Source: an uncultured Hyphomonas sp. (GTDB lineage: Bacteria > Pseudomonadota > Alphaproteobacteria > Caulobacterales > Hyphomonadaceae). From it: 64,000 nt of DNA. Position numbers and translations under genes: made by a program. Positions 1 through 64,000 of this stretch are shown piece after piece. Position 1 is the stretch's first letter, and the number at the start of each line of letters is the position of its first letter. The notes beneath the pieces are model-generated. The model ran no database searches. It was not told where the DNA came from and saw nothing but the letters and a program-made list of their open reading frames with translations. The stretch covers positions 1,860,001 through 1,924,000 of the forward strand of contig NZ_OY782759.1 of assembly GCF_963678195.1 (NCBI RefSeq), in the 5' to 3' direction.

Positions 1-5
1 GGCTC

Positions 6-977
6 GTGAGCGATCAGCATTTCGAGTTCGTAAAGACGAATGGCGTCACGCTGCGCGTGGCGACTGCCGGGGACGGGCCGCTTGTCGTGCTCGTCCACGG
101 CTTTCCCGAAAGCTGGTATTCCTGGCGCCACCAGATCAAGGCGCTGAGCGAGGCCGGCTACCGGGTCGCTGCGCCGGATGTGCGCGGCTATGGCGAATCT
201 GATCGGCCAGAGGCGATCGAGACGTATGACCTCGAAAGCCTGACGGGCGACATTGCCGGCATTGCCGAAGTCCTGTCGCCCGGAGAGAAAGCGGTTGTCG
301 TCGGACATGACTGGGGCGCCCCGATTGCGTGGAACACGGCCCGTCTGCATGCGGACAAGTTCCGTGCGGTCGCTGGCCTTTCCGTACCATACCTGCCGAT
401 GGGCGACGTCATGTTCCTGGACATGGTGCACAAAGTGTTCACGGAACGAGGTCTGTTCTTCTATCAGGTCTACTTCCAGGATATCGGCCCGCCGGAAGCG
501 GAGCTGGAAGCAGATCCTGCCGCGACCATCCGGAAATTTTACTATGCGATTTCCGGCGATGCACCCGATGGCACCTGGCCGACGGACAAGAAACATGGCG
601 ATACGCTGCTGCACCGCCTGCCGGAGCCGCCTGCACCGCTGCCCTGGCTGAGTGAGGAAGACATCGCCTATTACGACAGCCAGTTCCGTAAATCCGGCTT
701 TCGCGGTCCGCTGAACCGTTACCGCAATCATGCGCGCGACTATGCGTTCCTGAAGAACCATCCGGCCAATCCGGTGATCCAGCAGCCATCGCTGTTCATC
801 GGTGGAACGAAGGACCTGGTACTGAAAATGTTCCAGGGAGACTTCGTTGCGGCGATGAAGCCGAACCTGGCAGACCTTCGCGGTTGTCACCTGCTGGAGG
901 GCTGTGGCCACTGGACCCAGCAGGAGCGCCCGGAAGAAGTGAACCGCTATCTGATCGACTGGTTGGGCGGGCTGTAA
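6..977 (+). CDS. Alpha/beta hydrolase, epoxide hydrolase type
   Basis: Predicted soluble epoxide hydrolase that would open an epoxide to a diol through a covalent ester. Visible: the HGFPESW oxyanion-hole motif at residues 31-37, the nucleophile elbow GHDWG at 100-104 (Asp102, as in epoxide hydrolases and haloalkane dehalogenases rather than the Ser of lipases), and the catalytic His302 in GCGHW near the C-terminus. Length of 323 aa is usual for the family. No signal peptide, so cytoplasmic. The start is a GTG five bases from the window edge; the upstream ribosome site cannot be seen, so the true start could lie outside. A haloalkane dehalogenase is the main alternative; substrate is unknown. 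Confidence 0.85.
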   Translation: MSDQHFEFVKTNGVTLRVATAGDGPLVVLVHGFPESWYSWRHQIKALSEAGYRVAAPDVRGYGESDRPEAIETYDLESLTGDIAGIAEVLSPGEKAVVVGHDWGAPIAWNTARLHADKFRAVAGLSVPYLPMGDVMFLDMVHKVFTERGLFFYQVYFQDIGPPEAELEADPAATIRKFYYAISGDAPDGTWPTDKKHGDTLLHRLPEPPAPLPWLSEEDIAYYDSQFRKSGFRGPLNRYRNHARDYAFLKNHPANPVIQQPSLFIGGTKDLVLKMFQGDFVAAMKPNLADLRGCHLLEGCGHWTQQERPEEVNRYLIDWLGGL

Positions 978-1001
978 GGCCCGCCTGCCGGCACGATTTT
1001 T
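966..1001 (+). terminator. Probable terminator after the epoxide hydrolase gene
   Basis: A 7-bp stem (GGCGGGC at 966-972 with GCCCGCC at 979-985) spans the stop codon. It is followed by the palindrome TGCCGGCA (986-993) and a T5 run at 997-1001. It lies between convergent genes. The distance from stem to T-run is longer than ideal. Confidence 0.4.
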
Positions 1002-1008
1002 AATTACG

Positions 1009-1779
1009 TCAGAAGTTCACGCGGTTGGAAACGGCACCGTCCACAATCAGGTTTACCCCTGTGGTGTAGGATGAGGCCGGGCTTGCGAGGAACACGGCCG
1101 CATTGGCGATTTCTTGAGGCGTTGCGCAACGCCCTGTCGGGTTGCGCGAGTTGGCCTGCTTGAAGAATTCCGGCTGATTGGTCTCGATCATGTGCCAGAT
1201 GCCGCCCTCGAAGTAGACCATGCCCGGCGAGACGACATTGACGCGCAGGCGCTTGCCCGCGTTTTCGCGGGCGAGCCCTTTGGCGAAGTGGATGAGGGAC
1301 GCCTTGACCGGGCCATAGGAGTCCGCCCTGTCGGCCTGAGCTGCCGAAATGGACGCGATGATGATGAAGGCTGCATCGCCATGTGCCTTGGCGGCCTTGT
1401 CGAGGAAAGGCTCCGCCGCGTTGAACGCGTTCACTGCGCCCAGCACGTCCAGCTGGAAATTCTGTGTCCAGGCTTCCGGCGTGTTGCCCTGTGCCATGGC
1501 GCCGGCATTTGAAACGAGGATGTCGATACCGCCCAGTTCCACGCCGGCTTTGCGGATCCAGGATTTGAGGGCATCGGCGTCGGTAATGTCGACGGAGGCG
1601 CCGGTTGCCTTGACGCCCTTGGCCTGCAGTACTTCGACCGTCTCGGCGACCTGCTTTTCGTGGCGGGCACAGATGGCGACATTGGCGCCTTCTTTCGCGA
1701 GCGTATCAGCGATGGCGCGTCCGATGCCGCGTGTGCCACCCAGAATGACGGCGTTCTTTCCTTTGAGATGCAGATCCAT
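1009..1779 (-). CDS. SDR family oxidoreductase
   Basis: Classical short-chain dehydrogenase/reductase of 256 aa, NAD(P)-dependent, substrate unknown. Visible: the cofactor-binding glycine motif GGTRGIG at residues 14-20, NAGA at 91-94, Ser143, and the catalytic YxxxK (Tyr155, Lys159). The C-terminal segment ending in a VDGAVSNRVNF-like tail is typical of the family. It is convergent with the upstream hydrolase gene and divergent from the CinA-C gene, so it is probably transcribed alone. The start codon at 1779 precedes a conserved beta strand and leaves no missing N-terminus. Confidence 0.85.
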   Translation of the reverse strand: MDLHLKGKNAVILGGTRGIGRAIADTLAKEGANVAICARHEKQVAETVEVLQAKGVKATGASVDITDADALKSWIRKAGVELGGIDILVSNAGAMAQGNTPEAWTQNFQLDVLGAVNAFNAAEPFLDKAAKAHGDAAFIIIASISAAQADRADSYGPVKASLIHFAKGLARENAGKRLRVNVVSPGMVYFEGGIWHMIETNQPEFFKQANSRNPTGRCATPQEIANAAVFLASPASSYTTGVNLIVDGAVSNRVNF

Positions 1780-1883
1780 TTCGGCTCCCTCCTGCGGTTA
1801 CCGGAGGAGTGTGACTGCAAAGGCCCGCGAAACCAACACCTGTCTTTACGTCGAGGCTTGCCAGCGCGCCATTCGGTTGGTTG

Positions 1884-2378
1884 ATGGACGGCATGCAAAG
1901 CCTTCTTCCCATCGCCGCCGATATCGGCGAGCGCCTCAGACAGCGCGGCGAGACCGTCGCGATTTCGGAATCTTCTTCCGGTGGCCTGATTTCGGCAGCC
2001 TTGCTGGCTATGCCGGGGGCCTCGGCCTTCTACCGGGGCGGCGGGGTGATCTATACGCCGCAGGCTTTCCGGGGGTTGCTGGGCCTGACGAAGGAAGATC
2101 TTGGCGACATGCGCTCTTCGACCGAGCCCTATGCACGGCTCTTGTCCCGCACGATCCGGGGGAAGCTGCGCGCTGACTGGGGCCTGTGCGAAACCGGGGC
2201 GTCCGGGCCGAACGGCAATCCCTATGGCGATGCGGCAGGGCACACCTGTGTGGCTGTCTGCGGTCCGGACCGGTTCGAAGTGTCGCGGACGCTGGAGACC
2301 GGTCTCAACGACAGGGAGGACAATATGCGCCGTTTTGCCATAGAGGCGCTGGACCTGCTGCACGCGGCGCTGAGCTAA
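1884..2378 (+). CDS. CinA C-terminal domain family protein (nicotinamide-nucleotide amidohydrolase type)
   Basis: A 164-aa stand-alone CinA-C domain. In this family the domain deamidates nicotinamide mononucleotide (PncC activity), recycling pyridine nucleotides. Visible: the family hallmark ISESSSGGLISAALL near residues 27-41, a YRGGGVIY segment, and GASGPNG further on. The ATG at 1884 is preferred; a TTG lies one codon upstream and another ATG at 1893, and none has a strong ribosome site. The N-terminal molybdopterin-binding half found in full CinA is absent, as in many proteobacteria. The segment HTCVAVCG fits the C-terminal strand. Function is by homology only. Confidence 0.82.
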   Translation: MDGMQSLLPIAADIGERLRQRGETVAISESSSGGLISAALLAMPGASAFYRGGGVIYTPQAFRGLLGLTKEDLGDMRSSTEPYARLLSRTIRGKLRADWGLCETGASGPNGNPYGDAAGHTCVAVCGPDRFEVSRTLETGLNDREDNMRRFAIEALDLLHAALS

Positions 2379-2451
2379 GCTAGGCTCCAAGGTCTGCATT
2401 GCGCTTCACGAATGGTGGAAATAGATTTCTTCCAATAGTTGGGAGGGACCG

Positions 2452-3153
2452 ATGGTCGATAACGAACTGGAACAGAAGCACAGCAACTGGCTTCTGAATT
2501 TTAGCGCAGCTTTTCTGGCTGCAATTGGCATTTCAGCAGTTGTTGGAATCACGTGGGGATTTTCATCTGGGACTCTCACACCTTTTTGGAACCAAATTTC
2601 AGAGGGGCAAGGAGCGGTTTTGGCTCAGTTGTTTACATTCTATGCGGCAGCGTTCGCAGCGGTGTTCGTTCCTTTGATTTTTCGAGGTGAAATCAAAGAG
2701 CTTAAGCAACAACTTCAGTCAGCCAGCGAGGAAATCAAATCGCTTTCTGAGGAGACGCGAAATTCATTCCGTATATTGAATGATTATGCTCTGCAGCAAG
2801 CCGGGATTCGGGCTAACTATACCATTGATGACCTGCCAAATGCAGTGACCATTGTGAAGAGCATTCAGACGCAGGCAGCATCAATTTGCCAGGAGTTTCT
2901 GGATTCATCCGGATTGCACGGTCACACGAAAACGCTCTTCCGTGGTAGATGGCCCGGTGGTCGACCGTTCATAAATATGCTGCACGAAAGACAAGTTATT
3001 AGCGCGGATCATAAAAGTCTGTTTCTGAGGATCGCGGATAGTTCAAAATATACCCGCGAGCAGAACAGGGTACCCATAAATGTGGCTGAACTAAATTTGC
3101 TCAGCTCTGCGGTAAGAGAGCTCAGCGAGGCGGTGAAGGAGCGCGGAGAATAG
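2452..3153 (+). CDS. Uncharacterised membrane protein with coiled coil
   Basis: I do not recognise this 233-aa protein. Two hydrophobic segments (about residues 12-36 and 56-76) are followed by a charged heptad-like stretch (about 78-105, rich in E, K, L, Q) that should form a coiled coil. A soluble C-terminal part of about 125 residues follows, with no motif I can name. A good ribosome site (GGGAGG) stands a few bases before ATG 2452. Codon use and base composition are visibly AT-richer than the neighbours, suggesting recent acquisition. It sits between cinA and dnaB, with no partner gene. Its layout suggests a membrane-anchored sensor or structural protein, which is inference. Confidence 0.7.
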   Translation: MVDNELEQKHSNWLLNFSAAFLAAIGISAVVGITWGFSSGTLTPFWNQISEGQGAVLAQLFTFYAAAFAAVFVPLIFRGEIKELKQQLQSASEEIKSLSEETRNSFRILNDYALQQAGIRANYTIDDLPNAVTIVKSIQTQAASICQEFLDSSGLHGHTKTLFRGRWPGGRPFINMLHERQVISADHKSLFLRIADSSKYTREQNRVPINVAELNLLSSAVRELSEAVKERGE

Positions 3154-3159
3154 GGATAT

Positions 3160-4659
3160 CTATTCGAGGTCGGCGCCGTAGCCCTGCTGCTCCTTGGTCA
3201 GGTCGCCGAAGCGGGTGATGTTGGAGTCGAAGGCGAGTTCCACGCGGCCGATCGGGCCGTGACGCTGCTTGCCGATGATACATTCGGCCTTGCCGTAAAC
3301 TTCATCCATCCGCTGGCGCCACTGCGCCCATTTCTCGTTCGAAGCCGGATCGGTCGGGTCTGCGCCGGGTTCGGTCCGGGCGAGATAGTACTCCTCGCGA
3401 TAGACGAACATGACGACGTCGGCGTCCTGCTCGATCGAGCCGGATTCGCGAAGGTCGGAGAGCTGCGGACGTTTGTCGTCGCGCTGCTCCACGGCACGGG
3501 AGAGCTGGGACAGGGCGATGATGGGAACGTTGAGGTCTTTGGCCAGCGCCTTCAGCGAGGTCGTGATCTGGGTGATTTCCTGCACCCGGCTGGCATTGGC
3601 GTTGGACGTGCTGACGGTGATCAGCTGCAGGTAGTCGATCACGATCATGTCGAGGCCGACGGAACGCTGCAGGCGGCGGGCGCGCGCCGCCAGCTGGCTG
3701 ATCGAGATGCCGCCGGTGTCATCGATATAGAGCGGTAGGTTCTGCAGTTCCTCGGTTGCCTCTCGCAGGCGTTCGAAGTCGCTCTTGTCCAGGTCACCCT
3801 GACGGATGCGGTGTGTCGTGATGCCAGTCCGCTCGGCGATGATACGCGTAGCCAGCTGTTCGTTCGACATTTCCAGCGAGAAGAAGCCGACGATTGCTCC
3901 GTCCACGGTTTTCTTGGAGCCGTCTTCCTGCATTTCCGCGCGATACGCAGAGGCGGCGTTGTAAGCGATGTTGGTTGCCAGCGACGTCTTACCCATCGAC
4001 GGACGTCCGGCGAGGATGATGAGGTCAGACCGGTGCATGCCGCCGAGTTTCTCGTCGAGATCACGCAGGCCCGTTGGGATGCCGGCAATCTTGCCTTCGC
4101 GCTTGTAGGCCGCTTCAGCCGTTTTCAGCGATTCTGTCAGCGCTTCGGCGAAGCTGGTAAAGCCGCGGCCGGTTGCGCCGCGCTCGGCGAGGTCGAACAG
4201 CTGGCGTTCGGCCAGCTCGATCTGGCGCTCGCCGCTCTCTTCCGGGGCAGGGGTCAGTGCCCGTCCCTGAAGGTCACTGCCAATGCCGACCAGCGAGCGG
4301 CGCATGGCGAGGTCGCGGATCATATGGGCGTAGTCGCCCACCTCGGCCCCGAAAGCCGCTGAGTCGAGCAGCTGTTCCAGGTAACGTGCGCCGCCAATCT
4401 CTGACAGCTTCTCTGCTTTCTCGAAATGCTCGCGCAGGGTCACGCCATCAGCGATGCGTCCCTGCTGGATCATGATGGAAGCGACTTCATACAATTCCTG
4501 ATGGGCCGGGGCATAGAAGTCCGATGCGCGCAGGATGTCAGCGACGCGTTGGTAGGAATTGTTGTCGAACAGAATGGCGCCCAGCACAGCAGCTTCCGCC
4601 GACAGATTATGCGGTGGCGCGATGGCGTCTTTCGGAGAGGCGGTGTCGTCGAGCGGCAT
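3160..4659 (-). CDS. dnaB: Replicative DNA helicase DnaB
   Basis: Hexameric 5'-3' helicase that unwinds the replication fork and recruits primase. The 499-aa protein has the N-terminal DnaB domain (about residues 15-120), a linker helix, and a RecA-like C-terminal domain with Walker A GRPSMGKTS at 218-226 and Walker B in MIVIDYLQL around Asp342. The DLRESGSIEQDADV motif (C-terminal arginine-finger region) is present. It lies downstream of rpsF-rpsR-rplI on the same strand, a common alphaproteobacterial order, but a terminator at 4774-4801 separates the two units. No intein is visible. It ends 7 bases from the stop of the convergent membrane-protein gene. Confidence 0.97.
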   Translation of the reverse strand: MPLDDTASPKDAIAPPHNLSAEAAVLGAILFDNNSYQRVADILRASDFYAPAHQELYEVASIMIQQGRIADGVTLREHFEKAEKLSEIGGARYLEQLLDSAAFGAEVGDYAHMIRDLAMRRSLVGIGSDLQGRALTPAPEESGERQIELAERQLFDLAERGATGRGFTSFAEALTESLKTAEAAYKREGKIAGIPTGLRDLDEKLGGMHRSDLIILAGRPSMGKTSLATNIAYNAASAYRAEMQEDGSKKTVDGAIVGFFSLEMSNEQLATRIIAERTGITTHRIRQGDLDKSDFERLREATEELQNLPLYIDDTGGISISQLAARARRLQRSVGLDMIVIDYLQLITVSTSNANASRVQEITQITTSLKALAKDLNVPIIALSQLSRAVEQRDDKRPQLSDLRESGSIEQDADVVMFVYREEYYLARTEPGADPTDPASNEKWAQWRQRMDEVYGKAECIIGKQRHGPIGRVELAFDSNITRFGDLTKEQQGYGADLE

Positions 4660-4770
4660 GAGGTTAACCCTACCTTACCTGAGGTCAGAGTGCACGGTGA
4701 TAGAGCGGCCAGACCTGTGGATAAGTCGCCGTCATCAGTGGATGGCCTGCCAAGTGATGGAAATGCCAAA

Positions 4771-4801
4771 GAAAAAGGCCGCACCCGGAAGTGCGGCCTT
4801 T
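4771..4801 (-). terminator. Intrinsic terminator of rpsF-rpsR-rplI
   Basis: A perfect 11-bp stem (AAAGGCCGCAC at 4774-4784 with its complement at 4791-4801) has a 6-nt loop. On the minus strand it is followed by a run of T (A-run on the plus strand at 4772-4776). It starts about 22 nt after the rplI stop. Confidence 0.85.
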
Positions 4802-4823
4802 CCAATCTGGTCTGCCGTGAAGC

Positions 4824-5411
4824 TTATTCTTCTTCGGCCGGGCCTTCGGCGGCACGCTCTGCAGCAGCTTCGGCGAGTTCACCGGCCTGCTCGTCATCTT
4901 GTGCCTGGTTGGCAGCTTGGAGCGCAGCAACAATGTCTTCGCCTTTGGCCTGACGGTCCGCTTCGTCCTGCGAGCGGGCAATGTTTGCCTGCACGGTGAC
5001 GGTAACTTCCGCGTGGAGGCGGATAGAGACGTCGTACATGCCGATCTCTTTGATCGGCTTGTCGAGACGAACGCCCGAACGCGGCACGCTGTAGCCAGCG
5101 GATTCAGCAGCGTCAGCGATGTCACGTGCGGTGACGGAGCCGTAGAGGTGGCCGGTGTCGCCAGCCTGGCGGATCAGCACGAAGATGGCGCCGTCGAGCT
5201 TCTGGGATTCGTTCTCAGCAGCTGCGCGGGCTTCCGCGTTGCGGGCTTCGATGGCATCGCGTTCACGCTCGAAACGGGCGCGGTTACGGTCATTGGCCAT
5301 CAGGGCCTTGCCTTGCGGGAGAAGGAAGTTACGGGCGAAGCCGTTCTTCACCTTCACTTCTTCGCCGATACCACCGAGGTTCTCGACGCGCTCAAGGAGG
5401 ATCACTTGCAT
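4824..5411 (-). CDS. rplI: 50S ribosomal protein L9
   Basis: Primary 23S rRNA-binding protein at the base of the L1 stalk. The N-terminal signature is clear (MQVILLERVENLGGIGEEV, then VKNGFARNFLLP), followed by the long central helix. The 195-aa length exceeds the usual ~150: after the canonical C-domain there is an acidic, alanine-rich tail of about 45 residues ending in AAEGPAEEE. Such tails are known in alphaproteobacterial L9 and are probably disordered. It is the third gene of the rpsF-rpsR-rplI unit, 12 bp after rpsR. Confidence 0.97.
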   Translation of the reverse strand: MQVILLERVENLGGIGEEVKVKNGFARNFLLPQGKALMANDRNRARFERERDAIEARNAEARAAAENESQKLDGAIFVLIRQAGDTGHLYGSVTARDIADAAESAGYSVPRSGVRLDKPIKEIGMYDVSIRLHAEVTVTVQANIARSQDEADRQAKGEDIVAALQAANQAQDDEQAGELAEAAAERAAEGPAEEE

Positions 5412-5423
5412 GTCAGTCTCTCC

Positions 5424-5681
5424 TTACTTCACTTCAAAGGGAAGCAGGGCGAGCATGCGGGCACGTTTGATGGCCTGGGCAAGCTTGCGCTGGTTCTTCA
5501 GGTTCACAGCCGTGATGCGGCTCGGCACGATTTTCCCTTTTTCAGAGATATAGCGCTGAAGCAGTTTCACGTCTTTGTAGTCGATCGTCTGGGCGTTATC
5601 GCCCGAAAACGGATCGACCTTGCGGCGGCGGCCGAACGGACGGCGGGCCGGGATATTCGTAATGTTCAGTTTCTGAGCCAT
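5424..5681 (-). CDS. rpsR: 30S ribosomal protein S18
   Basis: Small-subunit protein that binds as a heterodimer with S6 on the 16S central domain. The 85-aa sequence shows the S18 core: [34 protein letters not shown] and the basic helix [13 protein letters not shown]. It is the middle gene of the rpsF-rpsR-rplI operon, 14 bp after rpsF. The length is normal and the start ATG is preceded by a GGGACAGG-like ribosome site. Confidence 0.97.
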
Positions 5682-5695
5682 GTCCTGTCCCTTTC

Positions 5696-6034
5696 CTAGT
5701 CGCGGCGGCGGTCTTTACGGGAGAGCACCGGCGACGGCTCGTCGCTCAGTTCTTCCACGCGGATGGTCATGTAGCGCATCACGTCTTCCGACAGGCGCTG
5801 GCGGCGTTCCAGTTCGTGGATCGCTTCAGCGGGGGCGTCGATGTTGATCAGCGAGTAGTGACCCTTGCGCTGCTTCTTGATCGGGTAGGCAAGGTTGCGG
5901 AGGCCCCAGTATTCGGTTTTGCCGATGGTGGCGCCTTTTTCCTTGAGGAAGCCGGACAGTTCTTCGACAAAAGAGTCGACCTGTGCCGGCGAGATGTCAG
6001 GTCGTGTGATCACGACATGCTCGTAAAAAGCCAT
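5696..6034 (-). CDS. rpsF: 30S ribosomal protein S6
   Basis: Small-subunit protein partnering S18. The start at 6034 ([15 protein letters not shown]) is set by alignment with the S6 N-terminus and by a GGGAA ribosome site just upstream; an open frame continues a further 47 codons but has no S6 character. The protein is 112 aa, with the [13 protein letters not shown] motif in the middle and a charged tail ending in RKDRRRD. It is the first gene of the operon. Its 5' region (6035-6244) is shared with the divergent fabD gene. Confidence 0.96.
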
Positions 6035-6189
6035 GTTTTCATTCCCAAAATCAAAGGGGTGCGGCGCCTGACAGCGGGAAACTGCCGGACGATGGCCCCT
6101 CTTCCCCCGGCTCATTCCGGAGTACCAAGGACCGCATCCCTGTCCATGAAGGCGGCTGTAAAGCCTATCTGGCAAGGAATTTCAATAGC

Positions 6190-6218
6190 TTGCGCACACG
6201 CGGTCTCACCTTTAGGCA
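6190..6218 (+). promoter_or_regulatory. Possible promoter of fabD
   Basis: TTGCGC at 6190-6195 and TAGGCA at 6213-6218 are separated by 17 nt, 27 nt before the fabD ATG. The -10 match is weak. Divergent rpsF starts 150 bp upstream of this point. Confidence 0.25.
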
Positions 6219-6244
6219 CGGCCAAAATTTCGGGAGAATCGCCG

Positions 6245-7195
6245 ATGACCAAACTCGCTTTCATTTTTCCTGGCCAGGGCAGCCAGGAAATCGGCATGGG
6301 CAAGGCCCTTGCGGATGCCTTTCCGGCCGCCCGGGAGGTCTTCCAGACCGTCGATCAGGCCCTCGGCCAGAGCCTGTCGGACCTGATGTGGAACGGCACC
6401 ATTGAAGAGCTGACACTCACCTCAAACACGCAGCCGGCCCTGATGGCGCACTCGCTGGCGGCGATGAAGGCGCTGGAAGCCGAATTCGGTATTTCCGCAA
6501 AGGACGCGGCCTTTGTGGCTGGTCACTCGCTGGGGGAATATTCCTCGCTTGCCGCTGCAGGATCGCTGACAATTGCCGATACGGCGCGTCTGCTGCGCAT
6601 TCGCGGCAACGCCATGCAATCTGCCGTACAGCCCGGCGAAGGCGCCATGGCGGCGCTACTGGGCGCGAATGTCGAGCAGGCAGAAGCCGCCTGCGCTGCG
6701 GGCCGTGAGACGGGTGGGGCCTGCGAACTGGCGAACGATAACGCGCCGGGCCAGCTGGTACTGTCCGGCTCCAAAGCGGCGATTGATGCGGCCTGCGAGT
6801 GGGCGAGGGCGAATGGCGTGAAGAAGGCGATGCCGCTCAATGTGTCGGCGCCTTTCCATTGTTCCCTGATGCAGCCGGCCGCCGACGCGATGGCCGAAGC
6901 GCTGGCGGGCACCGAGATCAAGGCGCCTGTTGTCCCGGTGGTTGCGAATGTCTCCGCGAGCGCCGTGACCGATCCGGAAACCATCCGCCAGAACCTTATC
7001 TCACAGGTCACCGGGCGTGTCCGCTGGACCGAGAGCGTGCAGTTCATGGTCGCACAAGGCGTCGACACGACGGGCGAAGTTGGCAACGGTAAGGTGCTGA
7101 CGGTCATGCAGCGCCGAATCGAGAAATCACTGAACGGCTTCACTCTCGGGTCTCCTGAGGATCTCGAAGCCTTCGCACAAGCCATGAAGGGATAA
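6245..7195 (+). CDS. fabD: Malonyl-CoA:ACP transacylase FabD
   Basis: Transfers malonyl groups from CoA to acyl carrier protein, feeding fatty-acid elongation. The start is the ATG at 6245 (MTKLAFIFPGQGSQ), with GGGAGAA upstream; the frame is open much further 5' but without FabD sequence. The 316-aa protein has the GQGSQ motif (10-14), the nucleophile Ser95 in GHSLGEYS, and the catalytic His in SAPFHCSLM. It is first of the fabD-fabG-acpP-fabF cluster, with fabG 4 bp after its stop. Confidence 0.96.
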   Translation: MTKLAFIFPGQGSQEIGMGKALADAFPAAREVFQTVDQALGQSLSDLMWNGTIEELTLTSNTQPALMAHSLAAMKALEAEFGISAKDAAFVAGHSLGEYSSLAAAGSLTIADTARLLRIRGNAMQSAVQPGEGAMAALLGANVEQAEAACAAGRETGGACELANDNAPGQLVLSGSKAAIDAACEWARANGVKKAMPLNVSAPFHCSLMQPAADAMAEALAGTEIKAPVVPVVANVSASAVTDPETIRQNLISQVTGRVRWTESVQFMVAQGVDTTGEVGNGKVLTVMQRRIEKSLNGFTLGSPEDLEAFAQAMKG

Positions 7196-7199
7196 TCCC

Positions 7200-7937
7200 A
7201 TGTTCACACTCACCGGCCGTACGGCCCTCGTCACCGGCGCTTCCGGCGGCATCGGCAGCGCGATTGCGAAAGCCCTGTCGGAGGCCGGCGCGAAAGTCGT
7301 CCTGTCCGGCACCCGCGAAGGCGTGCTGAACGAGGTGGCGGCGACGCTGCCGGGCGAAAGCGCCGTGGTCACCTGTAACCTGTCCGACCCGGAAGCGGTG
7401 GACGGTCTTGCTGCCAGGGCAGAAGAGGCTATCGGGCCGCTGGACATCCTGGTCGCGAATGCCGGCATCACCCGCGACAAGCTGCTGATGCAGATGAAGG
7501 ACGACGACTGGAACGACGTCATCAACATCAATTTGGGGTCTTATTACCGCCTGACCAAAAGCGTGGTGCGGGGCATGATGAAGCGCCGTCACGGCCGCAT
7601 CATCGGTATTACATCGGTCGTTGGCGTGACCGGAAACCCCGGTCAGACGAACTATTGTGCGTCGAAAGCCGGGATGATCGGGTTTACCAAATCACTGGCT
7701 CAGGAAGTCGCCAGCCGCGGCATTACAGCCAACGCAATCGCACCTGGCTTCATCGAATCACCGATGACGGACGTGCTGCCGGAAGCGCAGAAGAGTTCGC
7801 TTCTCGGGAGAATTCCGGCCGGCCGTTTGGGGCAGGGTGGTGATATTGCTGCAGCTGCGGTGTATCTGGCCTCAGACGAAGCCGCCTACGTTACGGGGCA
7901 GACACTGCACGTAAATGGCGGCATGGCCATGATCTGA
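7200..7937 (+). CDS. fabG: 3-oxoacyl-ACP reductase FabG
   Basis: NADPH-dependent reduction of 3-ketoacyl-ACP, the second step of each fatty-acid elongation cycle. The 245-aa SDR protein has TGASGGIG at 12-19, NAGITRD at 87-93, and the catalytic Ser139, Tyr152 and Lys156 (YCASK). It lies 4 bp after fabD, so cotranscribed. The family is broad, but the neighbours and the short classical length support FabG rather than a general SDR. Confidence 0.96.
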   Translation: MFTLTGRTALVTGASGGIGSAIAKALSEAGAKVVLSGTREGVLNEVAATLPGESAVVTCNLSDPEAVDGLAARAEEAIGPLDILVANAGITRDKLLMQMKDDDWNDVININLGSYYRLTKSVVRGMMKRRHGRIIGITSVVGVTGNPGQTNYCASKAGMIGFTKSLAQEVASRGITANAIAPGFIESPMTDVLPEAQKSSLLGRIPAGRLGQGGDIAAAAVYLASDEAAYVTGQTLHVNGGMAMI

Positions 7938-7965
7938 TAGGCACAGTTCACAGCTATACAAGGGC

Positions 7966-7993
7966 TTGGCGGCTCGGATAACTGTGTGCTAGG
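7966..7993 (+). promoter_or_regulatory. Possible promoter of acpP
   Basis: TTGGCG at 7966-7971 and a GCTAGG-type -10 near 7988-7993 are spaced by 16-17 nt in the 112-bp gap between fabG and acpP. An own promoter for the abundant carrier protein is common in bacteria; the match here is moderate. Confidence 0.3.
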
Positions 7994-8049
7994 CGCAACA
8001 CAATGGTTCGGATTTCGGACCATTCCTCAGGCATTTAAGAGAGGTAAGC

Positions 8050-8283
8050 ATGTCTGACGTTCTTGAACGTGTTAAGAAAATCGTTGTCGACAATCTCGAC
8101 GTGGAAGGTGACAAAGTCGTCGAAAGCGCGAGCTTCATTGACGACCTTGGCGCAGACTCGCTGGACCTCGTCGAGCTGGTCATGGCTTTCGAGGAAGAAT
8201 TCAATATCGAGATCCCGGACGACGTGCAGGAATCCATCCGTACCGTCGGTGACGCCGTGACCCATATCAAGGCTCACATCTAA
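8050..8283 (+). CDS. acpP: Acyl carrier protein
   Basis: Small acidic carrier (77 aa) holding growing acyl chains on a 4'-phosphopantetheine arm. The attachment Ser37 lies in the canonical [18 protein letters not shown] helix. The flanking acidic helices and the TVGDAV segment are standard. The ATG at 8050 has a clean GAGAGG ribosome site. It sits between fabG and fabF, the usual place in proteobacterial fab clusters. Confidence 0.98.
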
Positions 8284-8308
8284 GACATCTTGGACAAGAG
8301 GGGTCTCC

Positions 8309-9595
<1,287 letters not shown>

Positions 9596-9610
9596 GTCCC
9601 TTTCCGGAGT

Positions 9611-9639
9611 CCTGCACCCCGCTTAGGCTGCGGTGCAGG
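9611..9639. repeat. Hairpin between fabF and mltG
   Basis: CCTGCACC (9611-9618) is perfectly complementary to GGTGCAGG (9632-9639) across a 13-nt loop. No T-run follows, so it is at best a weak or factor-dependent stop, or an mRNA-stability element at the end of the fab cluster. Confidence 0.35.
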
Positions 9640-9662
9640 AAACCCGCTGATCGAGGCTACGC

Positions 9663-10691
9663 ATGAAATTTCTGAAGGGCCTGCTGTCGCTCATCGTCCT
9701 TGTCCTCGTCATTGGTGGGGCCGCTGCCGGTGCTGGTTGGGTCTGGATGCAGGACGCGCTGAACCGGGATGGCCCGCTGGCCGAAGATGTTGTTTTCCAT
9801 GTGGAACCCGGTGAGGGCCTCGCTGGCGTTGCCGTCCGCCTGGAGCAGGAAGGCATCATTCGCAGCGCCGAGCTGATCCGTCTGAAAGCAAAGCTGGAAA
9901 ACACGGAAACCGATATCAAGGCCGGCGAATTCAAGATCGAGCGCGGAGCCAGCATGGTCGAAGTGCTGCACACGCTGATCGAAGGCAAAGGCATCCTTTA
10001 CAAGATCACCTTGCCGGAAGGGCGCACGACGGCGCAGCTCCTGAAAGTGATTGAGGCGGATCCGGTCCTCGTTGGGGACATGCCGGAAGAGGAGGTGGCG
10101 GAAGGTTCCCTTCTGCCGGACACCTACCTCTTCGACCGGGGCATGACCCGCGCCGAGCTGGTCCAGCTGATGCAGGACAAGCAGACTGAATTGCTGGAGG
10201 ATCTCTGGCCGGAGCGCGATCCGGAAATCCCGGTGAAAACGCCCTATGAGGCGGTGATCCTGGCCTCCGTTGTCGAAAAGGAAACCGGCCGGGTGGAAGA
10301 ACAGCCGGAAATCGCGGCCCTTTTCACAACGCGCCTGAAGCGCGGCATGCGGCTGGAAAGCGACCCGACGATCATCTACGGCGTCTCGCGCGGTGAACCG
10401 CTCTATAATGCCAGGGGCCAGCGCCGCACTTTGCGCCGGTCGGAGATCGACACGAAGACGGACTGGAATACCTACCAGATCGACGGCTTGCCGAAGACGC
10501 CGATCTGCAATCCGGGGCGGGGGGCGATCGAAGCGGTGCTGAACCCACCGCACACGGAATATATTTTCTTCGTCGCGGACGGCAAGGGCGGGCACCTGTT
10601 CGCCAAGACGCTGGCGGAACACAATCGCAATGTAGCCGCCTATCGCGCCTATGAGCGGAAAGAGATTGCACGGGAGCGGGCAGGCGAATGA
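9663..10691 (+). CDS. mltG: Endolytic peptidoglycan transglycosylase MltG
   Basis: Membrane-anchored enzyme that cuts nascent glycan strands and so sets their length. The 342-aa protein has one N-terminal membrane helix (about residues 5-28), a LysM-like domain, and the YceG domain with catalytic Glu205 in ASVVEKETG. YQIDGLPKTPICNPG (substrate cleft) and the C-terminal FVADGKGGHLFAKT block are both present. The active domain faces the periplasm. The ATGA overlap with yicC (10688-10691) implies coupled translation. Confidence 0.95.
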   Translation: MKFLKGLLSLIVLVLVIGGAAAGAGWVWMQDALNRDGPLAEDVVFHVEPGEGLAGVAVRLEQEGIIRSAELIRLKAKLENTETDIKAGEFKIERGASMVEVLHTLIEGKGILYKITLPEGRTTAQLLKVIEADPVLVGDMPEEEVAEGSLLPDTYLFDRGMTRAELVQLMQDKQTELLEDLWPERDPEIPVKTPYEAVILASVVEKETGRVEEQPEIAALFTTRLKRGMRLESDPTIIYGVSRGEPLYNARGQRRTLRRSEIDTKTDWNTYQIDGLPKTPICNPGRGAIEAVLNPPHTEYIFFVADGKGGHLFAKTLAEHNRNVAAYRAYERKEIARERAGE

Positions 10692-11575
10692 GCGTACTTT
10701 CGGGGATGACCGGTTTTGCCCGTGTCGCGGGTGAGGCCGAATGGGGCAGCTGGGCCTGGGAGGCGAAGAGCGTCAACGGCCGCGGGCTGGACGTGCGCGT
10801 GAATTATCCGCCGGGATTCGAAGCGCTTGATCGCGCCATCAAGTCCGCTGCGCCAAAATTCTTCAAGCGCGGATCCCTGCAGGTCGCGCTCCGGATTGAC
10901 CTCGCAAGCGGTGCCGACACGGCAACTATCAACAATTCGCTTCTCGATGCGCTGGCGGCTGCTGTTGAGAAGCGGACGGGCACGGCTTTGTCGGGTGACG
11001 TGTTCGCGAGCCTGATGAACGTCAAGGGTGTCGTGGAGCCGGGGGCCTCCAGTCTCCGCGATCTGGCAGGGAATGAAGCTATCACCAGGTTGCTGGCCCA
11101 GGCAGGCGAAGAAGCGCTACAGGCTCTGCAAGCCGAGCGACAGCGCGAGGGCAGTATGCTGGCAGAGTTGCTGGAAGGCCTTGTCGCCAGCATGGAGGCC
11201 CACTGGCGCCAGGCTGGTGATCTGGCCGGCACCCAGCCGGCCCTGCTCAAGGAGCGCCTCACAAAGCAGCTGGACGAGCTCGATCCCGATGGCCGGGTCG
11301 ACAAGGACCGGATGGCGGCAGAGATCGCGCTCAGCGCGGCCAAGGCGGATGTACGTGAGGAACTCGACCGGCTGAGTGCGCATTTCGCCTCGGCACGGGA
11401 ACTGCTCGCAGGCGGCTCACCGGTCGGCCGGAAACTGGACTTCCTGGCGCAGGAACTCAACCGCGAGGCCAACACGCTCTGCTCGAAATCCATCAGCCTC
11501 GATTTGACGAATGCGGGACTCGGTCTCAAAGGGCTTATCGACCAGTTCAAGGAGCAGGCCGCCAATGTCGAATAG
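10688..11575 (+). CDS. yicC: YicC/YloC family endoribonuclease
   Basis: A 295-aa protein of the YicC family, recently recognised as a metal-dependent endoribonuclease acting on some small RNAs. The N-terminal MTGFAR and EAKSVNGRGLDV motifs and the C-terminal GRKLDFLAQELNREANTLCSKS block are diagnostic, and the intervening third is helical and variable. It starts inside the mltG stop (ATGA) and ends inside gmk, so mltG-yicC-gmk form a tight unit. The yicC-gmk pairing is widespread in proteobacteria. Confidence 0.95.
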   Translation: MSVLSGMTGFARVAGEAEWGSWAWEAKSVNGRGLDVRVNYPPGFEALDRAIKSAAPKFFKRGSLQVALRIDLASGADTATINNSLLDALAAAVEKRTGTALSGDVFASLMNVKGVVEPGASSLRDLAGNEAITRLLAQAGEEALQALQAERQREGSMLAELLEGLVASMEAHWRQAGDLAGTQPALLKERLTKQLDELDPDGRVDKDRMAAEIALSAAKADVREELDRLSAHFASARELLAGGSPVGRKLDFLAQELNREANTLCSKSISLDLTNAGLGLKGLIDQFKEQAANVE

Positions 11576-12218
11576 CGGACACCCAAAAGACAGCGGAACG
11601 CGCCGGGGGCTGATGCTGGTCCTCTCCAGCCCGTCGGGCGCCGGCAAGACGACGCTGGCCCGTAAGCTGATCGAAGAGTTTCACGATGTGAAACTGTCGG
11701 TCTCCGCCACGACGCGTGAGCCTCGTCCCGGAGAAGAAGACGGGAAGGATTATTTCTTCCGCAGCGAACAGATGTTCCAGGAAATGATTGAGCGTCGCGA
11801 GTTTCTGGAATGGGCGCATGTCTTCGACAAGTATTACGGAACGCCGAAAGCTGACACGGTCGCACGGCTGGAAGCCGGAGAGGATGTGCTCTTCGACGTC
11901 GACTGGCAGGGCGCCGATGCGCTGCATGACCAGATGCCGAACGATGTCGTCTCCGTGTTCATCCTGCCGCCCAGTATCAGCGCACTGGAACAGCGGCTGG
12001 CGGCCCGGCCCGGCTCAACACCGGAAATCGTCGCCCGCCGCATGGAAGATGCCAAGCGCGAGATCATGCACTGGCGCCGCTATGACTATGTCATCGTCAA
12101 TGAAGATCTTGAAGTCGCCTATCAGCGGCTCCGCCGGATCCTGCTGGTCGAGCGTCTCAAACGCCTGCGCCAGCTGGACCTTGAAAACCATGTCCGCCGC
12201 CTTCTGGGTGAGGCCTGA
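11565..12218 (+). CDS. gmk: Guanylate kinase
   Basis: Phosphorylates GMP (and dGMP) to GDP with ATP. The ATG at 11565 (MSNSGHPKDS), overlapping the yicC stop, is chosen because a GGAG site stands upstream and the P-loop SSPSGAGKTT then falls at 21-30. The frame is open 18 more codons but only in shadow of yicC. The 217-aa length is normal. The GMP-binding SATTREPRPGE and GKDYFF motifs follow. Confidence 0.96.
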   Translation: MSNSGHPKDSGTRRGLMLVLSSPSGAGKTTLARKLIEEFHDVKLSVSATTREPRPGEEDGKDYFFRSEQMFQEMIERREFLEWAHVFDKYYGTPKADTVARLEAGEDVLFDVDWQGADALHDQMPNDVVSVFILPPSISALEQRLAARPGSTPEIVARRMEDAKREIMHWRRYDYVIVNEDLEVAYQRLRRILLVERLKRLRQLDLENHVRRLLGEA

Positions 12219-12300
12219 ACCCGAACAGAGCTTGACTTGGGCGCGTCATTGACGACGCTCGCAGGTAGAGCGGCGATTCAACATTCCGACAGGACCCCGA

Positions 12301-12489
12301 ATGACTGACCCCGGTGATCCGAAGCCAGACCTGCCAGAACGCGCGCCTGCGCGGCCTGTGTGGCTGTTCTGGCTGATCCCGATGGCTATGCTGGTCGGCA
12401 TCGTCTGGTACGTGCTGCGCGGTGACAGATCACCAGAGGCGGTTGCGGAAAACCCGGCGGCTGTATCGGAAGTGCCGGACGCCCAATAA
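12301..12489 (+). CDS. Small single-helix membrane protein
   Basis: A 62-aa protein of unknown function. It has a proline-rich cytoplasmic-like N-terminus, one strong membrane helix (about residues 20-38, WLFWLIPMAMLVGIVWYVL), then a short charged and alanine-rich tail. No cysteine and no lipobox. The frame starts at ATG 12301, 82 bp after gmk, and ends on the arm of the terminator. A regulatory or assembly role is possible but nothing in the sequence says so. Confidence 0.55.
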   Translation: MTDPGDPKPDLPERAPARPVWLFWLIPMAMLVGIVWYVLRGDRSPEAVAENPAAVSEVPDAQ

Positions 12490-12517
12490 AAAACCCCGCA
12501 GCATGCTGCGGGGTTTT
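12490..12517. terminator. Bidirectional terminator, perfect 28-bp palindrome
   Basis: Four A, CCCCGCAGCA, its exact complement and four T form a symmetric stem with flanking A and T runs on both strands. It separates the convergent small-protein gene and icd and should stop transcription from both sides. Confidence 0.9.
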
Positions 12518-12540
12518 CTTTGGTGGGCTGTGCCGAAGGA

Positions 12541-13761
12541 TCAGGCCTTCGACATGGCTTTTTCGAAGTTCTCGGCGACTTTCTCGATGAAGCCTTCGGT
12601 GGTCAGGTATCCCTGATCCGGGCCCACGAGGAGGGCGAGGTCTTTCGTCATGAAGCCGGCTTCGACCGTCTCGACGATGGTCTTCTCCAGCGTTTGCGCG
12701 AATTCCCGTACTTCCGGCGTTCCATCCATCCGGCCGCGATGGTCGAGGCCTTGGGTCCAGGCGTAGATCGAAGCGATCGAGTTGGTCGAGGTTGCTTCGC
12801 CCTTCTGGTGGTTGCGGTAGTGGCGGGTGACTGTGCCGTGGGCGGCTTCCGCTTCGACCGTATTGCCATCCGGGCTCATCAGAACCGAGGTCATCAGGCC
12901 GAGCGAGCCGTAGCCCTGGGCAACCGTGTCGGACTGGACGTCGCCGTCATAGTTCTTACAGGCCCAGACATAGCCGCCGGACCATTTCATGCAGGCTGCA
13001 ACCATATCGTCGATCAGGCGGTGCTCATAGGTGCCGCCGAATTCAGCGAACTTGTCGGCGAATTCGTTGTCGAACACTTCCTGGAAGATGTCCTTGAAGC
13101 GGCCATCATAGGCTTTGAGGATGGTGTTCTTGGTCGACAGGTAGACCGGCCACTTGCGTTGCAGGCCGTAGTTCATGCTGGCGCGGGCGAAGTCGCGGAT
13201 CGACTCGTCGAGGTTGTACATGCCCATGGCGATACCGGCCGACGGGAAGTCGAACACTTCGTATTCCTTGGTGTCGGAACCGTCCTCGGCTTCCCATTTC
13301 ATGGTCAGCTTGCCTTTGCCAGGCACGAGGAAGTCGGTGGCCTTGTACTGGTCACCGAAAGCGTGACGGCCAACGACGACCGGGCGGGTCCAGCCCGGGA
13401 CGAGGCGCGGGATGTTCGAGATCACGATGGGCTCGCGGAACACAACGCCGCCGAGGATGTTGCGGATCGTGCCGTTCGGCGAGCGCCACATCTTCTTCAG
13501 GCCGAACTCTTCCACACGGGCTTCGTCCGGCGTGATCGTCGCGCACTTCACAGCCACGCCGTATTGCTTGGTGGCGTTGGCGGCGTCGATGGTGATCTGG
13601 TCGTCGGTTTCGTCGCGCTTCTGGATCGACAGGTCGTAATATTTCAGGTCGACGTCCAGGTAGGGGTGGATCAGCTTGTCCTTGATAAGCTGCCAGATGA
13701 TGCGGGTCATTTCGTCCCCGTCCATCTCGACGATCGGGTTCTTGACCTTGATTTTCGCCAT
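12541..13761 (-). CDS. icd: NADP-dependent isocitrate dehydrogenase
   Basis: Oxidises isocitrate to 2-oxoglutarate in the TCA cycle and yields NADPH. The 406-aa sequence starting with [19 protein letters not shown] is the homodimeric, eukaryotic-like subfamily common in alphaproteobacteria, not the E. coli Icd type. Substrate and metal residues lie in [20 protein letters not shown] and the [11 protein letters not shown] block. The start ATG is at 13761, divergent from an rRNA/tRNA methyltransferase gene 77 bp away. Confidence 0.97.
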
Positions 13762-13838
13762 ATTTGGAAGTCCTTGCGCTTGTAATTGTCTGGCAGGCCT
13801 ATAGCAGAGCCCGGGCAGGCGTCAAAACAGGTTACGAC

Positions 13839-14600
13839 ATGGCAGATCACCGCAGCCCGGCCATCATTCTCCACTCGCCCCAATTGGGCGAAAATATCGG
13901 CGCGGCTGCGCGTGTCATGCGCAACTTTGGTCTGACGGATCTGCGCCTCGTCACGCCGCGCGACGGCTGGCCGAATCCGGCCGCTGACACCATGTCGGCC
14001 GGCGCTTTCGAGGCGGGCGTGACCGTGACTGTGCATGAAACACTACAGGATGCGCTGGAGGGCATCACCTGGCTCGCGGCGGCGACGGCGCGGCTGCGGG
14101 GGATCGAGAAGCGGGTGGGCGATGCCCAGGGCGCGGCTGAGGTGGCGCATGAGCGGCTCGGCACCGGCAAATCGGCGATCATGTTCGGGGCGGAGAAGTC
14201 CGGCCTGCCGAACGATGCAGTTGCAGTGGCCGATTTCCTGATGACCTATCCCGTGGATGTGGATTTCAAGAGCCTGAACCTCGCCCAAGCCGTCTGTGTG
14301 TTCTGCGCGGAGTGGGGCAAGCTCGCCATCGGACCGCGCGCCGACGAGGGGGACAACAAGGCCGGCCTGGGAGACCTGGCGCCGCGCGACGAACTCTACC
14401 GCATGTTCGAGCATTTCGAGGAAGAGCTTGAAAGAGCGGGATATTTCTTCCCGCCAGAGAAGACGCCGCTGATGAAGGACAATCTCCGCGCCGCCCTGAT
14501 CCGGGCGGACTGGACCCGCCAGGAAGTGCAGACGTTCCGGGGCGCGATCAAGGCGCTGGCGCTCGGCCGGGGCAAGGCGCGGGTGATCCGTGACGACTGA
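13839..14600 (+). CDS. SpoU-type RNA methyltransferase (TrmJ family)
   Basis: SPOUT-fold enzyme predicted to 2'-O-methylate tRNA (TrmJ modifies position 32). The ATG at 13839 begins MADHRSPAIILHSPQLGENIGAA, matching the family's N-terminal motif; the open frame extends 25 codons upstream without similarity. The knot motifs MFGAEKSGLPNDAV and LNLAQAV are present. The 253-aa length agrees with TrmJ. The gene ends overlapping the GTG start of the next. Exact target position is inferred from the family. Confidence 0.88.
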   Translation: MADHRSPAIILHSPQLGENIGAAARVMRNFGLTDLRLVTPRDGWPNPAADTMSAGAFEAGVTVTVHETLQDALEGITWLAAATARLRGIEKRVGDAQGAAEVAHERLGTGKSAIMFGAEKSGLPNDAVAVADFLMTYPVDVDFKSLNLAQAVCVFCAEWGKLAIGPRADEGDNKAGLGDLAPRDELYRMFEHFEEELERAGYFFPPEKTPLMKDNLRAALIRADWTRQEVQTFRGAIKALALGRGKARVIRDD

Positions 14601-15801
14601 TCGCGTCGCTGTCATTGGCTCCGGCCCGGCAGGCCTGATGGCTGCTGAAGTGCTGTCGAACGCCGGTGTCGGCGTCGACGTTTACGAGGCGATGCCGAGC
14701 GCAGGCCGCAAGTTCCTGATGGCCGGAAAAAGCGGACTGAACATATCTCATACCGGATCAGGTCATGACGTCCTCATGCGATACCATGACTATAGCGGAC
14801 TATTCCCTGACCAGATCGGAGCTTTCGGGCCGGACGAGGTGACCGCCTGGATGGAAGGTCTTGGGATGCCCGCGCATGTCGGCCCGACCGGCCGGATCTT
14901 CCCGCAATCGATGAAGGCCTCCCCGCTGCTCCGCGCCTGGCTGAGGCGTCTGGCGGAGCGGGGTGTTCGGCTTCACCTGAAACACCGCTGGACGGGGTGG
15001 GCACCGGATGGCGCGCTCACATTCGACACACCGGAGGGCATGGTGACGGTCACCCCCGCCGCAACGGTCTTCGCCCTCGGCGGCGGCAGCTGGCGGCGGC
15101 TCGGGTCGGACGGCGCGTGGGCTGGGCTGTTCGAACAGGCGGGAATCGCGGTGGCCCCATTCAGGCCATCCAATTGCGGGTTCACGGTCGACTGGTCGGA
15201 CCGGATGCGGGAGCAGTTCGCCGGCGCGCCGGTGAAAGGCGTGCAGCTCTCGGCTGGCGATCAGGCGACGCGCGAGGAATTCGCGGTCACGGCGCGCGGC
15301 ATTGAGAGTGGCGGCGTCTATACGCTGTCCGCTGCCCTTCGCGATGAGATCGAAGCGGGCGGCAGCGCGACGCTATGGCTGGACCTGTTGCCGGATATGG
15401 AGGCTGGGGAGATTGCGAGCCGGCTGGCGGCGGCCCCAGCGAAACAGTCCCTGTCCAACCGGCTGCGCAAGGCGTTGAAGCTCACCGGTGTGAAAGCGGC
15501 GCTGTTGTTCGAGTGCGTGGACCGCGACGCGCTGAACGATCCGGCCGGGGGGGCGGAGGCGATCAAGGCGTTGCCGCTGAAGCTGACCGGCACGGTGCCG
15601 CTGGATGAGGCAATTTCCACGGCGGGCGGTGTGCGCTGGGACGCGCTGGACGAGCGGCTGATGCTGAAAGAAAAACCCGGGCATTTCTGCGCGGGCGAGA
15701 TGCTCGCGTGGGATGCGCCAACAGGGGGCTATCTGATCACGGCCTGCATGGCGACGGGCAAGGCGGCGGGACGCGGCGTGCTGGCGTGGCTTGCCGATTG
15801 A
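14590..15801 (+). CDS. HI0933-like flavoprotein (TIGR03862 type)
   Basis: FAD-binding protein of unknown reaction. The N-terminus has the dinucleotide fold GSGPAGLMAAEVLS (about residues 11-24), the AGRKFLMAGKSGLNISHT segment typical of HI0933-like proteins, and the C-terminal GEMLAWDAPTGGYLITACMATG motif that closes on FAD. 403 aa. The GTG start at 14590 overlaps the previous stop by 11 bases and keeps the Rossmann motif near the N-terminus. Cotranscription with the methyltransferase is likely; no functional link is apparent. Confidence 0.85.
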   Translation: MTTDRVAVIGSGPAGLMAAEVLSNAGVGVDVYEAMPSAGRKFLMAGKSGLNISHTGSGHDVLMRYHDYSGLFPDQIGAFGPDEVTAWMEGLGMPAHVGPTGRIFPQSMKASPLLRAWLRRLAERGVRLHLKHRWTGWAPDGALTFDTPEGMVTVTPAATVFALGGGSWRRLGSDGAWAGLFEQAGIAVAPFRPSNCGFTVDWSDRMREQFAGAPVKGVQLSAGDQATREEFAVTARGIESGGVYTLSAALRDEIEAGGSATLWLDLLPDMEAGEIASRLAAAPAKQSLSNRLRKALKLTGVKAALLFECVDRDALNDPAGGAEAIKALPLKLTGTVPLDEAISTAGGVRWDALDERLMLKEKPGHFCAGEMLAWDAPTGGYLITACMATGKAAGRGVLAWLAD

Positions 15802-15816
15802 GCCTGGCCCGTCATC

Positions 15817-15958
15817 CTTCGACTTCGCTCAGGATGAGTCCATTTCTTGCCGCAGGCGCGTAGCGCTCATGCTGAGCGAAGTCGAAGCACGGGCGCGGGC
15901 TTCGGTATTCCCCCTCCGCCTCGCTGCGCTCAGCACCTCCCCCGCTTCGCAGGGGAGG
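15817..15958. repeat. REP-like inverted-repeat element
   Basis: The 167-bp gap between convergent genes holds two structured pieces. First, 16-nt perfect inverted arms (CTTCGACTTCGCTCAG at 15817-15832 and its complement at 15872-15887) around a 39-nt centre. Second, a 7-bp hairpin CCTCCCC/GGGGAGG at 15936-15942 and 15952-15958 with a GCTTCG-containing loop. Sequences of this look are dispersed repeats in alphaproteobacterial genomes; only one copy is in this window. Confidence 0.7.
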
Positions 15959-15968
15959 ATGAGAGGCG

Positions 15969-16733
15969 TTACTTCCCCTTCCAGACGGGGGCGCGTTTTT
16001 CGATGAAGGCTTTCGGGCCTTCCTTGAAGTCTTCGGTGCCGACGATGCCGGCGAAGGCCTTGCCGCTGTCTTTCCAGAGTTCGTCATCGGTCTTGGACGT
16101 GGCCTCGATCGCGACCGACCGGCTGGCGGCGACGGCGAGCGGGGCATTGGCCGTGATGCGGGCGGCGAGCTTTTCGGCTTCGGACATCACTTCGGCTTCC
16201 GGGGCCACCTTGTTGACCATGCCAAGCTCATAGGCGCGCTGAGCCGGCAGCGGATCGCCTGTCAGGATGACTTCCAGCGCCATGGCCTTGCCGATCACGC
16301 GCGGCAGGCGGAACAGACCGCCGGCACCGGCGACGAGCGAGCGCTTCACTTCCGGCAGACCGAAATTCGTATCGTCCGCGCAGATGATCATGTCGCAGGA
16401 AAGGGCGACTTCCGTGCCGCCTGCGAGGGCCGAGCCGGTGATGGCCGCGATGAGCGGCTTCGTGCGCTCACGTCTTGCAATCCCTGCAAAGCCGCCTTTC
16501 TTGGTTGAAAGGGCGGCGCCGTTGCCAGCCGAGATTTCTTTCAGATCAGCGCCGGCGCAGAAGGCCTTGCCGACGGCCGTGAGGATACCCACCCAGACTT
16601 CCGGGTCGGATTCCATCTGGTCGAGTGCGGCTTCCATCGTCTGGGCCATTTCGCCATTGATGGCGTTACGGGCTTCCGGACGGTTCATCGTGATGATGGC
16701 GACGTGGCCCTTTTTCTCATATTCGACTGGCAT
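15969..16733 (-). CDS. Enoyl-CoA hydratase/isomerase family protein
   Basis: Crotonase-fold enzyme, probably hydrating enoyl-CoA in beta-oxidation. The ATG at 16733 gives MPVEYEKKGHVAIITMNRPEARNAING, the expected N-terminus; the frame is open 50 codons further but crosses the promoter side of the divergent dehydrogenase. The oxyanion-hole blocks (FCAGADLKEI; ALAGGTEVALSCDMI) and Glu in FGLPEVK are present. 254 aa. It is divergent from two acyl-CoA dehydrogenase genes, so the three probably act in one acyl-CoA degradation route. Confidence 0.9.
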   Translation of the reverse strand: MPVEYEKKGHVAIITMNRPEARNAINGEMAQTMEAALDQMESDPEVWVGILTAVGKAFCAGADLKEISAGNGAALSTKKGGFAGIARRERTKPLIAAITGSALAGGTEVALSCDMIICADDTNFGLPEVKRSLVAGAGGLFRLPRVIGKAMALEVILTGDPLPAQRAYELGMVNKVAPEAEVMSEAEKLAARITANAPLAVAASRSVAIEATSKTDDELWKDSGKAFAGIVGTEDFKEGPKAFIEKRAPVWKGK

Positions 16734-16883
16734 TTGGTTTCGCTCCCTGGTGCGCGTGTGATCTGTCGTGCGACGTAACCGCGTTGACGCAGCGTCCGCG
16801 CAAGGCCTGCCGCAAGGGTGTTTATTGTGCGGGTGCGAAGGCGTTTTTTTGCTTGGCGAACCTTGGGGAAGTCGTCCCAGCAT

Positions 16884-18083
16884 ATGCGAATGGAACTGAA
16901 TCTAAGCCCCGAATACGAAGCCTTCCGGCAGGACGTGAACCGTATCCTGACGGAGAATGCCCATCTGGCCCCCGGCCCGGAAGACAGAGGGATGAAACAT
17001 CCCAAACGTCTCGCCTGGCAGAAATTCCTGATCGAGAACGGACTGACCGCCCGGACGATCCCGAAGGAATATGGCGGCTATGGCGCCGAGCCTGATCTGC
17101 TGAAGTCCCGTATCATCGCGGAAGAGTTCGCCCGCACGGGCATCACGCGGCCGATGGGCGGGCAGGGCATTTCCATGCTGGTGCCGACCCTGCTGGAGCT
17201 GGGCACGCCGGAGCAGAAGGAAGCCTATATCCGCCCCACACTGCATGGCGAGATGATCTGGTGTCAGGGCTATTCCGAGCCGGGCGCGGGCTCTGACCTC
17301 GCCGCTCTGCGCACGGCTGCGGTGGAAGACGGCGACGATTTCATCATCAATGGCCAAAAGATCTGGACCTCCACCGCGAAGCAGGCGGACATGATCTTCT
17401 GCCTTGTGCGGACAGATCCGGATGCGAAGAAGCATCACGGCATCAGCTATGTGTTGTTCTCCATGGATACGCCCGGCATTGAAGTGCGCCCGCTGGTCGA
17501 CATGACCGAGAATGCGAACTTCAACGAAGTCTTCTTCACTGACGTGCGCGTGCCACAGAGCGGCATCGTGTTCGAGAAGAACAAGGGCTGGCAGGTGGCG
17601 AACGCCACGCTGACGCATGAGCGCGGCATGCTGGGGGATCCGAACGCGACCAAGGCGCGGTTCCTGGAACTCGTCGAGCTGATGAAGACCGAGACGCTGA
17701 ATGGCGAGCGTCTGATCGACAATCCGCTGCTGCGTGACCGTCTGCTGAAGCTGCAGGGCGAAGTCTATGCGATGCAGGCAAATGGCCTGCGCGTGACGAC
17801 GGCCCGCCTGAAGCAGGAGAGCGCGGGGCTCGCCGGTCTGATCGTGAAGCTGCAGGGCTGTGAGCTGAACCACCAGATTGCGGGGCTCGCCATCGATGCG
17901 CTGGGCGAACTCGGCATTCTCTATGGGGAGGGCGATCATCTGAAGGCGGACGGGTCCTGGCAGTGGCGCTACATGTACGACCTCGGCCTGATTATCGGCG
18001 GCGGCACAGCGCAGATCCAGAAGAACATCATCTCCGAACGCGGCCTCGGCATGCCGCGCGAACCCAAGCCGGCAAAGGTGTAA
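16884..18083 (+). CDS. Acyl-CoA dehydrogenase (first of a tandem pair)
   Basis: FAD enzyme introducing the alpha-beta double bond in acyl-CoA; electrons go to ETF. The family signature CQGYSEPGAGSDLAALR and the FAD-contact WTSTAKQADMIF are clear, as is the C-terminal IGGGTAQIQKNIISERGLG. 399 aa from the ATG at 16884; an ATG at 16890 is the alternative, but the GGGGAAG site fits 16884 better. The next dehydrogenase starts 3 bp after the stop. Tandem unequal ACAD pairs often make heteromers acting on bulky or branched substrates, an inference here. Confidence 0.9.
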   Translation: MRMELNLSPEYEAFRQDVNRILTENAHLAPGPEDRGMKHPKRLAWQKFLIENGLTARTIPKEYGGYGAEPDLLKSRIIAEEFARTGITRPMGGQGISMLVPTLLELGTPEQKEAYIRPTLHGEMIWCQGYSEPGAGSDLAALRTAAVEDGDDFIINGQKIWTSTAKQADMIFCLVRTDPDAKKHHGISYVLFSMDTPGIEVRPLVDMTENANFNEVFFTDVRVPQSGIVFEKNKGWQVANATLTHERGMLGDPNATKARFLELVELMKTETLNGERLIDNPLLRDRLLKLQGEVYAMQANGLRVTTARLKQESAGLAGLIVKLQGCELNHQIAGLAIDALGELGILYGEGDHLKADGSWQWRYMYDLGLIIGGGTAQIQKNIISERGLGMPREPKPAKV

Positions 18084-18086
18084 GTC

Positions 18087-19133
18087 ATGGAATTCGCACT
18101 CTCAGAAGACCAGCGCATGCTGCAGGATACGATCAGCGGATACCTGAAGGACAATGCGTCGCTCGATACGATCCGCAAGATTGCCGATAGTGATGCGGAG
18201 GCAAAAGCCGGGCTGGATGCCGGGCTCGCCGAGATGGGCATCATGGGCCTGCACGTACCGGAGGCGATGGGCGGCTCAGGCCTTGGCGTGCTGGAAGCCT
18301 GCCTTGTGCAGGAGGCGCTCGGTTACACCGTGGCGCCATCGGGCTTCCTCGCGGCGACGGTCGCGGCGGACCTGCTGGCGAAGGACCATGATAATTATGC
18401 AAGCGGCATTGCGGATGGGGAAAAGGTGTTTGGCCTCGCCCTGACGGAACTTTCCTCGCGCCGCGATGGTGCAGGCGTGAAGGCTGAAAATGGGCGCCTC
18501 AGCGGGACCAGCCTGCTCGCCGATGTGCCGACAGGCGCGAGCCATGTACTGGTCGCAGACACGAGCGGCAGCTTCCATGTTGTTGGCGACTGGTCCGCCG
18601 CCCCCATGCGGACGATTGACCGGACACGTGCTTTCCAGCAGCTCTCCTTCGACGGGACCCCGGCGGAGGCCAGCACGCAGCCTGACCCATCCGCGCTGGC
18701 CGTTGCCCGGTTGCTGATCGCTGCCGACACGCTCGGCGCCGCGCAGGCCATGCTCGACAAGGCGGTGGAGTATGCAAAGGAACGCAAGCAGTTCGGCCGC
18801 GTGATCGGTTCGTTCCAGGCGGTGAAGCATCTCTGCGCCGAAATGGCTGCAAAGCTCGAACCGGCAAGAGCGCTCGTCTGGCATGCAGCCTATGCGATGG
18901 ACACGAAAGACCCGGAAGCCCTGGTTATGGCAAATCTCGCCAAGGCACATCTTGCGGAAGTCGGAACCTTCGTCGCGAAAACGGCAACCGAAGTACATGG
19001 CGGCATGGGCTTCACCGATCTTCTGGGCCTGCACTACTGGTTCAAACGGGTCGGCGTGAACCGCCAGCTGTTCGGCAGCCCGGAACAGGTGCGCCAGACT
19101 GCGGCCGAACTGCAGGGCTTCGTCGCCGCCTGA
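18087..19133 (+). CDS. Acyl-CoA dehydrogenase (second of a tandem pair)
   Basis: A 348-aa ACAD shorter than its upstream partner. The N-terminal helices (FALSEDQRMLQDTISGYL) and C-terminal helical domain (YAKERKQFGRVIGSFQAVKH; EVHGGMGFTDLLGLHYW) are present, while the middle beta domain is abbreviated and lacks the full SEPGAGSD-type signature. This is what one sees in the minor subunit of heteromeric dehydrogenases. It lies 3 bp after the first, so is certainly cotranscribed. Whether it carries the catalytic Glu cannot be settled by eye. Confidence 0.85.
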   Translation: MEFALSEDQRMLQDTISGYLKDNASLDTIRKIADSDAEAKAGLDAGLAEMGIMGLHVPEAMGGSGLGVLEACLVQEALGYTVAPSGFLAATVAADLLAKDHDNYASGIADGEKVFGLALTELSSRRDGAGVKAENGRLSGTSLLADVPTGASHVLVADTSGSFHVVGDWSAAPMRTIDRTRAFQQLSFDGTPAEASTQPDPSALAVARLLIAADTLGAAQAMLDKAVEYAKERKQFGRVIGSFQAVKHLCAEMAAKLEPARALVWHAAYAMDTKDPEALVMANLAKAHLAEVGTFVAKTATEVHGGMGFTDLLGLHYWFKRVGVNRQLFGSPEQVRQTAAELQGFVAA

Positions 19134-19149
19134 GCCATCTGGTTCAGGC
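19128..19149. terminator. Hairpin spanning both stop codons of convergent genes
   Basis: GCCTGAGCC at 19128-19136 pairs with GGTTCAGGC at 19141-19149 (9 bp, one G-T) around an ATCT loop. It includes the stop of the dehydrogenase and the stop of the LysR gene. No T-run, so intrinsic termination is uncertain. Confidence 0.4.
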
Positions 19150-20106
19150 CTGACGGCGCAGCGGAGGTGCTGGTTCCATGCGCAGGGCCTGTGCCGGGTT
19201 TTGCCGGAAACAGGGATGCGCCTCAGCATTGAGCAGGCCGCGCAACCAGTCGAGAACTGTCATGCAGCGTTCCAGCCGCCGCGCCCGTTCCGGGAACGAC
19301 AGCCATATGTCGTCTCGTACTTCCGGCAGCGGGCAGATGCGGCAAATATCCGTGTACGCGGTTTCGATGAAAGTGGGCAGGGCGCACAGTGCGGCGCCGG
19401 ACAGGCACTCCGCCAAGGCAGAGGCAAGGCTGTTGGTCACCGGCGAACGTTCGCAGAATTGCCGGAGCGGATTCGCCGGTGTCAGGCTCCCGGTAATCCG
19501 ATGAGCCAGTCTCTGCGGAAAGATGCATCGTGCTGCGCTGATGTCGGAAAGGTCAGTCAGACCGCCCTCAACAGCCGGATGCGAAGGCGCGGCATAGATG
19601 GCGTAATGCACCTTGCCGAGGCGGCGGGTGACCAGGTCTGACTGAACCGGCCGGTCCAGCGTCGTCAGAATATCTGCCGGATTGAGTGCCTCCGGCGTGG
19701 GCGGGGTCCATGCGCTGGTCCGCACGTCGATTCCCGGATGACTGCGCAGGAATGTTGGTAGTTGAGGTGCCAGCCACCAGGCCAGCAGGGCTTCGTCCAC
19801 ATCCAGGCGGACAATGCCGGTCTGTGTGCCTTGCCGGTCTGCGACATCAATCTCTACAGCTTCCATCACGTCGGCCATCACATTGGCATGGCGAAGGAGA
19901 ATGCTGCCGGCTTCCGTCAGCTCAATGCCGCGCGTGGAGCGGTGAAACAGCTGTGTGTTGAGGTCCGCCTCAAGGTCTGAGACGCGGCGGCTTATGGTTG
20001 GCACGGACCCGCCCAGCCGGATGGCTGCAGCGCTCATGCTGCCGAGATGGGCGACCGTCCGGAACACCCGGATTTTGTCCCAGTCAAATAGTTCAGCCTG
20101 CATCAT
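19144..20106 (-). CDS. LysR family transcriptional regulator
   Basis: A 320-aa regulator with an N-terminal winged helix (residues about 10-65: WDKIRVFRTVAHLGSMSAAA, then ISRRVSDLEADLNTQLFHR) and a periplasmic-binding-protein-like effector domain. Start ATG at 20106 or 20103. It is divergent from two GNAT-like genes across 99 bp, the usual arrangement for a LysR protein and its target. Effector is unknown. The HTH resembles the LysR subgroup whose DNA-binding domain begins FDWDK. Confidence 0.88.
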   Translation of the reverse strand: MMQAELFDWDKIRVFRTVAHLGSMSAAAIRLGGSVPTISRRVSDLEADLNTQLFHRSTRGIELTEAGSILLRHANVMADVMEAVEIDVADRQGTQTGIVRLDVDEALLAWWLAPQLPTFLRSHPGIDVRTSAWTPPTPEALNPADILTTLDRPVQSDLVTRRLGKVHYAIYAAPSHPAVEGGLTDLSDISAARCIFPQRLAHRITGSLTPANPLRQFCERSPVTNSLASALAECLSGAALCALPTFIETAYTDICRICPLPEVRDDIWLSFPERARRLERCMTVLDWLRGLLNAEAHPCFRQNPAQALRMEPAPPLRRQA

Positions 20107-20205
20107 GCCCCCTTGCAGAGCTGAAATGCCCCCTTTCTCCCACGGCTAAAGCCCCCTCCCGCAAAACCTGAAAAACTCAATCTAAGCGTGTAGTGGAGAG
20201 TCGGA

Positions 20206-20781
20206 ATGAAAGCAACGAGAAATAGCAAAAAGTCTAAAATACACGTAGACATTGTGCGAGTTGAGCAGCGGGCAAACGAATTGGGCTTCCGGCATGCGAC
20301 CATCCGGGAGCTGGGGGAGGGCATCCGCCTGGCCGAATCGCTGATGAACTCAAAAATTGCCACACCGGACGCCGTGATGCGTATGGACGTGGTGACCGGC
20401 ATGACGGCCTGGGTCACGGGAGACCCGATTGAGGGCGTGTTCCTTGTCCTGCCGCTTTCGCCCGCCGGAGAGCAGGCCGTACGCGATGGAACATACAGTC
20501 CCGCAGACCCGGCGCCAGCACATCTTGCCTGGCACGGGCGTGATGTCGCGGGCGTCTATATCGGTGTCTATGCCGGCGCCACGAAGGAAGCCCGGCGGGC
20601 CGTGATGACAGCCGCGGCGGTGATGCGGGTGGAGCAATTCGCGGCGGTGCCCAGCTTCGCCCGCGGTGCGACGGATGACGGCAAACGCTCCATGGCCTCA
20701 CTCGGGTTTTCGCCGTTAGAAGGCGGCCTGCCAGACCTCTGGGTGCAGGAAGCGCTCTCCACTGGATCGGAGGCAGCCTGA
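20206..20781 (+). CDS. Uncharacterised protein, possibly GNAT-like
   Basis: A 191-aa protein I cannot place with certainty. The N-terminus is basic (KATRNSKKSKIHVD). A central beta-rich part follows (MTAWVTGDPIEGVFLVLPLS), and then a GNAT-like ending in which ARRAVMTAAAVMRVEQFAAV precedes SMASLGFSPL, resembling the acetyl-CoA-binding helix and the late strand of acetyltransferases. A GGAGAG ribosome site precedes ATG 20206. Its stop overlaps the next gene's start (TGATG), so the two products are coupled and may form one complex. It is likely controlled by the divergent LysR protein. Confidence 0.65.
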   Translation: MKATRNSKKSKIHVDIVRVEQRANELGFRHATIRELGEGIRLAESLMNSKIATPDAVMRMDVVTGMTAWVTGDPIEGVFLVLPLSPAGEQAVRDGTYSPADPAPAHLAWHGRDVAGVYIGVYAGATKEARRAVMTAAAVMRVEQFAAVPSFARGATDDGKRSMASLGFSPLEGGLPDLWVQEALSTGSEAA

Positions 20782-21407
20782 TGACGCGGCCGGAGGTGGG
20801 GAAACGGGGATTGCAGCGTCCGGTGCCGGAAACCGCCTGGGAGCGCTACAGCGCGCGCCCGGTCAGGTCGCTGGACGAGTTGCAGATGGCGGCCGCTATC
20901 CGCGCGGCGGTGTTCATGTCGGAACAGGCCTGTCCGTATGAAGAGGAATATGACGGCAACGATCTGTGCGGCACGCATTTCCTGCTATTCGATGGGGCAG
21001 AGCCGGTTGGCACATTGCGGGTGCGTTGGTTCGCGGATTTCGCCAAGCTGGAGCGGATCGCGCTGTTGCCGCGCGAACGGGGGCGCATGGGCCTGCGCGT
21101 CCTGCTGGCGGAAATGTTCGAACTGGTCGCGCGGAAAGGGTACCGGCGGATGCTCGGCCAGATCCAGGCGCGTCTCTGGCCGGTCTGGTCTCGCACGTTC
21201 AACTGCCGCCTCCTGCCGGGCCGGGCGCCGTTCTGGTTCTCGGATTATGAATACCGCGAGATCGAGATTTTCGTGCCAGAGCACCCGGATGCCCTGCCGA
21301 TGGAAGCAGACCCCTACCAGATCATCCGCCCCGAAGGCGCCTGGGATGCTCCGGGTGTGCTTGATGCATCTGCCGAACGGGCGCCGGGGCAGGACGAAGC
21401 GGCGTAG
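20781..21407 (+). CDS. GNAT family N-acetyltransferase
   Basis: A 208-aa acyltransferase of unknown substrate. Residues about 35-110 hold the GNAT core: IRAAVFMSEQACPYEEEYDG, then HFLLFDGAEPVGTLRVRW, KLERIALLPRERGRMG (acetyl-CoA loop) and the following helix. The aromatic C-terminal part (PFWFSDYEYREIEIF) is unusual for a simple GNAT and may bind a partner or a larger acyl donor. It overlaps the previous stop by one base. The layout recalls autoinducer synthases only loosely; no such claim is made. Confidence 0.75.
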   Translation: MTRPEVGKRGLQRPVPETAWERYSARPVRSLDELQMAAAIRAAVFMSEQACPYEEEYDGNDLCGTHFLLFDGAEPVGTLRVRWFADFAKLERIALLPRERGRMGLRVLLAEMFELVARKGYRRMLGQIQARLWPVWSRTFNCRLLPGRAPFWFSDYEYREIEIFVPEHPDALPMEADPYQIIRPEGAWDAPGVLDASAERAPGQDEAA

Positions 21408-21485
21408 CATCGGATAGAATACGCGGACAATCGCACTGTGTTGTATGGTTGAAGAATCGGCAATTTCCGCCGTGATTCGCAGCGT

Positions 21486-21993
21486 ATGGATGGAACGTTG
21501 ATCGTTCATCTGATGAGAAAATTAATGCCCAGGGTTGGCTGCAACCTGCATCGGGTCTGTGTAAAGAAACAATTGGCGCGAACGGATAACGAAGGCTTTG
21601 CGATATTGTGCCGAGCAACCGATGGCTTTCAGTCTGGAATTCCTCCGAGGATCGCTGTTGCTGGCCGATTAATCGAACATTCTCAAGAAGCAATCGTGGA
21701 CCATGTGACCACGCCGCATTTCGTGCACAAGTGGTCGATGGAAACTTTGTTCAATGAACTGTTTCTTACACGGAAGGTTAAGCAGACCGGCAAGGGCCTG
21801 AGAATGCTTAATCATCACAATTTTAATGGCATAGTGCCCGTGGGCAATGCCCTTAGAGATATGGAGAACACCGAATACGGTTGGGAATGTGAGTCGACCA
21901 TTGACGGAGCAATGTTGTTGGCAACCACCAAGGGAAGTCGCCCCTTTCTATGGAAAACAAGAATTGATAGTAGTTGGCGAGTGGGGGTGGTTC
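21486..21993 (+). pseudogene. Unrecognised ORF, possibly the intact part of a broken gene
   Basis: An open frame from ATG 21486 runs as far as 22259, but from about 21994 it is overlapped by a better-supported gene in another frame and its composition loses protein character. The first ~165 codons look genuine (HKWSMETLFNELFLTRK; KGLRMLNHHNFNG; GNALRDMENTEYGW) yet match no family I know. The region is AT-richer than the chromosome. Either this is a real accessory gene whose end was altered by frameshift, or a chance frame. No ribosome site is obvious. The end given is where protein-like character stops, not a stop codon. Confidence 0.35.
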
Positions 21994-22398
21994 ATGACAA
22001 TCGAACAAATACACGAAAACATCGCTCTAAACCGGGAACTGATAGCGGAGACGTGGCAGTTTTTTGTAACTGTCCATCTGTCACTTTTCGGTCTGTTGTT
22101 CTTGATAGACCAGCGCCGAGTGAAGTGGCCGGTTCGGTTCATTATGTTGGCCGCGTATGCGGGGTTCATGTACCTCAACTACCGAGCACAATTGGACAAT
22201 TACAACTACTCATTCGAACTCATCCGATATGGCCTCAAGATAGAAACAGAAAACAGTGATGAGTCTGTCCTGTTGCTGGCGGTATTTGAACCGGGGTGGG
22301 TCGTAAGGTGGTTGAAGTGGATTTACGGGGTTGCAGCAGTGCTTGGTGCAGCACTGATTCTCATTCCACAAAATAAAGCAAGGGCGGGCACCGAATGA
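21994..22398 (+). CDS. Small membrane protein coupled to PLA2-like lipoprotein
   Basis: A 134-aa protein with three predicted membrane helices (about residues 21-38, 47-62 and 107-126) and a polar, Asn/Tyr/Glu-rich loop between the second and third. Start ATG 21994 (MTIEQIHENIALNREL) follows a G-rich ribosome site; the frame is open 49 codons upstream without sense. Its stop overlaps the next gene (ATGA at 22395-22398). No named family is apparent. Given the coupling, an immunity, anchoring or export role for the downstream lipoprotein is plausible but inferred. Confidence 0.6.
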   Translation: MTIEQIHENIALNRELIAETWQFFVTVHLSLFGLLFLIDQRRVKWPVRFIMLAAYAGFMYLNYRAQLDNYNYSFELIRYGLKIETENSDESVLLLAVFEPGWVVRWLKWIYGVAAVLGAALILIPQNKARAGTE

Positions 22399-23372
22399 GA
22401 AGAATTCTAAGTGTCATCGCGTCTTGTGCTTTCGTTGTCTCTTGCGCAGTCAACGGCAACCCATACGTAAATACAACAACCCCAGACGGTCGCGAAACAA
22501 TTTTTCGGTATGGTAACTTCTGTGGCCCCTCATTGCCGGACGGCCTGTCCAGCTACGATTACCCGAGCGAGAAACGCGCCCGCATAGGTCTGATAAAGGG
22601 CCTCGAACCAGTCGATACCGTGGACGCCTTATGCAAGGCGCATGACCTATGTTACGAGATCAACGGCCACGATGACTCTATGTGTGACAAGGCCTTCATG
22701 GACACCCTTGAAACCATCCGTCTACGGCAAAGGTTGTCACGAAACATGCGCTCGTGGGATCGCTCTGGAGAACGATACCCACCCGCAGTCAGGAAATACT
22801 TGAAAGAACACGGCCCTATCACCTTTAGAAACCGCAACGGAAGTAAATGCGGAAGACTGCTTGATCATATGATGATGGCATTCAATTTGAAATTCAGCTC
22901 AGAAGGAGAACATCCTTTATCTAAGGCGAACAGATACACCTACGGAGCGTTGGTATCCCCGTTGATAGCTTTGTACTACTCAGAAGAAACTGATGAAAGC
23001 GATTACCCCGAACCAGGTCAGTGCAAAGACCCAGACTTAGATGTAATGGGCCAATTTCCTTATACCTTATACAGAGTAGCATGTTTGAAAGATGACAATT
23101 TTATCATCACCAAAGCATCCCAAACTCCCCATAAATGCAATTCATTCCCACCAGATTTCACAAGTTCAATTGGCGAGGACAGCACGCACAATCTTCGAGT
23201 CAAATGGCTAAAGAATATGTGTCTGGACAGGTTCATGAGCCCTGTCCCGAACATCCGTAAGAAGCGGTTCTCTGAACTGATACGAAATCGCCCCGACTGT
23301 GATCGCTACATCAGTGTGGATTCTGGTGGAAGTGTTTTCATCAATGAGAAGTATCTTAGAGACCTTCAGTGA
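22395..23372 (+). CDS. Putative lipoprotein with phospholipase A2-like active site
   Basis: A 325-aa exported protein. The N-terminus (basic MRR, hydrophobic stretch, VVSC at 14-17) looks like a lipoprotein signal with Cys17 as the lipid-modified residue. Residues 39-46 read YGNFCGPS, resembling the PLA2 calcium loop, and residues 77-87 read DALCKAHDLCY, matching the PLA2 catalytic motif with His83-Asp84 and paired cysteines Cys80 and Cys86; Cys97 follows. The remaining ~220 residues are unrecognised and contain further cysteines. Composition is markedly AT-rich. It could be a secreted phospholipase or toxin, or an inactive PLA2 relative. The motif is seen; the activity is inferred. Confidence 0.7.
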   Translation: MRRILSVIASCAFVVSCAVNGNPYVNTTTPDGRETIFRYGNFCGPSLPDGLSSYDYPSEKRARIGLIKGLEPVDTVDALCKAHDLCYEINGHDDSMCDKAFMDTLETIRLRQRLSRNMRSWDRSGERYPPAVRKYLKEHGPITFRNRNGSKCGRLLDHMMMAFNLKFSSEGEHPLSKANRYTYGALVSPLIALYYSEETDESDYPEPGQCKDPDLDVMGQFPYTLYRVACLKDDNFIITKASQTPHKCNSFPPDFTSSIGEDSTHNLRVKWLKNMCLDRFMSPVPNIRKKRFSELIRNRPDCDRYISVDSGGSVFINEKYLRDLQ

Positions 23373-23411
23373 TTTTGTGACTATCTGGCTCTTTCAAGAG
23401 CACATTGTCGA

Positions 23412-23487
23412 TACGCTGGGGGAGGTCATAGGGTGTTGGGGATCGATACCCCCATTGCCCAAGGCCCACTCTTAGCCCCCCAGCGTA
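23412..23487. repeat. Nested long hairpin in the gap before tRNA-Phe
   Basis: Outer arms TACGCTGGGGG (23412-23422) and its exact complement (23477-23487) enclose an inner hairpin: 23431-23441 pairs with 23450-23460 over 10 of 11 positions around an 8-nt loop containing ATCGAT. The surrounding gap 23373-23557 holds no gene. Two shorter inverted repeats follow (TTAAGT/ACTTAA near 23494-23508, AACCGG/CCGGTT at 23528-23533 and 23554-23559). It may be a structured RNA, a recombination site or a strong stop after the lipoprotein gene. Confidence 0.55.
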
Positions 23488-23557
23488 CTGACTTTAAGTA
23501 ACACTTAAGGTCTGCACTAGGAGTTGGAACCGGGGTGGGGCTGACCACTCTCTCCGG

Positions 23558-23626
23558 TTAGACGCCCAATCCAACAGTGTGAGGCAGGGAGGCCTTACCG
23601 GTGGTGGCGATGGTCTGGCGTGTCAT
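23558..23626 (-). pseudogene. Possible 5' remnant of a RidA-like gene
   Basis: A 22-codon minus-strand frame, ATG at 23626, with a well-spaced GGAG ribosome site 8 nt upstream. The start MTRQTIATTGKASLP resembles the N-terminus of RidA (YjgF) family enamine deaminases, which begin with an I-S-T-x-K-A-P pattern. The frame stops abruptly at the edge of the AT-rich region, and the rest of a RidA domain (~110 aa) is absent. I read it as a gene truncated when the neighbouring region was inserted. It could also be a genuine short peptide. Confidence 0.35.
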
Positions 23627-23704
23627 TGGTGTGTCTCCAAGTGTATCAGCGTTGGCGCGCACCAGGACAGCACGAGGCGGTATAAGCAATTTGATCTGGG
23701 AAAA

Positions 23705-23779
23705 TGGTGCCCGGGGGCGGAATCGAACCACCGACACGCGGATTTTCAATCCGCTGCTCTACCCCTGAGCTACCCGGGC
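23705..23779 (-). tRNA. tRNA-Phe (GAA)
   Basis: A 75-nt cloverleaf with encoded CCA. Acceptor GCCCGGG pairs with CCCGGGC, D-stem GCTC/GAGC, anticodon stem GCGGA/TCCGC with loop TTGAAAA (anticodon GAA), T-arm GGTGG/CCGCC with loop TTCGATT. The 3' end points at the accessory region. Confidence 0.96.
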
Positions 23780-23798
23780 GGGCCGTGGGGAAGGGCGC

Positions 23799-23827
23799 TA
23801 TCTAACGGAGCCCTGCGGGCTTGTCTA
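23799..23827 (-). promoter_or_regulatory. Probable promoter of tRNA-Phe
   Basis: On the minus strand, TAGACA (23827-23822) and TAGATA (23804-23799) are separated by exactly 17 nt and placed 20 nt before the tRNA 5' end. It partly underlies the gap after yacG. Confidence 0.5.
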
Positions 23828-23835
23828 TGCTGATT

Positions 23836-24057
23836 TCAGTCTTCTGCTGACATATCCCCGGCGTCGCCCGGGCGGGGGGAGTCCTCATCGTCGTCGACGG
23901 GCGGGCCGGGAATGGCATAGCCCTCGTTCAGCCACTTGCCGAGGTCCACATCCGCGCAGCGTTTGGAGCAGAAGGGTCGGTATTGCGCAGACACCGGGTT
24001 CTTGCGGCACTGGGCACATTTCGGCTGGCGTTTCTCAGGGGGCACGGGCTGGCTCAT
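23836..24057 (-). CDS. yacG: DNA gyrase inhibitor YacG, zinc-binding
   Basis: A 73-aa zinc protein of the YacG family, reported to bind and inhibit gyrase GyrB. The four zinc ligands form CAQC, then FCSKRC, i.e. C-x2-C-x15-C-x3-C. The following DLGKWLNEGYAIPG is the usual signature, and the tail is acidic. Start ATG 24057 overlaps the RNase stop (ATGA). The frame is open upstream but only over the RNase gene. Confidence 0.93.
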   Translation of the reverse strand: MSQPVPPEKRQPKCAQCRKNPVSAQYRPFCSKRCADVDLGKWLNEGYAIPGPPVDDDEDSPRPGDAGDMSAED

Positions 24058-25085
24058 GGGACTGTGAAAACTATCGGGGATGTCGGATCGGTCGAGTCGT
24101 AAGTGAAGCGGTCGCCGTACTTTTCCGCAAGGGCCTGTCTGAGAGAGGCGCCGTCGCGGTTCAGCCAGTCGAGCGCTGGCCGTGGGAGGTCGATGCAGAG
24201 TTTGTCCATGCGTTTCGCCCGGGCTTCCTGCTCCAGCCTCCGGAAACCGTCGAAACACACTGAGCGCGGCGTCTTTTCACCTGTGGGGCCCAGCAAGCGT
24301 TCCGCAATGGGGGTTTCGGCCCATTCGACCGACGCCTGCAGGAGGCCAAGGTCTGACGGCACCAGCGCCCGCGCGCGCTGGTCGGATATGGTGCGGAACA
24401 CGGCATTGAACCGGTCCCGGACCTGCTTGCCTGCTTCGCGATTGAGCGGGCTGACGCAATCCATCACGATAAGCCCGCCGAGATTTCTGAGCCGCAGCTG
24501 TCGGGCGAGTTCGGCGGCAGCATCCAGGTTCACTTTCAGGGCGCGGCTGGCCGCGCGTCCGGTATCGGTGCGGCCGGATGTATCGACATCCACGGCGACC
24601 AGCGCCCGTGTCCGCTCCAGTGTGATATTGCCCCCGCCGGGCAGGTTCACCGTGTTGGACTCCACCATGTCGAAGGCCATGGCGACGGTCTGGTCGCCCG
24701 GCTCGACCCGTTCCACATTCTCCGTGCCCCATGGCGCAAGGAAGCGGAAATCCTTTGTCTTTTCGGCAAGCGCCACACGGGGCAGCTTGCTGCCTTCCCT
24801 TGCCTCGGCCACGACCCGGACCTCAAGGGATTGCCCCTCTGTCAGGCCGTGCCCTTCCTGCAGACGCAGGAAGGCGTCACCGGCGTGGTTCTCCAGTTCA
24901 ATAAAGCCACCGCCCTGAGGAAGGGAAATCGTATGCAGCCGTCCGGTCATCACCTCGCCGATCCGGACAGGCCTGTCTTCCGTCAGGCGGGTCAGCCGGA
25001 CAGCGATAGGACGGCCGGTTTCATCCAGGGCGACTTCGCGCGCCTCCGCGGCGCACACTTCCTGAAGGATGCGAGCCGCGGGCAT
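24054..25085 (-). CDS. Ribonuclease E/G family protein
   Basis: A short (343-aa) RNase E/G homologue. The S1 domain occupies about residues 30-110, then the catalytic domain with the metal-binding aspartates in ALVAVDVDTSG and GGLIVMDCVSP. The C-terminal Zn-link and scaffold of full RNase E are missing. Proteins of this size occur beside yacG in many alphaproteobacteria. ATG 25085 is preferred to the TTG at 25097, which would overlap pgi. Acts in rRNA or mRNA processing by family knowledge. Confidence 0.88.
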   Translation of the reverse strand: MPAARILQEVCAAEAREVALDETGRPIAVRLTRLTEDRPVRIGEVMTGRLHTISLPQGGGFIELENHAGDAFLRLQEGHGLTEGQSLEVRVVAEAREGSKLPRVALAEKTKDFRFLAPWGTENVERVEPGDQTVAMAFDMVESNTVNLPGGGNITLERTRALVAVDVDTSGRTDTGRAASRALKVNLDAAAELARQLRLRNLGGLIVMDCVSPLNREAGKQVRDRFNAVFRTISDQRARALVPSDLGLLQASVEWAETPIAERLLGPTGEKTPRSVCFDGFRRLEQEARAKRMDKLCIDLPRPALDWLNRDGASLRQALAEKYGDRFTYDSTDPTSPIVFTVP

Positions 25086-25089
25086 GGGG

Positions 25090-26640
25090 TTAGCCAAGTT
25101 TCTTGATCAGAGCCGCGGTGACCGGATCATCTGCCGCGCCGTCGCCGGACAGGGCCGGTTTCAGGCGGGTGGCCATCGTCTTGCCGCGCTCGACGCCCCA
25201 TTGGTCGAACGGGTTCAGGCCCCAGAGCTTGCCTGCGAAATAGGTCCGGTGCTCATAGAGGGCGACGAGGCTGCCAAACGCTTCCGGGCCGAAGGCCTTG
25301 TGATGCAGGAAAGAGGACGCGCGGCCCCCGGCGTGGACTTTCTGTTTCGCGACAGCGTCCGACAGATCCGGTTCTTCGGCTTGCACTTCTTCAAGCGACC
25401 GTCCGTTGGCCAGAACTTCGGCCTGGGCGAGGGCATGGGCCGTGAGGGCCGTGATGCCTTCCGGGTCGCGGTCAAAGTCCGGCGCGAGGATAAATTCGGA
25501 CGGAACGCTGCGGGAGCCCTGGTGGAGCCATTGGTGATAGGAATGCTGGCCGACGGAGCCTTCGCCGCCCCAGAGGGCTGGCGCCGTGGAATAGGGGGAG
25601 GGAACGCCGCCCGGACCGACCGACTTGCCGTTCGACTCCATTTCGAGCTGTTGCAGGTAGGTCGGCAGCATGCGCAGGCGGTGGGAATAGGCGAGCATGA
25701 CCCGCATGCTGCGCTCAAGGAAAGAGGCGTTCCAGAAATCGAGCAGGGCGAGGCGCATCGGCAGATTCTCGGCCAGCGGGGCAGAGCGGGTATGCGCATC
25801 CATGTCCGCGGCGCCCTTGAGGATTGCCTCGAATGTTCCGGCTTTGAGATAGATCATGCAGGCCAACGACGCCGACGACCAGAGCGAGAAGCGCCCGCCG
25901 ACCGGTAGCGGCATGTCAAAAAGATAGCCGTCATTGCTGCCGAGCCAGGCTTTCGCGCGCTCGGGATTGGCGGTGACCAGCGCGATCTGGCGGCCAGCCT
26001 CCTCCCCGAGAGACGCTTCCATCCATTTGCGGGCACGGCCAAGATTGTAGAGCGTCTCTTCGGTTCCGAAGGATTTCGAGACGCCGATAACAAGCGTCGT
26101 TGCGGGGTCCAGCCCGGTGAGAGCGTGATCGAGGTCCCACGGATCGACATTGGCGCAGAAACGCAGATCGATGCCGGGCGTCGCAAGGTCTGAAAAGGCA
26201 TCGGCAATCAGGCGGGGGCCGAAATCCGACCCGCCGATACCGATGTGAAGGACCGCCTTGTAGGGCTCACCGCTGACTGTCCGGATGTCGCCTTGCTGCA
26301 GACGGCGGGCAAACTCCAGCGCGGGCAGGACGCTCTGGCGCACCTTCTCCGCCTCGCCGGAAAGCGGGGCCTGTGCGCGAAGTGCCCAGTGTAGGGCCGG
26401 GCGGTTCTCCGACGGATTTACAATGTCTCCATCGAAGAGGCTTGAGGCGGCTGTTTCCAGTCCGGCGTCCGCGCCGTGGGCGAGCAAGGCGGCGTCTGAA
26501 GCGGCGTCCAGGTATTGGCGGGAAAGGTCGGCTGTCCAGCCGGCTGCATAGAGCGACGCCTTACCCGCCCGGGCTGCGGCAAGGTCCTTCAGGGAGGCGG
26601 CCTTGAGGGGGGCGGCGAGGGAACCTAGGTCGGCACTCAT
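25090..26640 (-). CDS. pgi: Glucose-6-phosphate isomerase
   Basis: Interconverts glucose- and fructose-6-phosphate. 516 aa. The family signatures are present: VLHIGIGGSDFGPRL, the SKSFGTEETL phosphate loop, GGRFSLWSSASL, and the C-terminal HHKAFGPEAFGSLVALYEHR, NPFDQWGVERGK with the catalytic Lys. In an organism using Entner-Doudoroff enzymes (zwf-edd operon 8 kb away) Pgi chiefly returns fructose-6-phosphate to glucose-6-phosphate. It overlaps nothing; the RNase gene starts 5 bp later. Confidence 0.96.
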   Translation of the reverse strand: MSADLGSLAAPLKAASLKDLAAARAGKASLYAAGWTADLSRQYLDAASDAALLAHGADAGLETAASSLFDGDIVNPSENRPALHWALRAQAPLSGEAEKVRQSVLPALEFARRLQQGDIRTVSGEPYKAVLHIGIGGSDFGPRLIADAFSDLATPGIDLRFCANVDPWDLDHALTGLDPATTLVIGVSKSFGTEETLYNLGRARKWMEASLGEEAGRQIALVTANPERAKAWLGSNDGYLFDMPLPVGGRFSLWSSASLACMIYLKAGTFEAILKGAADMDAHTRSAPLAENLPMRLALLDFWNASFLERSMRVMLAYSHRLRMLPTYLQQLEMESNGKSVGPGGVPSPYSTAPALWGGEGSVGQHSYHQWLHQGSRSVPSEFILAPDFDRDPEGITALTAHALAQAEVLANGRSLEEVQAEEPDLSDAVAKQKVHAGGRASSFLHHKAFGPEAFGSLVALYEHRTYFAGKLWGLNPFDQWGVERGKTMATRLKPALSGDGAADDPVTAALIKKLG

Positions 26641-26741
26641 GTCGCGGGTCCTTTCCGTTGGTGGAAGTCACGGCTTACCCATGGTTCGGTGCCCGGCGCA
26701 AGATGTAGCCCATAGAGGTGCAGACGAACGCAATTGTGCGC

Positions 26742-26770
26742 TTGAATCCCACGCCACACATGGGTATGAG
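26742..26770 (+). promoter_or_regulatory. Probable promoter of tuf
   Basis: TTGAAT (26742-26747) and TATGAG (26765-26770) with a 17-nt spacer, 80 nt before the tuf ATG. This predicts a leader of about 70 nt containing the two hairpins described next. Confidence 0.5.
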
Positions 26771-26780
26771 GCCCGTTTAA

Positions 26781-26823
26781 CAGGCCGGAGGCCTGATTTG
26801 GTATCCCGTCCGGCGGGCCGGAC
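26781..26823 (+). promoter_or_regulatory. Two hairpins in the tuf leader
   Basis: CAGGC/GCCTG at 26781-26795 (5-nt loop) and the perfect 7-bp stem GTCCGGC/GCCGGAC at 26807-26823 (2-nt spacing, so a 4-nt loop in practice) precede the AAGGAGAG ribosome site. They may tune mRNA stability or tuf expression; no known riboswitch matches. Confidence 0.4.
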
Positions 26824-26849
26824 AGAACACGAATTCAAGGAGAGGCCCG

Positions 26850-28040
26850 ATGGGCAAGGCAAAGTTTGAGCGTAACAAGCCGCACGTGAACATCGGCACG
26901 ATTGGCCACGTTGACCACGGCAAGACGACGCTGACAGCAGCGATCACGATGGTTCTGGCGGAAGCCGGCGGTGGTGAGAAGCGCTCGTATGAAGACATCG
27001 ACTCGGCGCCGGAAGAGAAAGCACGCGGTATCACGATCAACACCGCACACGTGGAATACGAGACGGAAAACCGTCACTACGCCCACGTCGACTGCCCCGG
27101 ACACGCTGACTATGTGAAGAACATGATCACCGGTGCGGCCCAGATGGACGGTGCGATCCTGGTTGTGAACGCAGCTGACGGCCCGATGCCGCAGACCCGT
27201 GAGCACATCCTGCTTGCCCGCCAGGTTGGCGTGCCGGCCCTGGTCGTGTTCCTGAACAAGGTTGACCAGGTCGACGACGAAGAGCTGCTCGAGCTCGTCG
27301 AGATGGAAGTCCGCGAACTGCTGTCGTCCTATGAATTCCCGGGCGACGACATTCCGATCATCAAGGGCTCGGCCCTCGCAGCTGTCGAAGGCCGCGACGA
27401 CAATATCGGCAAGGATCGTATCCTTGAGCTGATGGCGGCTGTCGACGAGTACATCCCGACGCCGGAACGTCCGCTGGACAAGCCGTTCCTGATGCCGGTC
27501 GAGGACGTGTTCTCGATCTCCGGCCGCGGTACGGTTGTGACCGGCCGTGTGGAGCAGGGCATCATCAAGGTTGGCGACGAGATCGAAATCGTCGGTATCC
27601 GCGACACCACGAAGACGACCTGTACGGGCGTTGAAATGTTCCGCAAGCTGCTCGACCAGGGCCAGGCTGGCGACAATATCGGTGCGCTGCTGCGCGGTGT
27701 GGACCGTGAAGGCGTTGAGCGGGGCCAGGTTCTGGCCAAGCCGGGTTCGATCACGCCGCACGCCAAGTTCGAAGCCGAAGCCTACATCCTGACCAAGGAA
27801 GAAGGCGGCCGTCACACGCCGTTCTTCACCAACTACCGTCCGCAGTTCTACTTCCGTACGACGGACGTGACGGGTGTTGTGACGCTTCCGGCCGACAAGG
27901 AAATGGTGCTGCCGGGCGACAATGTGAAAATGGACGTGGAGCTGATCACCCCGATCGCCATGGACCAGGGCCTGCGCTTCGCGATCCGCGAAGGTGGCCG
28001 CACGGTCGGCGCCGGCGTCGTCTCGGCCATTAAAGACTAA
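26850..28040 (+). CDS. tuf: Elongation factor Tu
   Basis: GTPase delivering aminoacyl-tRNA to the ribosome. 396 aa, with all G motifs visible: GHVDHGKT (G1), RGITI (G2), DCPGH (G3), NKVD (G4) and GSAL (G5). Domains 2 and 3 are complete. Strong AAGGAGAG ribosome site. This copy stands apart from the rpsG-fusA block and is followed by tRNA-Trp, as in many alphaproteobacteria. A second copy elsewhere is likely but not visible here. Confidence 0.98.
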
Positions 28041-28069
28041 GTCTTCAAGGCCAACGCCTCACAGAATCG

Positions 28070-28099
28070 AAAAGGCCGCCCAAACAGGGCGGCCTTTTT
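28070..28099 (+). terminator. Intrinsic terminator after tuf
   Basis: AAAAGGCCGCCC (28070-28081) pairs with GGGCGGCCTTTTT (28087-28099) around an AAACA loop: about 12 bp ending in a T-run. It lies 30 nt after the tuf stop. Confidence 0.9.
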
Positions 28100-28192
28100 G
28101 CTTGCGAAGAGGCAATTGCCAAAATTGGCTTTTCGCTGAAGCTTCCGGCTTGCCGTGGCAGGGAGTTTGGGGCAAACCCTGACCTCGCCTGA

Positions 28193-28268
28193 AGGGGTAT
28201 AGCTCAGTTGGTAGAGCATCGGTCTCCAAAACCGAGGGTCGCGGGTTCGAGTCCTGCTGCCCCTGCCA
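28193..28268 (+). tRNA. tRNA-Trp (CCA)
   Basis: A 76-nt cloverleaf with encoded CCA. Acceptor AGGGGTA pairs with TGCCCCT, D-stem GCTC/GAGC, anticodon stem TCGGT/ACCGA with loop CTCCAAA (anticodon CCA), T-arm GCGGG/CCTGC with TTCGAGT loop. In most alphaproteobacteria it is followed by secE-nusG; here the next gene is tex. Confidence 0.96.
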
Positions 28269-28458
28269 GGCGGATTTCCTTAAATTGAAGCCAGAAGCCG
28301 CCATATTCAGGGCGTGGCCGCAACTGTCTGCGCTATACACAAAAATAATGCTGCGGCACCTCCAAGCGTAAACGAGGTGTGAACGATTTCGGGTGAATTG
28401 ATTGGGTCCTGCGCCAACCGGCGCATCCGTCAATTCCTGCCAGAAAGGCGATCGTTTC

Positions 28459-30738
28459 ATGTCAGCCAAATCCCGTACCTCTGCCGCGCCTTCGATAGCT
28501 AAGCTGATCGCAACGGAACTCGGTATTTCGGAACGCCAGGTCGAGACCGTGATTGAATTACTCGAAGAGGGGGCGACGGTTCCCTTCATCGCGCGATACC
28601 GGAAAGAACGGACGGGCGGTCTGGACGATACGCAGTTGCGTACACTGGCGGAACGCCTCGACTATCTGACCGAACTGGCCAAGCGCCGCGACACGATCCT
28701 CGATGCGATCCGGCAGCAGGACAAGCTGACACCAGACCTTGAGCGCGAGATAATGGCAGCCACCACGAAAGTGGCGCTGGAAGACCTCTACGCGCCTTAC
28801 AAGCAGAAACGCCGCACCAAGGCGACCATCGCGAAAGAGGCAGGACTTGAGCCACTGGCGGAGCGCATTCTCGCCAACCCGGCGGCGGCTCTGGAAACGG
28901 AGGCGAAATCCTTCGTCTCGAAGAAAAAAGGCGTAGACACGCCCGATGCCGCACTGAGCGGGGCGCGGGAAATTATCGTCGAGAAGATTGCGGAGACACC
29001 GCGCCTTTCCCGCAAGATCCGGGAAACGGTCTGGAAACAGGGCAAGCTTGGTTCCTCTCTGGTCAAAGGCAAGGAAACCGAAGGGGCGAAGTTCTCTGAC
29101 TATTTCGATTTCGACGAGCCGTTCGAGAAGATGCCGTCGCACCGGGCGCTGGCGATGCTGCGGGGGCAGAAGGAAGGCATCCTGCGGATCAAGGTGGATG
29201 TGCCGCACACGGATACGCGTCATCATCCAGCCGTGCGGGAAATCTGTTCCCAGTTTGGTTTCGCCAAAAAAGGCCGTGCGGCCGACGAGTGGCTGATGGA
29301 AACGGCGGAAGCGGCCTGGAAGGGAAAGCTGGAACCGTCCAGTTCCCGTGAGTCCATCAATCGCCTGAAGGATTCGGCGGACAGTGAAGCGATCCGGGTG
29401 TTCTCACGCAACATGAAAGACCTCTTGATGGCCGCACCGGCCGGGCACAAAGTGGTCATGGGGATCGATCCGGGTATCCGGACGGGCTGCAAGGTCGCCG
29501 TCGTGGACTCGACCGGCAAGCTGATCGACACCGCGACGATCTATCCGCACGAACCGAAGAAGGACTGGGCCGGGGCGCTGACGACGCTGGCGAAGCTTTG
29601 CAAGAAACACAAGGTGGAACTCGTCAGTGTCGGGAATGGCACGGCAGGACGCGAGACGGACAAGCTGGTCGCGGACCTGTCGGACAAGATGCCCGATCTC
29701 AGCCTGACGCGCCTGATGGTGTCTGAGGCCGGGGCGTCTGTTTATTCTGCGTCCGAACTGGCAGCCAAGGAATTCCCTGACCTGGATGTCAGCATTCGCG
29801 GGGCGGTTTCCATTGCCCGGCGCCTGCAGGACCCGCTGGCCGAACTGGTGAAGATCGAACCCAAGGCCATCGGTGTCGGTCAGTACCAGCATGATGTCGA
29901 TCAGGGGCAACTCGCGAAGTCGCTGGACGGCGTGGTGGAAGACTGCGTGAATGCGGTGGGCGTAGATGTGAACACCGCGTCGGCGTCGCTCCTTTCGCGC
30001 GTTGCCGGGCTCAACGCGACGATTGCGGCCAACATTGTTGCCTATCGTGACAAGAACGGGCCGTTTACGGCGCGCACTCAGTTGAAGAAAGTGCCGCGTC
30101 TTGGCCCAAAGGCGTTTGAACAGGCCGCCGGATTCCTGCGTATCATGGATGGCAAAAATCCGCTCGATGCGTCCGCGGTCCACCCGGAAGCCTATCCGGT
30201 GGTTGAGCGCATTGCGAAGAAGACCGGCCGTAAAGTTGATGCCCTGATCGGTGACAAGGCGTTCCTGTCGAAGCTGAAGGCAGAGGATTATGCGGACGAC
30301 ACGTTCGGTGTGCCGACCGTGAAGGACATCCTCTCTGAGCTGGAAAAGCCGGGGCGTGACCCGCGGCCGGAATTCAAGACGGCGACTTTCAAGGACGGTG
30401 TCGATACGATCGGCGACCTGAAGCCCGGCATGCGGCTGGAAGGCGTCGTCACCAATGTGACCGCTTTCGGCGCGTTTGTAGATATTGGCGTCCATCAGGA
30501 TGGCTTGGTGCATATTTCCGAACTGGCAGACACTTTCGTGAAGGACCCGCATACGGTCGTGAAGACGGGGCAGGTGGTGAACGTTGTCGTTCTGGAAGTG
30601 GATGCCGCCCGCAAACGCATCGGCCTCAGCATGAAGCAGCAAGGCGCCCGTCCGGCAGCAAAGTCCGAAAAGGCGTCGCGAGCGCCCGACCGCAAGCCAT
30701 CTGACAGTCCGTTCGGCGTGCTGGCCTCGCTCCGGTAA
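28459..30738 (+). CDS. tex: Tex family RNA-binding transcription accessory protein
   Basis: A 759-aa multidomain nucleic-acid-binding protein. In order: helical N-terminal domain (with RQVETVIELLEEGATVPFIARYRKE split as usual), YqgF/RNase H-like domain from about residue 330 (VVMGIDPGIRTGCKVAVVD), helix-hairpin-helix domain (about 490-570) and a C-terminal S1 domain from about 652 (VTAFGAFVDIGVHQDGLVHIS). The ATG at 28459 is chosen over an upstream ATG 19 codons earlier because it follows a GAAAGGCG site and matches the family start. Thought to act with RNA polymerase or rRNA; role here by homology. Confidence 0.95.
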   Translation: MSAKSRTSAAPSIAKLIATELGISERQVETVIELLEEGATVPFIARYRKERTGGLDDTQLRTLAERLDYLTELAKRRDTILDAIRQQDKLTPDLEREIMAATTKVALEDLYAPYKQKRRTKATIAKEAGLEPLAERILANPAAALETEAKSFVSKKKGVDTPDAALSGAREIIVEKIAETPRLSRKIRETVWKQGKLGSSLVKGKETEGAKFSDYFDFDEPFEKMPSHRALAMLRGQKEGILRIKVDVPHTDTRHHPAVREICSQFGFAKKGRAADEWLMETAEAAWKGKLEPSSSRESINRLKDSADSEAIRVFSRNMKDLLMAAPAGHKVVMGIDPGIRTGCKVAVVDSTGKLIDTATIYPHEPKKDWAGALTTLAKLCKKHKVELVSVGNGTAGRETDKLVADLSDKMPDLSLTRLMVSEAGASVYSASELAAKEFPDLDVSIRGAVSIARRLQDPLAELVKIEPKAIGVGQYQHDVDQGQLAKSLDGVVEDCVNAVGVDVNTASASLLSRVAGLNATIAANIVAYRDKNGPFTARTQLKKVPRLGPKAFEQAAGFLRIMDGKNPLDASAVHPEAYPVVERIAKKTGRKVDALIGDKAFLSKLKAEDYADDTFGVPTVKDILSELEKPGRDPRPEFKTATFKDGVDTIGDLKPGMRLEGVVTNVTAFGAFVDIGVHQDGLVHISELADTFVKDPHTVVKTGQVVNVVVLEVDAARKRIGLSMKQQGARPAAKSEKASRAPDRKPSDSPFGVLASLR

Positions 30739-30793
30739 GGGTGGACGCGGCACCCGCCGTGCTGCCTAATGGGCTTCCTATCGGGAGGCTCAG

Positions 30794-32410
30794 TTGAACG
30801 GCATGGCGGATCTGGACGGTGAATACGACCACATCATCGTGGGCGCAGGCTCGGCGGGCTGCGTGGTCGCCAATCGCCTGTCGGAGGGCGGAAAACGCCG
30901 TGTGCTGCTGCTCGAGGCGGGCGGACGGGATAACTGGATATGGTTCCACATTCCGGTTGGATATCTGTTCGCGATCGGGAACCCGCGGTCGGACTGGATG
31001 TTCGAGACAGTGGCCGAACCAGGCCTCAATGGGCGGAAGCTGAACTATCCGCGGGGCCGGGTGCTTGGCGGCTCATCCGCCATAAACGCCATGATCTCCA
31101 TGCGAGGGCAGGCAGCAGATTACGATCATTGGAAAAGCCTCGGCCTGACGGGATGGGGCTGGGAAGATGTGCTGCCGGTGTTCCGCCGGATCGAAGATCA
31201 CTTCCTTGGGGAGAGTGAAGCGCATGGTGCAGGCGGGGAATGGCGTGTCGAGGCACCGCGCGTGCGCTGGGGTATTCTGGACGCCGTTCGCGAGGCGGCG
31301 CGGGAGATGGGTGTCGAACCGGTCAAAGATTTCAATACCGGAGACAATGAAGGCTCCTCATACTTCCATGTGAACCAGAAGAAGGGTCTGCGCTGGTCAG
31401 CGGCGCGAGGTTTCCTGAAACCTGCCATGGGACGCAAGAACCTCCGTGTAGAGACGGGGTGTCTCACAGACAAGCTGGTCATGGAGAACGGCCGTGTTGT
31501 GGCGGTCGACTACCTGCAGGGTGGCCAGCCGCGGCGGGCGCGATGCCAGGGGGAGGTTATACTCTGTGCCGGTGCAATAGGGTCTGTGCAGGTCCTCCAG
31601 CGCTCCGGTATCGGGCCGGGAGAGGTCTTGAAGGAGGCAGGCGTTGCAGTCCAGGTTGACCGGCAAGGCGTTGGCCGGAACCTGCAGGACCATTTGCAAC
31701 AGCGCGCGATTTACAGGGTCACCGGCGCGCGGACGCTGAATGAGACCTACCACAATTTGTTCCAGCGAGGGCTGATGGGGCTCGACTATGCGTTGCGGCG
31801 GCGGGGGCCGCTCACCATGGCGCCGTCGCAGCTCGGTATTTTTACGCGTTCCGATGCCGGGCAGGGGCGCGCGAACATCGAATTCCATGTGCAGCCCCTT
31901 TCTCTGGATAAATTTGGCGATCCGCTGCATCGTTTTCCCGCGATCACCGTCAGCGCCTGCAATCTCAGGCCGACCTCACGGGGTGAAGTGCGTATCAATT
32001 CGGCCGCACCTTCTGAAATGCCGAAGATCGCGCCGAATTATCTCTCCACGGATGAAGACCGGAAGGTGGCCGCGGATGCTATCCGCGTCACCCGCCAGCT
32101 GATGCAGCAACCAGCCATGGCGCAGTTTTCGCCGGAGGAATTCCTGCCGGGGCCTGCTGTGGGGAATGACGATGCCGCATTGGCCAAGGCGGCCGGAGAT
32201 ATTGGCACGACGATCTTTCATCCTGTCGGCACGGCGAAGATGGGACGCCACGACGATCCGTCGGCAGTTGTGGACAAGGATTTGCGGGTGATCGGTTTGG
32301 AAGGCTTGCGGGTGATCGATGCATCCGTCATGCCCACGATCACATCCGGCAATACGAACACACCAACTATCATGATCGCAGACAAGGTTTCCCGGGAGAT
32401 GATGACATGA
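30794..32410 (+). CDS. GMC family oxidoreductase
   Basis: FAD-dependent alcohol/choline dehydrogenase family, 538 aa. FAD motif GAGSAGCVVANRLSE near the start, GMC signature 1 YPRGRVLGGSSAINAM, signature 2 GAIGSVQVLQRSGIGP, and the C-terminal HPVGTAKMG with catalytic His plus TITSGNTNTPTIMIADK. The TTG at 30794 sits 6 nt after GGGAGG, better than the ATG at 30803. Substrate is probably an aliphatic or sugar alcohol. It overlaps the next gene (ATGA), tying it to a sugar-utilisation unit. Confidence 0.9.
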   Translation: MNGMADLDGEYDHIIVGAGSAGCVVANRLSEGGKRRVLLLEAGGRDNWIWFHIPVGYLFAIGNPRSDWMFETVAEPGLNGRKLNYPRGRVLGGSSAINAMISMRGQAADYDHWKSLGLTGWGWEDVLPVFRRIEDHFLGESEAHGAGGEWRVEAPRVRWGILDAVREAAREMGVEPVKDFNTGDNEGSSYFHVNQKKGLRWSAARGFLKPAMGRKNLRVETGCLTDKLVMENGRVVAVDYLQGGQPRRARCQGEVILCAGAIGSVQVLQRSGIGPGEVLKEAGVAVQVDRQGVGRNLQDHLQQRAIYRVTGARTLNETYHNLFQRGLMGLDYALRRRGPLTMAPSQLGIFTRSDAGQGRANIEFHVQPLSLDKFGDPLHRFPAITVSACNLRPTSRGEVRINSAAPSEMPKIAPNYLSTDEDRKVAADAIRVTRQLMQQPAMAQFSPEEFLPGPAVGNDDAALAKAAGDIGTTIFHPVGTAKMGRHDDPSAVVDKDLRVIGLEGLRVIDASVMPTITSGNTNTPTIMIADKVSREMMT

Positions 32411-34011
32411 GCAAACCGGAGCAGTCCTGGTGGCGCGGTGCGGTCTTGTACCAGATTTATCCACGTTCCTATCTTGATACGAATGGTGATGGTGTCGGGG
32501 ATTTGCCGGGCATCACCCAGAAGCTGGATTATATTGCCTCGCTCGGCGTGGATGGCATCTGGATCTCGCCCTTCTTCGCGTCGCCGATGAAGGATTTTGG
32601 CTACGACGTATCGGACTATTGTGCTGTCGATCCGATCTTCGGCACGCTGGAGGATTTTGACCAGCTTCTGGACCGTGCGCATGGGTATGGACTGAAGGTG
32701 ATTATCGATCAGGTCTATGCGCACACATCTGATGAGCATGCCTGGTTCACCGAGTCCCGCCAGAACCGAAATAATCCGAAGGCAGACTGGTATGTGTGGC
32801 AGGATCCGAAGCCGGATGGGACGCCGCCGAATAACTGGCAGGCCGTCTTCGGTGGGGCTGCGTGGACATGGGATGCGCGGCGCCAGCAATATTACATGCA
32901 CAATTTTCTGCCCGAACAGCCGCAACTGAACGTGCACAATCCAGAGGTTCAGGACGCCTTGCTGGCGACAGCGCGCTTCTGGCTGGACCGCGGTGTGGAT
33001 GGCTTCCGGCTGGATGCAATCAACTTTGCCATGCATGACCGCGCGTTCCGGGACAATCCCCCCTGGGATCCGGCGGGCAGGACGATCACCCGTCCGTTCG
33101 ATCTGCAGCGGCGGGAGTATAACCAGTCCCAGCCGGAGGTTCCGGAATTCCTGAAGCGGGTTCGCGACCTGACAGATGAATATGGCGACCGGTACACCGT
33201 TGCCGAAGTTGCAAGTGACGACCCTTTGCCGACAATGCGGTCGTATACACGGGGCGATGACCGGCTGTCTGCCGCCTACAGCTTCGATTTCCTGTATGCC
33301 CAGACATTGACGGCGAAGCGCGTTCGCAGGTCGCAAGGAAACTGGACAGGATCACTGGAAGAGGGCTGGCCGTCCTGGGAGTTTTCGAACCATGACGCGC
33401 CACGTTGCGTCAGCCGATGGTATGACGGGCCGGACAGGCCCCGGTTTGCAAAGCTCACAAACGCGCTGCTCCTTTGCCTGAGAGGCAATCCGATCCTGTA
33501 TCAGGGGGAAGAGCTGGGCCTGACGCAGGTGGATGTGCCCTTCGAGGCGCTGCAGGATCCGGAGGCCATCGCGAATTGGCCGCGTACCTTGGGGCGAGAT
33601 GGCGCGCGGACACCGATGCCCTGGGAGGAAAGCGCGCCGAATGCAGGGTTCTCGCAGGCCAGCCCCTGGTTGCCGGTAGGAGCGGACCATCCTCGGCTGT
33701 CGGCTGGTGTGCAGGAGGATGACCCGGAATCGGTGTTGAATTTCACGCGCAGATTACTGGATATCCGTAAGGGCAGCCTGGCCCTGAAATGGGGCGATGT
33801 GTCTTTCGCTGAAAGTCCGGAGCCATTGCTCATCATGACTCGCTCCTTCGGGGATGAAACGGTGACATGTCTGTTCAATCTGGGTGGATCGCCCGCCGAG
33901 ATTCCGGAGGCGAGTCATCTGGACGGCACTGTCCTGATTCACTCTGAGGGGCCGGGTCAGCCGCCGGGTAGGGTTTTGCCGCCCTATTCATTTGCGATTC
34001 TGAAGCTCTGA
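32407..34011 (+). CDS. GH13 alpha-glucosidase/alpha-amylase family
   Basis: Glycoside hydrolase of family 13, 534 aa, no signal peptide, so it likely hydrolyses imported maltose-type oligosaccharides or sucrose in the cytoplasm. Motifs: WISPFFASPMKDFGYDVSDY early; region I around IIDQVYAHTSDEH; region II GVDGFRLDAINF with the nucleophile Asp; Glu in TVAEVASDD; and region IV FSNHDAPRCVSRW. The C-terminal beta domain is present. It is coupled to the GMC gene and followed, after 193 bp, by the Entner-Doudoroff operon that would consume the released glucose. Confidence 0.93.
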   Translation: MSKPEQSWWRGAVLYQIYPRSYLDTNGDGVGDLPGITQKLDYIASLGVDGIWISPFFASPMKDFGYDVSDYCAVDPIFGTLEDFDQLLDRAHGYGLKVIIDQVYAHTSDEHAWFTESRQNRNNPKADWYVWQDPKPDGTPPNNWQAVFGGAAWTWDARRQQYYMHNFLPEQPQLNVHNPEVQDALLATARFWLDRGVDGFRLDAINFAMHDRAFRDNPPWDPAGRTITRPFDLQRREYNQSQPEVPEFLKRVRDLTDEYGDRYTVAEVASDDPLPTMRSYTRGDDRLSAAYSFDFLYAQTLTAKRVRRSQGNWTGSLEEGWPSWEFSNHDAPRCVSRWYDGPDRPRFAKLTNALLLCLRGNPILYQGEELGLTQVDVPFEALQDPEAIANWPRTLGRDGARTPMPWEESAPNAGFSQASPWLPVGADHPRLSAGVQEDDPESVLNFTRRLLDIRKGSLALKWGDVSFAESPEPLLIMTRSFGDETVTCLFNLGGSPAEIPEASHLDGTVLIHSEGPGQPPGRVLPPYSFAILKL

Positions 34012-34204
34012 TGGGGCCTGATTGGTTTCGCAAGTATCGTTCTGCTGCAGGCGTCCAGATGACTTCATCGGAGGTGTTTGCGCGCAAATCCACTGAAAGA
34101 TTGGGCGAATGATGAAACGTTGGAGAAACCTCGCACCAAAATTTTCCAGCTCTTCCGGAATGCTCTAACAAGAATACTGAACATCCGCGTGAAAGGAGCG
34201 CGAC

Positions 34205-35674
34205 ATGGCCAAATTCATACCGGTCGATCCCTTCGACATTGTCATTTTCGGGGGCACCGGCGACCTGTCACGGCGTAAGCTCCTTCCGGCGCTCTTCCAT
34301 CGCTGGCTGGACGGGCAGATTCCTGAAAACAGTGCCATTGTCGGGGCGGCTCGCTCGGACCTGGATGACAAAGCCTATCGCGCGATGGCCCGCGAGGCCT
34401 GTGAAAAGGCGACCGGAGAAAACTGGGACGACAGGGAATGGGCCAAGTTCGAGCAGCTGATCCACTACGTTTCGATTGATGCCACGAATACCAAGGCAGA
34501 CTGGACGCCGCTGAAATCCAAGCTGACCATGGATGGAGAGCGCGCCTGCGTCTTCTATCTGGCAACGGCTCCGGGGCTTTACGTGGATATCTGCAACGCG
34601 CTCGGTAAAGAGGGGCTCGCTGCAAGCAACACGCGGGTCGTTCTGGAAAAACCAATCGGGAAAGATCTTGAATCTGCCCGGGCCATCAATGATGGCGTTG
34701 GTGCCGTCTTTTCAGAGCGTCAGGTGTTCCGGATCGACCATTATCTCGGCAAGGAGACGGTGCAGAACCTGATGGTTCTGCGCTTCGGGAACATCCTTTT
34801 CGAACCGCTCTGGTCACGGAACTATATCGACCATATCCAGATTACAGTCGCTGAAGACCTCGGCCTGGAAGGGCGGGCGGACTATTATGACCGGTCCGGT
34901 GCGCTGCGGGATATGGTGCAGAACCATATGCTGCAGCTGCTGTGCCTGACGGCCATGGAGCCGCCAAACCAGCTGGATGACGACGATGTCCGGACGGAAA
35001 AGATCAAGGTTCTGAACGCGCTGATGCCGATCCATGGAGAAGCGGCAAAAAAGCAGACGGTGCGAGGCCAGTACAAGGCAGGCATGAAAGGCGGAGAGGC
35101 CGTCAAAGGCTATGCCGACGAGCTTTCCGGCGTCGACAAGAGCAACACGGAAACCTTCGTTGCCATCAAGGCCGGGATCGACAATTGGCGTTGGGCAGGC
35201 GTGCCGTTTTACCTGCGTACCGGCAAGCGGATGTCTCACCGTCATTCCGACATCGTGATCCAGTTCAAGAAGACGCCGCATTCCCTGTTCGGGGAGGGCA
35301 ATGACATGGCCAACCGGCTGGTCATCCGTCTTCAGCCTGATGAAGGTGTCCGCCTGTTCGTACAGATCAAGGAACCGGGACCGGGCGGGCTGCGGGTCAA
35401 ATCCATGCCGTTGAACCTTTCTTATGCGGAAAGTTTCATGGTCCGCTATCCGGATGCCTATGAACGTCTGTTGATGGATGTCGTTCGTGGCAACCTGTCC
35501 CTGTTCATGCGGAAGGAAGAGGTCGAAGCGGCCTGGGCATGGGTGGACTCGCTGATCGAGGCCTGGGAACAGGCTGGCGATGCGCCGGAGCCGTATCCGG
35601 CCGGCAGCGACGGTCCGCTCGCGGCCGCCATGCTGATGGATCGCGACGACCGCGCCTGGTGGGAAGGACTGTAG
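34205..35674 (+). CDS. zwf: Glucose-6-phosphate 1-dehydrogenase
   Basis: First step from glucose-6-phosphate toward Entner-Doudoroff and pentose-phosphate routes, giving 6-phosphogluconolactone and NADPH. 489 aa, with FGGTGDLSRRKLLPAL near residue 12 and the active-site RIDHYLGKE at 176-184. GAAAGGAG ribosome site before ATG 34205. It heads a five-gene operon zwf-pgl-edd-glk-eda with gaps or overlaps of at most 4 bp. The 193-bp upstream gap should hold the operon promoter, though no convincing -35/-10 pair is seen. Confidence 0.97.
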   Translation: MAKFIPVDPFDIVIFGGTGDLSRRKLLPALFHRWLDGQIPENSAIVGAARSDLDDKAYRAMAREACEKATGENWDDREWAKFEQLIHYVSIDATNTKADWTPLKSKLTMDGERACVFYLATAPGLYVDICNALGKEGLAASNTRVVLEKPIGKDLESARAINDGVGAVFSERQVFRIDHYLGKETVQNLMVLRFGNILFEPLWSRNYIDHIQITVAEDLGLEGRADYYDRSGALRDMVQNHMLQLLCLTAMEPPNQLDDDDVRTEKIKVLNALMPIHGEAAKKQTVRGQYKAGMKGGEAVKGYADELSGVDKSNTETFVAIKAGIDNWRWAGVPFYLRTGKRMSHRHSDIVIQFKKTPHSLFGEGNDMANRLVIRLQPDEGVRLFVQIKEPGPGGLRVKSMPLNLSYAESFMVRYPDAYERLLMDVVRGNLSLFMRKEEVEAAWAWVDSLIEAWEQAGDAPEPYPAGSDGPLAAAMLMDRDDRAWWEGL

Positions 35675-35678
35675 ACGG

Positions 35679-36389
35679 ATGAAACACGAACTGGTCCGTT
35701 TCGATACGCGTGAAGGCGCGCTGGATTTCGCTGCAAAATTCGTGGCGGGTGGACTGGAGCACGCAATCGCTGAACGGGGGCGAGCGGATTTCATGACGTC
35801 CGGCGGCTCCACGCCGGGGCCGTTGTTCGACCGTCTGTCGGACTGGGACCTGCCATGGGAATGTGTGAGTGTCGGTCTGGTGGATGAACGCTGGGTGCCG
35901 CTGGATCACGACTTTTCAAATGAAGCGCTGGTCCGGACGCATCTGCTGAAAGGCCGCGCAGGGGCTGCAGGTCTTATCCCGATGAAGACTGTCGCGGAGC
36001 GGCCCGGAGACGCGGTGGCAGACCGGAACGCTGCCTATGCCCCGCATTGTTCACCGGTCGATGTGCTTCTGCTCGGAATGGGCGGCGACGGGCACACGGC
36101 GAGCTGGTTTCCCGGGGCCAGGGGGCTGGAATCGGCTCTGATGCCTGCGAATGATGAAACAATTGCAGCGATTGATGCAACCGGTTGTCCCGGCGCGGGT
36201 TCTAACACACAGAGACTTACATTGACGGGGCCAGCGGTAACCTCCGCCCGGATGGCATTGATGTTGTTGTTCGGTGATGAGAAGCTGGACGTTCTGGAGC
36301 GCGCGCTGAAGTCTAACCCGATGGACATGCCCGTTCGGTACGCCATCGACAAGCTGGGGCCGCGTCTCACAATCATATGGGCACCCTGA
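35679..36389 (+). CDS. pgl: 6-phosphogluconolactonase
   Basis: Hydrolyses 6-phosphogluconolactone to 6-phosphogluconate. 236 aa of the DevB type: [15 protein letters not shown], the [11 protein letters not shown] catalytic strand, [17 protein letters not shown] and [17 protein letters not shown]. It lies 4 bp after zwf and 1 bp before edd, consistent with its place in the pathway. Confidence 0.95.
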
Positions 36390-36390
36390 G

Positions 36391-38229
36391 ATGACCAAAC
36401 TCCATCCGAAAATCGCCGAAGTCACTGAACGTATCCGAGAGAGGTCAGCTGAGTCCCGGGCTGCGTATCTGGAGATGATCCGTGCCCGGCGGCCGGATGG
36501 GTTTGCCCGGGGGCGTCTGACTGAGGGCAATCTTGCGCATGCCTCGGCTGGCTGCGCCGTGATTGAAAAGACCCAGCTGCTTGGCGCAGGCTGGCCCAAT
36601 ATCGGCATCATCACGGCCTACAATGACATGCTGTCGGCGCATGCCCCGTTTGAGCATTATCCCGAAATCATCCGCGAGGCCGCCCGAGAAGTGAATGCTG
36701 TCGCGCAAGTGGCGGGCGGCGTGCCGGCCATGTGCGATGGGGTAACGCAAGGCCAGCAAGGCATGGAGCTGTCCCTGTTCTCGCGGGATGTGATTGCCAT
36801 GGCATCGGCGGTCGGCCTCAGTCATGATGTTTTCGATGCAGCCTTGCATCTGGGGGTCTGCGACAAGATCGTTCCGGGACTGGTCATCGCTGCCCTGCGC
36901 TTCGGCTGGATCCCTTCCATCTTTGTGCCGGCCGGGCCGATGCCATCCGGGCTTCCCAATCCGGAAAAGGTCCGTATACGGCAATTGTTTGCAGAAGGAA
37001 AGGTAGATCGGAGTGCGCTGCTCAAGGCGGAAGCGGAAAGCTATCATGCACAGGGCACCTGCACCTTCTACGGCACGGCCAATTCCAACCAGATGCTGAT
37101 GGAGGTCATGGGCTTCCATCTGCCAGGCGCTGCCTTCACCAATCCCGGCACACCGCTGCGGACGGCGCTGACAAAAGCAGCGACTCATCGCGCTGCGGCA
37201 ATCACCTCTCAGGGGGAGAATTACCTGCCAGCCGGCGAACTCATCGACGAGCGCTCGATCGTCAACGGCATTGTCGGTCTTATGGCGACCGGAGGTTCAA
37301 CCAATCATGCCCTGCACATTCCAGCCATGGCCGCTGCGGCAGGCTTGATCGTGACGCTGGAAGATTTTGCAGACATCAGTCAGGTCACGCCATTGCTGAC
37401 CCGGATCTATCCGAATGGGCCAGCTGACGTGAATCATTTCCACGCAGCGGGCGGCATGGGCTTCGTGGTGCGCGAACTGCTTTGCGCCGGCCTTATGAAT
37501 GGCGAGGCCCGAGGGGTCGCCGGGCCGATTTCGGACTATTCTCACGAACCGTTCCTGGACGGCGACAAGGTCTCCTGGCGGCCAGCCCCTGAAGAAAGTG
37601 GGGATCACGACATTATTCGGCCAGCCAGCGATCCGTTTTCGTCAGATGGCGGACTTAGGCTGATGACAGGGCCGCTCGGACGCGGTGTCTCCAAAGTCTC
37701 TGCCGTCAAGCCGGACAAGCGTGTGCTCGAAGCGCCGGCGATTGTTTTCGAATCCCAGGAGGCGTTGAAAGAAGCCTTCGAGGCGGGGCGCCTCGACCGG
37801 GATTTCATCGCCGTCGTTCGCTTTCAGGGGCCGGCGGCAAATGGCATGCCGGAACTGCACAGTCTGACGCCGCCACTTGGTGTGCTGCAGGACCGGGGCT
37901 TCAGGGTGGCGCTCGTCACCGATGGCCGTATGTCTGGCGCCAGCGGCAAGGTGCCGTCGGCCATTCATGTCAGTCCGGAAGCGGCACGTGGCGGCCCGCT
38001 GGCGCGGGTTCGTGATGGTGATGTCATCGTGTTCGATGCGGAAACGGGCACACTCGGCATCAAGGTTGACCCTGCGGAGTTTGCAGCCCGTTCCCCGGCG
38101 GAGTTCCGGCCAAACGCATCGTCTGTGGGACTGGGCCGTGAGATGTTCTCCTATTTCCGGCAAATGAGCGGGACGGCAGACACCGGTGCCAGCCAGTTCG
38201 ATTTCGTCGACAGGGAGGCAGAGCATTGA
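36391..38229 (+). CDS. edd: Phosphogluconate dehydratase
   Basis: Dehydrates 6-phosphogluconate to KDPG; an iron-sulfur enzyme of the IlvD/Edd family. 612 aa. Cluster-ligand cysteines appear in [25 protein letters not shown] and the [15 protein letters not shown] block; the C-terminal [16 protein letters not shown] fits the active site. It ends overlapping glk (ATGA-type, 38226-38229). Edd rather than IlvD is certain from the neighbours and from the [12 protein letters not shown] motif. Confidence 0.97.
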
Positions 38230-39188
38230 GCGAAGACATTCTGGTGGGAGATGTCGGCGGAACGCATGTCCGCTTTGCCATAGCTCACCGGCGGGGGGGC
38301 AAGATCGTTACCGGCAACTTCGAAAAGTTCGCTGGAGACGATTTTGATGGGTTTGACGATGTGCTGTCCGCTTATCTTGATCAAGCAGGCGCCCCCGTCA
38401 GCCGGGCCTGCTTTGCGCTCGCAGGGCCGGTAAGGCAGGGTGAAGTCACGCTGACCAATCGCGGCTGGCATGTGTCGGAGCAGGCATTGCAAACCCGGTT
38501 CGGCTTCAGCGACGCGAAGCTGATCAATGATTTCACCGCGATGGCACGCGCGGTGCCGGAGTTTGATCAGGATCGTTTCGAACAGATCCTGCCCGGGACG
38601 CCGGAGCCAGAGGCGCCGGTCATTGTCGCCGGGCCGGGCACGGGCTTCGGTGTGGCCACGCTGATTCCGGATCGCGGCGACTGGAACGTCCTGACCGGGG
38701 AAGGCGGGCACATGGCCTTCGCGCCCCGTAGTGAGCTGGAGTTTCAGCTGGCAGGCATCCTCCTCAGGAAATTCGGTTATGTGTCCAACGAACTGGTGGC
38801 ATCCGGGACGGGATTGCTGCCCGTCCATGAAGCGTTTTGCGAGATTTACAGCCGTCCGGTCGAAGAGGTATCGCCTGCCGGGATGCGGGAGCGCGCGGAT
38901 GCGGGCGACGAGATGTACGTCCAGCTCATTCTCGTGCGGGCCTGTGCAGTGATGGGGGCGGTAGGAGACCTCGCGCTGGCCAATGGCGCGCTTGGGGGCG
39001 TCGTGCTGGCAGGCGGCGTGACGGAGCGGATCGTTGATTTCCTGCGGAGGCCTGAAGCGACCGAACGGTTCCGGGCGCGCGGGCCCATGAGCGAATTTCT
39101 CGAAAACTGCCCGGTCGTTCTGATGAAGGATCCGGAAGCGCCGCTGATCGGGGCTGCGGCATATTATGACCAGGAGCTACGCACATGA
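38226..39188 (+). CDS. glk: Glucokinase
   Basis: Phosphorylates glucose with ATP, supplying zwf. 320 aa of the proteobacterial glucokinase family: phosphate motif [12 protein letters not shown] near the start, [27 protein letters not shown] and [12 protein letters not shown]. The start overlaps the edd stop and the end overlaps eda, so translation is coupled. Its presence inside the operon suggests free glucose enters the cell or is released by the upstream GH13 enzyme. Confidence 0.95.
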
Positions 39189-39826
39189 CTTCGTCTCTTA
39201 CAGCCCTGAGGCTTGCAGTCGCAAAAGCGCCCATTGTTCCCGTGCTTGTGTTGAGTGACGTCGGGCAGGCCGCCCCGCTTGCGAAGGCCTTGCTGGAAGG
39301 TGGTTTAACCACTGCAGAAGTCACGCTTCGGACGCCGGCGGGGATTGGGGCGATTGCGGCGATGAAGGCGGCGGCGCCGGAGCTGCTGGTGGGGGCTGGG
39401 ACGGTGCTGAGCGGCGAGGATGTGTGCAAGTCGGTGGAGGCGGGGGCGGATTTCCTTGTCTCGCCGGGTATGAGCCCCGGCCTGCTGGAGGCGCTGGGCA
39501 AGCATAAGCCGCTGATGATTCCTGGCGTGGCCACGGCGAGCGAGGCGATGAGTCGGCACGAGGAAGGCTTTGAAATGCTGAAGCTTTTCCCGGCCAACAT
39601 CGCTGGCGGCGTGCCGGCGCTGAAGGCGCTGGCCGGGCCTTTGCCGCATCTTCAGTTCATGCCGACGGGCGGTGTGAGTGCCGAAAATGCCGGGGAATAT
39701 CTGGCGCTGAAGAACGTTATCGCTGTCGGTGGGTCGTGGGTGGCGACACAGGCCGACGTCGATTCCGGCGACTGGGATGGCATCTCGCGCAAGGCCAGGG
39801 CGGCACTTAGCGCGATCAGCTCATGA
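39185..39826 (+). CDS. eda: KDPG aldolase
   Basis: Splits 2-keto-3-deoxy-6-phosphogluconate into pyruvate and glyceraldehyde-3-phosphate (class I). 213 aa; Schiff-base Lys133 in MLKLFPANIAGG, Glu45 in AEVTLRT, and the phosphate-binding FMPTGGVSAENAGEYL segment. Last gene of the Entner-Doudoroff operon, overlapping glk by 4 bp. It is convergent with purB. Confidence 0.96.
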   Translation: MTSSLTALRLAVAKAPIVPVLVLSDVGQAAPLAKALLEGGLTTAEVTLRTPAGIGAIAAMKAAAPELLVGAGTVLSGEDVCKSVEAGADFLVSPGMSPGLLEALGKHKPLMIPGVATASEAMSRHEEGFEMLKLFPANIAGGVPALKALAGPLPHLQFMPTGGVSAENAGEYLALKNVIAVGGSWVATQADVDSGDWDGISRKARAALSAISS

Positions 39827-39867
39827 CCATACCGGACTTGGCCGGACCAGTGCGGACCGGCAGGTGA

Positions 39868-41166
39868 CTAGGAGCGACCGAAAACGCGCTCGAAAATCGT
39901 GTCGACCTGCTTGAAGTGATAGTCTAGGTCGAAGAGGTCCTCGAGCTGTTCCTTCGTGAGTTTCGCCATCACGTCTTCGTCCTTCTGGAGCAGTTCCAGA
40001 AGCGGGCCTTCGCCGCCCCAGGTCTTCATCGCGTTGCGCTGGACCATCCGGTAGGAGTCTTCCCGGCTGTTACCGGCTTCGACGAGGGCGAGCAGGATGC
40101 GCTGCGAATTGTGCAGGCCGCCCATGGAGTTCAGCGTCTTCAGCATCCGTTCCGGATAGACGACGAGATTTTCCACGACACCGGCCAGGCGGTGCAGGGC
40201 GAAGTCGAGATGGACGGTTGCGTCCGGGCCGATGCCGCGCTCGACGGAGGAGTGCGAAATGTCCCGCTCATGCCAGAGGGCGACGTTTTCGAGGGCCGGC
40301 GTTACGGCGGAGCGCACGAGACGGGCGAGGCCGGTCAGGTTTTCGGTCAGAACCGGGTTGCGCTTGTGCGGCATAGCGGATGAGCCCTTCTGGCCAGCCG
40401 AGAAGTATTCTTCGGCTTCCAGCACTTCCGTGCGCTGAAGGTGGCGCACTTCCGTGGCGAGGCGTTCGATCGAGGACGCGATCACGCCCAGCACGGCAAA
40501 GTACATCGCATGCCGGTCGCGCGGAATGACCTGCGTCGAGACCGGCTCAATGGCGAGGCCCAGCTTCTCGGCGACATGGGCTTCGATTTTCGGGTCGATA
40601 TTGGCAAAAGTGCCGACGGCGCCGGAGATGGCGCAGGTGGCGACTTCTTCCCGGGCGATCAGCAGGCGCGTGCGGGCGCGCTGAAATTCGGCATGGAAGG
40701 TGGCGAGCTTGACGCCGAACGTCGTCGGTTCGGCGTGGATGCCGTGGCTGCGCCCGATGGTCGGGGTCAGCTTGTGCTCGAAGGCGCGCTTTTCGAGGGC
40801 CGCGAGTACGCGATCGATGCCTGTCAGCAACAGGTCAGCGGCGCGCACCATTTGAACGTTCAGGCAGGTGTCGAGCACGTCGGATGAGGTCATGCCGAGG
40901 TGCAGGAAGCGGGCAGGCTCACCGACATGTTCGGCGACATTGGTCAGGAAGGCGATGACGTCATGCTTCACTTCCCGTTCGATCTCGTCGATCCGGTCCA
41001 CCTCGAAGGCGGCCTTCTCGCGCACGGCCGCGGTGGTGCCTTCCGGGATGATGCCGAGGTTTTCCATGGCCTCTGCGGCGAGGGTCTCGATTTCGAGCCA
41101 GATGCCGAAGCGGGATTCCGGGGACCAGATGGCAGCCATTTCGGGACGGGTGTAACGGGGGATCAT
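39868..41166 (-). CDS. purB: Adenylosuccinate lyase
   Basis: Two steps of purine synthesis: SAICAR to AICAR and adenylosuccinate to AMP. 432 aa of the fumarase/aspartase superfamily. Catalytic His in GRSHGIHAEPTTFG (about 138-151), signature GSSAMPHKRNP at 261-271 with the mobile loop serine. Start ATG 41166. It is divergent from the secreted repeat-protein gene, with 229 bp between them in which I see no further gene. Confidence 0.97.
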   Translation of the reverse strand: MIPRYTRPEMAAIWSPESRFGIWLEIETLAAEAMENLGIIPEGTTAAVREKAAFEVDRIDEIEREVKHDVIAFLTNVAEHVGEPARFLHLGMTSSDVLDTCLNVQMVRAADLLLTGIDRVLAALEKRAFEHKLTPTIGRSHGIHAEPTTFGVKLATFHAEFQRARTRLLIAREEVATCAISGAVGTFANIDPKIEAHVAEKLGLAIEPVSTQVIPRDRHAMYFAVLGVIASSIERLATEVRHLQRTEVLEAEEYFSAGQKGSSAMPHKRNPVLTENLTGLARLVRSAVTPALENVALWHERDISHSSVERGIGPDATVHLDFALHRLAGVVENLVVYPERMLKTLNSMGGLHNSQRILLALVEAGNSREDSYRMVQRNAMKTWGGEGPLLELLQKDEDVMAKLTKEQLEDLFDLDYHFKQVDTIFERVFGRS

Positions 41167-41395
41167 GCGCGCATTCCTGATTTTTGGGCCGGATTGTTCG
41201 CGCCCCTAATACGCCGAACCGTCTGGTTTGCCACCCCCTGTGGCAGGCGGCGCGCTTGCCGGAAAACCCGATCCCCGCGATGGATAGGCATACGCCGGAT
41301 TGGCGAAGTGTGTGGCCGCCCGGATAGGGTTACGCTAAGTTGAAGCCGCATGATCGCTTTCAGAAGGAGGCGGCCAGTGTTGAGGGGGACATGGA

Positions 41396-42352
41396 ATGAG
41401 CAGAATTCTCATCTTGTCGGCAGCCGGTCTTGCGCTGGCCGGGGGCGCCATTGCGCAGGGCACCGGCGACTATCCGGCTGATGCGGCGCCTGGGTCCTGC
41501 TATGCCCGGGTCCTGATTCCCGAAACTTATGAAATCCAGACCGAGCAAGTGCTGGATCAGCCAGAGCACACAGAAGCGCGCGTGATCCCGGCAACCTATG
41601 AGACCGTGGTCCAGCGGGTGATGGTGAAGGAGCAGGCGCTGACCTATCGCGTGGTGCCGCCGGTCTATGAAATCGAGACCGAACAGCTGTTGATCGTCCC
41701 GGAGCAGACCGAGACGGTGGTGATTCCGGCCGAGTACGAGACTTTCACCGAACAGGTTCTGGTGCGCCCGGCCTATGTCACCTGGAAACCCGGTGCTGGG
41801 CTGTTCGGGCGCCAGCCGTCAGGTGAGGGCGATGTCACGCTCGCCACAGGGGAGGTTCTCTGCCGTGTGGAAGTCCCGGCGCAGTACGATACGGTGAGCC
41901 GGACACGCCTGAAAACGCCGGAACGTGTTGAAACAAGGGTGATTCCCGCTCGTTTCCGAACAATTGAGCGGCAGGTCCTGCGGGAACCGGCCCAAATGGT
42001 CGAGGAAATCCTCCCGGCTGAATACGAGGACGTTGAGGTCCAGCGCCTTGTGACGCCGGAACAACAGGAAACGATTGTCGTACCGGCCACTTACAAGACG
42101 ATCGAGAAGCGGACCGTCACCGGTGGCGGAACGGTCGAGTGGCGGGAAGTCCTGTGTGATTCCAATGCAACAGAAGCCAAGATCGCCGAAGTGCAGCGAG
42201 CGCTCGCGGCCAAAGGGTATAATGTTCAGGCCGATGGCGTTTTCGGCCCGGCGACGCTGAATGCGATGGAAGGCTGGCAGGAAAAAAACGGCCTGCCGGT
42301 GGGATATCTGACAATCGGGACGGTTGAGTCGCTTGGTGTTTCGCCCGACTAG
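41396..42352 (+). CDS. Secreted repeat protein with peptidoglycan-binding domain
   Basis: A 318-aa exported protein. Signal peptide about residues 1-20 with cleavage after AIA. Residues about 38-245 are built of about seven degenerate repeats with the core V-I-P-A-x-Y-E-T followed by x-x-Q-V-L-V-x-P-E (for example VIPAEYETFTEQVLVRP and VVPATYKTIEKRTV). The C-terminal ~60 residues are a PG_binding_1 domain (KIAEVQRALAAKGYNVQADG, then GPATLNAM). The repeats look like a beta-rich stalk. It probably sits in the periplasm bound to the cell wall; function unknown. Confidence 0.8.
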   Translation: MSRILILSAAGLALAGGAIAQGTGDYPADAAPGSCYARVLIPETYEIQTEQVLDQPEHTEARVIPATYETVVQRVMVKEQALTYRVVPPVYEIETEQLLIVPEQTETVVIPAEYETFTEQVLVRPAYVTWKPGAGLFGRQPSGEGDVTLATGEVLCRVEVPAQYDTVSRTRLKTPERVETRVIPARFRTIERQVLREPAQMVEEILPAEYEDVEVQRLVTPEQQETIVVPATYKTIEKRTVTGGGTVEWREVLCDSNATEAKIAEVQRALAAKGYNVQADGVFGPATLNAMEGWQEKNGLPVGYLTIGTVESLGVSPD

Positions 42353-42501
42353 CTGAGATTTGGCGGATATTTGGGGGCAGGCGTGCCTTCCGGACGGGCA
42401 ATTGTCGCCATCAGCCGTGACGCACAGCCGCACATACAGGCCCGTGAGGTGGCCGAAAGCAGACTTTAAGATAAGTCTCACCGTTATGTGGCGTGGATGT
42501 G

Positions 42502-42530
42502 TTGCGTGGATGGCAAAACCGTCCTAATCC
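42502..42530 (+). promoter_or_regulatory. Possible promoter of the nuo operon
   Basis: TTGCGT (42502-42507) and TAATCC (42525-42530) with a 17-nt spacer, 31 nt before nuoA. The -10 is a weak match. The 209-bp gap upstream of nuoA holds nothing else I can support. Confidence 0.28.
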
Positions 42531-42561
42531 GGCGCCAGCACAGGCTAGGAGGCCCTCTCTC

Positions 42562-42936
42562 ATGTCGGACATCGAACGGCTGGCGCTCGACTATCTACCG
42601 GTCATCATCTTTCTGGTGATTGGTGCCGTGATTTCGGGCCTTTTCGTGGTTGGCTCATTGCTGCTGGCCCCATCCGAGCCCGACCCGGAGAAAAACTCCG
42701 CTTATGAGTGCGGTTTCAACGCCTTTGACGACGCCCGTATGAAGTTTGACGTCCGGTTCTACCTGGTCGCCATCCTGTTCATCATCTTCGACCTTGAAGT
42801 GGCCTTCCTGTTCCCGTGGGCGATCAGCCTCGGCAAGATCGGATTGCTCGGCTTCTGGTCGATGGTTGTCTTCCTGGGTGTCCTGACCGTTGGCTTCATC
42901 TACGAATGGCGCCGTGGCGCGCTGGAGTGGGAATAA
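42562..42936 (+). CDS. nuoA: NADH-quinone oxidoreductase subunit A
   Basis: Membrane subunit of complex I near the quinone site. 124 aa with three membrane helices; the conserved loop [21 protein letters not shown] between helices 1 and 2 carries the key Cys, and Asp/Glu lie in the second helix ([11 protein letters not shown]). Start ATG 42562, after TAGGAGG. Its TAA overlaps the nuoB start (TAATG). First gene of the 14-gene operon nuoABCDEFGHIJKLMN. Confidence 0.97.
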
Positions 42937-43505
42937 TGGCCGAAGACTTCAAGACATATGCCCTCGGCGGCGCCCGTTCGGGCGTTGAAGGCGGGTTCAA
43001 GCCGGGGCAGGACGATCCGTTCTATTCGGGCCTGTCCGATCAGCTGGCGGACAAGGGCTATTTCACGGCCGCGGCTGACGATCTGATCGCCTGGGCGCGA
43101 ACTGGCTCCCTGATGTGGATGACCTTCGGGCTCGCCTGCTGCGCCGTTGAAATGATGCACGCCGGTAACCCGCGCTACGACCTTGAGCGCTTCGGCATGG
43201 CGCCGCGCGGTTCACCCCGCCAGTCGGACGTGATGATCGTCGCCGGCACGCTGACCAACAAGATGGCCCCGGCCCTGCGCAAGGTCTACGACCAGATGCC
43301 GGAGCCGCGCTACGTGATCTCAATGGGCAGCTGCGCCAATGGCGGCGGCTATTACCATTACAGCTACAGCGTCGTGCGCGGCTGTGACCGGATCGTGCCG
43401 GTCGACATCTATATTCCGGGCTGTCCGCCCACCGCTGAGGCTCTCGTGTACGGCTTCCTGCAGCTGCAGAAGAAGATCCGCCGGGAAGGCTCGCTGGAGC
43501 GCTAG
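42936..43505 (+). CDS. nuoB: NADH-quinone oxidoreductase subunit B
   Basis: Carries the terminal iron-sulfur cluster N2 that hands electrons to quinone. 189 aa; the four cysteine ligands are visible in [20 protein letters not shown] and GCPPTAEAL. The N-terminal ~35 residues are a lineage-typical extension ([19 protein letters not shown]). Start ATG 42936 overlaps the nuoA stop. Confidence 0.98.
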
Positions 43506-43514
43506 GGGAAAGAC

Positions 43515-44135
43515 ATGCTGAACCAGGACGCCATCGACGCCCTCAAGGATCTCGGCGAGCATATCGCCGCTTCGCGCGCGGATGCGGTGAAGAGCTTCCA
43601 CATGAACATGGATGAGCTGGTCGTGATGGCTGAGCGCGACCATATCGTGGGCCTGCTGCGCTTCCTGCGCGAAGATCCGCAATGCGATTTTGAAACGCTG
43701 ATCGACATCTGCGGCGTGGACTATCCGGAGCGCGGCGAGCGCTTCGAGGTCGTCTATCACCTGCTGTCGATGCACCTGAACCACCGTGTCCGGGTGCGCG
43801 TGTCGACCGACGAAGACACCGCCGTGCCAAGCGCCTGCGCCGTATGGCCGGCTGCCAACTGGTTCGAGCGCGAAGCCTTCGACATGTACGGCATCCAGTT
43901 CGCCGACCATCCGGACCTGCGCCGCATCCTCACCGACTATGGCTTTGAGGGCTATCCGCTGCGCAAGGACTTCCCGCTGACCGGCAATTACGAAGTCCGC
44001 TATGACGACCTTGAGAAGAAGGTGGTCTACGAGCCGGTGCAGCTGGTTCAGGAATACCGCAACTTTGACTTCCTCTCCCCGTGGGAGGGCATGACGTCCC
44101 AGATCCCCGGCGACGAGAAAGCGACGGAGTCGTAA
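43515..44135 (+). CDS. nuoC: NADH-quinone oxidoreductase subunit C
   Basis: 30-kDa subunit of the peripheral arm. 206 aa, with the signature [20 protein letters not shown] (split in the middle of the protein) and [20 protein letters not shown]. Not fused to NuoD, unlike the E. coli NuoCD. It lies 9 bp after nuoB and 3 bp before nuoD. Confidence 0.97.
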
Positions 44136-44138
44136 GAC

Positions 44139-45344
44139 ATGGCCGACACCGCTCACATCTCCGAAATGGAAGACCGCAAGTTCACGCTGAACTTCGGACC
44201 CCAGCACCCGGCGGCCCACGGCGTGCTGCGCATGATTCTCGATCTCGACGGCGAAGTCGTGACCCGCGTGGACAGCCATGTCGGCCTGCTCCACCGCGGC
44301 ACCGAGAAGCTGCTGGAGTACAAGACATACCTGCAGGGCATGCCGTATTTCGACCGGCTCGATTACTGCGCCCCGATGAACCAGGAACACGCCTGGTGCC
44401 TGGCCGTCGAGAAGCTGCTCGGCCTTGAAGTGCCGCGCCGCGGCAGCCTGATCCGCGTGCTCTATTCCGAAATCGGCCGGATCATGTCGCACATGCTGAA
44501 CGTGACCACGCAGGCCATGGACGTCGGCGCGCTGACCCCGATCACCTGGGGCTTCGAGGAGCGCGAGAAGCTGTGCGTCTTCTACGAACGCGCCTCCGGC
44601 AGCCGCATGCACGCGGCCTTCTTCCGCCCGGGCGGTGTCCACCAGGACCTGCCGCAGGCTCTGCTGGATGATATCGCCGAATGGTGTGAGCAGTTCCCGA
44701 AGAAGCTCGACCAGATCGAAGGCCTGATCACCGAGAACCGTATCTTCAAGCAGCGTAACGTCGATATCGGCGTTGTGGACGAGAAGACGATCATGGACTG
44801 GGGCTTCTCCGGCGTGATGGTCCGCGGATCCGGTTATGCCTGGGACCTGCGCCGCGCGCAGCCTTACGAGTGCTACAACGAGCTCGATTTCAAGGTTCCG
44901 GTTGGCCGCAACGGCGACAATTACGACCGCTATGTCTGCCGCATGGAAGAGATGCGCGAGTCGACCAAGATCATGCAGCAATGCATCGAGATCATGAACC
45001 GCGAAGGGCCGGGGGCGGTCCTGGCGAAGGGCTCGAAAGTGTCTCCGCCGCGCCGCGCTGAAATGAAGAACTCGATGGAAGCGCTGATCCATCACTTCAA
45101 GCTCTACACCGAAGGCTTCCACGTGCCGGAAGGTGAGGTCTACGCGGCCATCGAAGCCCCGAAGGGTGAGTTTGGCGTCTACCTCGTCTCCGATGGCACG
45201 AACCGCCCGTATCGCGCGAAGATCCGCGCGCCGGGCTATCCGCACCTTCAGGCGATGGATCACCTTTGCGTCGGCCACATGCTGGCCGATGTCTCGGCCG
45301 TTCTCGGGTCCCTCGATATTGTGTTCGGGGAGATCGACCGGTGA
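44139..45344 (+). CDS. nuoD: NADH-quinone oxidoreductase subunit D
   Basis: 49-kDa subunit forming the quinone pocket with NuoB. 401 aa. [13 protein letters not shown] with the quinone-site His, [14 protein letters not shown], and the C-terminal DPVFGEIDR-type ending (here DIVFGEIDR) are conserved. Its TGA overlaps the ATG of a 23-codon micro-ORF that leads into nuoE. Confidence 0.98.
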
Positions 45345-45415
45345 TGTCCGCAGTAGAAATGTTTCATCCGTCTCAGGATGAAGCCAAAATGTATTTTGCA
45401 GGAAGGATCGAGTAG
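45344..45415 (+). CDS. 23-residue micro-ORF between nuoD and nuoE
   Basis: ATG 45344 overlaps the nuoD stop (TGATG) and its TAG overlaps the nuoE start (TAGTG at 45413-45417). The peptide begins [18 protein letters not shown] and is mildly acidic with no membrane segment. No family is recognised. Double stop-start overlap suggests it may be translated and couple nuoD to nuoE, or act as a small complex I accessory peptide; both are inference. Internal AGGAAGG at its 3' end also serves as the nuoE ribosome site. Confidence 0.4.
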   Translation: MSAVEMFHPSQDEAKMYFAGRIE

Positions 45416-46503
45416 TGGCACTGCGCCGTTTTGATCTTGAGGCTGGTGGCGATACATTCGCCTTCAAGCCGGAAACGGAAGAAAAGATTGCCTTCTGGCG
45501 GAACAAGTATCCGGCGGAAAAGCAGCGTTCGGCCGTCATCCCCATGCTGTGGCTTGCCCAGAAGGACAATGATGGCTGGCTGTCCGAGCCGGCCATGCGT
45601 GAAGTCGCGGACAGGCTGGAAATGCCCTACATCCGCGTCTACGAAGTCGCGACGTTCTACACGATGTTCCGCCTTCAGCCGGTCGGGAAGTATCACGTCC
45701 AGCTGTGCGGCACGACGCCGTGCCAGCTGCGCGGTGCGGACAAGCTGAAAGAAGTCTGCCAGCAGGAAATCGGTGACATCATGTATGTCACCGACGATGG
45801 CCGCCTGTCCTGGGAAGAGGTGGAATGCCTCGGCGCCTGCGTGAACGCCCCCATGGTGCAGATCAATGACGATTATTACGAAGACCTGACGCCGGAAACG
45901 CTGTCGCAGATCCTCGGCAAACTGAAGAATGGCGTCGAAGTTGCGCCAGGTCCGCAGATTGACCGCGTGAACAGCGCACCGGAAGGTGGCGCAACCACCC
46001 TCACCGATCCGGCCCTCTTTGACGGCAGCAAGAACGTTATCGACACGCTGCCCAACCTGCCGTCTGATGAGCCGGAGTCTTCCGAAGCCGAGGCAACCGG
46101 AAAGCCGGAAGCTGACGCGCCGACCAATACGAAGCGCGAAGAGCCCGTTGCGTCCAATACGAAAAAGACGCTGATCGATGCGGGCAAAAAGGTCGAAACG
46201 GGGGTGCGCCCGGATGCCGTGACCATCGACCCGGCTTCTTATGATGACCTGAAGCGCATCAAGGGCATCGGCCCGAAGAATGAAGACGCACTCAACGAAC
46301 TTGGCATCTATACGTTCAGGCAGATTGCCGAGTGGACGCCGGAAAATGTCGACTGGGTTGAAGACTTCATGAGCTTCCCCGGTCGGATTGAGCGCGAAGA
46401 CTGGATTGCCCAGGCCAAGACGCTGGCCGAGGGCGGCGAAACGGAATTCTCCAAGCGCGTGGATGCGGGCGATGTCCCCTCCAGCCAGGAAGATGAGGAC
46501 TAG
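45415..46503 (+). CDS. nuoE: NADH-quinone oxidoreductase subunit E with extra C-terminal domain
   Basis: 24-kDa subunit with the N1a [2Fe-2S] cluster; ligands Cys98, Cys103, Cys138 and Cys142. The core ends near residue 170. The full 362-aa protein then has an acidic, low-complexity linker (about 175-270, many E, A, T, K) and a helix-hairpin-helix-like domain (about 275-345: DDLKRIKGIGPKNEDALNE, TFRQIAEWTPENV). This more than doubles the usual 160-220 aa. Start GTG 45415, with GGAAGG upstream. Confidence 0.95.
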   Translation: MALRRFDLEAGGDTFAFKPETEEKIAFWRNKYPAEKQRSAVIPMLWLAQKDNDGWLSEPAMREVADRLEMPYIRVYEVATFYTMFRLQPVGKYHVQLCGTTPCQLRGADKLKEVCQQEIGDIMYVTDDGRLSWEEVECLGACVNAPMVQINDDYYEDLTPETLSQILGKLKNGVEVAPGPQIDRVNSAPEGGATTLTDPALFDGSKNVIDTLPNLPSDEPESSEAEATGKPEADAPTNTKREEPVASNTKKTLIDAGKKVETGVRPDAVTIDPASYDDLKRIKGIGPKNEDALNELGIYTFRQIAEWTPENVDWVEDFMSFPGRIEREDWIAQAKTLAEGGETEFSKRVDAGDVPSSQEDED

Positions 46504-46506
46504 GCC

Positions 46507-47811
46507 ATGTTGCAGGACAAGGATCGCATCTTCACCAACCTCTACGGTCTGCACTCGCCCGAACTCGACGCGGCGAAGAAGCGGGGCGCGTGGCATCTGA
46601 CCAGGGAAATCCTGGAACAGGGTCCGGACTGGATCTGCGACCAGATCAAGGCGTCCGGCCTGCGGGGCCGTGGCGGCGCTGGCTTTCCGACCGGCCTGAA
46701 GTGGACCTTCATGCCGAAGGAGGTGCGTGACCGCCCGCACTATCTCGTCGTCAATGCTGACGAGTCAGAGCCCGGCACATGTAAAGACCGCGAAATCATG
46801 CGCCACGATCCGCATCTGCTGATCGAAGGCTGCATGATCGCCAGCCGCGCGATGCGGGCGCACAAATGCTACGTCTACCTGCGCGGCGAATACATCAACG
46901 AGCGCCACGCGCTCGAAAAGGCCGTCAAGGAAGCCTATGAGGCGAAGCTGATCGGCAAGGACAATGTGAACGGCTGGGATTTCGATCTCTATGTCCACCA
47001 TGGCGCCGGCGCCTATATCTGTGGCGAGGAAACCGCGCTGCTCGAAAGCCTGGAAGGCAAGAAGGGCCAGCCGCGCCTGAAGCCGCCATTCCCGGCCAAT
47101 GCCGGTCTCTATGGCTGCCCGACGACCGTGAACAATGTGGAATCGATCGCCGTGGCCGGCACGATCCTGCGCCGCGGCGCCGAATGGTTCGCCGGTTTCG
47201 GCCGCCCGAACAATACAGGCACCAAGCTGTTCTGTATTTCCGGTCACGTGAACAAGCCGTGTAACGTCGAAGAAGAGATGTCGATCACGTTCCGTGAGCT
47301 GATCGACACCCATTGCGGCGGCATCCGTGGCGGCTGGGACAATCTGAAGGCCGTGATCCCGGGCGGGTCGTCGGTGCCGATGGTGCCGGCCGAGCAGATC
47401 ATGGACGCCTATATGGACTTCGACACGCTGCGTGATCTGAAGTCCGGCCTCGGCACAGCGGCTGTGATCGTGATGGACAAGGACGCCGACCTGATCAAGG
47501 CGGTTGCCCGTCTCGCTTACTTCTACAAGCACGAATCCTGCGGCCAGTGCACGCCGTGCCGGGAAGGCACCGGCTGGATGTGGCGCGTGATGGAGCGCAT
47601 GGCGAAGGGCGAAGCCGAGCATGACGAGATCGACACGCTGCTGGACGTGACCAAGCAGGTGGAAGGTCACACGATCTGTGCCCTCGGCGACGCAGCGGCC
47701 TGGCCGATCCAGGGCCTGATCCGTCACTTCCGGCCAGAAATCGAAGACCGCATCAACCAGTACAGACTGCCGCGCGCCATGGTGCAGGGCGCAGTCGTCG
47801 CGGCGGAGTAG
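46507..47811 (+). CDS. nuoF: NADH-quinone oxidoreductase subunit F
   Basis: NADH-oxidising subunit with FMN and [4Fe-4S] N3. 434 aa. NADH/FMN motifs [14 protein letters not shown] and [19 protein letters not shown]; cluster ligands in [12 protein letters not shown] and a later Cys in HTICALGD. It lies 3 bp after nuoE and 6 bp before nuoG. Confidence 0.98.
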
Positions 47812-47817
47812 AGATCC

Positions 47818-49893
47818 ATGTCCGATCTGTTCAAAATCAATATCGACGGCAAGGAAATCGAGGTTCCGAAGTCCTACACGCTGATGCAGGCGTGTGAGGC
47901 GGCTGGCGCCGAGATCCCGCGCTTCTGCTATCATGAGCGCCTGTCTGTGGCCGGTAACTGCCGCATGTGCCTTGTCGAGTGGGAAGGCGCGCCGAAGCCG
48001 ATTGCATCCTGCGCGCAGACGGTCGGCGACATGCGTCCGAACCGCGATGGTTCCGCGCCGAACATCCGCACCAAGGGCGACTATGTCGAGAAAGCCCGCA
48101 ATGGGGTGATGGAGTTCCTGCTCATCAACCACCCGCTGGATTGCCCGATCTGCGACCAGGGCGGCGAATGTGACCTGCAGGACCAGGCCGTGGCCTATGG
48201 CCGTTCCGGCAGCCGCTATGAAGAAAACAAGCGCGCCGTCGAAGACAAGAATATGGGGCCGCTGGTCAAGACGATCATGACCCGCTGCATCCAGTGCACG
48301 CGCTGCGTCCGCTTCGTGGCGGAAGTCGGCGGCGTGGAAGAGATCGGCATGATCTCGCGCGGTGAGAGCGCGGAGATCACGACCTATCTTGAGAAGAATC
48401 TGACATCTGAGCTTTCCGGCAATGTCATCGACCTTTGCCCGGTCGGCGCACTGACCTCGAAGCCTTACGCGTTCAATGCGCGCCCCTGGGAGCTGCGCAA
48501 GACGTCTTCCGTCGACGTGATGGACGCCATGGGCGCCTCGATCCGCGTCGATGCCAAGGGCGACGGCGTGATGCGCATCATGCCGGAAGTGAATGAGGAC
48601 ATTAACGAGGAGTGGCTGTCCGACAAATCCCGCTTTGTGTGGGATGGTCTCGCCCGCCAGCGCCTCGATACGCCTTATGTCCGCGTTGATGGCCGCCTGA
48701 AACCGGCAACCTGGGGCGAGGCTTTTGCTGCCGCCAAAGAAGCGCTGTCGAAGCCGGCCGAGAAGATCGGCGTCGTTGCCGGTGACCTGATCGAAGTCGA
48801 ACAGGCCAAGGCTGCGCTCGACCTGTTCCGCTCGCTCGGCGTGCAGAACACTGACTGCCGTCCGGCTGGCGCAAAATATGGCACCGATGGTGTGCGCGAG
48901 CATTACATTCTGAACCCGACACTGGCCGGTGTGGAAGAGGCTGACGCGCTGCTGCTCGTTGGTGTCAATCCGCGCGTCGAAGCCGCCGTCTGGAACGCCC
49001 GGATCCGCAAGACCTGGCTCTGGGCTGACCTGAAAGTCGCCATGATCGGCGAAGCGGCCGACCTGACCTACAAATACACCCATCTTGGCAACAGCGCTGA
49101 CGCGCTGAACAAGGCCGAAACCGCCGAGTTCCTGAAAGGCGCCAAGCGCCCGATGATCGTGCTCGGCGAAGGGGCGCTTTGCCATGAGGATGGCGAGGCT
49201 GTCCTGGCTGCGGCGATCAAGCTGGCCAACGAAACCGGCGCTATCGCGGATGACTGGGCCGGCTTCGGCGTGCTGCACAATGCCGCTGGCCGCGTCGGTG
49301 CGCTGGATGTCGGTTTCGTGCCGGGCGAAGGCGGTGAAGCGACGGCAGACATCCTCGGCGGCGGCAAGGAGACGATTGTCCTGCTCGGCGCCGATGACAC
49401 AGACCTGTCCAAGACGTCTGCGGCGACCGTCATCTATGTCGGCTCGCACGGCGATGCGGGCGCAAGCCGCGCAGACATTATCCTGCCGTCGGCGGCCTAC
49501 ACCGAAATGGCGGCGACCTATGTGAACACCGAAGGCCGCGTGCAGGTGACGTCGAAAGCCGTCCAGCCGAAAGGCGAGGCGCGCGAAGGCTGGGCCATCT
49601 TCCGTGCCCTGTCTGACGTGATGGGCAAGACGCTGCCTTACGACACGGTCGAAGCGCTGCGCGAAAGCCTGCGTGAGAACGAAGTGTTTGCGGGCATCGG
49701 CTACGCGCCGGGCGTGGCAGGCGCTGAAGCGCTCAAGGCCGTTCCGGAGGGCGCCGGAAGCCTGTCCGGCGCGCCCTTCAAGCCGGTGATCGGAGACTTC
49801 TATCTGACCAATCCGATTGCCCGGGCATCGAAAACCATGGCGGAATGCTCTGCGCTGGCGACAGCGCTGGACACTCCGGTAGCAGCGGAGTAG
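47818..49893 (+). CDS. nuoG: NADH-quinone oxidoreductase subunit G
   Basis: 75-kDa subunit of the peripheral arm. 691 aa. N-terminal [2Fe-2S] ligands ([17 protein letters not shown]), the His-Cys3 cluster ([20 protein letters not shown]), and a [4Fe-4S] ([20 protein letters not shown]). The C-terminal two thirds is a degenerate molybdopterin-oxidoreductase-like domain. Shorter than the E. coli protein (~900 aa), as usual in alphaproteobacteria. A non-conserved ending follows [10 protein letters not shown]. Confidence 0.97.
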
Positions 49894-49903
49894 GGCGGGC
49901 GCC

Positions 49904-50995
49904 ATGAGTAACTATATCGAGTCTATGGGACAGCTCTGGGGCCCTCTGATGGTCCTCGGCCAGATCGGCCTCTTCACGCTGGTCCTGCTTCTCTCGATCG
50001 CATTCCTTCTGCTGCTCGACCGCAAGGTCTGGGCCGGTGTGATGATGCGGAAAGGCCCGAACGTGGTCGGCCCGTTCGGCTTGTTTCAGTCCTTTGCGGA
50101 CTTCGGGAAGTTCCTTCTCAAGGAGATCGTTATCCCGGCAGGGGCGAACAAGTTCGTCTTCCTGTTCGCGCCGATTCTGACCTGTACGCTGGCTTTCGCC
50201 GCCTGGTCTGCGATCCCGGTCGCGCCGGGCACCGTCAGCGGCACCAGCTGGGTGATTTCGAACCTGAACGTCGGGATCCTTTACCTCTTCGCGATCAGCT
50301 CCCTCGGTGTCTACGGCATCATCATGGGCGGCTGGGCCTCGAACTCGAAATACCCGTTCCTGGGCGCGCTGCGCTCTGCGGCGCAGATGGTCTCTTATGA
50401 AGTCTCCATCGGCTTCGTGATCATCACGGTGATCCTGATGGTTGGGTCCATGAACCTGACCGACATTGTGAACAATCAGGATGGCGGCTTCTGGAACTGG
50501 CACGTCCTGGCGTTCCAGAACTTCCCGCTGGTCATTGTGATGGTGCCGATGTTCGTCATCTTCTTCGTCTCGGCGCTGGCGGAAACCAACCGCCCGCCGT
50601 TTGACCTGCCGGAAGCGGAATCCGAACTCGTTGCCGGTTATCAGGTCGAGTATGGCTCCACGCCGTACCTGCTCTTCATGCTGGGTGAGTATCTGAACAT
50701 CGTCCTGATGTGCTCGATGATGACGATCCTTTTCCTGGGCGGCTGGCATGGCCCGATCGCCCTGGGTGATGATTTCGCCCGCGACCATCCGTTCCTGACC
50801 AGCTTCTCCGGGCTGTTCTGGTTCATGTTCAAGACCTTCTTCTTCTTCTTCCTCTTCGCCATGGTGAAGGCCATCGTGCCGCGCTACCGCTATGACCAGC
50901 TGATGCGCCTTGGCTGGAAGATCTTCCTGCCGACATCGCTGGTGGCCGTTCTCGTGGTCGCAGGATACGTCGCTTACATGGGAGTGCAGTCATGA
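49904..50995 (+). CDS. nuoH: NADH-quinone oxidoreductase subunit H
   Basis: Membrane subunit linking the arms and lining the quinone tunnel. 363 aa, about eight helices. Signatures [20 protein letters not shown], the E-rich loop [20 protein letters not shown], and a C-terminal [12 protein letters not shown]-like segment (here [12 protein letters not shown]). Ends overlapping nuoI by 4 bp. Confidence 0.98.
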
Positions 50996-51477
50996 GCCTC
51001 GCGCAGACCATTCGCGGCGCGCTGCTGACCGATTTCCTCGGGGCCTTCTGGCTGGCCACCTTGGAAATGTTCCGCCGCAAGGCCACGGTGAACTATCCGT
51101 TCGAGAAGAACCCGCTGTCGCCGCGCTTCCGCGGGGAGCACGCCCTGCGCCGCTATGCATCCGGCGAAGAGCGCTGCATCGCCTGTAAGCTTTGCGAAGC
51201 GATCTGTCCGGCACAGGCCATCACGATCGAGGCCGAGCCGCGCGAAGACGGCGCCCGCCGTACGACCCGTTACGACATCGACATGGTGAAGTGCATCTAT
51301 TGCGGCTTCTGTCAGGAAGCCTGCCCCGTGGACGCCATCGTCGAAGGACCGAATTTCGAATTCGCGACCGAAACCCGCGAGGAGCTGTTCTATGACAAGG
51401 ACCGCCTGCTCGCGAATGGCGACCGCTGGGAACGGCTGATCGCCAAGAACCTGGAACTTGATGCGCCTTATCGCTGA
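50992..51477 (+). CDS. nuoI: NADH-quinone oxidoreductase subunit I
   Basis: Ferredoxin-like subunit carrying clusters N6a and N6b. 161 aa; two C-x2-C-x2-C-x3-CP motifs, [16 protein letters not shown] and [16 protein letters not shown], then [16 protein letters not shown]. Start ATG 50992 overlaps the nuoH stop. Confidence 0.98.
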
Positions 51478-51495
51478 GGCGCTGAACTGAAACCT

Positions 51496-51513
51496 GCGGG
51501 GCGAAAGCCCTGC
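51496..51513. repeat. GAAA-tetraloop hairpin between nuoI and nuoJ
   Basis: GCGGGGC pairs with GCCCTGC (one G-T) around a GAAA loop in the 58-bp gap, the largest gap inside the nuo operon. No T-run. It may be an mRNA processing or stability element. Confidence 0.4.
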
Positions 51514-51535
51514 CAAGAAGGGGGCCTGAAGGGCT

Positions 51536-52129
51536 GTGGCATTCTACGCTTTCTGTGTGATCGCCTTTGTGACGGTTATCTCCGCACTGATGGTGATCCG
51601 TGCGCGGAACCCTGTTCACTCGGTATTGTGGCTGATCCTGACCTTCTTCTCATCGGCAGGACTGTTCGTCCTGATCGGGGCAGAATTTCTCGCCATGCTT
51701 CTGGTCGTCGTCTATGTCGGCGCCGTTGCGGTGCTGTTCCTGTTCGTCGTCATGATGCTGGATGTAGACTTCGTGGAATTGAAGGATGGTACGCTTCGCT
51801 ATTGGCCATTCGCGATCCTTGTCGGCATCGTGTTTGCGTCCGAGATTGTGATGGCATCTGTGTTCGGCGTGCACTCGCTGCCGGATGCGTTCGACGCGGC
51901 GCCGGGCGCCGACACGAACGCCGAGGCCATCGGGCAGGTCATGTACACAGACTATCTGCTGCTGTTCCAGCTGGCTGGTGTCGTCCTGCTCATTGCCATG
52001 ATCGGTGCCATCGTGCTCACGCTGCGCCACCGTCCGGAAACCAAACGCCAGAACATTGCCAAGCAGACGTCCCGCCGCCGCGGCGATGCCTATGAACTGA
52101 AGGACCCCAAGCCGGGGCAGGGGATCTGA
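51536..52129 (+). CDS. nuoJ: NADH-quinone oxidoreductase subunit J
   Basis: Membrane subunit of the proton-pumping arm. 197 aa with five helices; [20 protein letters not shown] and [20 protein letters not shown] are the family blocks. The cytoplasmic tail (HRPETKRQN) is basic. The GTG at 51536 is used as start, with AAGGGGGC upstream. Followed by nuoK after 5 bp. Confidence 0.96.
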
Positions 52130-52134
52130 TACCT

Positions 52135-52443
52135 ATGGAACTCGGTCTTTCCCATTATCTCGCGGTGTCAGCCGCCCTGTTTACGATTGGTGTCGTCGGC
52201 ATCTTCGTGAACCGGAAGAACATCATCGTCATCCTGATGGCGATTGAGCTGATCCTGCTTTCTGTGAACCTGAACCTGGTGGCTTTTTCAGTCTTCTCAG
52301 GCACCATCGCAGGGCAGATCTTCGCCATGCTCGTGCTGACTGTCGCTGCCGCCGAGGCCGCCGTCGGTCTTGCCATCCTGGTCGTCTACTTCCGGAACCG
52401 CGGTGATATCGCGGTCGAGAACGTAGACCTGATGAAAGGCTAG
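52135..52443 (+). CDS. nuoK: NADH-quinone oxidoreductase subunit K
   Basis: Small three-helix membrane subunit homologous to MnhC/MrpC of Na+/H+ antiporters. 102 aa. Conserved glutamates in [18 protein letters not shown] and the [15 protein letters not shown] segment. 5 bp after nuoJ and 6 bp before nuoL. Confidence 0.98.
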
Positions 52444-52449
52444 GCTGGT

Positions 52450-54579
52450 ATGCTTCCTGACGCACTCCTCCTCTTTATTGTTCTTGCACCGGGCCTCGTG
52501 GCTCTGACCGGCCTGGTTCACAAGATCATTGGCGACAAGATCGTCATGTACGCGACCACCGGCGTTGTTCTGACGGCTGGTGCACTGTCGCTGTTCCAGC
52601 TGTTTGCCTATGCAGCCAGTGTCGGCGGACATGGCGGTGATGCTCATGGCGCGGCGGAACATGGCCATGCCATTACCCAGCACATCATCACGTTGATGCC
52701 CTGGATCAATGTTGGCGATTTCCACGCCAACTGGGCCATCCGGGTCGACACACTGTCCATCGTCATGATGGCCGTGATCACCGGCGTGTCCGGCCTCGTG
52801 CACCTCTATTCCTGGGGCTATATGAGCGAGGACCCGCACAAGGCGCGCTTCTTCGCTTACCTGTCGCTCTTCACCTTCACCATGCTGATGCTGGTGACGG
52901 CTGACAACTTCATCCAGCTCTTTTTCGGCTGGGAAGGCGTGGGCCTCGCCTCTTACCTGCTGATCGGTTTCTGGTACCAGAACAAGGCGCCGAACGACGC
53001 CTCCATCAAGGCCTTCGTGACGAACCGCGTGGGCGACTTCGGTCTCGCGCTCGGCATCATGGCTGTGTTCTGCATCTACGGGACGGTTGAGTTCGCACCC
53101 TTCATGGAAGCGCTGCGTGAGAATGCCATGGTGACGCCGATTGCCTTTGCCGATCCGGCACCGGCGCGCGAAGTCATCATGACCTTCCTCGGCCAACGCG
53201 TCTGGGCCGTCGAAGTAATTGGCGTGCTGCTGTTCATCGGCGCGATGGGCAAATCGGCCCAGTTCTTCCTGCACGTCTGGCTGCCGGACGCGATGGAAGG
53301 CCCGACGCCTGTTTCCGCTCTGATCCACGCCGCGACCATGGTCACCGCGGGTGTCTATCTCGTCTGCCTCCTGTCGCCACTGTATGAATACACGCTCGTC
53401 GCCGCCGGCATGATCACCGTGGTGGGCGCTGTGACGGCACTCTACGCCGCGACCGTCGGCATGGCGCAGAACGACATCAAGCGGGTGATTGCCTATTCGA
53501 CCTGTTCGCAGCTCGGCTACATGTTCTTCGCGGCGGGTGTCGGCGCCTATGAGGCGGCGATGTTCCACCTCTTCACGCACGCCTTCTTCAAGGCGCTTCT
53601 GTTCCTCGGCGCGGGTTCCGTGATCCACGGCATGCACCATGAGCAGGACATGCGTAAAATGGGCGGACTCGCGAAGTTCATGCCGCTGACCTATGCGGCC
53701 ATGATGGTCGGTACGATCGCCATTATCGGCCTTGGTATTCCGCACACGAAACTTGGCTTTGCCGGCTTCTTCTCGAAGGATGCGATCCTGGAAAGCGCCT
53801 TCGCAAGCGGCATGGAGCATGTTGCTTTCGGCCAGATGGCTTTCTGGTTCGGTATCGTCGCGGCCTTCCTGACCAGCTTCTACTCCTGGCGCCTCATCTA
53901 CATGACGTTCCATGGACCGAAGGTATGGGAAAATGCCCATGAGGACGATCATGCCCACGCGCATGATACCCATGACGATCACGCTCACGACGACCATGGC
54001 CATGATCACACGCCGCATGAGAGCCCCGCGGTCATGCTCATTCCGCTCGGCTTGCTGAGCCTTGGCGCGATTTTCTCGGGCTTCTTCTTCTACAACTACT
54101 TCGTCGACCATTCGAACGAAGCCTTCTGGGCAGGCGCGATCTATCGTGCGGCAGAGAACCATGTTCTCCACGCCCGTCACGAAGTGCCGGAGTGGGTGAT
54201 CTATGCCCCGCTGATCGTCACGCTGGGCGGTCTCCTGCTGGCAACAATGACCTACCTCTTTAATCGCGGCGTCGGGAAGCGTATCGCCGACAGTGGCGGC
54301 CCGCTTTATTCGCTGTTCTACAACAAGTGGTACTTCGACGAGATCTACAACGCGACGCTGGTGCGGGGCGCGGCCTTCCTCGGCAATATCTTCTGGAAAG
54401 CCGACAAGAAGGTCATCGACGGTGCCGGCGCTGACGGCATGACCGCGCTGACGCTGCTGAGTGCCCGCCGCCTGTCGGCCATGCACACCGGCCGTCTGTA
54501 TCACTATGCATTCATTATTATTGGCGCAGCCCTCGTCTTCGGGGCGCTCATGTGGCTGAACGCCGGAGGGGCACACTAA
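52450..54579 (+). CDS. nuoL: NADH-quinone oxidoreductase subunit L, His-rich loop
   Basis: Largest antiporter-like proton-pumping subunit, with the long lateral helix at its C-terminus. 709 aa, about 80-90 longer than usual. The [19 protein letters not shown] and [20 protein letters not shown] blocks carry the functional Glu and Lys. Extra length lies in loops: His/Gly-rich near residues 57-75, and a strongly His/Asp-rich stretch of about 30 residues near 495-525 with some dozen histidines, possibly metal-binding. The TAA overlaps the nuoM start. Confidence 0.97.
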
Positions 54580-56075
54580 TGGGCGGGTTTCCCATTCTAT
54601 CGGCGCTGACCTTCCTGCCGCTGGTTGGCGCACTGATCATCATGGCCGTGCGCGCTGCCACGGCTGGCAGCAGCTCGTCCGAGACGGCCAATGAGGGCCG
54701 CACAGCGCTCCTGGCGGGGCTTGTGATTTCCGGCGCGACCTTCCTGGTCTCGCTGGCGGCGTTCTTCTATTACGATCCGTCGACGCCGGGCTATCAGCTG
54801 GTGGAACAGCATGTCTGGTACGCGTCGATCAGCTACAAACTGGGCATCGACGGCCTGTCGCTGCCGCTGATCCTGCTGACGACCTTCCTGACACCGATCT
54901 GCCTTCTCGCAAGCTGGAACTCGATTCACACCCGCGTGACCGAATATGTGGTCGCTTTCCTGGTGTTGGAGACCTTTATGATCGGCGTGTTCACTGCGCT
55001 CGATCTGGTCCTGTTCTACATCTTCTTCGAAGCCGGCCTGATCCCGATGTTCCTGATCATCGGCATCTGGGGTGGCAAGGACAAGATCTACGCCGCGTTC
55101 AAGTTCTTCCTCTACACGCTGCTCGGCTCGCTGCTGATGCTGGTTGCTGTCGTGTACATGTACATCACGGCAGGCAGCTCCGACTTCGAAGTGCTGGAGA
55201 AGTTCGCCTTTGACCCGCACGTGCAGACCTGGCTCTGGCTGGCCTTCATGGCATCCTTTGCAGTGAAACTGCCGATGTGGCCGGTCCACACCTGGCTTCC
55301 GGATGCGCACGTTCAGGCGCCGACAGCTGGCTCGGTCATTCTGGCAGGCGTTCTGCTGAAGATGGGCGGCTACGGTTTCCTGCGTTTCTCACTGCCGATG
55401 TTCCCGGATGCGAGCCATCTGTTCCAGCCGGCGATGTTTGCGCTGGCGGTCATCGCCATCATTTACACTTCGCTGGTGGCGTGGCGCCAGACCGACATGA
55501 AGAAGCTCATCGCTTACTCCTCTGTCGCTCACATGGGCTTCGTGACGCTCGGCGTGTTCTCCTTCACCGAGGTCGGTGTGCAGGGCGCCATTTTCCAGAT
55601 GATCAGCCACGGCTTTATCTCTGCGGCGCTCTTCCTGATCGTCGGTGTGGTCTATGACCGTATGCACACCCGCGAAATCGCGGCCTATGGCGGCCTCGTG
55701 CACAAGATGCCGGTCTACGCCACCTTGTTCATGCTGTTCACGATGGCAAACGTCGGCCTGCCAGGCACGTCCGGCTTTATCGGTGAGATCCTCACCATGG
55801 TCGGCGGCTTCCAGGCCTCCACCTGGGCGGCGTCTGGTGCAGCCCTCGGCGTGATCTTCTCGGCTGTCTACATGCTGACGCTCTACCGGCGCACCGTGTT
55901 CGGCCAGATCACCAATCCGGACCTCAATGGCCTCAAGGACATGAACCGGATCGAACTTGTTACTATCGTCCCATTGGCGCTGCTGACGCTGCTATTCGGT
56001 GTCGCGCCCAACCTGATCTTTAACCTGACCGAGGGCGCTGCGCTGAGCATTCTCTCGTTGATGGCCGGAGGCTGA
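54579..56075 (+). CDS. nuoM: NADH-quinone oxidoreductase subunit M
   Basis: Antiporter-like proton-pumping subunit. 498 aa from ATG 54579 ([16 protein letters not shown]), which overlaps the nuoL stop. Key blocks: [17 protein letters not shown] with the helix-5 Glu, [19 protein letters not shown] with Lys, and the SSVAHMGFV discontinuous helix. No unusual insert. Confidence 0.97.
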
Positions 56076-56081
56076 CCGCCC

Positions 56082-57506
56082 ATGCTCGACTTCACTGCCA
56101 TGACCCTGGCGATCGGGCCGGAACTCTGGCTCGCTGCCACAGGATTGATCGGCGTGCTGCTTGGCGCGCTGCTCAAGGACAAATTCAACGGCCTGTCATT
56201 CAAGTTCGGCGCGCTCGTGCTGTTTGCCGCAGCGGGTATTGCCGCCATGACCTATCAGGGCGGCGAGGCGTTTAACGGCCTTGTGGAAACCAACAGTTTC
56301 GTCAATTTCGCCAAGATCGTTTCGTTTATCGTCGGCGGCCTGGCGCTCGTTATGTCGGAAGGCTTCCTCAAGCGCCACGAAACGGCACGCTACGAATATG
56401 CGCTGCTGACCATTTTTGCTTCCCTTGGCATAGGCATCATCCTGTCGGCAGCAAACCTGATGACCCTCTATATGGGCATCGAGACCCTCAGCCTGTCGTC
56501 TTACGTGCTGGCGGCGTTCCACCGGGATTCAGCCCGTTCTTCGGAAGCGGGTCTGAAATATGTGATCCTCGGATCGCTCGCCTCCGGCATGCTGCTCTAT
56601 GGCGCCTCGCTGGTTTACGGCTTCTCCGGAACGACCTTCTATGCCGGGATTGCGGCTGCAGAGCCGTCTGTCGGCCTGATGTTCGGCATGGTGCTGATGA
56701 TTGTCGGGCTTGCTTTCAAGGTCTCGGCAGCTCCGATGCACATCTGGACGCCGGACGTTTATGAAGGCGCCCCGACGCCGGTCGGTGCCTTCTTCGGCGC
56801 TGCGCCGAAAATGGCCGCCATGGTCGTGTTTGCAAATGTGATGTTCCAGGTCTTCGGTGACGAGATGGATCAGTGGCAGCTGATCGTCGCGATTATCTCT
56901 GGCCTCTCGATGCTGATTGGTGCTTTCGGCGGCCTGACGCAGACCAATATCAAGCGGCTGCTGGGCTATTCCTCGATTGCCAATGTCGGCTATGCGATGG
57001 TGGCCGTTGCGGCGGGTAAGGATCTGGGCGCCGGTCCGCTGCTCACCTTCATGACGCTTTACGTCGTCTCGTCGCTCGGCCTGTTTGCGGCTGTGCTGGC
57101 CATGCGCCGTCAGGGCGGCATGGTGGAAGGGATTTCCGAACTTGGCGGCCTGATGACCAAGCGCCCGTGGCTGGCGATTGCTCTGTCTGTCCTGATCTGG
57201 TCTGTTGCAGGCCTGCCGCCTTTTGGTGGCTTCCTCGGGAAGTGGGTCGTGCTGGAAGCGGGCGTTGGCGCGGGGCTCTACCCGCTCGCCATCATCCTCG
57301 TGATCTCTTCGGTGGTGTCGCTTGGCTACTATCTGCGCCTGATCAAGATCATGTGGTTCGATGAACCCACCGAACGGTTCGAAGCGATTGATGGCTCTGT
57401 CACCCTGGTTGTGCTGGCATCGTCACTGTTCGTGGTCGTGTTCATGGTCTTCTTCTTCCTGCTCAGCGGGTGGGCGAATCAGGCCGCGTTGGGGATCACG
57501 GCTTGA
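56082..57506 (+). CDS. nuoN: NADH-quinone oxidoreductase subunit N
   Basis: Third antiporter-like subunit. 474 aa. Helix blocks [39 protein letters not shown] and [11 protein letters not shown] are standard. Last gene of the operon; its TGA overlaps the TTG start of birA, so the operon continues into coenzyme genes. Confidence 0.97.
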
Positions 57507-58240
57507 ACCAAGCCTGGCCAGTCCATCGCTACGATACGATAGACAGCACCAATACTGAGGCCCGGCGCAGGGCTCAGGCGGGCAGTTTCGAGAATTGCTG
57601 GATCCTCGCGGACGAACAGACCGCAGGCCGGGGCAGGCTGCAGCGGAACTGGGCTTCGCCGAAGGGCAACATCTTTACGACGGTCCTGTTCCGGGAGCCG
57701 GGCGGCATTCAGGTTGCCGGCCGAATCCCGTTTGCTGCGGCGCTGGCGGTTAGTGATACAGCGCTGGACTATGCGCCGGGCGCCGATGTGCGCCTGAAAT
57801 GGCCGAATGACGTACGTGTGAACAAAGCCAAACTTTCCGGCATTTTGATCGAAACAGGTCAGGATGCGCAGGGGCTCTGGGTGATCGCTGGTATGGGCGT
57901 GAACGTCGCACAGGTGCCGCCGGAAGCGGGCCAGGCGGCGACGTGCCTCTCAGACCTGTCAGGCGGGCAAGGCCTTGATCATATTGAAGTATTCGGTTCC
58001 CTTACACGTCATTTCATGACCCGCCTGGCGCAGGCGCGTGACGGCTTCGGTCCGGTCCGGACGGATTGGCTGAAGCGGGCCGAAGGGCTTGGCGGCAAGG
58101 TCCGTGTTTCGCCTGGCGGCGTGGCCATTGAAGGCATCTTCGAGGATATGGCGCCGGATGGCGGGCTGATCCTCAGATTGCCGGATGGATCGCGACAGAC
58201 CATAAGGGCCGGCGACGTACATCTTATTGGAGAGGTCTGA
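57503..58240 (+). CDS. birA: Biotin--[acetyl-CoA-carboxylase] ligase
   Basis: Attaches biotin to the carrier domain of acetyl-CoA carboxylase. 245 aa without the N-terminal repressor helix of E. coli Bir[13 protein letters not shown] (start of the catalytic domain), [20 protein letters not shown] with the biotinyl-AMP loop, and [17 protein letters not shown] are visible. The TTG at 57503 overlaps the nuoN stop (TTGA) and is favoured over an upstream GTG, because it gives the family-length N-terminus. Confidence 0.94.
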
Positions 58241-58245
58241 CGCGA

Positions 58246-59013
58246 ATGCTGCTCGCTATCGACGTTGGCAACACGAATACGGTCTTCGGCATCCATGACG
58301 ACAAGGAATGGGTGAACCAGTGGCGGAGTGCCACCGATCCGACCAAGACCGCTGACGATCACGCCGCCTGGCTGTGGCGCCTCGCAGACATGCATGGCGC
58401 CGATCTCAGCCTGATCAATGGCTGTGTGATCTCGACCGTTGTGCCGCAGGCCGTGTTCAACTTCCGCAACCTTGCCCGCCGCTACCTGAATGTGGAGCCG
58501 ATGTTCATCGGCGATCCGAACCTCAAGACGGGTATGGAAATCCGTATCCGCCGGCCGGAGCAGGTCGGGGCGGACCGTATTGTCAGTGCCCTCGGCGCGC
58601 ACAAGAAGTATCCGGGAAACCTGATCGTCATCGACAGCGGCACGGCCACGACATTCGATGTCGTCGCTGAAGACGGCGCGTTCGAAGGCGGCATCATTTC
58701 GCCGGGGGTCAACCTGTCAGTGAAGGCTCTGCACGATGCGGCAGCTCAGCTACCGCGCATTGCGATCCAGCGCCCACCGCATGTGATTGGTCAGGACACG
58801 ATTTCGGCCATGCAGTCCGGCGTGTTCTGGGGCTATATCGACCTGATCGACGGCCTCGTGAACCGGATCAAGGAAGAGTATGGCAAGCCGATGAGCGTTG
58901 TTGCCACCGGCGGTGTGGCCTCTCTGTTTGAAGGCGCCAGCGAAACCATCAATCATTATGACCAGGACCTCCTGATCCGGGGGCTTCTGGAAATATACCG
59001 CCTCAATAAATAG
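58246..59013 (+). CDS. coaX: Type III pantothenate kinase
   Basis: First step of CoA synthesis, potassium-dependent and insensitive to CoA feedback. 255 aa, ASKHA fold: [11 protein letters not shown] near residue 6, [23 protein letters not shown] and the later ATGGVASLF. It replaces the type I CoaA. Sits 5 bp after birA and 6 bp before rnj. Confidence 0.96.
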
Positions 59014-59019
59014 GACCTT

Positions 59020-60708
59020 ATGCCCGATACAGCGCAAACCAAGGACGAACTCGTTTTCCTGCCACTCGGTGGCTGCGGCGAAATCGGCATGAACCTCAAC
59101 GCCTACGGCTATGGACCGCCAGAGGCGCGCCGCTGGATTCTTGCCGATCTCGGCGTGACGTTCGGCGGAGAAGACACGCCCGGCGTCGACCTGATCTGTG
59201 CGGATCCGGATTACCTGATCGGCGAACACATCGATGCGGTATTTCTCACGCACGCCCATGAAGACCATATTGGCGCCGTCGGCCTGATCTATCCCCGCCT
59301 TGGAATAAACGTGCCGATCTATGCGACGCCGTTTACCGCTGAACTCGTCCGTTCAAAGATGGAAGAGCGCGGTGTCGATACGGATGTCCTGAAGACGATC
59401 TCCATGGGTGGTAAGGTTCAGGCCGGGCCGTTCGAAGTGACCTATGTGACGCTGACCCACTCCATTCCGGAACCGAACGCGCTGGCGATCCGAACCCCTG
59501 CGGGGGTTGTGCTGCACACAGGCGACTGGAAGATCGACCCGGATCCGCAAATCGGTTCGACTACGGATGTTGAAGGTCTCACCGCGCTGGGTGATGAAGG
59601 CGTTCTCGCCATGGTCTGTGATTCCACGAACGTGTTCGAGGAAGGCGAGGCCGGTTCCGAAGAAACTGTCCGCCAGGGGCTGGTCGAACTGATCGCAGCG
59701 CAGAAAACCGGCGCTGTGGCTGTGACGACCTTTGCCTCTAATGTTGCCCGCGTGAAATCTATCATCGATGCCGCGACGCAGGCCGATCGCCATGTCTGTC
59801 TTGTCGGGCGCAGCATGCACAAGATCACCAATGCGGCGAAAGCCGTTGGCATTCTGCCGCCAAAACTCGAATTCGTGGACGAGGGGGAGGCAGGGCACTT
59901 CCCGCCGGAAAACATTCTCTATCTCTGCACCGGTAGTCAGGGAGAGCCCCGGGCTGCGCTGTCACGCATCGCGCGCGGTGACCACCGTCATGTGGCCTTG
60001 CGCGAAGGGGACACGGTGATTTTCTCCTCCCGCCAGATTCCGGGGAACGAGAAGGGTATCTTCGCCCTCCAGAACGGTTTGGCGGAGCAGGGCATTCGCG
60101 TCATCACCCCGCGCATGGTGCCGCAGAAAATTCACGTCTCCGGCCACCCGTGCCGGGATGAGCTGCGCCGGATGTACCAATGGGTGCGGCCGCGTATTTC
60201 GGTGCCTGTGCACGGTGAACGCCGGCACATCATGGAACACGCGGCCTATGCCAGATCCCTGCAGGTGGCCGAGGCCATCACGCCTCGCAATGGCAGCCTC
60301 GTGCGCCTCGCGCCGGGGCCTGCCGAAATTCTGGACGAGGTGCCGAACGGCCGCCTGTTCCTGGATGGCAAGCAGTTGGTGCCGGAAGGCGCGCAGGGTA
60401 TTCAGGAGCGCCGCAAGCTGTCATGGAACGGGATCATTTTTGCGTCCGTTTCCCTCGACGAGCGGGGCGATATTGTCGACGGGCCGGTTGTTGTCGTGAA
60501 AGGCTTTTCCGAGCCTGACGGACGGCTTGCGGATGAAAGCCTTGAATCTCTGGAAGAGGCAGCCGACATTGCTGTAAGTGGCCTGAAACGCAAGAACCGC
60601 TTCGATGACGACGCGGTGGAACGTGCGATCGGCCGCGCGCTTCGAAAGGCCGCAGAGACAGCCTATGGCATGCGCCCGATGATCGAAGTCGTTGTTTTGA
60701 GGACCTGA
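59020..60708 (+). CDS. rnj: Ribonuclease J
   Basis: Metallo-beta-lactamase/beta-CASP RNase with endo- and 5'-exonuclease activity, typical of alphaproteobacteria and Firmicutes. 562 aa. The zinc motif HAHEDH is at 78-83; GDWKIDPDP, CDSTNVFEEGEAGSEE and the beta-CASP motif VHGERRHIMEHA with HVSGHP follow. It lies 6 bp after coaX, in the conserved nuo-birA-coaX-rnj order. Confidence 0.96.
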   Translation: MPDTAQTKDELVFLPLGGCGEIGMNLNAYGYGPPEARRWILADLGVTFGGEDTPGVDLICADPDYLIGEHIDAVFLTHAHEDHIGAVGLIYPRLGINVPIYATPFTAELVRSKMEERGVDTDVLKTISMGGKVQAGPFEVTYVTLTHSIPEPNALAIRTPAGVVLHTGDWKIDPDPQIGSTTDVEGLTALGDEGVLAMVCDSTNVFEEGEAGSEETVRQGLVELIAAQKTGAVAVTTFASNVARVKSIIDAATQADRHVCLVGRSMHKITNAAKAVGILPPKLEFVDEGEAGHFPPENILYLCTGSQGEPRAALSRIARGDHRHVALREGDTVIFSSRQIPGNEKGIFALQNGLAEQGIRVITPRMVPQKIHVSGHPCRDELRRMYQWVRPRISVPVHGERRHIMEHAAYARSLQVAEAITPRNGSLVRLAPGPAEILDEVPNGRLFLDGKQLVPEGAQGIQERRKLSWNGIIFASVSLDERGDIVDGPVVVVKGFSEPDGRLADESLESLEEAADIAVSGLKRKNRFDDDAVERAIGRALRKAAETAYGMRPMIEVVVLRT

Positions 60709-60713
60709 GTATC

Positions 60714-61142
60714 ATGAGTGAATTCAAGATCGGACCATTGAACCATGTCGGCGTGGCCGTGCCGGATCTGGAAGAGGCCTGCGAAACATATCGCACCCTG
60801 TATGGTGCAACGGACATCACCACGCCCTTCGACATGCCCGACCAGGGCGTGAAAGTGTGCTTTGTGAACCTTCCGAACAGCCAGATTGAGCTGATCGAAC
60901 CGCTGAACGAAGAGTCCCCGATCCACAATTTCATCCAGAAAAACCCGAAAGGCGGACAACACCATGTCTGCTTCGAAGTGGATGACATCAACGAGGCTGT
61001 GGAAGAAATGGGCAAGCGGGGCGCAACCGTGCTCGGCAAGCCGCGCATTGGTGCCCATGGCACGATGATCATCTTCGTTCACCCGAAAAACTCGAATGGC
61101 GTTCTGATCGAACTGATGGAAAGCCCGAAAGGCGATCACTGA
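60714..61142 (+). CDS. mce: Methylmalonyl-CoA epimerase
   Basis: Interconverts (S)- and (R)-methylmalonyl-CoA in propionate breakdown. 142 aa VOC-fold protein: NHVGVAVPDLEEACETY with a metal His, NSQIELIEPL, QHHVCFEVDDI and NGVLIELME with the other ligands. It starts 5 bp after rnj; its TGA overlaps the next ATG. Gene symbol usage varies. Confidence 0.93.
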   Translation: MSEFKIGPLNHVGVAVPDLEEACETYRTLYGATDITTPFDMPDQGVKVCFVNLPNSQIELIEPLNEESPIHNFIQKNPKGGQHHVCFEVDDINEAVEEMGKRGATVLGKPRIGAHGTMIIFVHPKNSNGVLIELMESPKGDH

Positions 61143-61375
61143 TGCAGTTCATGAGCGGGTTGGTCGTTTTCACGATCGCCTGGTGGGTCTGTTTCTTTAC
61201 CGTGCTTCCCATTGGCGTTCAGGGTCAGTGGGAAGATGGGTCGACCGTTGAGGGCACCGAAGAGGCGGCCCCGAAACATCATATGGTCGGCAAGAAAGCC
61301 ATATGGGCCACGATGGGCGCCACCGTGATAACCGCCATTGCAGCCGTTGTCGTGCCACGCCTGCTTGCGCAATAG
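61142..61375 (+). CDS. DUF1467 family small membrane protein
   Basis: A 77-aa membrane protein of unknown role with two helices (about residues 5-27 and 52-74) joined by a short charged loop (PKHHMVGKKA). The FTIAWWVCFFTVLPIGVQ segment is the family hallmark. It overlaps mce by one base. The family occurs at this spot, next to proS, across alphaproteobacteria. Confidence 0.88.
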   Translation: MQFMSGLVVFTIAWWVCFFTVLPIGVQGQWEDGSTVEGTEEAAPKHHMVGKKAIWATMGATVITAIAAVVVPRLLAQ

Positions 61376-61427
61376 GCGCCGCTGCGGCTAGGTGAGCCGC
61401 GTTTTACAACAAGTCCCCGGGGATTCG

Positions 61428-62747
61428 ATGCGGCTTTCCAGATACTTCCTGCCCGTTTCCAAGGAAGCGCCGGCAGATGCGGCCATTGTTTCGCACAAGC
61501 TGATGCTGCGCACCGGCATGGTGCGCCAGAACGGAGCGGGCATCTACACCTGGCTGCCGCTGGGCTATCGCGTCCTGAAGAAGATCGAACAGATCGTGCG
61601 GGAAGAGATGGACCGCGCAGGCGCCGTCGAACTTCTCATGCCTACGCTGCAGCAGGCCGATCTGTGGCGTGAATCCGGCCGCTATGATGATTACGGCAAG
61701 GAGATGCTCCGCATCAAAGACCGGCACGACCGGGACATGCTCTACGGCCCGACCAATGAAGAGCTGATCACCGACGTCTTCCGGTCTTATGTGAAAAGCT
61801 ACAAGCAGCTTCCGCTGAACCTGTATCACCAGCAATGGAAGTTCCGCGATGAAGTGCGCCCGCGCTTTGGCGTGATGCGCGGCCGCGAATTCCTGATGAA
61901 GGATGCCTATTCCTTCGACCTCGATGAAGACGGTGCGCGGGTCGCTTACTACAAGATGTTCTGCGCCTACCTGAACGCGTTCAGCCGCATGGGCCTGACC
62001 GCCGTGCCGATGCGCGCCGATACCGGCCCGATTGGGGGCGAACTCAGCCACGAATTCATCATCCTCGCCGATACGGGCGAGAGCGCGGTTTTCTGTGACA
62101 AAACACTGCTGGATATGGAGCCGCCCGGGCTGGACCTCGACTTTGATGGCGACCTGTCCGGCGAAGTGGAGAAGCGCACGCAATACTATGCGGCCACCGA
62201 AGAGATGCACGACGAGGCGGCCTTCGCGGCCATTCCGGAAGACCGTCAGGTCTCCGCGCGCGGCATCGAAGTCGGCCACATCTTCAATTTCGGCACCAAA
62301 TATTCGAAGCCCATGAATGCCGTGGTGCAGGGGCCGGATGGTCAGATGGTGCCGGTCCAGATGGGCAGCTACGGCATCGGCGTCTCGCGCCTCGTCGGCG
62401 GCATCATCGAGGCATGCCATGACGACAATGGTATTGTGTGGCCGGAATCCGTGGCGCCGTTCCATGTCGGTCTGATCAACATGCGTGCTGGCGATGAAGC
62501 CTGCGACAAGGCCTGCGGCGATCTCTACGAGCAGCTGGAAGCGGCTGGTATCGACACGCTGTACGACGACACCGATGACCGGGCCGGCGCGAAGTTCGCG
62601 CGGATGGATCTGATCGGCCTGCCATGGCAGCTGGTGATCGGCCCGAAAGGCCTTGAAAAGGGCATAGTTGAAGTCAAGAATCGCAAGACTGGCGAGAAGG
62701 TTGAGCTGCCCTTCGCCGATGTCGTTGCAAAGGTTACGCCCGCATGA
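61428..62747 (+). CDS. proS: Prolyl-tRNA synthetase
   Basis: Charges tRNA-Pro. 439 aa: the short alphaproteobacterial form lacking the editing insertion that makes most bacterial enzymes ~570 aa. Class II motifs: motif 1 in [19 protein letters not shown], motif 2 in [20 protein letters not shown] with EF, and motif 3 in [16 protein letters not shown]. The anticodon-binding domain follows. Start ATG 61428, after GGGGA, gives [10 protein letters not shown]; the frame opens 12 codons earlier at a GTG. The stop overlaps lolC (ATGA). Confidence 0.97.
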
Positions 62748-64000
62748 GTCAGGCCGCTGCGCCATTTGGACGTCTCGAACGAACCCTGGCCTGGCGGTAC
62801 CTGCGCGCCCGGCGTGAACATGGCGGTGCGAGCCTGATTTCGATCATCTCCTTCGTCGGCATTTTCTTCGCCGTTGCGGCGCTGATCATCACCATGTCGA
62901 TCATGAGCGGTTTCCGCGCGACGCTTCTGGATGCGTTGCTGGGCGGCCAGCCGCATGTCTATGCCGTTGTCAATCAGTACACAGAGGCCGAAGCCGAGGC
63001 GATTGCCGACAAGATCCGGGAAGTGCCGGGCGTCACCAGCGCATCGCCCTATATCGAGGAATACGTCCTCGTCACGGCCAATGGCCGCAAGACAGGCGCG
63101 GTCGTGCGTGCGCTGCGGAACGAAGATCTCGCGACGCTCGCCTTCCTGAAGGACCATGGGCAGGCGGCGATCGATGCCGGGTTCGGCGTCGGACGGAATG
63201 GCGGCAACACGATCATGATGGGCTCTTTCCTGGCGGCGGGCCGCGAAGGCTTGGGCGTCATTCCGGGCGACAAGGTCGAGATCATCACCACTGGCACCAA
63301 TGCCAGCGTCATGGGCGCGACGCCGCGTTCCAAGGCCTACACGGTGGGGGAGATCTTCTCCACCGGCAGTGTCGAACTCGACATGGCCTATATCTTCATG
63401 CCGATGGACCAGGCGCAGATCCTGTTCCAGTCCAAGGATCATTACCAGATGCTGGACATCCGGTTGAAGGACCCGGACAAGACGCAGGAAGCCATGCGGG
63501 CCATTTCGCTCGCCACCGGCAATGCCGTGATGATGTATGACTGGAAGAGCCAGCGCGCGGCCTATCTGAACGCCCTGAAAGTGGAACGGACCATGGTGCG
63601 CCTGCTGGTCATGGTGATCATGGGAATTGCGACGCTGAACATTATCGTCGGCGTGGTCATGCTGGTGAAGAACAAGACCCGCGACATCGCGATCCTGCGC
63701 ACGATCGGCCTCGGCCGCGGCGGTGTCCTGCGCGTGTTTCTGATGGTCGGCACTGTGCTTGGTTCGCTGGGCGCGCTTCTGGGCATGACAGTCGGCGTCC
63801 TGTTCATCCTGAACATCGGCGCCATAGAGGCCTTCATCAATCTGTTCATGGACGGCGGCAAAGTGTTTGACGCGGAGACCTATGGCCTCGCGCACCTGCC
63901 GGCGATCCTCGACTGGGGCGACGTGTTCAGCACAGGCCTCTACGCCCTTGGCATGTCGGCCTTCGTTTCTCTTATTCCGGCCTGGTGGGCCTCCCGCCAG
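62744..64000 (+). CDS. lolC: Lipoprotein-releasing ABC transporter permease LolC/LolE (partial)
   Basis: Permease that extracts outer-membrane lipoproteins from the inner membrane, working with LolD. The gene overlaps proS by 4 bp and runs off the window with no stop after 419 codons; a family member is about 420-430 aa, so only the end is missing. First helix about residues 33-52 ([17 protein letters not shown], then MSIMSGFR), a periplasmic domain to about 280, then helices from 285 onward ([17 protein letters not shown]) with the [13 protein letters not shown] coupling segment. Confidence 0.92.

Follow-up and report, generated by a model that had tools for sequence, protein, structure and literature searches.

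A pair of overlapping genes in the genome of an uncultured Hyphomonas sp. encodes a three-helix membrane protein (P0001) and a lipoprotein-like protein (P0002) with a signature of secreted phospholipase A2 (PLA2) enzymes. The pair is real. It represents more than chance because homologues of both reading frames recur elsewhere in the same order and with an overlap, and because PF00068 was the top Pfam match of all four lipoproteins of the family, always at the His-Asp segment. The sequence context suggests that the pair is a horizontally acquired two-gene module, both known copies of which lie in low-GC stretches. We propose tentatively, at somewhat below an even chance, that it is a mobile phospholipase module that would act on the cell envelope and whose membrane partner would restrain the enzyme or protect against it in an immunity-like manner.

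The gene pair and its insertion site

The window analyzed here is a stretch of 64,000 nucleotides that corresponds to positions 1,860,001-1,924,000 of a 3.67-Mb single-contig genome. The pair occupies the following positions within it.

21994..22398, + strand: gene for P0001, a 134-aa three-helix membrane protein (open reading frame and helix model)
22395..23372, + strand: gene for P0002, a 325-aa lipoprotein-like protein with a secreted-PLA2-type signature (open reading frame, Pfam and alignment)
22395..22398, + strand: ATGA start/stop overlap of the P0001 and P0002 genes (sequence)

The overlap of two AT-rich genes that an earlier note had described was evident, with GC contents of 0.481 and 0.473 for the P0001 and P0002 genes, respectively, compared to 0.609 for the whole window. 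Translation of the two genes is likely to be coupled via this ATGA. Neither sigma-70 promoter-like sites (two found vs. 2.8 in shuffled sequences) nor terminator-like sites (four found vs. 2.2, sd 1.4) were present above chance levels. The pair is located in an insert whose surroundings include the following features.

21408..23655, no strand: low-GC insert (~2.25 kb) between the acetyltransferase gene and tRNA-Phe, missing at the site in 12 relatives
21552..21878, + strand: part of an upstream frame (open reading frame 21486-22259) related to a Phaeobacter plasmid hypothetical protein
23656..23688, + strand: imperfect second copy of the acetyltransferase gene 3′ end (left copy at 21378-21409), flanking the insert
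23705..23779, − strand: tRNA-Phe (gaa), which bounds the variable site on the right (tRNA call)

With a GC content of 0.489, the insert was not undercut by any of the 1236 stretches obtained when a 2248-base frame was slid along the window. As the score of the flanking repeat was matched by six of 2000 random pairs, the repeat alone is modest evidence of insertion. The acetyltransferase (P0005) is present in 36 of 42 genomes of the genus, that of the window included; 30 of the loci were read and six matches were left out. The 30 loci comprised the window itself, 12 empty sites, two sites with other cargo and 15 loci with no tRNA-Phe nearby which say nothing on site occupancy. At the empty sites (L037-L043, L045-L048, L055) the tRNA-Phe gene is within about 40 bases of the acetyltransferase gene, compared to a gap of about 2.3 kb in the window. 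The empty sites and the differing cargo among relatives thus reveal a variable site beside tRNA-Phe of which the pair is cargo.

Within the genus, the variable site (21407-23705 in the window) carries cargo in three genomes, namely that of the window, G049 and G054, with the other-cargo loci being L044/L066 and L049/L067. In G054, three small reading frames without Pfam matches separate the acetyltransferase gene from tRNA-Phe. The G049 cargo includes a TIR/deoxyribosyltransferase-like gene (below the Pfam cut-off; PADLOC TIR effector, E 4.7e-7), a HipA gene (3.9e-52) and a 1480-aa reading frame in which a P-loop was noted by eye. A detached copy of the tRNA-Phe end that matches a 20-base pattern also was observed in G049, and no whole tRNA-Phe was found within the 20 kb read there.

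The TIR-like and HipA genes and the large P-loop-type protein at the same site in a relative are compatible with an abortive anti-phage module in which infection would release the phospholipase from P0001, with destruction of the envelope as the outcome. Membrane-destroying effectors are common in defense. However, a single example of defense-like cargo proves little, no PADLOC-DB model matched P0001, P0002 or their Henriciella counterparts P0006 and P0007, and neither family was matched in the viral_contigs collection. Moreover, a periplasmic enzyme would to our knowledge be unusual among known lipase effectors. We regard an anti-phage role as quite improbable.

The frame upstream of the pair shares 34% identity over 112 residues with the Phaeobacter plasmid protein, and bears a weaker likeness to unannotated frames on Sinorhizobium plasmids. 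It is probably a truncated passenger outside the pair. A frameshift in this open reading frame was considered, but with the Phaeobacter protein as tblastn query no convincing further segment emerged and the frame therefore is referred to only as truncated.

PLA2 likeness of the lipoprotein

The 325-aa product was noted earlier to combine a lipobox-like VVSC with PLA2-type motifs, and these elements are present in the sequence as follows.

22434..22445, + strand: VVSC lipobox-like site (residues 14-17) with Ala at the +2 position (sequence)
22509..22526, + strand: YGNFCG (residue 39), candidate calcium-loop start, with Y, G, C and G invariant in four of four family members
22632..22655, + strand: CKAHDLCY (residue 80), candidate His-Asp catalytic helix (alignment and PDB profile match)
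22683..22688, + strand: Cys97-Asp98 (CDKAF at 97), candidate counterpart of the second catalytic Asp (alignment)

The N-terminus of P0002 is signal-like. Three homologues were identified, namely P0007 of Henriciella, L032 (G370) and L033 (G347), which share 22-30% identity with P0002. Residues invariant in the four-row alignment include Y39, G40, C43, G44, D77, C80, H83, D84, C86, Y87, C97, D98 and C152, so that the candidate catalytic residues in YGxxCG, CxxHDxCY and CD are kept in four diverged lipoproteins. We take these invariant residues to be those expected of secreted PLA2, with Cys97-Asp98 presumably corresponding to PLA2 Asp99. The calcium loop motif of PLA2 is Y-G-x-x-C-G-x-G-G. The YG..CG portion of this motif and the His-Asp helix motif C..HD.CY are each invariant in all four proteins, and the glycines that follow the former are replaced in P0002 (PSL).

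The E-values with which PF00068 matched the four lipoproteins were 0.0012, 0.055, 1.3e-5 and 0.001, and all four scores (14.4-26.1 bits) were below the curated Pfam cut-off of 32.1. For P0002 itself, PF00068 (0.0012), PLA2G12 (0.0031) and Phospholip_A2_4 (0.025) each were matched below cut-off at the His-Asp segment. When a profile of the lipoprotein family was compared to the PDB, the PLA2 structure 3v9m ranked first (E 0.01) with the segment PVDeiDalCkaHDlCYe aligned; the YGxxCG loop was in the right order but below threshold, and the next chains were unrelated with E-values of 0.36 and above. An AlphaFold2 model of P0002 from a two-row alignment was uninformative (pLDDT 32.2, pTM 0.28), and its helices at 74-90 and 94-112, which would be in keeping with a PLA2, carry no weight. 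As no member exceeds the cut-off and the model has a pLDDT of 32, P0002 is described as PLA2-like and is not filed in PF00068. Nevertheless, the motif and profile comparisons support the view that P0002 has the residues on which a secreted phospholipase A2 of the calcium- and His-Asp-dependent type relies. The earlier proposal of a coupled pair with a PLA2-type site is supported in part, by a homologous overlapping pair elsewhere whose absence would have counted against it; structure prediction, which had been suggested as a check, was informative for P0001 only.

The secreted PLA2 families PF00068, PF06951, PF09056 and PF08398 display the same YGxxCG - CxxHDxCY - CD order that is invariant in the P0002 family. 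However, the latter scores below the cut-offs of these families, possesses extra residues between loop and helix and has a lipoprotein-type signal; P0002 also has about 200 further residues and a partner gene. The Tox-PLA2 domain of polymorphic toxins shares the idea of a PLA2-type toxin and a CxxH core, but the domain is characterized by DxC[ST] and CxxHxxxYxN motifs and belongs to proteins with filamentous N-terminal regions (PMC3482391). In contrast, P0002 is a lipoprotein that, as judged by eye, reads CKAHDLCYEIN in place of CxxHxxxYxN and lacks DxC[ST].

Among 105 genomes of the taxonomic family there was no other strong match to P0002, with the Henriciella genome next (E 5.8e-6). Single-sequence scans of genome_contigs and viral_contigs with P0002 gave no matches, nor did the PLA2-like family profile against viral_contigs. 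Several candidates were set aside: PDB 6i28, the lone match of P0002 by itself (E 0.097), and one match in the phage collection (E 0.5) were attributed to chance; phrog_11353 of unknown function (E 0.0057) was below cut-off and was not used; and eight plasmid matches were to Gram-positive PLA2-like proteins, covered 16-27% of the query and had a best E-value of 0.01. Also omitted were L005 (E 0.009, two stops), L035 of G749 (E 8.8e-4, short) and L085 of G394 (E 9.6e-5, two internal stops). Other exported PLA2-like proteins with Phospholip_A2_3 or PLA2G12 matches below cut-off occur in congeners (L003:997-1818 and L004:991-1776). These proteins form a separate group in the tree and were left out of the PLA2 counts, and order-level searches found no membrane-family match in the genomes concerned.

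The membrane protein family and its linkage to the lipoprotein

The product of the first gene had been described as a three-helix protein of 134 aa, which agrees with an AlphaFold2 model of good quality (mean pLDDT 79) that possesses long helices at residues 3-37, 45-87 and 101-123 and a short helix at 92-97. The protein includes the motif NRxLIxxTWxFFVTVHL ... NYRAQxDNYxY. Searches of P0001 against Pfam, NCBIfam and PADLOC returned nothing above cut-off; the best Pfam match below it, Na_Ca_ex (E 0.0071), was not used, and neither was a DUF308 match of the homologue L017 that was similarly below cut-off. In all eight membrane homologues, the net charge is −1 to −3 on the N-side, +1 to +3 in loop 1, −1 to −5 in loop 2, and neutral or positive in the tail. 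The topology of membrane proteins follows the positive-inside rule. In view of this rule and the charge bias, P0001 is predicted to adopt an N-out/C-in topology, with both its N-terminus and the part of the second helix that forms a long extension in the periplasm. Many invariant residues (R14, T20, W21, N62, A65, Q66, N69, Y70) are predicted to be on this periplasmic side.

Members of the membrane family are present in eight of 398 genomes of the order; at the level of the class they were found in five of 385 genomes, one of which is that of the window. A profile of two membrane proteins identified nine loci in genome_contigs (one Henriciella, six Hyphomicrobium and two unplaced Proteobacteria), only the Henriciella locus of which has a PLA2 neighbor by motif scan, and gave no matches in viral_contigs. 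Plasmids were not matched by P0001, P0006 or P0007, nor phages by P0006. Two weak extra matches in G290 (L023, L024) were left out of the counts.

The search for co-occurrence in other genomes that the earlier note had suggested uncovered a homologous overlapping pair in a Henriciella metagenome-assembled genome (G028). The genes for P0006 and P0007 are in the same order as those of the window with an overlap of 8 nt (ATGGATAA). The two membrane proteins share 42% identity across 119 residues (E 1e-29) and the lipoproteins are related with an E-value of 2e-9. The stretch with the Henriciella pair has a GC content of about 0.50, compared to about 0.60 in the DNA upstream. Downstream are an opposite-strand lipoprotein-like gene, a tyrosine integrase gene (Phage_integrase, 5.9e-11) and a UvrD-like helicase gene. 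The opposite-strand gene (L006:7198-8037), which is located between the pair and the integrase gene, has no Pfam match.

In the 398-genome order sample, the PLA2 family is present in four genomes and both families in two, in each of which the genes are adjacent and overlap. The membrane family is unpaired in six of its eight genomes and the PLA2 family in two of four. Thus, the two genes might be chance neighbors, unrelated passengers on two islands, as both families also occur solo and, without the query genome, they co-occur in one genome only (hypergeometric P 0.05, weak alone). However, adjacency in the same order with an overlap in both genomes is judged very unlikely to arise by chance; it is this adjacency, beyond co-occurrence, that renders the link between P0001 and P0002 convincing, and we consider chance association to be highly improbable. 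The known pairs are two in number, those of the window and Henriciella. The window membrane protein is closest to the unpaired L017 (49%), and a tree that places the two paired membrane proteins in one clade was not rejected (p-AU 0.127 and 0.159). As a consequence, independent repeated pairing is not supported. A comparison of profiles A3 and A7 was not used as the window and Henriciella rows are common to both.

Twelve membrane-family loci, the window and 11 others, were inspected by listing open reading frames, with gene calling obscured in L078 and L082. The neighbor was a PLA2 gene at two loci, a convergent gene for a patatin-like lipoprotein at one and an upstream PhoD-like phosphatase gene at one; no lipase was seen by eye beside the other eight, or at three further loci of the six from Hyphomicrobium. 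The G290 homologue (L071:1789-3569) overlaps convergently by 4 bases with the end of the patatin-like phospholipase gene, whose product has a lipoprotein-like signal. The G086 homologue (L076:2997-5140) shares its strand with the PhoD-like phosphatase gene and follows it at a distance of ~35 bases. Class-level membrane relatives in L080 and L081 are directly 3′ of a sortase-like gene that was named by eye.

A proposed envelope-acting module

An alanine after the lipobox cysteine favors the outer membrane. In the proposed mechanism, P0001 would be made first, by coupled translation, and would be an inner-membrane protein whose N-terminal helix and long second helix are exposed to the periplasm. 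P0002 would be exported by its signal peptide, lipidated and sent to the outer membrane, on the side that faces the periplasm, where it may cut glycerophospholipids of the envelope; the target could be rival cells or, during phage attack, the host cell itself. P0001 would expose its conserved face to the compartment of P0002, and may restrain the enzyme or shield the inner membrane. The mobility of the pair, the variable cargo of its site and the predicted periplasm-facing conserved surface of the partner favor an envelope toxin or defense role with a restraining partner. The solo members of both families speak against such a role. For a partner that is carried along with an enzyme of this type on mobile DNA, an immunity-like role is the simplest.

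The main rival to the immunity-like reading is that P0001 is an accessory for anchoring, export or activation that the phospholipase needs, and that the module remodels or scavenges lipids of its own envelope. The order of the genes resembles the sitB-sitA arrangement of myxobacteria, in which the genes overlap by 11 bp and SitB aids the lipoprotein toxin (PMC5562445); the location of membrane homologues beside envelope hydrolases in G290 and G086 also would fit. By contrast, two PLA2 family members are solo, which argues that the partner is not needed family-wide, and an insert that, among the 30 loci read, is seen in the window alone is poorly compatible with a housekeeping role. On balance an accessory function appears rather unlikely.

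The SitBAI cassettes have further features in common with the pair, namely an outer-membrane lipoprotein, an overlapping upstream gene and mobile (Mx-alpha) units. They differ in that SitB is a predicted beta-barrel, the C-terminal domains of SitA are nucleases, and a downstream sitI gene is present (PMC5562445). In the window, no plus-strand open reading frame of at least 60 aa is situated wholly between 23372 and tRNA-Phe. Tox-PLA2 and SitBAI are the closest ideas, and neither fits in the defining features that were compared. Type VI secretion Tle/Tli effector and immunity pairs likewise combine a phospholipase with a protective partner. However, in the Tle3/Tli3 pair it is the immunity protein that is the outer-membrane lipoprotein (PMC9860674), whereas here it is the candidate enzyme. 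No description of a pair of the P0001/P0002 type was found in the open-licence PMC literature, which is weak evidence of absence.

A broader proposal builds on the immunity-like reading, although it is unlikely to hold in full: Alphaproteobacteria may possess a mobile system of envelope conflict, so far undescribed, in which an outer-membrane lipoprotein PLA2 is checked by a new N-out three-helix inner-membrane family, other members of which would guard against or work with further hydrolases of envelope lipids and phosphoesters, such as the patatin-like and PhoD-like neighbors. If the immunity-like reading is correct, the pair would be a self-contained two-gene module that attacks lipids and whose membrane partner is of a new kind. 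Its fold would be one more familiar from venoms and from the immune systems of mammals. An unannotated three-helix membrane family in at least five alphaproteobacterial families would thereby gain its first testable role.
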